A stretch of DNA of 37,063 nt, taken from Flavobacteriales bacterium (GTDB lineage Bacteria; Bacteroidota; Bacteroidia; NORP154). Of this stretch, positions 1 through 37,063 are shown piece by piece. Within the stretch, counting starts at the first letter, position 1. The number at the start of each line of letters is the position of its first letter. Made by a program: the position numbers and the translations under genes. The stretch lies in NCBI GenBank assembly GCA_012965955.1, contig DTRK01000093.1, positions 1-37,063 of the forward strand, in the 5' to 3' direction. A model generated the notes under the pieces. That model saw nothing but the letters and a program-made list of their open reading frames with translations. It was not told where the DNA came from and ran no database searches.

Positions 1-3000
1 GTATAGCCTGCACCAGGTCCTCTCATTGCATTCCGTCCCATTGCTATATTGTAATCATTACCAGTTGTGGCATTATACATTGAATAATATCCGGAAGCAG
101 TATTGTAAGTACCAGTTGTGTTTGAATAAAGGCTGTTCCTGCCTACAGCAACGTTATTGTCACCTCCATTAATTGAGTATAAACTAGAATACCCAAGTGC
201 TATGTTATAATCAGAATTTGTATATGCTGCTGTCCCTCTCATTGCATTACTCCCAATTGCTGTATTATAATCATTCCCCGTTGTAGCATTGTACATAGAA
301 TACGAACCGAAAGAATTATTATTACTACCAGTAGTATTCGCCCTTAAGGCATATCGGCCTACAGCTGAATTATAATCACCAGTTGTGAGGGCATTGAGTG
401 AACTAACCCCAACCCCCACATTATAATTACCATTTACAATATTGGCTGCCCCAGCTGCATCTCCAAGAAATACATTACTTAATCCTAAACCAACACTACC
501 ATCTGTCAGTTCATCAATACCAATGGCGCTTATATTGGAGATCTGGCCATCTACATAGGTTTTAACAGCCTGTTCCGTAGGCAGGGCATCATCACTATTG
601 TCACCTAAAGTACCATCAATAGAAAATTCATTGACTCCCGTTCCGCTGGTTAAAGCCACATAGCCATTGTTTCTTTCAATGGAGAGATGAGGGCCGTAAA
701 TAGTGCTGTTTGACTCTCCATAAACATACATTTTATCATCTCCACCATCGTACTTAATGGACATCCCAAACGTGTAATCATCATCCTCTCCAAACAAAAT
801 TTCTGAATCATCTCCACTGATAGATTCACTAGGTGTAATCAAAATTGAGCCGAGTGTGGCACTTCCATTTACATGAAGATTGGCCAAAGGACTTGTTGTT
901 CCAATGCCTACATTGCCGCCGTCAAATATTGCGGCGTAGTTCGTGGTTCCACCAGCTACGGTTACATAAAGCCCCCTGTTAATAGCACCAATTCCGTTCC
1001 AGGTCCCAGTTGATTGAACAAGAAGGCCCGTTTTAACTATGCCAGCGGTTGATGAGGTGCCAGAATTATATAAGGCAACCCCGGAATAGGCAAGCGTTTT
1101 AGCTCCAGTAGCTACTGTGTGCAATATACTTTTGGGTACGGGCGTTCCAATACCCACATTGCCATCTTCATCGATCACCATTCGTTGAGACAACCCTGTT
1201 CCAATGCCATCAGGGGTGGTGTGAAACTGCAATTCTGTGGGGTAATCATCAACACCGCCACCCCATCCTGAAATCGCATGGGCGGTGATCCTGGCGCCTA
1301 CCCCTGCTGCGGTTTGATCTTGCCCGTAAAATTCAAGTGAGCCCAGTGTAGTACCTGCACCGATGGTGCTGGCAGTATTGTAGGTCCAGGATATTCTCGC
1401 TATCCCCGCTTCTTCAGCTCCATAGACCCTGAACCGTTCATGCCTGTACCCGTCATCGTAAGTATCAAATGCCATATGGGCTTCCCTTACGGTAGCAGTG
1501 CTGGACGCATTGCTCAAGGCACCGGTTATAAAACCGATATTGTGCAATGACCCACCGTCTCCTTCCGCCCGCAATCTTATTCTTGCGCCTATTCCATCAG
1601 CGCCATTCCCCCCATTGTAGCTGTGGTCAATACTCAATACATTCACTGCACTGCTCTGATTTGCATCGTCTAAAACCACCTCTAATTTAGTGCCGGGGGC
1701 ATTAGTGCCAATTCCTACATCGCCGGCATTGGTTATTATCATTTGAATGTCTCCTGTGTTGGTGTTATCTGCATTAGCAGAAAACGCCATGTCACCCGTG
1801 TGGCCAGGAGCCCCACTTGCTGCGAAATTGATTGTTTGATTCGCTGTAATATTAGAAGCTCCAGAAAGGGCTTGATTCGTCATGGCTATTCTCAACCGGT
1901 TGTCGTGTGGTGATCCAGTACGCTCAAAAAGGGCAGGGTCTCCTGTACTAGATACATGAAATTTAGCGCCGGGGGCATTGGTGCCAATTCCGGCGCGATC
2001 GTTTCCTGCATCTAGAAAGAACAGATTATCATCCGTAAGGCCCATTGCTCTCAGGTCATAATCTTCCCCATCAGCATTAAAAAGGGTAGGGCCATCTGTT
2101 TGAAGTGCATCTCCGCCGTTCTCGGCAATTCCCTTGACCCCAACAGATGTAAAGGGAGAACTGCCATCAGCCTGACCGACGATTCCATAGCCGTCGATAG
2201 CATTGGCATTATAACCATAGATCGAGATTGTAACTACGCCCGTAGTTATGCTTCTAATACCACGTACAGCTGCTGAAACATCCAACTTATATACAGGAGC
2301 AGTCGTTCCAATGCCCACATTGCCGCCCGGTTCTATATGAAATATGCCGTCCTCAGCTTGAGTGAGCCCTATATGAAAATCATTAAGGTTGGCTGTTGGC
2401 AGGTTTTTAACCCCTATATACCAATCTTGATTTTGAGAGTTAATATGGAGAAATTCATCAGTCCCATCATAATCGGCAGCGCCTCCTCCTATCTCTACAT
2501 CACCAGCCACATCAAGCATTTGCCCAGGGTCTGATGTGCCTATGCCTACAAATCCTTCATTGGGATCCGCTACACCGTTTACCCGAATTCTTTCAGTGTT
2601 ATTTGTGTAAATCGCAAGATCAACGGCATCAGTAGTGCCGAGAAAGTTTGTCCCTGTAGTTGTGCCTGCATTACCGGTTAGCTCCCAGCCACTTGACGGG
2701 GTACCTCCAAAGAGCTTTACCCAGGCTGGGGTAGTAGTTGAGCTTGTGTTGTAGTAAAATCCTTGGCCATCGGTACCTGCATCCGTTTGGTACACCAATA
2801 ACCCTTGCGCAGCTGCTGCCAGGTTACCTAATCCGTCGAGCATACCGTCAGGACAGGCAGGAGCGACCCGATGACAAAAAGTAACGCGGGGGATAAGCAG
2901 GCCTTTGCTGGTGCCATCCATATCAAGCAATGCGCTGGCATTAGGAGCATTACCCGTTGCGTTGATCGCTACATTCTGCGCGTACACAGAGCTGGAAAAC

Positions 3001-3053
3001 AACGAGACGAAAACAAAACAGGACCTAACCCATATCTGTACAGCCGTTGACAT
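1..3053 (-). CDS. Large secreted repeat/adhesin- or tail-fibre-like protein, C-terminus truncated by left window edge
   Basis: Reverse-strand reading from ATG at 3053: MSTAVQIWVRSCFVFVSLFSSSVYAQNVAINATGNAPNASALLDMDGTSKGLLIPRVTF..., with signal peptide, repeated NVGIGTxxPxxKL motifs and YNxAxGxxSLY/ SMYNATTGNDYNxAxGxNAMRG repeats to the window edge. Absent from the ORF track because it is open-ended. Confidence 0.85.
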   Translation of the reverse strand, partial: MSTAVQIWVRSCFVFVSLFSSSVYAQNVAINATGNAPNASALLDMDGTSKGLLIPRVTFCHRVAPACPDGMLDGLGNLAAAAQGLLVYQTDAGTDGQGFYYNTSSTTTPAWVKLFGGTPSSGWELTGNAGTTTGTNFLGTTDAVDLAIYTNNTERIRVNGVADPNEGFVGIGTSDPGQMLDVAGDVEIGGGAADYDGTDEFLHINSQNQDWYIGVKNLPTANLNDFHIGLTQAEDGIFHIEPGGNVGIGTTAPVYKLDVSAAVRGIRSITTGVVTISIYGYNANAIDGYGIVGQADGSSPFTSVGVKGIAENGGDALQTDGPTLFNADGEDYDLRAMGLTDDNLFFLDAGNDRAGIGTNAPGAKFHVSSTGDPALFERTGSPHDNRLRIAMTNQALSGASNITANQTINFAASGAPGHTGDMAFSANADNTNTGDIQMIITNAGDVGIGTNAPGTKLEVVLDDANQSSAVNVLSIDHSYNGGNGADGIGARIRLRAEGDGGSLHNIGFITGALSNASSTATVREAHMAFDTYDDGYRHERFRVYGAEEAGIARISWTYNTASTIGAGTTLGSLEFYGQDQTAAGVGARITAHAISGWGGGVDDYPTELQFHTTPDGIGTGLSQRMVIDEDGNVGIGTPVPKSILHTVATGAKTLAYSGVALYNSGTSSTAGIVKTGLLVQSTGTWNGIGAINRGLYVTVAGGTTNYAAIFDGGNVGIGTTSPLANLHVNGSATLGSILITPSESISGDDSEILFGEDDDYTFGMSIKYDGGDDKMYVYGESNSTIYGPHLSIERNNGYVALTSGTGVNEFSIDGTLGDNSDDALPTEQAVKTYVDGQISNISAIGIDELTDGSVGLGLSNVFLGDAAGAANIVNGNYNVGVGVSSLNALTTGDYNSAVGRYALRANTTGSNNNSFGSYSMYNATTGNDYNTAIGSNAMRGTAAYTNSDYNIALGYSSLYSINGGDNNVAVGRNSLYSNTTGTYNTASGYYSMYNATTGNDYNIAMGRNAMRGPGAGY

Positions 3054-3528
3054 ATATTATTCTCGGCTGTATACTATGAGAAACTAACTTTGAACACCGG
3101 TAATAGGTTTAAGCACTTTTTCAATGATACACAAGTATCTCCTGGTTATCATCTTGATCCTACAATATAGTGTAAATATTTTATATTATGAACTATCATT
3201 TCATTTGGGTTTCTGCAGCAAGCATTTTTATTAGTTTTACTTTATTGCTATCATCCGCTGCAACGCCAAATCCACTTGTTAAACTGTATTTGTGATCTGG
3301 TGCTGGGCATGTGTATCCGCAAAGGCGAATCCGAGCGAACCTGTAATCATACTTAGAACAACAACTGTATTAAACCAATTTACGCGTGGCTTAAAATCAC
3401 ATTGTGCAGACCGAAAGGGAATAGAATTAGAGTAATTATGCGATGTAGAATGCCCATGGTCCTTCGGTTTCTAGTTGAAGGGACAAATATATAGGGATCG
3501 GTAGATCTTCCTAAAAGTATACGCTTAA

Positions 3529-3723
3529 CTAAATGTAGAAGGAGGCTAAATAAGCGCCCAACATGAGAAAGAGGGCAATTATTATCATGAACACTATCTT
3601 ATTGCCTCTTTTGGAGTCTTTGGTCGCCAATAAGTCGAAATTCGTGTACAGACGACTGTCCTTCCGTGTGAAGCGGTCTTCAGTTTTCTGCTTTTCTCTT
3701 TTTGTTTTTAGTTCTACGGGCAT
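3529..3723 (-). CDS. Small single-TM hypothetical protein (charged N-terminus, C-terminal hydrophobic helix)
   Basis: 64-aa ORF ending NKIVFMIIIALFLMLGAYLASFYI; same strand as and downstream of the moco operon. Confidence 0.45.
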   Translation of the reverse strand: MPVELKTKREKQKTEDRFTRKDSRLYTNFDLLATKDSKRGNKIVFMIIIALFLMLGAYLASFYI

Positions 3724-3777
3724 GTGAGAGTATGGCTCTAATTAATACTTCCAATGAGAGCTAAATATACGTAACTA

Positions 3778-4689
3778 TCAGTGCGCAAAAGCGGTATCCT
3801 GTACTTTGAAAATGTGCAATATCCCCGGGAGTAATGCGTCCATGGTTTCCTTCGCTCCGTTGGTAGAGCCTGGAATTGCAAGTATCAAAGTATTTTTGTG
3901 CATCCCGGCAACTCCTCGTGAAAGCATCGAGTAGGGGATGCGGTCCTGTCCATGGGCCCTGGCTGCTTCCATAATACCTGGTACTTCCTTGTCGATCAGG
4001 GATTTCAGTGCTTCAGGCGTGTTGTCTCTTGGCGACAATCCTGTTCCACCCGCGACAATTACCAGGTTCATTCCACCCTTGCAAAAGCCCTCAACGGTGG
4101 CTGTAATCTTGTCTGTATCATCAGGAATTATCACATACTCAGGCGAAAGAATATCAAATGCTTCTAACTTTTCAATAATAGCTTTGCCCGCTTTATCCTC
4201 TTTATCGCCAGCTGATATGGTATCAGAACAGACCACCACGGCTGCCTTTAGCTGTTCGTCAAGGAGGTTTTTGAAGTCTGATTTGCCACCCCTTTTCTTA
4301 ATCAGTCTGATATTCTCTATTTCAATGCCTTTATCGATGGGCTTGAGCATGTCATACATCGTAAGTGCCACTACTGAGGCTCCGTGCATGGCTTCTACCT
4401 CTACACCTGTTTTGTAAATAGTCTTCACAATGATCTTCACCCGGATGGTGAGCCCTTCAATCTCAAAAGTGATCCCAGTGTATTCCACCGGCATTGGATG
4501 ACAGTCCGGGATCATCTCTGCCGTCTTTTTTACAGCGAATAGCCCCGCCGTCTTTGACATCTCAAATACATCACCTTTCTCAACTGTCTTACTGGTAATC
4601 GCATCAATAGTATCCTGAGTGCTCACCCTTACGGTTGCTTCGGCCATCGCGGTTCTGAGCGTATTGGTCTTGTGGGTGATGTCTTTCAT
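3778..4689 (-). CDS. moaC: Bifunctional molybdenum cofactor biosynthesis protein, MoaC fused to MogA/MoaB
   Basis: N-terminal MoaC motifs (KTAEMIPDCHPMPVE, VEVEAMHGASVVALTMYDMLKP, IRLIKKRGGKSD) followed by MogA/MoaB motifs (VVCSDTISAG, VAGGTGLSPRDNTPEA, AIPGSTNGAKE). Confidence 0.93.
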   Translation of the reverse strand: MKDITHKTNTLRTAMAEATVRVSTQDTIDAITSKTVEKGDVFEMSKTAGLFAVKKTAEMIPDCHPMPVEYTGITFEIEGLTIRVKIIVKTIYKTGVEVEAMHGASVVALTMYDMLKPIDKGIEIENIRLIKKRGGKSDFKNLLDEQLKAAVVVCSDTISAGDKEDKAGKAIIEKLEAFDILSPEYVIIPDDTDKITATVEGFCKGGMNLVIVAGGTGLSPRDNTPEALKSLIDKEVPGIMEAARAHGQDRIPYSMLSRGVAGMHKNTLILAIPGSTNGAKETMDALLPGILHIFKVQDTAFAH

Positions 4690-5138
4690 CTATTTTCCTT
4701 CCATTGGTGGGTATCGTCAGTAAAGAGCTCCTTCCCAAAGATTGGTACTTTCTCCTTGATCTCGTTTACCAGATATTCAATCGCTTCAACTGCGTCTTTC
4801 CTATGGGATGTAGATACGAATACAAATAGGGAGATCTCTCCAGTCTTAACCAATCCGAGGCTGTGATAAATATGCATGCAGACGATGTCGAACTTATCAA
4901 ATGCTGCTTCCCTTATGTTGTAAAACTCCTTTTCTGCCATTTCCTCGTAGGCGGTGTATTCTATTCCCGCGACCTCCTTGTCTTCCATGGCATCGGCTCG
5001 CACCTGGCCCAGGAAAATATCATGCGCGCCTATACTCGTCTTGGATGCGTGTTTGGCGATTGAATCGGCGATGAATTGAGGGGCAATTGGGCCCTGCCTG
5101 AAGACTGGTTTGGGTTTCTTTTTTATGACTTCCATCAC
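4686..5138 (-). CDS. moaE: Molybdopterin synthase catalytic subunit MoaE
   Basis: MoaE motifs (GAHDIFLGQVRAD, GIEYTAYEEMAEKEF, HSLGLVKTGEISLFVFVSTSHRKDA); 4-nt overlap with the moaC-mogA start. Confidence 0.92.
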   Translation of the reverse strand: MMEVIKKKPKPVFRQGPIAPQFIADSIAKHASKTSIGAHDIFLGQVRADAMEDKEVAGIEYTAYEEMAEKEFYNIREAAFDKFDIVCMHIYHSLGLVKTGEISLFVFVSTSHRKDAVEAIEYLVNEIKEKVPIFGKELFTDDTHQWKENR

Positions 5139-5420
5139 TCAATACTGAACTTCTGTGCTTAGGCCTATTTTTTCCAATATGCAACTTATATTCAGACACT
5201 TATGTAAATCACCTGAATAGATAGTTGATTTACCTTTTGTATGTACTTCCCAGGTCTTGGCCTGTGCTTTGGCTGTGCGATATCCTGTGGCAAGTATAAT
5301 CTGATCAATCACCTCCTCAAAGGTATGCCATTCATCATTAAACAATATGATTCTTGCACTAATATCTTGAGTTGACTTAGTTTTGGTTTTGACCTTGGTA
5401 TTTTGCTTAATATCACTCAC
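5139..5420 (-). CDS. clpS: ClpS-like ATP-dependent Clp protease adaptor
   Basis: [25 protein letters not shown]...[16 protein letters not shown] resembles the ClpS core (ND(D/E)..T...VI and VHxxGK). Confidence 0.8.
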
Positions 5421-5458
5421 GAAAATCTCAAATAATACATATCAAAACCCCAAATTGC

Positions 5459-5692
5459 CTATCCTCCTGCAAAAGGGGGTAGTAGCGCTACCTCATCCTC
5501 ATCATATACATCTACATTCTCCTTATAGATCGTCTGATTCACCGAAATATTGCACTGCATACCCTGTAAAGACGGAAATCTTTCGATTAGTTGCCTCATA
5601 ACTTCATCGGTGTTCTCAACATCTGCCACCTCCACGCTGAGTGCACCGGCCTTTTCCGATAACATTCCAAACAACTGAACTTTAATCTTCAT
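5459..5692 (-). CDS. moaD: Molybdopterin synthase sulfur-carrier subunit MoaD
   Basis: 77-aa ubiquitin-like protein ending in Gly-Gly (EVALLPPFAGG), in a moco operon. Confidence 0.9.
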   Translation of the reverse strand: MKIKVQLFGMLSEKAGALSVEVADVENTDEVMRQLIERFPSLQGMQCNISVNQTIYKENVDVYDEDEVALLPPFAGG

Positions 5693-6272
5693 CGCTTATT
5701 CGTTCTAATGCATGCAAATCTTCGATCGTATTGACATTTCTAAACAAATATGGGGAATAATAGGGCATATTCTCATCTATATCGATGAATTTTACCTTAT
5801 TGTATTGTATAAAGCCATGTAAGCTTAAATCACTGGAAGTAGCCGCCTTTTCAATCAGCAGTAGGCAGTCCCTGTGATAAATTGCACAAAGCGGTTCAAG
5901 CTGATCTCCATGTCGCGGGACCACTATCAGATCTTCTTCTGAGCATTGATCTAAGAGAAATTGGAGAAAGTCTGCGTTGAGCATAGGTAGGTCGCATGCC
6001 AATACAAGGTTATGGGCAGTATTGGAGTGAGTGAGACCTGAATGAATTCCCCCTATCGGCCCCTTTTCCTTGAGGATGTCATGATGAACGGGATAACCAA
6101 ATTGCTCATAACCCTCTTTATTTGCTATGATGATGATATCATCGGCCAGTTCTGAGGCAAGCTCAAGGCTCCTCTGTATCATAGCCTTTCCCCTGAATTG
6201 GATGAGCCCTTTGTCCATTCCCATGCGAGAGCTGAATCCACCGGCAAGAACAATAGCTGACACCATTATCAC
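5682..6272 (-). CDS. mobA: Molybdenum cofactor guanylyltransferase MobA
   Basis: AIVLAGGFSSRMGMDKGLIQF nucleotidyltransferase motif; LACDLPML. Confidence 0.92.
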   Translation of the reverse strand: MIMVSAIVLAGGFSSRMGMDKGLIQFRGKAMIQRSLELASELADDIIIIANKEGYEQFGYPVHHDILKEKGPIGGIHSGLTHSNTAHNLVLACDLPMLNADFLQFLLDQCSEEDLIVVPRHGDQLEPLCAIYHRDCLLLIEKAATSSDLSLHGFIQYNKVKFIDIDENMPYYSPYLFRNVNTIEDLHALERISDED

Positions 6273-7459
6273 TGTATCAAATGAAATTCAACCATATCTC
6301 CCGCTTCATATACCCTTGCTTCAGGAGGCAATACAACAAGCCCCTCAGCAGCAGTCATGGAGCTCAACATATGTGACCCTTGAACATTTAGCAATGTTGC
6401 CTTGCCATCCTGTACAGCTGCTGCCAGGAAGTGTGTACGCTTGTCATCCTTCTTGTTAAAGGAGACAGCTAGCGGTAACCATAGCTGGCTGAGGATAGGA
6501 TTGTCGCTGCCCATGGCTTGCATTATGTATGCTCTCACATATTCAAAGAAACAAATCAATACGGCACGTGGGTTCCCAGGGAGCCCGAATGCAGTACAAC
6601 GCCCTTTAGTTGTGAAGAGCAGGGGCTTGCCGGGCTTCTGGCTGATCTTATGGAAGATCGTTTCAAAACCATTGGCCTCCAAAGCCGGCACGGTAAAGTC
6701 GTAGTCGCCTACTGAAACACCTCCTGTGATCAGCAACAGATCACATTGGCTCTCCCTCAGGGCGATAAGGTCAGTTAAGGCCTTCAAATGGTCCGTGCAT
6801 ATTTCGTATTCTGCTTTGATCCCTAATTTTGAGAGACAGGACACCAACATGTGTCCGTTAGATTCAAATATTTTTCCCTTTCCCAGGTCATCTTTGTTCT
6901 CTGCGAACTCATTGCCTGTGCAAACTATATGAACTTTTGGATACCTCGCTACCCTTACCGTGTCTATCCCTAATGAGGCCAGGAATCCTATCGCCGCACT
7001 GTTGAGAATACTCCCTTTAGCTAAAGCGACCTTACCCTTTTGAAGTTGCTCTCCAGCGACACGGACATTGGCGCCTGCTTTTAATTCCGGATTGGTTAAC
7101 GTGATTTGATCTCCATCCACCGCTGTCTGCTCCTGCATTATTACCGTATCGCAGGAAGCGGGCAATTTAGCGCCCGTAAATATTCGAGCGCATTCTCCCG
7201 GCTCGATCTTAATATCCGAATCACCCCCAGCCTGAATTTCCCCACGCAGTTTTAGCACTGATGTCCGTGACATGCTGCTGTGGCTAAAGCAGTACCCGTC
7301 CATAGCCGATTGGTCAAAAATGGGGTGGTCAATAGGTGATCTGACTTCAGCGGCAAGCACTCGATTAACTGCTCCGTCTACGTCAATATCCTCTGATGAG
7401 AGAAGCTTTGCGTGCTTCAATATGAGTGCTCCTGCTTCTTCCCTGGAAATCATGGGCAA
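6269..7459 (-). CDS. moeA: Molybdopterin molybdenumtransferase MoeA
   Basis: MoeA motifs (SPIDHPIFDQSAMDGYCF, IFTGAKLPASCDTVIMQEQT, TGGVSVGDYDF, QKPGKPLLF, FGLPGNPRAV). Confidence 0.94.
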   Translation of the reverse strand: MPMISREEAGALILKHAKLLSSEDIDVDGAVNRVLAAEVRSPIDHPIFDQSAMDGYCFSHSSMSRTSVLKLRGEIQAGGDSDIKIEPGECARIFTGAKLPASCDTVIMQEQTAVDGDQITLTNPELKAGANVRVAGEQLQKGKVALAKGSILNSAAIGFLASLGIDTVRVARYPKVHIVCTGNEFAENKDDLGKGKIFESNGHMLVSCLSKLGIKAEYEICTDHLKALTDLIALRESQCDLLLITGGVSVGDYDFTVPALEANGFETIFHKISQKPGKPLLFTTKGRCTAFGLPGNPRAVLICFFEYVRAYIMQAMGSDNPILSQLWLPLAVSFNKKDDKRTHFLAAAVQDGKATLLNVQGSHMLSSMTAAEGLVVLPPEARVYEAGDMVEFHLIQ

Positions 7460-7562
7460 AAGGTAGTAAAATCTTGTGTAGAAAAACTGGTTCTAGCCAT
7501 TCTCTTCCTCATGATACAGATGCTGGAATGGGATATGTAACCGTTATCAACAGAGGCTGCTA

Positions 7563-8327
7563 TTAGCTGCCAAATTTCATCTCTTCATAGATCTTGTAAT
7601 CAAATTCTTTGGTCACGCGTTGGGCCATTGGGGTCATGAGTTCAAGGCCTTCAGCGCGCGGGTTTTTGATATCTGCTGAAATGGGGTAGGCGTTCATGAG
7701 GTCTGAAGGGTAAGGGTTTAGGAGGCCTGTTACTTCCTCTACCGGCGTTTCGTTATCCAGCCAGGTATTCTCGTCTTCTTTATTCAGAATAACCGGAGTG
7801 CGATGATGGGGGAGTTTTTGCAGCAGCGTATTGGCCGTCGTGGTAATGATGGCAAAGGAATTCAGCAGCTCACCGGTTGTTTTATCTGCCCAGCTGTCCC
7901 AGATACCTGCGAAAGCAAATGGGCGCCTGTTCTTGAGATATACCACATACGGTTTACTCAGTTTTTCCTTGGTCGTACCTTCAATAAAGCAATCGGCTAC
8001 TACCAGGCATCTTTGAGAGCGAATGGCTTTCCTGAATGCCGGTTTTTCGGTAATGGCCCTGCTGCCTTTATAGTTTGGGTCGTTGTCTTTGTTCTTGTCT
8101 CCCTCGGAGCGTGCATTGAACCAGTACGTCGGCTTATCTGCCCAGAAAGGTGTAAACCCAAAGCTGAACAGCTGTAACTCCTTGGGCTTATCATTCGTAA
8201 TCACCGCCGCCTTTTGCCCCGGAGAGATGTTGTAGCTTTGAAATTGCTCCATATCTCCAGGGGCCTGTACATCGAAGATCTTTTCGATGGCGTCAATTTT
8301 TTGGATGCTTACGTATCGGCCACACAT
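7563..8327 (-). CDS. SOS response-associated peptidase / abasic-site DNA-protein crosslink protein (SRAP, YedK/HMCES family)
   Basis: MCGRY N-terminus (Cys2), YNISPGQ, NARSE, CLVVADCFIEG, FAGIWDSW, LPHHRTPVIL. Confidence 0.93.
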   Translation of the reverse strand: MCGRYVSIQKIDAIEKIFDVQAPGDMEQFQSYNISPGQKAAVITNDKPKELQLFSFGFTPFWADKPTYWFNARSEGDKNKDNDPNYKGSRAITEKPAFRKAIRSQRCLVVADCFIEGTTKEKLSKPYVVYLKNRRPFAFAGIWDSWADKTTGELLNSFAIITTTANTLLQKLPHHRTPVILNKEDENTWLDNETPVEEVTGLLNPYPSDLMNAYPISADIKNPRAEGLELMTPMAQRVTKEFDYKIYEEMKFGS

Positions 8328-8372
8328 ATGCTTGTTCTATTCCGTCATTGGTAAGTTACACATTTTCATAAT

Positions 8373-9086
8373 CTAATGCTTCATGGATTTCCGATTCGCT
8401 CTTTCCTCCTGAAAGTCAATCTCACTGAGTTTATCATCCCTTGCCTTCATCTGCTGCAAGGACATTCCCAGAGGTACAAGCAGGTCCTTGTCATTGGAAG
8501 TTGACGCCAATATATCGGTACTCACTTTAAAGAAGTCGAACCAGTGTCTTCCAGCTTTTGCAGCGAAGTTCATGATGGTAAAGGTGTGCTCTGATTGCAG
8601 CCATATATGCAAGCGTTCGTGGGTAAAAACAAGGGGCATGTCATCCATCAAGCCTGCCAGCACATCTGCAGAAGCAGTTTTGAGCATAGCGAATCGGTAT
8701 TCATTACCTTCCTGAACATAGATGCCACCTATGCAAAATAGCCTTGGGCGTATCAAGCGTATCAGGTAGGCTTCCTTTTTGTGCTCTGTAAAAAAGCAGT
8801 TCGCCAGAATAGCGCAGCGCTGTGTTTGCATTAATACATTAAATGGCGGGGTGCGCAGAATCTTGTCGGTAGAGATCACATTGACCTGGTTCTTTTCTCG
8901 TGTCATGGACTCAATGCCCCACGTAGCCATGACCAGCCTTGACTCCACTTTGTCCTTGATCAATATAGGTAAATGCATACCCGGCCGGGCTTGAAAGATG
9001 GCGTCGTACTTAAACGACTCATGAATCTGGCAGAGATCCATAATATGTTGTGGTTTGGATGCTATGGTGTAGATTTCAATCATCAT
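8373..9086 (-). CDS. Degenerate SRAP-fold paralog lacking catalytic residues
   Basis: Manual alignment to the neighbouring SRAP: FQARPGMHLPILIKDK.../YNISPGQKAAVITNDK; PPFNVLMQTQRCAILANCFFTE/PAFRKAIRSQRCLVVADCFIEG; RLFCIGGIYVQ/RPFAFAGIWDSW; RFAMLKTASADVLAGLMDDMPLVFTHERLHIWL/SFAIITTTANTLLQKLPHHRTPVILNKEDENTWL. No MC N-terminus. ATGA overlap with dnaE2. Confidence 0.75.
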   Translation of the reverse strand: MMIEIYTIASKPQHIMDLCQIHESFKYDAIFQARPGMHLPILIKDKVESRLVMATWGIESMTREKNQVNVISTDKILRTPPFNVLMQTQRCAILANCFFTEHKKEAYLIRLIRPRLFCIGGIYVQEGNEYRFAMLKTASADVLAGLMDDMPLVFTHERLHIWLQSEHTFTIMNFAAKAGRHWFDFFKVSTDILASTSNDKDLLVPLGMSLQQMKARDDKLSEIDFQEERANRKSMKH

Positions 9087-12000
9087 CGTTCCAATCTTAA
9101 CATGGGCTTATTTGTCTGGTAATAGGTGTCTGTGGATCTTAGCCTTGTGGATTTATTGTCCATACTCACCGTATTCAATCTGTGCAGTTCCATCACTTCA
9201 ATGCTGATAAAGCCAAACTCATTTACCACCTTGCCCTTGATGACATAGCATCCAGGTCCGCGGAAGGGATAGCGCCGTGCTACATCAGGAAATTGTACTG
9301 AATCCACCCATTCTCCGCGCTGGTCCACAAATACGCCGAAACTCATGTAGTCTTTTTTGCTGGTGCTGGTGCCCTTGACATGAATGAGGTACCCTACAAT
9401 GGTCACGACCTTATCCACATGAAAGGGAATGTCCCGTGCAGAAAAGGGGATGTCGGGCAGGTTCTCCACCAGGGTAAAAGGTGAGGTGTTTAGGGGGAAG
9501 TTCAGGATTTCTATTTCGTCAAAAGCCGCTTCCAGCCGGTGATAATGGAGTGGGGGGAGTTTAAACGCTTTAGGTGCTGCATTGAAAAGTGTTTTTGCTG
9601 GAACCGTTTTTTTGACATTTCCCATCATGAAATGGGCATCCCAGAGCAACTCTTTCTTTCCCTTGTCGGTAAACCGAAAGGCGCCAATTCGGATCAGGAG
9701 TTTGAGCTGCTCCAACGAGATGGCCACGCGGTTGACGAAGTCTGCTAAATTGCTAAATGGCCCGTCTTCATGCCGCGCGATGAGTAGCGATCGTATGGAG
9801 TCCACGTTGAGGCCACGCATCAGCCCAAATCCCAAATGGATCACCTTACCGCGGATATTGGTCTTTCCATCACTCATGTTCACGCAGGGTGCTTCAATCT
9901 GCGCCCCGTGCATGCGGGCTTCGTGTACGTACAATTCCGGACGGTAAAATCCTCCGCCATTGTTGATGGTTGCCACGAGGTATTCCAGGGGGTAATGTGC
10001 CTTGAGGTAGAGCGCCTGATAGCTCTCCACAGCATAGGAGGCTGAGTGTCCCTTCGAAAAGGCATAATTGGCGAAGCTCTCTATCTGCTTCCACACCTCA
10101 TTGATAACGGCCCTAGGGTAGTTCTTTGCATCGCAATTGGCAAAGAATTTATCCTTAACCTTGTCGAATTCGCTGCGCTGCTTATACTTCCACGACATGC
10201 CCCGTCGCAGTACATCTGCCTCAGCGAGGGTGAGTCCGGCGAAGTAGTGTGCCACTTTGATCACGTCCTCCTGGTACACCATCACACCATAAGTTTCTGC
10301 CATGATATCGTAGAGTTCAGGCAACTCCTGTCGTGCGGCGGCGCGCCTTTCGGGGTGTCTGTACCGCAGAATATACTCCCGCATCATTCCGCTTTTGGAG
10401 ACTCCCGGCCTGATGATGGAGCTGGCAGCGACCAGTCTCAGGTAGTCGTCGGCCTGTAGCTTTTTGAGGAGCATGCGCATGGCAGGAGATTCCACATAGA
10501 AGCAGCCGATGGCCAGTCCGTTGCGCAATAGTTCTTTGACTTTTTTGTCTTTTTTGAATTTCTGAAAGTCGTAGATATCGACCGTGTCGCCGGTATTGTC
10601 TTCAATGAGTTTGATGGAGTCTTTGATCTTGCTAAGTCCTCTTTGTCCGAGCACATCAAATTTGGAGAGGCCAATATCCTCGGCTTCTATCATGCTGAAA
10701 AATACGGTGGGAAAACCTTTGGGAGGCATCATCGTGGCGCCATAGGTGCTGATGGTTTCATCAGATATAATTATGCCGCTGGAATGCACACTCAGGTGGC
10801 TGGGAAAACCGTTGATCAGTTTACTGTATTTTACCACGAGGCGTGATATGTCATCCATGCCCGCAAAGCTCTTTGCAGCCTGTATCCTGTCGATCTCCCT
10901 GGCCGGAAGGCCGAACACTTTTCCCAGCTCCCGCAGCATGGAGCGGTATTGAAAGGTGCTATAGGTCCCCACCAGCGCTGTATGGTTCCAGCCGTGGGTA
11001 TCGAAGAGGTATTTGGTGACATCATTTCTATCGCGGGAGGAGAAGTCGATGTCAAAGTCGGGCGGACTACTCCTGTAGGGATTGATGAAGCGCTCGAAGT
11101 ACAGGTCGAGTTCCAGTGGATCTACATCGGTGATGCGCAGCAAATAGGCCACCATGCTGTTGGCGCCACTGCCCCGGCCTACATAGCAATAATCCTTATG
11201 CCGTGCATAGCTCACCATGTCCCAATTGATGAGGAAGTAGGAGCAGAAATCCAGCTGCAGGATTACGGATAGCTCTTTTTCCACCCTGTCGAGCACCGAT
11301 TTCGAGGGATGGTTTCCAAAGCGGTATTGCAGGCCTTTGGTACATTCCTGTTTGATCAATGCAATGTCTTCGGCAGGAGAGCTGGTGAAGGTCTTTTTGT
11401 TTTTGGCTGTTTTATATTCGAATTCTATACTGCATTCTTCCAGGATGTTCTTCGTGTTTTGGATGAGGGTGGGGTAGTCTTTGAAGATTTCCTCCAACTC
11501 CTGGTTTGTGTGCATGATTTCATCCGGCCGGGCTTCCTCAAGGCGGTCGAGTTTGCTGAGGAGTACATTATTGTCGATAGAGCGCAGGAGGCGGTGTGCG
11601 TTGAAGTCTCTGCTATTGCGAAAGGTGACAGGCTGTAGTATTGCCACCTTGCCCTGTGTATTGCTCCAGGGTGAGAAGCGAAATTTATTGAGCTCTGAAC
11701 AGCGAATTCCTATGAACTCGTTGGGTCGCAGGGTGGAGTAGGGTATTGTGCTGAAGGGGTAGATGATGAAAGCATTCTCAAGGCTCGGCGCCCTGGGCGG
11801 GACAGAGGCTTTTGCGTGGAGGTAATAGCTCAGGCACTCATTGAGCTCACGGAAACCTTGGTTGTTCTTCGCAATTCCTACGAATTGTTGTTTGGCGCCT
11901 TTTCGAAAATCTATACCTACTACCGGCTTTATCCCTTGCTGCGGACACAAGCGGATGAAGTCGAGGCAGGCCGAAGTGCTGTTGATATCTGTAAGCGCAA

Positions 12001-12097
12001 TAGTTTCCAGCCCTTTGGAACTGGCTTCATTTAATAGATTTTCGATGGAGAGCGTCCCGTATTTGTAACTGTAATATGTATGGCAATTGAGGCTCAC
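9083..12097 (-). CDS. dnaE2: DNA polymerase III alpha subunit, error-prone DnaE2/ImuC-like
   Basis: DnaE motifs (VGRGSGANSMVAYLLRITDVDPLELDLYFERFINP, PDFDIDF, HLSVHSSGIIIS, YQEDVIKVAHYFAGLTLAEADVLRRGMSWK) plus a DnaE2-type NNGGGFYRPELYVHEARMHGAQI region. GTG start. Confidence 0.9.
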   Translation of the reverse strand: MSLNCHTYYSYKYGTLSIENLLNEASSKGLETIALTDINSTSACLDFIRLCPQQGIKPVVGIDFRKGAKQQFVGIAKNNQGFRELNECLSYYLHAKASVPPRAPSLENAFIIYPFSTIPYSTLRPNEFIGIRCSELNKFRFSPWSNTQGKVAILQPVTFRNSRDFNAHRLLRSIDNNVLLSKLDRLEEARPDEIMHTNQELEEIFKDYPTLIQNTKNILEECSIEFEYKTAKNKKTFTSSPAEDIALIKQECTKGLQYRFGNHPSKSVLDRVEKELSVILQLDFCSYFLINWDMVSYARHKDYCYVGRGSGANSMVAYLLRITDVDPLELDLYFERFINPYRSSPPDFDIDFSSRDRNDVTKYLFDTHGWNHTALVGTYSTFQYRSMLRELGKVFGLPAREIDRIQAAKSFAGMDDISRLVVKYSKLINGFPSHLSVHSSGIIISDETISTYGATMMPPKGFPTVFFSMIEAEDIGLSKFDVLGQRGLSKIKDSIKLIEDNTGDTVDIYDFQKFKKDKKVKELLRNGLAIGCFYVESPAMRMLLKKLQADDYLRLVAASSIIRPGVSKSGMMREYILRYRHPERRAAARQELPELYDIMAETYGVMVYQEDVIKVAHYFAGLTLAEADVLRRGMSWKYKQRSEFDKVKDKFFANCDAKNYPRAVINEVWKQIESFANYAFSKGHSASYAVESYQALYLKAHYPLEYLVATINNGGGFYRPELYVHEARMHGAQIEAPCVNMSDGKTNIRGKVIHLGFGLMRGLNVDSIRSLLIARHEDGPFSNLADFVNRVAISLEQLKLLIRIGAFRFTDKGKKELLWDAHFMMGNVKKTVPAKTLFNAAPKAFKLPPLHYHRLEAAFDEIEILNFPLNTSPFTLVENLPDIPFSARDIPFHVDKVVTIVGYLIHVKGTSTSKKDYMSFGVFVDQRGEWVDSVQFPDVARRYPFRGPGCYVIKGKVVNEFGFISIEVMELHRLNTVSMDNKSTRLRSTDTYYQTNKPMLRLER

Positions 12098-12199
12098 TTC
12101 GTTTGCGTAATTCTGCTCCCGTTGGTCGCGTCATTTGGCGCTTTGCGCCGTTATTCACTCGCTGTCGCTCGTGCAATTCGCTCACTTCGTTCGCGTTAT
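12093..12199. repeat. Intergenic repeat-rich block with a duplicated ~28-bp motif, a perfect GGCGC-TTT-GCGCC hairpin and a mirror repeat
   Basis: ggctcacttcgtttgcgtaatt near 12093 is matched by cgctcacttcgttcgcgttatt near 12179; ggcgctttgcgcc at 12137-12149; ctcgctgtcgctc in between is a text mirror repeat. Confidence 0.7.
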
Positions 12200-12565
12200 T
12201 TAATTGCTTTTTGTTTTGACTTTAATAGAAGTTATATAGTTGTTAAGCTTGACTCCAAGGTCTTTTAATGACTGTTCGAATGTTGTCAAGCCTTCATCTG
12301 ATAGGAGGTTTCTTTGATTTGCTTTTCTGAGCCAGGTTGTTGTTTCGAATAATGATCCTCTGGCATAGTAGTAAAACACCCTCGAGTCCCTGTAGTGATA
12401 TCTTCCAAATCCCTCAGATATATTGGCTGCAATAGAATCTGCAGACCTGACCAATTGCTTTCCAATAGTATTTTTTGAGAAGTCATCCCAGTTATGAGTG
12501 AGTTTCCAGATTTCCGCCCCAATTTCCATTGATATCTTATATACTCTTAAATCATCTAGTTCCAT
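12200..12565 (-). CDS. Four helix bundle protein (23S rRNA intervening-sequence / bAvd-like family)
   Basis: DDLRVYKISMEIGAEIWKLTHNW...KNTIGKQLVRSADSIAANISEGFGRYHYRDSRVFYYYARGSLFETTTWLRKA matches the IVS-protein family signature. Confidence 0.9.
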   Translation of the reverse strand: MELDDLRVYKISMEIGAEIWKLTHNWDDFSKNTIGKQLVRSADSIAANISEGFGRYHYRDSRVFYYYARGSLFETTTWLRKANQRNLLSDEGLTTFEQSLKDLGVKLNNYITSIKVKTKSN

Positions 12566-12598
12566 ATCACCACTGAATCACCACTGAATCACCACTGA
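12566..12598. repeat. 3 x 11-bp perfect tandem repeat (atcaccactga) directly upstream of the four-helix-bundle start codon
   Basis: atcaccactga|atcaccactga|atcaccactga read directly; the ATG (minus strand) is at 12565. Confidence 0.95.
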
Positions 12599-12614
12599 AT
12601 AACATCCTGCCCAT

Positions 12615-13832
12615 TCAAGCACGTCTATGTGCTGGAATTACAGGAGGTAATCCATTAAAAGGATTGCTCATCTGTCCGATTCCCCGTGTATCCATTGTCA
12701 CTACCCGCCGTACAGCATTCTGCCCGAAACGGTTTCTAATCTTGTCCATAGCCTGATAGAGGTTGATTATCTCCTCTGTATCCTCAAATAAGTTGATTTG
12801 GTAAGCACCTTCTACCAAATGGCTGTACCGTACACCTACCAATCGTACCAACACCCTGCGCTGATAGAGCTGATCAAATAATGACATCACCTTTTCAATA
12901 AGGGTATGATCACAGGAAGTGTATGGAACCCGCACCTGCCTGCTGCGCGTATCAAAATCAGAATAGCGCACCGTTACCGTCACACAGGAAGTGAGCTTCT
13001 TCCCATTTCGCAGGTAAAAGGCCAGCTTCTCCGCCATGGTGGAGAGGATATCCTTCAACTTGCGGACATCAATAGTGTCGCGCTCAAAGGTGATCGATGA
13101 GGAGATAGACTTTCTTTCATTATAGGGAATGACAGGTGTATGGTCTAGACCTTGTGCCTTTTTCCAGATGGAGATTCCATTCTTTCCAAGCAGGCGGTCC
13201 ATGAGTTCAACAGGCATTTCCTGTATGGTGTGTATGTGCTCAATGCCCATTCCCTGCAGTGTTTTATAGGTCTGGTCGCCCACCATGGGGATCTTTTTGA
13301 TAGACAGGGGTGCGAGAAACGGCTTCTCTTCTCCCTTGCACACCTCTATATAGTTATTGGGTTTTGCCTCGTTGGTACTCACCTTCGCTACTGTCTTATT
13401 GGTGGAGAGTCCAAAAGAAATGGGAAGCCCTGTCTCCCTTATGATAGTGCTGCGTAACTCCTTGGCCCATTTATAACAACCATGAAAGCGATCCATGCCA
13501 CTTATGTCTATATAAAACTCGTCTATGGAAGACTTCTCATATAAAGGCGATTGCTCCTTAATGATTTCTGTTACCGCGTCGGAATACTTACTGTAGATGC
13601 CGGCGTTACCTTTTATCACAATGGCGTCAGGACAGAGCTGCTGGGCCATACGCATGGGCATGGCGGAGTGGATGCCATAGGCACGGGCCTCATAACTGCA
13701 AGCTGCCACCACACCGCGACCACTTGTGCCTCCAACCAATACTGGTTTCCCATTCAAACTCGAGTCAAGCAAGCGCTCACAAGCAACGAAAAAGGCGTCG
13801 AGATCTATGTGTATAATTGATCGGCTTTGCAT
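12615..13832 (-). CDS. dinB: Y-family DNA polymerase (DinB/Pol IV-like) with UmuC-like clamp-binding motif
   Basis: RSIIHIDLDAFFVACE, SYEARAYGIHSAMPM, SSIDEFYIDISG, SFGLSTNKTVAKVSTNEAKPN; C-terminal QINLFED. Start reassigned from 13988 to the ATG at 13832 (MQSRSIIHIDLDAFF), since the extension overlaps the divergent gene. Confidence 0.92.
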   Translation of the reverse strand: MQSRSIIHIDLDAFFVACERLLDSSLNGKPVLVGGTSGRGVVAACSYEARAYGIHSAMPMRMAQQLCPDAIVIKGNAGIYSKYSDAVTEIIKEQSPLYEKSSIDEFYIDISGMDRFHGCYKWAKELRSTIIRETGLPISFGLSTNKTVAKVSTNEAKPNNYIEVCKGEEKPFLAPLSIKKIPMVGDQTYKTLQGMGIEHIHTIQEMPVELMDRLLGKNGISIWKKAQGLDHTPVIPYNERKSISSSITFERDTIDVRKLKDILSTMAEKLAFYLRNGKKLTSCVTVTVRYSDFDTRSRQVRVPYTSCDHTLIEKVMSLFDQLYQRRVLVRLVGVRYSHLVEGAYQINLFEDTEEIINLYQAMDKIRNRFGQNAVRRVVTMDTRGIGQMSNPFNGLPPVIPAHRRA

Positions 13833-13862
13833 CGCTTTAAAATTTTGTTTAAATATATTACG

Positions 13863-13875
13863 TTTTGTAACAAAA
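13863..13875. promoter_or_regulatory. Inverted repeat TTTTGT-A-ACAAAA in the divergent dinB/xre intergenic region (candidate operator)
   Basis: Perfect 6-bp arms read directly. Confidence 0.5.
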
Positions 13876-13887
13876 GAATACATATAT

Positions 13888-13906
13888 TTGTGATAAATAA
13901 TCACAA
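13888..13906. promoter_or_regulatory. Inverted repeat TTGTGAT-aaata-ATCACAA abutting the xre start codon (candidate operator)
   Basis: Perfect 7-bp arms with 5-nt spacer; last base is the A of the ATG at 13906. Confidence 0.6.
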
Positions 13907-14676
13907 TGAGTATATTTTCAGATAACATAAAACTTTTAAGGACAGAGAAATCCTTGACCCAACAACGGCTTGCAGACGATTTAATCATTACACGTGACCG
14001 TTTAGCGTCCTACGAAGCGGGTAGAAACGAGCCACCATTTGAGATCCTTAATAGGATATCGAGATATTTCCACAAGAGCATTGATGTGCTCATCAACGTC
14101 GAGCTAAATAAGGTGCCTTATGAGGATCTTGTGAATCTGGATAACAACAGGATTTTGATGCCTGTTGTGGTGGACAGTGAAGGCAACGACTTAATAGAGG
14201 TAGTACCTGTCAAGGCTTCAGCAGGCTATTTGAATGGTTATGCTGATCCAGAGTACATAGAGAGCTTGCAGCGCATGAAGCTGCCCTTTATGCCGGTAGG
14301 TAAGCACAGGGCATTTCCCATTACTGGGGATTCCATGCTGCCTGTCCAAAGCGGTTCTTATGTTGTGGGTCGTTTATTAGAGGGATTTCAGAACATTAAA
14401 GATGGAAGAACCTATATCTTGGTCACTGAGTCTGACGGTATTGTGTACAAACGCGTATATAATAAGGTACACGAAGATGGAAGTTTGCACCTGCATTCAG
14501 ATAATAAAGTGTATGATCCATATACGGTTAATGCACAGGAAGTATTAGAGATGTGGGAGTACGTTTGCCTGATCAATACCCAGGAGTACGCCGCAGAAGA
14601 CCTGAACCTCGATAGTGTAATGGGAATGCTCCGCGACCTCAAGGTAGAGTTGGCACAGGTGAAAGGCAATAAATAG
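13906..14676 (+). CDS. XRE-family regulator with S24 (LexA/cI-like) self-cleaving peptidase domain
   Basis: N-terminal HTH (LTQQRLADDLIITRDRLASYEAGRNEPPFEIL); C-terminal GDSMLP (catalytic Ser), VYKRVY (candidate Lys), and an Ala-Gly pair in VKASAGYLNGY suited to autocleavage. Confidence 0.9.
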   Translation: MSIFSDNIKLLRTEKSLTQQRLADDLIITRDRLASYEAGRNEPPFEILNRISRYFHKSIDVLINVELNKVPYEDLVNLDNNRILMPVVVDSEGNDLIEVVPVKASAGYLNGYADPEYIESLQRMKLPFMPVGKHRAFPITGDSMLPVQSGSYVVGRLLEGFQNIKDGRTYILVTESDGIVYKRVYNKVHEDGSLHLHSDNKVYDPYTVNAQEVLEMWEYVCLINTQEYAAEDLNLDSVMGMLRDLKVELAQVKGNK

Positions 14677-14842
14677 GATGTAAGATCGCTATCTGCCCGA
14701 GGATGTCGTACAGGCAGGCGCTGTAAGAAGTAAAACGTCTGGTAGTTAAGTTGCTTCCTGAGCGGAGGCGAACGACAATACTGCTTACATCTAAAATTCT
14801 TGGTCGTCCCAAACTTTTTCCCCACATTCGCATTCGCGGATA

Positions 14843-16309
14843 ATGAGCACTTTCGACATCATCGTAATAGGAGGAGGGCACAATGGCCTTACTGCGGCAA
14901 CTATGCTGGCAAAAAGGGGTAAGCGCGTTCTGCTGCTAGAAAAACAGGGGCAGCTTGGAGGTCTTGCAGCTGCTGGTATCTTGCATGATACGAGTTTAGT
15001 TCGGGCATCCATAGTGAAAGCACTTGGCCTGGAGAAGCATGGATTGGAACTCTTAGGTTCCAGGGTGCCAGCGGTGCTGCTTGGTAAAGAAGGCCAGGAA
15101 TTGCTAATTACTGGCAACCACAAGGAGACAGCAGAGCGCATAGCGGTGTTCTCTGAGAATGATGCAGCAGCGTATTTGAAACTACGCGCTTTTTTGGACA
15201 AGGTCACGCCCTTGCTAAGTGGCCTTATGAATGAAGTTCCACCCAATGTTAACAACCTTGGAATGAAGGAGGTTTGGAGTCTGGGAAAGAAGGCGTTGAG
15301 CCTGAAGATGCTCGGTAATGCAACGATGTTGGAGTTTCTAAGGATAGCGCCTATGTGCGTTGCTGATTATCTGAACGAGTGGTTTGAAACAGATTTCTTG
15401 AAAGCCGGCCTTGCTGCACCGGCACTATATGGCTCTTTCACGGGTCCATGGTCGGCGGGCAGTAATTTGAACTTTCTTCTTTATGAATGTCTGGCTGGAG
15501 AGGAGGTGCAGGGAGGAGCACTGGCCCTGATAGCTGCTCTTGAGAAAGCTGCGGGAAGCTACGGGGTGGAGGTCAGAACCAATTCAGAGGTTTCTGAGAT
15601 TGTAATTGAAAATGGAGCGGCCATAGGAGTTCGGGTGGACGGGAAGTTGCTCATCGCCAACACAATAATGAGCTCATGTTCTCCAAAACAAACGATGTTG
15701 GAATGGATCACACCTGCCGAGGTGAGCTTTGACACGGAGATGCAGTTGAACGTGCTCAGATCAAGGGGAACGACGGCTATCGTGAACATGACATTTGATC
15801 AGCCGGTGCGGTTCAAAACTGGTGAGAAGCAGGCTGGAGTGTATCGAACAGGGAACTCCTTTGATGAAATGGAGAAAGCATTTGATAATTCAAAATACCG
15901 GGAGTACTCAGTGCATCCATTGCTGGAATTTAGAGTGTCCGATGATAACAAGACACTGAATATTATGACCCATTATGCTCCGTTTGACCTGGAAACTGGC
16001 TGGAACGAGAAAGCGAAAGCTGGATTGCTAGAGAATGTTAGCAGGGAACTCTCTCTATATACAGATCAGCAGGCCAGGGTTCTGCACTCAGAAGTTATCT
16101 CTCCTAAAGACATGGAAGAGCGCTTTGGAATACCTGGAGGACATATATATCATGCTGAACATGCTATTGATCAGCTGATTACCCGTCCGTTCCCTTCATT
16201 TATGCAGTATAAAACTTCAATTCCGGGGCTTTACCAATGTGGTAGTGGAGCCCATCCCGGCGGCGGACTCACTTGCGCACCAGGCTATTTAGCTGCTTCT
16301 ACGCTGTAG
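14843..16309 (+). CDS. FAD-dependent oxidoreductase, phytoene dehydrogenase/PYROXD2-like
   Basis: N-terminal dinucleotide-binding motif DIIVIGGGHNGLTAATMLAKRGKRVLLLEKQGQLGG; C-terminal GLYQCGSGAHPGGGLTCAPGYLAA. Confidence 0.9.
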   Translation: MSTFDIIVIGGGHNGLTAATMLAKRGKRVLLLEKQGQLGGLAAAGILHDTSLVRASIVKALGLEKHGLELLGSRVPAVLLGKEGQELLITGNHKETAERIAVFSENDAAAYLKLRAFLDKVTPLLSGLMNEVPPNVNNLGMKEVWSLGKKALSLKMLGNATMLEFLRIAPMCVADYLNEWFETDFLKAGLAAPALYGSFTGPWSAGSNLNFLLYECLAGEEVQGGALALIAALEKAAGSYGVEVRTNSEVSEIVIENGAAIGVRVDGKLLIANTIMSSCSPKQTMLEWITPAEVSFDTEMQLNVLRSRGTTAIVNMTFDQPVRFKTGEKQAGVYRTGNSFDEMEKAFDNSKYREYSVHPLLEFRVSDDNKTLNIMTHYAPFDLETGWNEKAKAGLLENVSRELSLYTDQQARVLHSEVISPKDMEERFGIPGGHIYHAEHAIDQLITRPFPSFMQYKTSIPGLYQCGSGAHPGGGLTCAPGYLAASTL

Positions 16310-16374
16310 TCACCTGATAAAATCGGTTTTTTTGGCTCAATTTGTCATTTAGGCATAAAAAATGATGTAAAACC

Positions 16375-16405
16375 TTTGCTATATTGATATTTGTGTGTAC
16401 TTTTG
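16375..16405 (+). promoter_or_regulatory. Bacteroidetes-type promoter TTTG-N19-TAnnTTTG
   Basis: TTTG at 16375-16378, 19-nt spacer, TACTTTTG at 16398-16405; upstream of the 16488 gene. Confidence 0.65.
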
Positions 16406-16487
16406 CAGAATATTAGATGGTATTACTATTGCATTTCAGAATTAACACAAAGTAATTAATAGTAAGACTTAGTAAAAATATCAAAAA

Positions 16488-17477
16488 GTGACCAATTTAC
16501 AGAATATAATAAACGCAACATTTAAAAAGGTAGCAGTGCTATGCCTTTTTACTCTGCTGGCCATGATCGTTGTGGCAGATGATGATTGGAAGATCAAAGT
16601 CAATGGTCGCGTTACAGAAGACAAGGAAAAACTCGAAGGAGCTGTAGTGAGTTTGATTAATAACTCACGATTGATGCAGGAAATTATTACTTCTGGAAAC
16701 GGTAAGTTTGTGTTTGTTCTGAAGCCCGGCAACGATTATTTGATTGAAGTAGCCAAACCAGGTTATGCAAGTAAATCCATTGCATTTTCTACCAAGAACG
16801 TTCCGCAGGAAAATGTACGAGGAGGTTTTCCGGATTTTCCAATTGAAATCGTTTTATATCAGGAAATTGAAGGCGTGAATACTGCTGTCCTCGATAATCC
16901 AGTCGGAAAAATAATATACTCTGCAAGCGCTGATGACTTTACTATAGACATGCAGTATCATAAGTCAGTTAAAGCTGATTTAGCTCGACTTAACAAAGAC
17001 ATGAAGATGGCTCTGGCAAGGGCAAAGAAAGAGCACAGAATGAATGAAGAAGAGCTCGTTGAGAATGACAATAGTTATTACACCACCCCTAATGGCGAAT
17101 CCGGCAACTCGATCATTCCAGAGATTGTTGTGGAGGCCAATAATCTCGTACGCGAAAAATCGGTACAGTGGTCGGATCGTCAGGGCGTGGGTTTATTTAC
17201 TGGTTTAGAACTGCTTGAACAAAAGCGATCGAGGATACGTGAGGAATTAGATTATTTGCCAGCGTCACTCGTCAGTGTTAATACTTACAAAGACGGTGAG
17301 AAAGAGGTTCTTATTCGAATAGTGCACCGTACGGATATTTATACTGAATACAAGCGCGTAATCCAATCATGGGGCCCACGATTCTATTTCAAAGATGATA
17401 TCATCATTACTGAACACTTGTTTCAGCTCGAATCTGACCTGGAGGCTCTTTTAGAGTCTAAGACGTTTAAGTTTTAG
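16488..17477 (+). CDS. Secreted protein of a three-member tandem paralog family (no TPR-like middle)
   Basis: Signal peptide; WKIKVNGRVTEDKEKLEGAVVSL...NGKFVFVLKPGNDYLIEVAKPGYASKSIAFSTKNVP module and VLIRIVHRTDIYTEYKRVIQSWGPRFYFKDD C-terminus shared with the next two ORFs. GTG start. Confidence 0.8.
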   Translation: MTNLQNIINATFKKVAVLCLFTLLAMIVVADDDWKIKVNGRVTEDKEKLEGAVVSLINNSRLMQEIITSGNGKFVFVLKPGNDYLIEVAKPGYASKSIAFSTKNVPQENVRGGFPDFPIEIVLYQEIEGVNTAVLDNPVGKIIYSASADDFTIDMQYHKSVKADLARLNKDMKMALARAKKEHRMNEEELVENDNSYYTTPNGESGNSIIPEIVVEANNLVREKSVQWSDRQGVGLFTGLELLEQKRSRIREELDYLPASLVSVNTYKDGEKEVLIRIVHRTDIYTEYKRVIQSWGPRFYFKDDIIITEHLFQLESDLEALLESKTFKF

Positions 17478-17622
17478 TTCTATTCTATACTCATTGCGGC
17501 TCTTACCCACTTCCCTTCTGATTATTTCAGGCGCTATTTTTTTATAATTTCGTAGCTTAGCATCTTGCTTTATTGGCAATGTTTGTGTTGTCAAATGGCA
17601 CCCTTAACATACAGATACGGCT

Positions 17623-20574
17623 TTGGCTCAGTTTTGGATGGATATTTTTGTGAAAAAAGCACTGAATTTGCATCGTTACAATACCGTGAGGTCCCTGTTC
17701 ATTATACTGACGCTAGTTATCGCTACAGGATTATGTAGCGCTCAGGGCACCTGGACCCTGGTTATTGATGGGCGTGTAATGGAAGGTTCCAGGAAGCTCG
17801 ATAAAGCTATGATTACTCTTACCAAGAACGGTGTTTTCGACAAGAAAACGCGCACTGCTTCTAACGGCAAATTCTCTCTTGTCCTGCAACCTGACAATGA
17901 CTACATAATAGATATCTCCAAGAACGGGTATGTTTCTAAGTTAATTAGTGTCTCTACAAAGGGGGTTCCTGAGGATAAGGTGGGAAAGGGATTTCCGGCT
18001 TTCCCAATTGAGATTGGGATATTCAAAGAAATGCAAGAATTAGACACGGAAATCCTGAAGAAACCGATAGGCAAGATAATGTACTACGAAAAGGATGACA
18101 ACTTTAATTATGATAAGAGCTATGTTAAACAAGTAAAGGCCAAGCTGGACAAACTGGCAAAAGAAGCTGAAAAGCTTACCATTGAGAAAGAAGCAGAGGC
18201 AGCGGCCAGGGCCAAGGCTGAAGCAGAGGCAGTCGCCAAAGCCAAGGCTGAAGCAGAGGCATCCGCCAAAGCCAAGGCTGAAGCAGAGGCAGCCGCTAGG
18301 GCCAAGGCAGAAGCAGAGGCATCCGCCAAAGCCAAGGCAGAAGCAGAGGCATCCGCCAAAGCCAAGGCAGAAGCAGAGGCAGCCGCCAAAGCCAAGGCAG
18401 AAGCAGAAGCAGCGGCCAGGGCCAAGGCAGAGGCAGAGGCATCCGCCAAAGCTAAGGCAGAAGCAGAGGCATCCGCCAAAGCCAAGGCAGAAGCAGAGGC
18501 ATCCGCCAAAGCCAAGGCAGAAGCAGAGGCAGCCGCCAAAGCCAAGGCAGAAGCGCGGGCTGTGGCAGAGGCTAAGAAGAATGCGGCCCTGGGAAAAAGC
18601 TATAATGCTGCGATATCTGAAGGTGATATAGCCCTGGGAAAGAAAGATTATGACTACGCTATCAATATGTATAAGAAGGCACTAGGGTTAAAGCCATCTG
18701 AATCGTATCCGAAAGACAAAATAGAGGAGATAGAGAAGGCTATACAAAAGGCGGCCAGGCAAAAGGCTATTACTGAAGCCAAACAAAGAGAGGTGAGTCA
18801 ACGCTACGACGCCTTGATTGGGGATGCTGATAAAGCAATGAAAAGTGGAGATTACACGAAAGCAAAGTCTGAATACACCGAAGCAGCCAAGATACTACCC
18901 GAAGAAGAGTATCCCAAAAAACAACTCGCCATTGCTGAAAAGAAACTCAGAGAAATTGAAGAGGCAAATTTGGCTGCAGCGGCAGAAGCGAAGAGAAAAG
19001 CCGAAGAAGCTGCCAAAGCGAAGGCGGATGCTGAGACGAAAGCCGCTGCGGAATCAGAAGCGAAGAGAAAAGCTGAGGAGGAAGCAGCCACAAAAGCCGC
19101 CAATCAGAAAAAAATTGATGATGCTTACAATGCAGCGGTGGCATTGGGAAATAAATATCTAAAATCGGAGAAGTACAATGAGGCAATTGCTGCTTATCAG
19201 GAGGCAAAATCGGTGAAACCTTCAGAATCTTATCCCCAGACTAAGATAGCAGCGATAGACGCCTTACTGGCCGCAGATGAAGCGGCAAGACTAGATGCAG
19301 AAAACCGAAATGCGGAAATAGAGAAGAAGTACAAATCTGCTGTGGCAAATGCGGATATGTCAATGAAATTCAAAAAGTATGGTGAGGCAAAAACATTCTA
19401 CAAAGAGGCAGCAGGTATTAAACCTTCTGAGGCCTATCCGAAGGATAAGCTAAAGGAGATTGAGGATATTGAGATAGCAGCCAGGGATGCCGAGATGGCT
19501 GTTGTTGGGAAGAAATATGATGATGTAATATCAGCTGCGGACCTCTCCTTTCAGGGTGGAAATTATGGCGAGGCAAAAAAGAAATATGAAGAGGCCTCAG
19601 TGCTGCAGCCAGATAAAACCTACCCAAAAGAGAAGATTACTGAGCTAGAGGGATTGATTGCGGCAGCGGCAAAAAGCGAAGCAGAAGCAGCAAGAATCGC
19701 CAGGCAACGAGACGAAAAATACAGGACAGCGATTACAAAAGCAGATGATGCTATGGCGACTAAAAACCTGGATGCTGCAAGAAGCGGTTATGAAGAGGCC
19801 TTAGGCATCAAGCCTGATGAGGTATATCCAAAAAATAGGATTGCCGCGATTGACAAACAAATTAAGGATGCTCGATTGGCGAAAGAAGCAGCTGCTAAAG
19901 CTAAACTTGACGCTGAGGCCAAAGCAAAAGCAGATGCCGAGGCAGAAGCCAAGGCAGCAGCAGATGCTGAGGCCAAGAGAAAGGCTGAAGAATTAGCTGC
20001 GAGGTTAAAGGCAGAAGCGGATGCTAAAGCCAAGGTAGATGCAGAAGCAAAGAGACTAGCTGAACAGGCAGCCGCGGCCGAAGCCAAAAGAAAAACCGAT
20101 GAAGAGGCTGCAAGGCTAAAAGCAGAAGCTGACGCTAAGGCCAAAGCGGAGGCCGATGCAAAGGCCAAGGCAGATGCAGCCAGAAGAGCTGAAGCTTTGA
20201 GGAAACTACGTGAGCAAAAAGAGAAAGACAGGTTAGCAGAGATTGAGAAGGCAAAAACAGATAAAGCATCCATTGAGCTGGAAGCTAGCGAAAGAGCCAG
20301 GCATATTCGTCAAATGCGGGAAGAGGCTCACAAAGGAATGACTGAAGAAGAACAGCAGCGTTATTTAGCAGAGGTTGCCCTCGAGTATCCCCCGGGATTA
20401 ACGGAGGAACGCTATATGGATGCTAAGAAGCAGGTAACTATACGTATTGTAGTCAAAGATGGGCATGCCGCCATGTTTAAGAAAGTGATACAGCCCTGGG
20501 GCCAGACCTTCTATTTTAAAAATGGCATGAATACCACCAAATACCTCTGGGAATCAGAATCAACCCCAGATTAA
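17623..20574 (+). CDS. Secreted paralog 2: N-terminal carboxypeptidase-regulatory-like module, Ala/Lys/Glu coiled repeat, six TPR-like repeats, C-terminal module
   Basis: WTLVIDGRVMEGSRKLDKAMITL...NGKFSLVLQPDNDYIIDISKNGYVSKLISVSTKGVP; AKAEAEASAK repeats; six YDxxIxxADxAxxxxxYxxAxxxYxEAxxIKPxExYPKxKIxEIE repeats; VTIRIVVKDGHAAMFKKVIQPWGQTFYFKNG. Confidence 0.85.
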   Translation: MAQFWMDIFVKKALNLHRYNTVRSLFIILTLVIATGLCSAQGTWTLVIDGRVMEGSRKLDKAMITLTKNGVFDKKTRTASNGKFSLVLQPDNDYIIDISKNGYVSKLISVSTKGVPEDKVGKGFPAFPIEIGIFKEMQELDTEILKKPIGKIMYYEKDDNFNYDKSYVKQVKAKLDKLAKEAEKLTIEKEAEAAARAKAEAEAVAKAKAEAEASAKAKAEAEAAARAKAEAEASAKAKAEAEASAKAKAEAEAAAKAKAEAEAAARAKAEAEASAKAKAEAEASAKAKAEAEASAKAKAEAEAAAKAKAEARAVAEAKKNAALGKSYNAAISEGDIALGKKDYDYAINMYKKALGLKPSESYPKDKIEEIEKAIQKAARQKAITEAKQREVSQRYDALIGDADKAMKSGDYTKAKSEYTEAAKILPEEEYPKKQLAIAEKKLREIEEANLAAAAEAKRKAEEAAKAKADAETKAAAESEAKRKAEEEAATKAANQKKIDDAYNAAVALGNKYLKSEKYNEAIAAYQEAKSVKPSESYPQTKIAAIDALLAADEAARLDAENRNAEIEKKYKSAVANADMSMKFKKYGEAKTFYKEAAGIKPSEAYPKDKLKEIEDIEIAARDAEMAVVGKKYDDVISAADLSFQGGNYGEAKKKYEEASVLQPDKTYPKEKITELEGLIAAAAKSEAEAARIARQRDEKYRTAITKADDAMATKNLDAARSGYEEALGIKPDEVYPKNRIAAIDKQIKDARLAKEAAAKAKLDAEAKAKADAEAEAKAAADAEAKRKAEELAARLKAEADAKAKVDAEAKRLAEQAAAAEAKRKTDEEAARLKAEADAKAKAEADAKAKADAARRAEALRKLREQKEKDRLAEIEKAKTDKASIELEASERARHIRQMREEAHKGMTEEEQQRYLAEVALEYPPGLTEERYMDAKKQVTIRIVVKDGHAAMFKKVIQPWGQTFYFKNGMNTTKYLWESESTPD
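18190..18555 (+). repeat. 30-bp in-frame tandem repeat (11 full units 18211-18540 plus degenerate edges) encoding AKAEAEA(S/A/V)A(K/R)
   Basis: gccaaggcagaagcagaggcatccgccaaa units read directly. Confidence 0.97.
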
Positions 20575-20741
20575 AGCTACCCCATTTCAATTTCGTCTGA
20601 CGATATTAACAATTTACCTGAGTAGTTTAGGTACTTGTCGTATATTGGGTGCACTACTTGCGTTGATTATGTAAATTTAGATGTTGAATCAATGGATTGG
20701 AACGATTTTAGCCGCTAGATTGTGCGAATAGATTAGGAAGG

Positions 20742-22169
20742 ATGTTTCCTCAACGGCATATACTGCTTACAATTAGCTGCTTGTTGCTGAGTGCGTTTGC
20801 CTATGCTCAAGAAGACTGGACGGTGATGCTCAATGGTAAAGTAACTGAAGATGACAAACCATTGGGGCGAGTAGTGCTTATCCTCAAAAAGAATCGGGAA
20901 GAGGTGCAAAAGTTGTTTACTGCACCTAACGGAAAGTTCATCCTTGAACTTGATTCCGACAATGAATATCAACTCTACTTTACCAAAAAAGGGTATGTGA
21001 CTAAATTCATAGAATTTAATACCAAAAATGTTCCAGAGGATAAAGAGGCAGGTCTTTATAGTGAATTTATCTTTGAATTAGACCTGTTTAAGGAAATGGA
21101 AGGTTTGAATACCTCTATTTTAGAGTTTCCAGTTTTTAAAGTAAAGTACTATCCTGGTCTTCAGAACCTGGATTACGATAAAAGGCACGAAGCAAAAATA
21201 AGATCACGCCTGAACTTATTGTTGAAAGACTATAGGGCGATGAAAGAGCGAGAGCTTAGAGATATTGAGAAGGCCGAAGAACTAGCAGACCAACAAGAAA
21301 AGAATCAGGCATATAACAAGCAAATTGCTATCGCTGATGGTTTGGCCAAGAAGAAGAAGTACGAAGAGGCCCAGGATGCTTATGAAATAGCACTCGAAAT
21401 AAAACCCAAAGCTCCATTTCCTAAAGATAAGATTGTGGCAATAGAGAAGCTAATCAAAAAGCGGGATGCTGAGAAAAAACTGTCAAAGGAGATGGAGGAG
21501 CGTTACGCGATATTGCTCAAATCTGCGGATGAAGCATTCAATAATGAAAAATATGCCTCCGCCAGAAGCTTATACAAGCGCGCAGCATTGATAGCTCCTG
21601 AAAGAACCTACCCTATAGATCGAATTTCCAGAGTAGAGGACGAGTTGTCATTGACCAGGAGTGCTATTCCCTTTAATAAAGTTACTGATCAAAAGTATGA
21701 TCTCATTATTTCACGGGCAGATAACGAATACATGGGTGAGGACTATGTGAGGGCAAGATATAGTTACTTATCAGCCCTGAGGGTCAAGCCCGGTGCCCAG
21801 CACCCTAAGTCGCGGATACTTGAAATAGATAGCATTGTTACTGCCACCAAGGTACAGATGACGGAAGCTGGACCAGGCAGTAAGACGAAAAAGCCCAAGG
21901 TCAAGAAGGGTGCTAAAGGCAAGACGCCACCGGCTAAAACTGAAGAGGACGGGCTCAATGAGTATCTCATCACATTGGCTGCGAAATATGATGAAGGCAT
22001 TACTGAGGAGATCGAAGTTACCGGTAGTAAAAAAGTAACAAGAATTATTGTAGTCAAAGATGGCAAGGCCAATGAATACAAAAAGGAAGTATTTTCATGG
22101 GCGACTTATTATAAAAAGAACAACAAGACCATTCCCAGATACGTGTTTGAAAATGAAACCAAACAATAA
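20742..22169 (+). CDS. Secreted paralog 3: same N- and C-terminal modules with three TPR-like repeats
   Basis: WTVMLNGKVTEDDKPLGRVVLIL...NGKFILELDSDNEYQLYFTKKGYVTKFIEFNTKNVP; three repeats ending IKPKAPFPKDKI, IAPERTYPIDRI and VKPGAQHPKSRI; C-terminus VTRIIVVKDGKANEYKKEVFSW. Confidence 0.85.
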   Translation: MFPQRHILLTISCLLLSAFAYAQEDWTVMLNGKVTEDDKPLGRVVLILKKNREEVQKLFTAPNGKFILELDSDNEYQLYFTKKGYVTKFIEFNTKNVPEDKEAGLYSEFIFELDLFKEMEGLNTSILEFPVFKVKYYPGLQNLDYDKRHEAKIRSRLNLLLKDYRAMKERELRDIEKAEELADQQEKNQAYNKQIAIADGLAKKKKYEEAQDAYEIALEIKPKAPFPKDKIVAIEKLIKKRDAEKKLSKEMEERYAILLKSADEAFNNEKYASARSLYKRAALIAPERTYPIDRISRVEDELSLTRSAIPFNKVTDQKYDLIISRADNEYMGEDYVRARYSYLSALRVKPGAQHPKSRILEIDSIVTATKVQMTEAGPGSKTKKPKVKKGAKGKTPPAKTEEDGLNEYLITLAAKYDEGITEEIEVTGSKKVTRIIVVKDGKANEYKKEVFSWATYYKKNNKTIPRYVFENETKQ

Positions 22170-22246
22170 GACTGCTTTCATCCCTGAGAATAAGGGCAAT
22201 CTTATAGGGAACTCGGTTAGAGGGAATAGTCGTACATCTGTATAAA

Positions 22247-23017
22247 GTGGAATACCTCATACCTGTCATTGCTCTTTTTGCATCTCTGCTCACCTTTTTC
22301 TCAGGATTTGGCCTGGGGACTATTATGGTACCCGTTTTTCTCCTGTTCTTTCCTGTGGAATTAGCGATAACGCTCTCTGGAATTGTTCACTTGCTGAACA
22401 ACATGTTCAAAATATCGCTTGTATGGAAATTTATTGATAAGTCAGTGTTGCTTCGTTTCGGGTTACCCGCGCTGCTTGCTGCATTTTTAGGAGCGCAACT
22501 CCTATCTGAATTGGCAGATTCAAAAGAGTATATTAATTACTCGATCGCAGGATATGACAGGCAGACTTCAGTACTTAAATTATCGATAGCCGTATTGCTG
22601 TTTGTCTTTGCGATGGTTGAACTACTGCCATTTGCAAAGAAATTTACGGTGTCCAGGGACAAACTTATCCTCGGTGGATTACTCAGTGGTTTTGGAGGGG
22701 GCTTATCAGGGCATCAGGGAGCGTTGCGAACAATATTCCTTGTTAAGGCAGGGATGTCGGCAGAGGGCTTTATTGCAACAGGTATCTCCATAGCGCTTAT
22801 TGTTGACCTGACCAGGATTCCAATTTACTTTTCAGGCATGGACCTGTCTTCCATAACAAACAATGCCTCGCTGTTGATTTCTGCAACATTAGCAGCTTTC
22901 ATAGGAGCGCTGATTGGCAGGTTCTATTTGAAGAAGGTAAAGATTGCAGCCTTGCAAACTTTGGTAGGGGTGCTCATTCTTCTTGTGGCTGTAAGTTTGG
23001 GGTTGGGAATTATCTAG
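22247..23017 (+). CDS. TSUP (TauE/SafE) family sulfite-exporter-like permease
   Basis: Polytopic; FFSGFGLGTIMVPVFLLFFPVELAI and LGGLLSGFGGGLSGHQGALRTIFLVKAGMSAEGFIATG. GTG start. Confidence 0.85.
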   Translation: MEYLIPVIALFASLLTFFSGFGLGTIMVPVFLLFFPVELAITLSGIVHLLNNMFKISLVWKFIDKSVLLRFGLPALLAAFLGAQLLSELADSKEYINYSIAGYDRQTSVLKLSIAVLLFVFAMVELLPFAKKFTVSRDKLILGGLLSGFGGGLSGHQGALRTIFLVKAGMSAEGFIATGISIALIVDLTRIPIYFSGMDLSSITNNASLLISATLAAFIGALIGRFYLKKVKIAALQTLVGVLILLVAVSLGLGII

Positions 23018-24287
23018 ATCTGTCCAACTCCCGGTATGTTTCCAGCAACACCCCATCACTTCCGTCTGAATTGGCATGGATTGAGTCCAGTAATTCCCTG
23101 GCACATTTCTCTACGGGAACCTCAGGATAAAAGTGTGCTCGCGCAAAGTGGACAAATTTCAATACCGTAAATCCATCAAGCCATGCGTATATTCTCTTCA
23201 AATACGCTGCCTCTGAGGTAGATTGCGCAATACAGCTATTCAGGACGTCATGGAAGTTCTGACTCATTAGAAATTCCTGGATTGAATGGGGGAGGGTTTT
23301 CACTGCGTTAGTATACATCACCGTACCTGTACATTCTCTTAACGCTATTATACTTGCGATGAACTCCTTGAGATCTCTAAACGTCTTGAGGCAATACGTT
23401 TCAAGTTCATGGCTTTGTCCGTTCGATATCTGTTCCTGCCATTTCAACATTGCCAGGCCGGTCCCAAAAGGCACCCTTTCAGATATCCTGGACGATGGAT
23501 AAACCGCAGTTGAGTTCAGTTCTCGAAAACCGCCAAGAGGAATGAGCTTGTGTAAAAAGTAAAAGTCCTCACCAGCTTTTCTTCTGTTCATTCCGCCCGA
23601 CTTGGCATAAGTTATTGCGGATACAGCCATACTTGAACCAATGGTGTGATAGGAGTAGGGGTAACCAGCAAATCGCAAGGCATTGACATAGTACCGTAAG
23701 CCAAGCTCATATTTGCCTATGCCTGAGGGAGTCGCTTCTATATCCCCTTCTAAAGGGTGCTCATAATAGATATTCCCTGCAACAAAATTCTCCGTACAGA
23801 AATTGGATTCGAGCTCCTTGAGATAGCTTTGGTGAACAGTGCAATCCGCATCAAGACACACAATCAACCCATTGCGATCAATTGAAGCAAATCTTCTCAG
23901 AGCTTCATCCATCCCAATTTTTCTAGCTAATCCCACGCCTGCATGCTTTGAGGGTAAATCCAAAGCAGACATTATATGACAGATTAATGAGCTGTTCTGG
24001 AGTTGCTGACCCCAGGCATTTATTGCCTCTATGCTTCTTTGATTCTGTTCCTTGACCTCGTCAGACGCATTTGTAGATTGATTGACCACCAGGATTACTT
24101 CTATTGGCGCATTGGGCGAGTTACATTTATGCAATGAATCCAGTGTTACGGTAATAGCAGGTTCATTGTGAACCGGAATAACAATGATCATTTTGGTATC
24201 TGGAATGAACTTCGGTTCAATATGCTCGGCTTCAAAGCCAAACCTCTCGAAGTAAAAGTTCTCGATATCCTTAATAGTGTTATCCAT
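23010..24287 (-). CDS. Glycosyltransferase family 2-like protein
   Basis: MIIVIPVHNEPAITVTLDSLHKC, LIVCLDADCTVHQSYLKELE, GEDFYFLHKL. Confidence 0.8.
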   Translation of the reverse strand: MDNTIKDIENFYFERFGFEAEHIEPKFIPDTKMIIVIPVHNEPAITVTLDSLHKCNSPNAPIEVILVVNQSTNASDEVKEQNQRSIEAINAWGQQLQNSSLICHIMSALDLPSKHAGVGLARKIGMDEALRRFASIDRNGLIVCLDADCTVHQSYLKELESNFCTENFVAGNIYYEHPLEGDIEATPSGIGKYELGLRYYVNALRFAGYPYSYHTIGSSMAVSAITYAKSGGMNRRKAGEDFYFLHKLIPLGGFRELNSTAVYPSSRISERVPFGTGLAMLKWQEQISNGQSHELETYCLKTFRDLKEFIASIIALRECTGTVMYTNAVKTLPHSIQEFLMSQNFHDVLNSCIAQSTSEAAYLKRIYAWLDGFTVLKFVHFARAHFYPEVPVEKCARELLDSIHANSDGSDGVLLETYRELDRSR

Positions 24288-24360
24288 AATATATATTACG
24301 CAACATTGTTGAACTTGGTAACAAGTGTATGAAATTTACCTCCATAAATTGAAGCATTCC

Positions 24361-24392
24361 ATTCGTATATTCGTACATATTCGTAATTCGTA
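24361..24392. repeat. Four copies of ATTCGTA within 32 bp
   Basis: 24361-24367, 24369-24375, 24379-24385, 24386-24392, just upstream of the miaE ATG. Confidence 0.9.
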
Positions 24393-24397
24393 GTACT

Positions 24398-24982
24398 ATG
24401 AAGCACTCAATAGACTTGAAATGTGAGACCAGTCCTGAATGGGTAAAAACCGTTATGGCAGATTTTGATACCTTTTTACTCGATCATGCCGATTGCGAAA
24501 GAAAAGCTTCAGCTATGGCAATGAGCTTTATTGCTAAATATCCTGATAGAAAGGAGATAATTCCAGAATTGATAGAAACGGCGGTAGAGGAGTTGGAACA
24601 CTTTCAGCTTGTGTTTGATGTCATGCTCAAGAGGGGTGTCGACGTTGGAATGGAAATCGAAAAAGATCCCTATGTACGTCAGCTACTAAAGCTTAGTCAT
24701 TCAAGTGGTGAGAAACGATTTATGGATAAACTTTTAATTGCTTCTGTCATAGAATGCAGAGGAACAGAGCGCTTCAAATTGATTGCAGAAGCATTGGAAG
24801 AAGGAGAGCTCAAAGACTTTTACAAAATGCTTTGGACCGTTGAAGCAAAACACGGAAATGTGTTCGTTAAAATGGCCCTTGAGTATTTCTCCAATGAGGA
24901 GGTCTATAGCAGGCTTGAAGAACTGATGCTTGAAGAGGCCAAAATTGTTGAAAATCTTGAACTTCGTGCAGCAGTACATTAG
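24398..24982 (+). CDS. miaE: tRNA-(ms[2]io[6]A)-hydroxylase MiaE-like diiron protein
   Basis: DHADCERKASAMAMSFIAKYPDR, AVEELEHFQLV, LLIASVIECRGTERFKLIAE, VEAKHGNVFVKMA. Confidence 0.92.
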   Translation: MKHSIDLKCETSPEWVKTVMADFDTFLLDHADCERKASAMAMSFIAKYPDRKEIIPELIETAVEELEHFQLVFDVMLKRGVDVGMEIEKDPYVRQLLKLSHSSGEKRFMDKLLIASVIECRGTERFKLIAEALEEGELKDFYKMLWTVEAKHGNVFVKMALEYFSNEEVYSRLEELMLEEAKIVENLELRAAVH

Positions 24983-25218
24983 CGAACTGCATTTCTGCGG
25001 ATTACCCTAGGGGTTGAGTTTCTGATTTCCACGGTAAAGTGTTAATATTGTAAGTAGATTAAATCTGATTCGTCACAGCTGGCCTTCTGATATCGTGACT
25101 GCAATCAGACTAGCGAATTTGACTTGTCGATGCTCATTTTATTCCGGAGTTTAGAAGTAGCAACAGAGTGTCAATTGCATAAGTAAAAGGACAGTATTAA
25201 CATCCCGATAATAGAAAT

Positions 25219-26682
25219 ATGTCAACAGTTAAATATCCAGAAGTTCAGAATTACATAGGTGGGGCATTCGAGTCCAATGGGCAAAACAAGATGGATGTGC
25301 ATTCTCCAATTAGCGGGGAGCTGATTTCCACCATGCCACTATCCTCGGGGTCGGATTTGGACAAGGCAGTTCAAGCGGCGGAAGCTGCATATCCATCCTG
25401 GTCTGAAACCCCGGTAAAGGAGCGGGTTCAGGTTTTCTTCCGATACAAGAAACTGATGGAGGAGCATATTCAGGAATTGGCTGAATTGGTTTCTGTTGAG
25501 AATGGTAAAACCTTGGGCGAAGCAACAGCAGAAGTAGAAAAAAGCATTGAACTCACAGAATTTGCATGCTCCATGCCACAGCTTATAGGTGGGGAATTGA
25601 TGGAGGTGAGCAAAGGCGTAGAGTGCAGAATTGAGCATAAGCCGCTTGGCGTCGTTGCTTCTATAGCTCCGTTCAACTTCCCTCATATGGTACCGCACTG
25701 GACCCTGCCCAACGCAATTGCACTCGGTAATACAATGGTTATGAAACCTTCCGAGAAAGTGCCGATTTCAGCAAACCGTATTGCAGCAATGCTCAAGGAA
25801 GCCGGACTGCCAGATGGTGTGTTCAATATTGTGAACGGTGACAAAGAAATTGTTGAGGCGATCTGTGCTCATCCGGGAATCAAGGCAGTTTCATTTGTTG
25901 GGTCGACCAAAGTCGCTCAAATAGTCTATAAAGCTGCAACTTCAACCCTAAAGCGATGTCTGGCTCTTGGGGGCGCAAAGAATCATCTGATTGTATTACC
26001 TGACGCGCATGTGGATATGACTGCTTCTAACGTGGTGGCTTCAATGTCGGGCTGCGCGGGCCAAAGATGCATGGCGGCGGCACAGATGGTTGGAGTAGGG
26101 CCGGTAGACCACATTATTGAGAAAATGATTGAAGAAGCGAAGAAAATAATACCCGGGGAGAATTTGGGATCAGTTATTTCCAAAGAAGCCAAAGACCGAA
26201 TAGAAGGGTATATTACTGATGCTGAAAATGCAGGTGCTACTGTCTTAGTCGATGGTCGTAACTGGACAGTGGATGGACAAGAGGGTGGATACTATGTTGG
26301 TCCTACGATAATCGACCATGTTACTCCAGATATGGCAATAGCTAAAGAAGAGGTATTCGGTCCCGTTATTTCTATTATTCGCACCAAAGACCTGGATGAG
26401 GCCATTGAGCTCGAAAACAGCTCACCTTATGGCAACGCAGCTGCCGTGTTTACGCAGAGCGGGGGCCTGGCAAGGCAAGTAATGGAACGCGCCAGCGCTG
26501 GAATGATCGGTGTTAACATTGGAGTGCCTGTCCCAAGGGAACCGTTCTCATTTGGAGGTTGGAATGATTCTAAGTTTGGCGTTTGTGACATAACCGGGAA
26601 GAGTTCGATTGAATTCTGGACGCAGTTAAAGAAGACCACTACCAAGTGGAATGCTGATGCCAAAACTAATTGGATGAGTTAA
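25219..26682 (+). CDS. mmsA: CoA-acylating (methyl)malonate-semialdehyde dehydrogenase
   Basis: ALDH motifs (IAPFNFPHMVPHWTLPNAIALGNTMVMKPSEKVP, LALGGAKNHLIVLPDA, GCAGQRCMA) with MmsA-type C-terminus. Confidence 0.9.
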   Translation: MSTVKYPEVQNYIGGAFESNGQNKMDVHSPISGELISTMPLSSGSDLDKAVQAAEAAYPSWSETPVKERVQVFFRYKKLMEEHIQELAELVSVENGKTLGEATAEVEKSIELTEFACSMPQLIGGELMEVSKGVECRIEHKPLGVVASIAPFNFPHMVPHWTLPNAIALGNTMVMKPSEKVPISANRIAAMLKEAGLPDGVFNIVNGDKEIVEAICAHPGIKAVSFVGSTKVAQIVYKAATSTLKRCLALGGAKNHLIVLPDAHVDMTASNVVASMSGCAGQRCMAAAQMVGVGPVDHIIEKMIEEAKKIIPGENLGSVISKEAKDRIEGYITDAENAGATVLVDGRNWTVDGQEGGYYVGPTIIDHVTPDMAIAKEEVFGPVISIIRTKDLDEAIELENSSPYGNAAAVFTQSGGLARQVMERASAGMIGVNIGVPVPREPFSFGGWNDSKFGVCDITGKSSIEFWTQLKKTTTKWNADAKTNWMS

Positions 26683-26692
26683 GACAATCGCG

Positions 26693-28045
26693 ATGAGTAC
26701 TACTACGATATCAGAAGCAGAGGAGATACTGGCCCAAAACCTTAACCATACTTTGTTCGCCTGGGCGAAGCAGGCAGGGCTTAATCCCATCAATGTAAAA
26801 CGCGGAGAGGGCGTCTATATTTATGATAGGGATGATAAGAAATACATTGATTTTTCATCTCAACTTATTTGTGTCAATATAGGCCATGGAAATAAAAAGG
26901 TTCAGGAGGCTATCCAAAAGCAAATGGATGAAGTATCCTACGTGTTCCCCGGAATGATAACAAAGGCCAGAGGAGACCTGGGGAAAAAACTGGCTGAGAT
27001 TACTCCTGGAAATCTTACCAAAACGTTCTTCACTCTTGGAGGTGCTGAAGCTATTGAAAACGCGATTAAGGTAGCTCGAGTATGTACAGGGCGGTCAAAA
27101 ATAATTACCCAATACCGTTCTTATCACGGTGCTACATACGGAGCTATTACGGCTGGTGGTGATCCCAGGAAGCATGCGGTTGACAGTCAGCAAATGCCCA
27201 ATATCATTCACGTTGAAAACCCTTATTACTACAGGTGTCCTTGGGGAACATCATCTCTTGAGGAATGTGGAGAAATGTGTGCAGACAATATGGAAAGGGT
27301 AATTCAATATGAAAATCCGAGCAGTATAGCGGCTATTATTCTTGAAGGAGAATCTGGGTCTTCGGGTTGCATAAAGTACCCTCCTGGTTATTGGAAGCGT
27401 ATTCGTGGAATAGCAGACAAATATGGAATCATGCTCATTGACGATGAGGTCATGAGCGGTTTTGGAAGGACAGGAAAATGGTTTGGCATTGATAATTATG
27501 ATGTTGTACCCGATATGATGTGCGTTGCAAAGGGTTTGACATCAGGGTACTTGCCACTTGGGGGCTTGATTGTCTCAGATAAGATTGCAGCACATTTTGA
27601 TGACAATGCATTGCCAATTGGGCTTACCTATTCAGCACATGCTGTCTCCTGCGCAGCAGCGTTGGCGAATATTGGAGTATATGAAGAAGATGGACTCATC
27701 GAGAACGCTGCAAAGATGGGGCGTTACGTCGAGGCGAAAGTAGAGGAGCTGAAAGTCAAACATCCTTCAATTGGAGATTTTCGCAATACGGGTTTGCTGG
27801 GTTGTATTGAGCTGGTGAAGAATCGTGAAACGAAGGAGCCGGTTACTCCATGGAATGCCGGACCAAAGGATATGGAAGTAACGAACAGGATGGCAGCAAA
27901 GATCAGGGAGCTGGGCATGTTTACATTTGTGAGGTGGAACTGGATTTTTATTGCACCTCCTCTATGTATAACAGAATCTGAAATTGATGAGGGGATGGAA
28001 ATTATATCACAGGCCATTTCGATAGCCGATGAATATTGCACATAA
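26693..28045 (+). CDS. Class III aminotransferase, likely beta-alanine aminotransferase
   Basis: Class III PLP-enzyme motifs (FFTLGGAEAIENAIKVAR, GIMLIDDEVMSGFGRTGKWFGIDNYDVVPDMMCVAKGLTSGYLPLGG); between mmsA and pyrimidine-catabolism genes. Confidence 0.88.
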   Translation: MSTTTISEAEEILAQNLNHTLFAWAKQAGLNPINVKRGEGVYIYDRDDKKYIDFSSQLICVNIGHGNKKVQEAIQKQMDEVSYVFPGMITKARGDLGKKLAEITPGNLTKTFFTLGGAEAIENAIKVARVCTGRSKIITQYRSYHGATYGAITAGGDPRKHAVDSQQMPNIIHVENPYYYRCPWGTSSLEECGEMCADNMERVIQYENPSSIAAIILEGESGSSGCIKYPPGYWKRIRGIADKYGIMLIDDEVMSGFGRTGKWFGIDNYDVVPDMMCVAKGLTSGYLPLGGLIVSDKIAAHFDDNALPIGLTYSAHAVSCAAALANIGVYEEDGLIENAAKMGRYVEAKVEELKVKHPSIGDFRNTGLLGCIELVKNRETKEPVTPWNAGPKDMEVTNRMAAKIRELGMFTFVRWNWIFIAPPLCITESEIDEGMEIISQAISIADEYCT

Positions 28046-28066
28046 CCATTCAACCCCGCACCTTCT

Positions 28067-28492
28067 ATGCTTGCAACAGAAGTATCTCCGGAAGTAACTG
28101 AACTGAGAACAGCCAGGCTGCATCTTCGCGAAGACGATATCATTTGTATTCGGGTGAAGGACAATGTCGATATTGAGATAGCCGATGCAAGAGAGACTTT
28201 TACAGAGGTAAAGCGCCTGGCAGCAGGTGAGAAAAAACCGGTACTTGTGTTCACGGGTGCTGGGGGAACAATCAGTAGCGAGGTCAGGAAATTTTCTGCC
28301 AGCTTAGAAGCAGGGGAGCCCACACTTGCAGAAGCTGTAATTGCCAATTCCCTGGCTCACAAACTGGTGGTCAATATTCTGATTAAGTTTGCCAACATAG
28401 GCAGGCCGATGAAGCTGTTTATCAATGAGCATGATGCGGTGGCCTGGTTAAAGGAAGAGAGAGAAAAATATTATAATACACTTGAACAATGA
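28067..28492 (+). CDS. Small STAS/SpoIIAA-like protein of unknown function
   Basis: 141 aa, alternating beta/alpha pattern (IICIRVKDNVDIEIADARETFTEVKRLA...PVLVFTGAGGTIS...FINEHDAVAWLKE); in tight operon context. Confidence 0.6.
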   Translation: MLATEVSPEVTELRTARLHLREDDIICIRVKDNVDIEIADARETFTEVKRLAAGEKKPVLVFTGAGGTISSEVRKFSASLEAGEPTLAEAVIANSLAHKLVVNILIKFANIGRPMKLFINEHDAVAWLKEEREKYYNTLEQ

Positions 28493-30249
28493 GTAGCGAT
28501 ATAGTAGAATTAGAAGAGGATATATCTGGTTCTCCCTTATACAGCGAGGACCTGGCACCCGTTCCCAAAGAAAAGAGAACCTGGTCTATGTTCAACCTTG
28601 CAGCGATATGGGTTGGAATGGCAGTGTGCATACCAACCTATATTCTCGCTTCATATATGATCAGGTCAGGGCTCAGCTGGTATTCGGCTTTGATTATTAT
28701 AGCTTTTGCCAATTTGATTATTACCGTTCCCATGGTTCTTAATGGCCATGCTGGAGTTAAATATGGCATTCCGTTCCCGGTTTTAGGCCGGGCAGCGTTT
28801 GGCTACAAGGGTATTCATATTGCTTCAATTTTACGGGCCATAGTTGCCTGTGGGTGGTTCGGTGTGCAAACCTGGATTGGCGGACTGGCTTTCTATGCTA
28901 TTTGGAACGCGATTATGGGCGTAGAAGGGAGTACTGATCTTGATTATGGGAAATTCGTCGGATTTGCGGTGTTTTGGGTGGTTAACGTATTCTTTATCTG
29001 GAAAGGCACGGAGAGTATCAAGTGGCTGGAAGATTTTTCTGCTCCCATTCTGGTTCTCATCGGCTTATTGCTAATTGGATGGGGATATCATGTTGGAGGC
29101 GGCTTCAATGTGGTGTTAGACCAAAGCAAGCAGCTCAAGAAACCCGTTGCTACACTGGCCTATGAGTCTGGTATCGACAAATTGGTGTTGTCCTTAAATC
29201 CTTTGCAGAACATTGATGGGACTATAAAAGCGACGCATTATCAACTAACCATACCAACTAATGAGGCCACAGAGCAAGAGCGATGGATGCCTATTGAGGA
29301 AGACCGGGTTCCTATTCTGATCGAGCAGCTATCTCCAAATATTGACAGAGATGCCATAATTGCTGGGGAGAAGAAGATAGCAGTGCAATTTCGGGATGAC
29401 GGTGCAGGGGCTTATGATTTTATTTACTCCAGCATTGTTAAGGTGCCTATAGCAAAAGGAGGAGAGACTGGAGGGCTCGGAGACAGTATTTGGCTGTATT
29501 TGATATGGCTGACTGCGATGGTAGGATTCTGGGCAACCATGGCCATTAGCATAGCGGATATTACCCGATTTGCATCTTCTCAAAAGGATCAGGTACGGGG
29601 GCAATTTCTTGGGCTGCCTGGAACAATGATCTTCTATTCATTTGTGGGAGTGTTTGTTACCTGTGCGGCAGTAATAGGGTTCAAAGATGTCCTTATCGCA
29701 GATGACGCACCTTGGGATCCGGTTTCATTGTTAGGTAAATTTGAGAGTGTTCCATTGGTAATTACTTCACAAATTTTTATGATTATTGCTACATTGAGCA
29801 CTAACATAGCGGCCAATGTCATTGCACCATCCAATGCTTTCTCCAATTTACTCCCTCAAAAGTTGAGCTTTAGAGGCGGTGGGATGGTCACCGCTATTCT
29901 GGGTATAATAGTATGTCCCTGGTGGGTGTTGGGCCATATAGAGGAATACCTCATTTTGTTCAGCGGCCTCTTAGGACCAGTATTGGCCATCTTTATCTGT
30001 GACTATTATATACTCAGGAAGAAAAATCTCGTACTTCCTGACCTGTACAAAAAAACTGGGACCTATGCTTACTCCAACGGGTTTAACGTCGCTGCGATTG
30101 TTGCCTTTGTTGTGGGGGGTGTATTGGCAATATCAGGCAGATGGGTAACGATTCTGGAACCTCTTTACAACCTATCTTGGTTTACCGGTTTTATTGTGGC
30201 GTTTGGAATATATTATCTGATGATGAAGAAAAACTTTTCCTCAGATTAA
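28489..30249 (+). CDS. NCS1-family nucleobase:cation symporter with a large internal insertion
   Basis: NCS1 motifs (WSMFNLAAIWVGMAVCIPTYILAS, GIPFPVLGRAAFGYKG, VGFWATMAISIADITRFASSQKDQ, IAANVIAPSNAFSNLLP, ICDYYILRKKNL); ATGA overlap with the preceding ORF. Confidence 0.9.
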   Translation: MSSDIVELEEDISGSPLYSEDLAPVPKEKRTWSMFNLAAIWVGMAVCIPTYILASYMIRSGLSWYSALIIIAFANLIITVPMVLNGHAGVKYGIPFPVLGRAAFGYKGIHIASILRAIVACGWFGVQTWIGGLAFYAIWNAIMGVEGSTDLDYGKFVGFAVFWVVNVFFIWKGTESIKWLEDFSAPILVLIGLLLIGWGYHVGGGFNVVLDQSKQLKKPVATLAYESGIDKLVLSLNPLQNIDGTIKATHYQLTIPTNEATEQERWMPIEEDRVPILIEQLSPNIDRDAIIAGEKKIAVQFRDDGAGAYDFIYSSIVKVPIAKGGETGGLGDSIWLYLIWLTAMVGFWATMAISIADITRFASSQKDQVRGQFLGLPGTMIFYSFVGVFVTCAAVIGFKDVLIADDAPWDPVSLLGKFESVPLVITSQIFMIIATLSTNIAANVIAPSNAFSNLLPQKLSFRGGGMVTAILGIIVCPWWVLGHIEEYLILFSGLLGPVLAIFICDYYILRKKNLVLPDLYKKTGTYAYSNGFNVAAIVAFVVGGVLAISGRWVTILEPLYNLSWFTGFIVAFGIYYLMMKKNFSSD

Positions 30250-30288
30250 AGAGTTAAATGCAAAGTGAACAGGCATATTTTCAAGCTG

Positions 30289-30341
30289 CCTGCCGGCATT
30301 TCTCACTTAAGCTTTAGCAACTGATGTAGGCAGGTTTTTTT
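30289..30341 (+). terminator. Possible rho-independent terminator after the NCS1 gene
   Basis: CCTGCC (30289-30294) pairs with GGCAGG (30329-30334), followed by T7; long loop and internal mismatches. Confidence 0.4.
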
Positions 30342-30363
30342 CGATTCTCTATTTGACCTTTCC

Positions 30364-31854
30364 ATGGTTGTCAAGTACACAATTCTTTTCCTATACTTCC
30401 TTATCCTATTCCTGATAGGTGTATTCGCTTCCCGAAAAATAAAAGGGCTTGAAGATTACTACGTCGGAGGGAAGAAGCTAGGATATTGGGTAGTAGCGTT
30501 CTCGGCACGGGCCACTGGGGAATCTGCCTGGCTCTTACTGGGCCTGACGGGGCTTGGAGCCATGATAGGTGTGTCAGCCTTCTGGGTAGTTGCAGGTGAG
30601 TTATTAGGAGTGGGAGTAGCATGGTTCCTTATGGCAAGGCCATTCAAGGCACAAACTGATGCGTACGGTTCCATTACAATTCCGGATTACCTGGTCTCTA
30701 GATTTCAGTCATCCAGCCATCTGCTTCGCATTGTGGCCGCAGCGACCTTAACTGTATTCGTCACCATTTACGTGAGTGCCCAGATTGATGCTACTGGTAC
30801 CGCATTTGAGAATTTCTTAGGGTGGAATTACTATGTAGGGGTTTTTGTGGGTTTTGGAATCGTGGTGATGTACATTCTCTCAGGTGGTTTTGTTGCTGTA
30901 GCCTGGTCAGATCTCTTTCAGGGACTCCTTATGCTGATGGGTTTGGTACTCCTGCCCATCGTAGCTTTCCTCTATCTTGGGCCGGAAGCAGATGTAATGG
31001 GCACCTTGGAAAGAGTGGATCCCGGCCTGGTCGATATTTGGGGCAGTGGAGGCTTCTCTGCCTACAACGTGGTCACCGTTATTGGTTTGGCCCTGATAGG
31101 CCTGGGCTTCATGGGGTCGCCTCAATTATTTGTAAGGTTCATGTCGATCAAGGATGACAATGAGATTTTAAAGGGGAGATGGGTGGCGATTGTATTTACC
31201 TTGCTTACAGATTCTGCAGCAGTACTCATTGGGATGCTCGGAAGGTATTTGTTCACTGAATCCGGGCAGCTACCTGAGGATATCCTCGGCAATGGGGGAC
31301 AGCAAGTACTGCCGATGTTAGTTGACCTTGTCATGCCTTCATTAATTGTGGCCATGTACATTGCTGTGGTGCTGGCAGCCATTATGTCAACTATCGATTC
31401 ACTTCTTGTAGTGGCCTCTTCTGCCATTACGCGCGACTTCTATCAGCAGGTTTACAACCCAGAGCTGGACAATGATAAAATGGCGGGTATATCCAGAATC
31501 ATCACCGTGATTCTGGCGCTGGTAGCACTGGGGCTTGCACTAGCTGTAGCCACAATTTCACCGACACGTACAATATTCTGGTTTGTCATATTTGGATGGT
31601 CGGGTATAGCCGCTACGTTCTGCCCGGTGATGATATTGTCTCTTTTTTGGAAAGGGTATACCGAGAAGGGGGCCCTGGCATCAATGGTGACAGGTTTTAT
31701 CTCTGTTCCCGTCTTTAAGTTTCTGGCTCCACAAATTCCTGAATATGGCGTGTATTTCGATAAGCTGGCTGAACTCCCGCCATCCTTTGCGATTGCTTTG
31801 CTGTTTGGTATATTTGTTAGTAAGCTGGATAGAAAGGGAAACCTCAGAACTTGA
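30364..31854 (+). CDS. Sodium:solute symporter (SSS/PutP-like)
   Basis: Polytopic; EDYYVGGKKLGYWVVAFSARATGESAWLLLGLTG, YILSGGFVAVAWSDLFQGLLM, IMSTIDSLLVVASSAITRDFY. Confidence 0.9.
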   Translation: MVVKYTILFLYFLILFLIGVFASRKIKGLEDYYVGGKKLGYWVVAFSARATGESAWLLLGLTGLGAMIGVSAFWVVAGELLGVGVAWFLMARPFKAQTDAYGSITIPDYLVSRFQSSSHLLRIVAAATLTVFVTIYVSAQIDATGTAFENFLGWNYYVGVFVGFGIVVMYILSGGFVAVAWSDLFQGLLMLMGLVLLPIVAFLYLGPEADVMGTLERVDPGLVDIWGSGGFSAYNVVTVIGLALIGLGFMGSPQLFVRFMSIKDDNEILKGRWVAIVFTLLTDSAAVLIGMLGRYLFTESGQLPEDILGNGGQQVLPMLVDLVMPSLIVAMYIAVVLAAIMSTIDSLLVVASSAITRDFYQQVYNPELDNDKMAGISRIITVILALVALGLALAVATISPTRTIFWFVIFGWSGIAATFCPVMILSLFWKGYTEKGALASMVTGFISVPVFKFLAPQIPEYGVYFDKLAELPPSFAIALLFGIFVSKLDRKGNLRT

Positions 31855-33839
31855 ATATTCTTTCAAAAATATATGCTGAAATTGGGCTTGCTGCCTTGGT
31901 AGTGGTGCTTTCTTGTGGTTCGCTTCAGGCGCAGCCGGAGAATGATGATATGGCCAATGCCCTGGAGATTGAGGATCTGTTGCATTGGTGTTCACCATTG
32001 GCGGGTTTGAGTAACAAAGGAGCCACTGAGGACGGTGCCAGGATTGGCTGTATGACCAATGACGGCCCCAATTACAATGTATGGTTCAAGTTCAGGGCCA
32101 GTACGGACAACGTGCAAGTTGTGGTGAGTACCGGAGATGTGTTTGGGACAATGAAGTTTGCCAACGTTGCCCTCATTGATGAGTATGGCACACAGCTAGC
32201 CTGTGATGAGTACAATGATGAGTATGGCGATGTGGGATTGACCTATACAAACTTGAACTTAGGCAACTGGTATTTCATTCAGGTTGACCATGCGAACACC
32301 TCTTCTTATCCAGGCACATTCACCCTGTGCGTGACAGATGAGCTGGGCTATGATTACCAGGATGGTGCCAAAGAGTTGATGAACTTGTCAAACTGGTGCT
32401 CCCGGGATGCGGAGTTCTCCACCTGGAAAGGATCTCCTGATGGAGGCACTGGGACCTGCCTCAAAACGGGACCGAATTTCAATAAGTGGTTCAAGTTCTA
32501 CGCCCGTTCGGAAGAGATTGAAGTTAATGTGATCACGGGAGGGGAAAAGGGATCCTGCCAGTTTCCCGTGGTAATGTTGTGGGACGCCAACTTTAATGAG
32601 GTGGCTTGTGGTAAATGGAAGTCAGAGTCTGCTGATGAGTGCAGCCTGACAGGTACCGGGCTAAAGGAGAAGAACTGGTATTACATCTCCGTTGATCATA
32701 TATTAAATGATAAATATCCAGGTTCATTTACGCTGTGCCTTGATAAGGGAGGAACGGTTGAAACTGTGGGAATTAAGGAGAAAATTTCAATCCGTGGCAG
32801 GCTGTTGTACAACTTGTTTGAACCGGTTAACAGTAAGATCACCTTGCTAGGAGAGAATGATGAGGTGTTGACAAAAACAGAAACTGACAACACGGGGAAA
32901 TTTAGATTTGATGATTTGCGCCCTGAAGTTGATTATACAGTGGTGGTAGAGGATTATAGCCCGGGACAGGACGTGTCAATTGTGCAAACAAATTACAAGG
33001 GGCGAATAATAAAGAAAGCGCAAAGGCAAGAGAAAAACATATTCAGGTTTCATATGTTACCTCCTGATTGCTATGGCCTGGGATTACTCAGCTGCGAAGA
33101 TCCGGGATTGCTGCCCGACGCAGGTACAGTAGGTTTATTGGGAATTGTAACTGACAAAGACGACCCTTTAGGCGGTAAGGAGAATGTTAACATTGGGCTA
33201 TATAAGGACGCGGAAACGTTGTTAGAGGAAACCCAGACCGACCAAAGCGGTAGTTTTAAGTTCAATAACCTTCCTTATGACGCTGGCTATATGATCAGGG
33301 TAGATAATATCTCAGATGACCTATATGTAGAGATGCTCATGGTAAATGATGAAGGCAACTCAATCATGGCTACAACCATGGAGAACCTTGACGAAAATGG
33401 GTTTTTCAACTTCCAGGCACTGCCGTATATGCAAGTCTATTTGAGCAAGCTGAAAATTGATGATTTGGCTGACCTAACGCTTGTTGACCTGACCATTGGA
33501 ACGCCCATTAAGTTGAATAATGTCTATTTCCTATTGGGGAAATATGATCTTCTGCCATCGTCAAGTGCTGAATTGGACAAGCTCGTAGGATTGCTGAACG
33601 ACAATGAGGATGTTAAAATTGAGGTTGCAGGGCATACAGACAACAGTGGTACCATGAAATTTAATATTCTGCTCTCGGCAAATCGGGCAAAAGCAGTTAT
33701 GGACTATTTAATTGCTAAAGGAATTTCACCTTCACGACTCACCTATAAAGGTTATGGCAGCAAAAAGCCAATATCTCGGAATCACAGTGAAGCTGAGCGC
33801 AAGAAAGACAGACGCGTAGAATTCACAATTGCGGAATAA
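31851..33839 (+). CDS. OmpA-family outer-membrane protein with two N-terminal repeat domains and carboxypeptidase-regulatory/SdrB-like repeats
   Basis: Two WFKF...NWYxIxVDH...YPGxFTLC repeats, two NxxGKFRFDDLRPEVDYTVVVED-type modules and a C-terminal OmpA domain (IEVAGHTDNSGTMKFNILLSANRAKAVMDYLIAKGISPSRLTYKGYGSKKPI). TTG start. Confidence 0.88.
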   Translation: MNILSKIYAEIGLAALVVVLSCGSLQAQPENDDMANALEIEDLLHWCSPLAGLSNKGATEDGARIGCMTNDGPNYNVWFKFRASTDNVQVVVSTGDVFGTMKFANVALIDEYGTQLACDEYNDEYGDVGLTYTNLNLGNWYFIQVDHANTSSYPGTFTLCVTDELGYDYQDGAKELMNLSNWCSRDAEFSTWKGSPDGGTGTCLKTGPNFNKWFKFYARSEEIEVNVITGGEKGSCQFPVVMLWDANFNEVACGKWKSESADECSLTGTGLKEKNWYYISVDHILNDKYPGSFTLCLDKGGTVETVGIKEKISIRGRLLYNLFEPVNSKITLLGENDEVLTKTETDNTGKFRFDDLRPEVDYTVVVEDYSPGQDVSIVQTNYKGRIIKKAQRQEKNIFRFHMLPPDCYGLGLLSCEDPGLLPDAGTVGLLGIVTDKDDPLGGKENVNIGLYKDAETLLEETQTDQSGSFKFNNLPYDAGYMIRVDNISDDLYVEMLMVNDEGNSIMATTMENLDENGFFNFQALPYMQVYLSKLKIDDLADLTLVDLTIGTPIKLNNVYFLLGKYDLLPSSSAELDKLVGLLNDNEDVKIEVAGHTDNSGTMKFNILLSANRAKAVMDYLIAKGISPSRLTYKGYGSKKPISRNHSEAERKKDRRVEFTIAE

Positions 33840-33956
33840 CCACCTCCATTTTTTTATTTTCCCTATTGCCATTCTCAATTTATTAGAGTAGTATTGTTAT
33901 AGAGTCAGATCAGATGATGCCTCCAATTTCGCTAACAGATAAATTCAATTGATAAA

Positions 33957-35336
33957 GTGTCGGTACTAATAAAGAACGGAAGGGTAGTAACTGCGGTAGA
34001 TGATTACCATGCAGATATTTTCATTGAGGATGAAACCGTTACGACAATAGGTAAAGCGCTTGATGTAAGTGCCGATGAAACAATCGATGCCGAAGGGAAA
34101 TTGGTTTTACCGGGTGGCATTGATCCCCATGTGCATTTGGAGATGCCTTTCATGGGCACCTATTCCAGTGATGATTATGAAACAGGAACACGATCCGGGT
34201 TGTTTGGAGGGACCACTTCTGTAATTGAGTTTATACTCCAGACACAGGGTGATACCTTGCATAATGCCCTGAAAACATGGCAGGAAAAATCCATTCCAAA
34301 AGCGGTCGGCGACTTCGGTTATCACATGGCGGTTACAGATTTCAATGATGCTGTTGCCAAGGAAGTGGTGCAGATGATCGAGGAAGAGGGAATCACTTCC
34401 TTTAAGACATTTATGGCCTATAAAGGAGCATTGATGATCGATGATGGGCAGATGGTGCAACTGATGAAGGTCGTGAAAAAGCATGGGGGAATTGTCACTG
34501 TGCATGCCACCAATGGAGACATGATAGACTCTCTGATCTCGAAGAACCTGGAAGCAGGCAATACAAAGCCGTTGTACCATTACCTGTCACAGCCAGAAGT
34601 TACAGAGGCAGAAGCATCCGGAAGATTTTGCGACATGTTGAATTATACGGGTTGTCCGGGATACATTGTGCACATGACCTGTGAAGGAGCCCTGAATGCT
34701 GTTAGGAAAAGGACCCAGCGCAACCAAAAGGTATTTGTGGAAACCTGCTCTCAATACCTGATGCTGGATGCTTCTTTATACGAACAGGAAGATGGGGCTA
34801 AGTGGGTCATGAGCCCGCCATTGAGAGAGAAAAAAGACCGGGAAGCACTGTGGAGTGGAATTAACCAGGGGTTGATTCAGGTGGTGGGAACGGATCACTG
34901 TCCATTTAAATTGGGGCAAAAGGACATGGGGAAAGACAATTTCGCAAAGATTCCCAACGGCCACCCGGCTATTGAGCACAGGATAGAATTCATGTATTCT
35001 GAAGGAGTTAGAACGGGTAAGATATCACTTAATAAATTTGTTGAGGTTTGTTCAACCAATGCGGCAAAGATCTTTGGAATGTATCCTCGAAAAGGTACGA
35101 TCTCTATTGGTGCCGATGCAGATATTGTCATTTTTGACCCCAATAAGGAGCATGTGGTTTCTGTAGACACCCACCACATGAATTGTGATTACTCCAGCTA
35201 TGAAGGGTGGAAGGTAACAGGGAAAACGGAAACAGTACTATTGAGAGGTAAAGTAGCCATCAGCAATAATGAATGTCACTTAAATCCTGGTGACGGGCAA
35301 TTTATTCCCCGGGGGAAGGCCTCAAAGGTCATTTAG
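33957..35336 (+). CDS. hydA: Dihydropyrimidinase (D-hydantoinase family)
   Basis: Amidohydrolase motifs (LPGGIDPHVHLEMPF, TSFKTFMAYKGALMIDD carbamylated-Lys region, GTDHCPF). GTG start. Confidence 0.93.
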   Translation: MSVLIKNGRVVTAVDDYHADIFIEDETVTTIGKALDVSADETIDAEGKLVLPGGIDPHVHLEMPFMGTYSSDDYETGTRSGLFGGTTSVIEFILQTQGDTLHNALKTWQEKSIPKAVGDFGYHMAVTDFNDAVAKEVVQMIEEEGITSFKTFMAYKGALMIDDGQMVQLMKVVKKHGGIVTVHATNGDMIDSLISKNLEAGNTKPLYHYLSQPEVTEAEASGRFCDMLNYTGCPGYIVHMTCEGALNAVRKRTQRNQKVFVETCSQYLMLDASLYEQEDGAKWVMSPPLREKKDREALWSGINQGLIQVVGTDHCPFKLGQKDMGKDNFAKIPNGHPAIEHRIEFMYSEGVRTGKISLNKFVEVCSTNAAKIFGMYPRKGTISIGADADIVIFDPNKEHVVSVDTHHMNCDYSSYEGWKVTGKTETVLLRGKVAISNNECHLNPGDGQFIPRGKASKVI

Positions 35337-35354
35337 TAATTTAATTTTTTAGAT

Positions 35355-36221
35355 ATGCCAAGAAAAGTAAAGTCAGGACTGATCCAGCTAAGCCTTCCCA
35401 TGACAGAGGGCGAAGGATCCATACAGGAGATTGTGGATGCCATGTATGACAAGCACATCCCCTATATTGAAGAAGCGGGAGAGAAGGGAGTTCAGATACT
35501 CTGTTTGCAGGAAATCTTCAACACTCCATATTTCTGCCCCGGGCAGGATAAGAAATGGTATGAGTCCGCTGAGCCCATTCCAGGGCCAACTACCGAGAGG
35601 TTACAGGAATATGCGAAGAAGTACGACATGGTCATGATTGTTCCTCTGTACGAGAAAGAGCAGGCAGGAGTGTTGTATAATTCAGCTGCGGTTATTGATG
35701 CGGGTGGTGAATATCTGGGAAAGTATAGAAAGAACCACATTCCACATACTACGGGGTTCTGGGAAAAGTTCTTTTTCAAGCCAGGTAATCTTGGATACCC
35801 GGTTTTCGAAACCAAATACGCCAAGATCGGTGTTTATATCTGTTACGACAGGCATTTTCCCGATGGTGCACGGTGCTTGGGGCTCAACGGCGCGGAGATC
35901 GTTTACAACCCTTCAGCGACTGTGGCAGGCCTGTCTCAATATTTGTGGAAGCTGGAACAACCTGCTCACGCAGCCGCTAACGGGTACTTCATGGGATGTA
36001 TCAACAGGGTTGGTGAGGAGAAGCCATGGAACCTGGGGAAATTCTACGGAACGTCGTATCACGTGGACCCGAGAGGGCAGATCATTGATGAAGCTTCAGA
36101 GGACAATGATGAGCTACTAATATCTGAATTAGACCTTGACCTGATTGATGAGGTGAGATCGACATGGCAGTTTTTCCGTGATCGGCGTCCTGAGACGTAT
36201 GACAAGTTGGTTGAGCTATAG
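35355..36221 (+). CDS. Nitrilase-superfamily amidohydrolase, likely beta-ureidopropionase
   Basis: Glu-Lys-Cys triad motifs (CLQEIFNTPYFCPGQD, YRKNHIPHTTGFWEKFFF, IGVYICYDRHFPDGAR). Confidence 0.9.
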   Translation: MPRKVKSGLIQLSLPMTEGEGSIQEIVDAMYDKHIPYIEEAGEKGVQILCLQEIFNTPYFCPGQDKKWYESAEPIPGPTTERLQEYAKKYDMVMIVPLYEKEQAGVLYNSAAVIDAGGEYLGKYRKNHIPHTTGFWEKFFFKPGNLGYPVFETKYAKIGVYICYDRHFPDGARCLGLNGAEIVYNPSATVAGLSQYLWKLEQPAHAAANGYFMGCINRVGEEKPWNLGKFYGTSYHVDPRGQIIDEASEDNDELLISELDLDLIDEVRSTWQFFRDRRPETYDKLVEL

Positions 36222-36363
36222 ACAGGTTGCTGATAATGTCCAGACTACCGATATTCAATAAATGCTAAAGTGATATAATTTGGTTAACTCAATTAAGGTG
36301 TTTCTTAGGTTTTGATCGGGTCGGATACTGATCTTATAACTGCTACCTTTCACTATATTAACA

Positions 36364-37063
36364 ATGTCAGAATACAAAAAACCATCATCGGAAAAAGCGT
36401 TCGGGGAGAATTTCGCACAGATCAAACCCTTAATGAATGACACACAGGCCTTTTATGAGAGCTCCCGTTGTTTGTTCTGTTTTGATGCGCCCTGTGTGGA
36501 TGCCTGCCCAACGGGCATTGATATTCCGTTATTTATCAGGCAGATATCAACGGGCTCCAATGACGGCGCTGCGAAGACCATCTACGACTCTAATTGGTTT
36601 GGGCATTCCTGTGGACAGGTTTGCCCCACTGAGGTGCTTTGCGAAGGTGCATGTGTCTATAATAACCAGGATGTTACGCCGATTGACATTGGGAGACTGC
36701 AGGCCTACGCTACCGACAAAGTAATACAGGGCAAGAAGAATTTGTTCCTGGTCGGCAAGCCCAATGGGAAAAAAGTAGCGATCATAGGGGCGGGGCCCGC
36801 TGGAATATCCTGCGCCTGTGAGCTCAGAACTTATGGATACGAAGTGGATGTTTATGAGGCTAAATCGAAGCCCTCGGGCCTGACAGTGTACGGAGTAGCT
36901 CCTTACAAGATCACCAACAAGGCAGCCTTAGATGAAATGGCCTATTTGCAGAAGCAGTTTGACTTCCACATTCACTATAATTCTCCTATTACTTCTGAGA
37001 AAGACCTCAAAAAACTAGAGAAGAATTACAAGGCCATCTTCATTGGCATTGGTTTGGGAGCTA
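36364..37063 (+). CDS. preT: NAD(P)-dependent dihydropyrimidine dehydrogenase subunit PreT-like, truncated by right window edge
   Basis: Frame from ATG at 36364: MSEYKKPSSEKAFGENFAQIKPLMNDTQAFYESSRCLFCFDAPCVDACPTGIDIPLFIRQI...GHSCGQVCPTEVLCEGACV...KKVAIIGAGPAGISCACELRTYGYEVDVYEA. Cys-rich Fe-S region plus dinucleotide fold. Confidence 0.9.
   Translation, partial: MSEYKKPSSEKAFGENFAQIKPLMNDTQAFYESSRCLFCFDAPCVDACPTGIDIPLFIRQISTGSNDGAAKTIYDSNWFGHSCGQVCPTEVLCEGACVYNNQDVTPIDIGRLQAYATDKVIQGKKNLFLVGKPNGKKVAIIGAGPAGISCACELRTYGYEVDVYEAKSKPSGLTVYGVAPYKITNKAALDEMAYLQKQFDFHIHYNSPITSEKDLKKLEKNYKAIFIGIGLGA

Follow-up and report, generated by a model that had tools for sequence, protein, structure and literature searches.

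Described SRAP and DnaE2 systems and the operon in the window

SRAP proteins are suicide capturers of abasic sites and oppose mutagenic bypass. In YedK, crosslinking depends mainly on Cys2 and Glu105; His160 serves in ring opening, and Asn75 matters little (PMC9436759). Aravind and co-workers (2013; PMC3765255) reported SRAP genes in SOS operons near dnaE2, dinB, and lexA, treated the triad residues as absolutely or nearly absolutely conserved, and proposed an autopeptidase switch. Two polymerase systems are also close to the locus studied here: the ImuA-ImuB-DnaE2 mutasome, with an accessory gene beside an SOS-type dnaE2, and the Bacteroidetes DnaE2B-PolY-RecA module, described without a SRAP subunit in a study that links SRAP-like proteins to UmuC-like polymerases and names no SRAP with DnaE2 (PMC12926913).

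We analyzed a 37,063-nt stretch of contig DTRK01000093.1 from a Flavobacteriales bacterium (the window). It shares with the SOS operons a SRAP gene near dnaE2, dinB, and lexA, and with the DnaE2B-PolY-RecA module the placement of PolY and dnaE2 in one operon, the presence of RecA, and the lack of a detected ImuA. Unlike that module, the operon also has a SRAP component, a paralog that we call the dead SRAP. The features are as follows.

7563..8327 (-), canonical SRAP starting MCGRY, with Cys2, Asn71, Glu116, and His174 intact (PF02586, 177.6 bits); a member of a separate SRAP clade
8373..9086 (-), dead SRAP paralog of 237 aa, or 236 aa if the start is the second ATG (9083)
8376..8459 (-), C-terminal extension of the dead SRAP (residues 209-236, numbered from the second ATG); contains a predicted helix, and its tail, F-x2-ER-x-NR-x3-K, is conserved
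9083..9086 (-), ATGA overlap of the dnaE2 stop and the first ATG of the dead SRAP, from ORF coordinates
9083..12097 (-), dnaE2, error-prone C-family polymerase of 1004 aa with PHP, DNA_pol3_alpha, finger, and HHH_6 domains
12200..12565 (-), gene for a 23S rRNA-intervening-sequence-type protein, between PolY and dnaE2 (PF05635, 94.5 bits)
12615..13832 (-), Y-family polymerase (PolY) with IMS and IMS_C domains; likely start MQSRS at 13832, from the protein and its homologs
13858..13870 (no strand), candidate LexA-type operator, a TTAC-GTTTT-GTAA dyad in the interval that separates the starts of PolY and S24, from the motif
13906..14676 (+), divergent HTH-S24 (Bacteroidetes LexA-like) autorepressor with HTH_3 and Peptidase_S24 domains

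The minus-strand genes are transcribed in the order Y-family polymerase, 23S rRNA-intervening-sequence-type gene, dnaE2, dead SRAP, and canonical SRAP. PolY retains the catalytic motifs DLDAFF and SIDEFY, which, together with the lack of a detected ImuA, distinguishes the operon from the ImuA-ImuB-DnaE2 mutasome. The genome (assembly 91.6% complete) encodes one RecA, and an ImuA model searched against it matched just that RecA, below the cut-off. Based on the phylum and the absence of ImuA, we assume that this DnaE2 belongs to subgroup DnaE2B. Genes of the 23S rRNA-intervening-sequence type lie near this operon elsewhere as well (L142, 10213-10566; L089, 6488-6850; L054, 5032-5385). An Rfam search of window positions 7000-15000 returned nothing.

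The sequence of the S24 regulator has the Ala-Gly, Ser (GDSML), and Lys (VYKR) positions. Patterns of the TTAC-N5-GTAA type occur three times in the window versus 0.41 expected, so that the dyad by itself is modest evidence of an operator. Bacteroidetes LexA-like repressors bind CTAA-N5-TTAG, and TTAC-AAATT-GTAA is a verified diverged LexA-like site in another species (PMC8565304). At the loci of three orthologs of the dead SRAP (G003, G006, and L057), CTAA-N5-TTAG is found in the PolY-S24 intergenic stretch, and in a fourth (G080) it occurs twice in the stretch before the S24 gene. The operon promoter in the window carries an operator-like dyad, a candidate LexA-type site that would place the genes under putative SOS control. 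A second palindrome, TTGTGATAAATAATCACAA, at 13888-13906, reaches the S24 start codon and is possibly a second operator.

The ATGA overlap with dnaE2 noted in the first-pass annotation of this sequence is present at 9083-9086 when the first ATG is taken as the start, and the dead SRAP of L057 has the same overlap with dnaE2 at 10000-10003. The orthologous proteins begin M-I-[ED]-I-Y, the closest ones reading MIDIY and the window protein MIEIY, which makes the second ATG (9083) a possible true start. In that case, the overlap would be TGATG instead of ATGA.

SRAP fold and catalytic residues

The ORF at 8373-9086 (-) matches PF02586 at 60.7 bits (E = 1.9e-16; cut-off, 27.1 bits). In a draw of 59 genomes, it and its G003 ortholog were the lowest-scoring SRAPs above the Pfam cut-off, and the two SRAPs of the window are 21% identical across 166 columns. 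A single-sequence phmmer search of the dead SRAP against the PDB was not significant (best E = 0.91), and a profile of it reached YedK at an E of 1.1e-4. With hhalign, the profile of the six dnaE2-linked orthologs matched a canonical-only profile of 58 SRAPs over residues 1-213 (Prob 99.7%, E = 7e-27). The core blocks WG, QRC, CF, and MP are retained, as in YedK and HMCES.

An AlphaFold model based on a 97-row alignment had a pLDDT of 91.5 and a pTM of 0.86, although it is not independent of homology, because the alignment contained canonical SRAPs; a model built from the six orthologs alone (pLDDT, 46) was discarded. All 21 Foldseek matches of the retained model to the PDB with E values of ≤0.001 were SRAP-family structures, the best being YedK 6kbz (E = 2e-13; TM, 0.75 to 0.79). 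Based on the family profile, the profile-profile match, and the predicted fold, the window protein is confirmed as a genuine SRAP homolog. This agrees with the first-pass annotation, which had named structure prediction with Foldseek and an HMM-HMM search as checks; both pointed to SRAP.

That annotation had also proposed, by manual alignment, that all four catalytic positions were lost. We compared these sites (Cys2, Asn75 of the NAR motif, Glu105, and His160 in YedK numbering) in MAFFT alignments of 73 and 97 SRAPs and in the hhalign profile-profile alignment, and found none of them in the window protein. Cys2 is replaced by Ile, Glu by Thr, and His by Met in all three alignments, exactly as first read for Glu and His. 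The Asn position is occupied by Val (MAFFT) or Ser (hhalign) and never by Asn; Asn68 sits 1 to 3 residues upstream, and 4/6 orthologs have an Asn 1 to 3 residues before this position. The Arg of the H-x-R motif has become Asp, and Arg4 and Arg77 are gone as well.

The losses are shared by the whole orthologous clade, which the first-pass annotation did not notice, any more than the replacement of these three Arg residues. Cys, Asn, Glu, His, and the H-x-R Arg are invariant in the 58 Cys2-bearing SRAPs of our set (58/58), whereas each of the six dnaE2-linked members lacks all five (0/6). There, Cys is replaced by I/L or absent, Asn by V/I/F/T, Glu by T/G/V/A, His by M/I/T/A, and the H-x-R Arg by D/E/V (acidic in 5/6); MAFFT and hhalign agree on all of these positions except that of Asn. 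Joint loss of the four catalytic residues in this pattern is well beyond chance. With both Cys and Glu lost, the dead SRAP would be expected neither to crosslink abasic sites nor to act as a C2A-type lyase, and the autopeptidase switch proposed for the family could not work in a protein that has no Cys, Glu, or His. The reading of a noncrosslinking SRAP-fold protein is backed by the sequence, the fold, and the persistence of the loss across six genomes.

Altered positions also bear on DNA binding. R4, R77, R162, and the Trp of the PxW loop are residues that we take to be DNA contacts in YedK or HMCES. In the dead clade, R4 is replaced by Ile or Leu, R77 by S/D/G/P/H, and R162 by D/E in five of the six proteins, and the PxW-loop Trp is missing. 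The loss of these residues makes it unlikely that DNA is bound in the classical cleft, and weakens the first-pass proposal of a single-stranded DNA or abasic-site binder. In the open literature, we found no paper on HMCES R98E/R212E mutants. Such a binder would recognize ssDNA-dsDNA junctions or abasic sites noncovalently and hand the lesion to DnaE2 without a long-lived crosslink in the way of synthesis. It would suit the retained (predicted) SRAP fold and the position beside dnaE2, and active-site mutants of YedK that are blocked with formaldehyde retain DNA binding (PMC9436759). Binding by another surface would be compatible with the basic pI (8.3 to 9.7) of 5/6 proteins; we regard this as the main rival to an accessory role, although an unlikely one.

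The dead SRAP also differs from YedK and HMCES in its C terminus. Residues after 213 fall outside the canonical profile match, the AlphaFold model places a helix at 209-234, and F224, E227, R228, N230, R231, and K235 are invariant in 6/6 orthologs. This predicted extra helix is the best candidate for a docking element.

Distribution and selective constraint

Five further orthologs share 78% (G006), 77% (G003), 53% (L039), about 40% (G080), and 36% (L057, from G642) identity with the window protein. In contrast to the SRAP family at large, the clade lies beside dnaE2 in every ortholog found, directly downstream in 6/6 genomes. The two genes overlap in the window and in L057 and are separated by 3 nt in L039, about 40 nt in G080, and about 220 nt in G006; in G003, about 630 nt lie between them, with an ORF6N-like gene inserted (named by inspection of the protein, not by profile).

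In a tree of 97 SRAPs, the dnaE2-linked dead SRAPs formed one clade (SH-aLRT, 100). The canonical SRAP of the window fell outside it, together with nine other canonical rows, and the tree rejects a recent tandem duplication of this neighbor. In the window, G003, and G006, the canonical and dead genes are tandem neighbors, which might suggest that the dead SRAP acts on the adjacent enzyme as a regulator or dominant-negative partner. We consider this very improbable, since at the L039, L057, and G080 loci the dead SRAP has no neighboring canonical SRAP (copies may exist elsewhere in these genomes). With a canonical SRAP adjacent in just 3/6 cases, the linkage of the dead SRAP is to dnaE2 and not to its paralog.

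The gene is rare among dnaE2 loci. We surveyed 57 such loci, and of the 53 showing the 3′ end of dnaE2, two had a dead SRAP. In a genome of the same genus (G002) with an 89%-identical dnaE2, ORF6N-like and unrelated genes lie beside dnaE2 and no dead SRAP is present there. An ORF6N-like gene thus occurs 3′ of dnaE2 both where the dead SRAP is kept (G003; L005, 858-1391) and where it is missing (G002; L222, 1463-1951). On the dnaE2 tree, carriers fall into two clades with noncarriers between them, so the dead SRAP was lost or transferred. This distribution rejects the idea that DnaE2 requires it. It also leaves little weight to the first-pass suggestion that the protein fills the role of ImuA: no ImuA was detected in the genome, yet most related PolY-dnaE2 operons, including one from the same genus, do without a dead SRAP. 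ImuA has a RecA-like fold, to which the predicted SRAP fold is unrelated. Plasmid records held one distant match to the dead SRAP, in Methylomonas, and phage records held none.

Patchy presence and absence from a same-genus relative could also reflect a decaying, functionless remnant of a SRAP duplication. The dead SRAPs of G006 and G003 have a dN/dS of 0.056, indicating purifying selection, and all six genomes have an intact reading frame, with identities as low as 36%. Between the window and G006, pN is 0.14 and synonymous change is saturated, as it is in nearly all comparisons other than G006-G003. The gene is under selective constraint in its clade, and the clade is separate from the adjacent canonical SRAP; decay is the least probable of the explanations considered here.

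Proposed role and other SRAPs lacking Cys2

Since a dead version has been kept by selection beside dnaE2 in several lineages, it is probably an accessory of a mutagenic repair machine and not an enzyme. Our main reading, to which we give a probability of about 0.5, is that the dead SRAP is a SRAP-fold pseudoenzyme and an optional structural accessory of the DnaE2-PolY-RecA polymerase complex. It would be encoded in a LexA-controlled PolY-dnaE2 operon, with translational coupling to dnaE2 supplying it together with the polymerase. It would bind the polymerase complex by protein contacts, through the conserved C-terminal helix and clade-specific residues, and not by abasic-site crosslinks, and may adjust how DnaE2 is recruited to lesions or how stable it is there. 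Such a role would resemble that of UmuD′ or ImuB-C, both small subunits, more than that of ImuA.

The first-pass suggestion of a polymerase accessory subunit is upheld as far as gene order goes (immediately 3′ of dnaE2 in all six genomes, with an overlap in two), and gene order alone is no proof of a complex. The rare and patchy occurrence of the dead SRAP argues against the accessory role, as does L057, where a broken PolY frame (5857-6186 and 6285-6977) accompanies intact dnaE2 and dead SRAP genes; the split may be an assembly error. On the accessory reading, coproduction of a dead SRAP and an error-prone polymerase points to a second, noncovalent role of the SRAP fold in translesion synthesis, and the dead and canonical SRAPs of one operon allow direct comparison of that role.

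Other SRAPs in the set have lost Cys2 as well. It is absent from 39 of the 97 SRAPs (the six dnaE2-linked proteins and 33 others), a share that is no frequency because part of the sampling was based on similarity to the dnaE2-linked clade. Starred branches of the tree force at least three label changes among these 33. Judged by these residues, Bacteroidota have lost SRAP catalysis on several occasions. With the complete active site gone repeatedly within a single phylum, it is unsafe to annotate PF02586 matches as SOS-response-associated peptidases. Our search of the open literature, with most subscription journals outside its scope, found no paper describing dead SRAPs.

The largest Cys2-less clade, with 28 rows, is confined to a single family-level group (f84), and Glu is often replaced by Lys and His by Asp; its Cys2-less SRAPs (L129, L130, and L132 to L138) begin MSDRF or MERY. 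Where neighbors were read, the locus mostly consists of SecG, a mechanosensitive channel, the dead SRAP, a CAAX protease, and a DEAD-box helicase, with no polymerase match nearby. By its gene content, this is a conserved locus unrelated to SOS, and dead SRAP folds therefore have uses outside the mutasome. Together with the patchiness of the dead SRAP relative to dnaE2, this would fit an autonomous regulator or adaptor acting with another partner (RecA, the sliding clamp, SSB, or a protease), for which dnaE2 is a coexpression slot only. The position by dnaE2 is kept in 6/6 genomes, despite the insertion in one, and we consider such a regulator quite unlikely, more so than the DNA binder.

Two smaller Cys2-less groups (L007, L028, and L098; L008 and L038) have lost most other catalytic residues as well and, on their sequences, represent at least one more independent lineage of loss. 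Long-branch attraction may explain why L008 and L038 group with the dnaE2-linked clade. A further reading, which we hold tentatively and at somewhat less than even odds, is that the dead SRAP beside dnaE2 was co-opted into a DnaE2-PolY-RecA mutasome as its dedicated subunit, giving a type of polymerase complex absent from the 2026 survey of DnaE2 associations, and is one of several independent conversions of SRAP to a nonenzyme in Bacteroidota.

At two other loci (L043, 10087-12153; L044, 10585-12686), a second Y-family polymerase (UmuC-like), preceded by a gene of 151 aa that is UmuD-like by position, lies downstream of dnaE2 together with a SRAP with an intact site (MCFYY). This arrangement resembles the UmuC-SRAP link named in PMC12926913.
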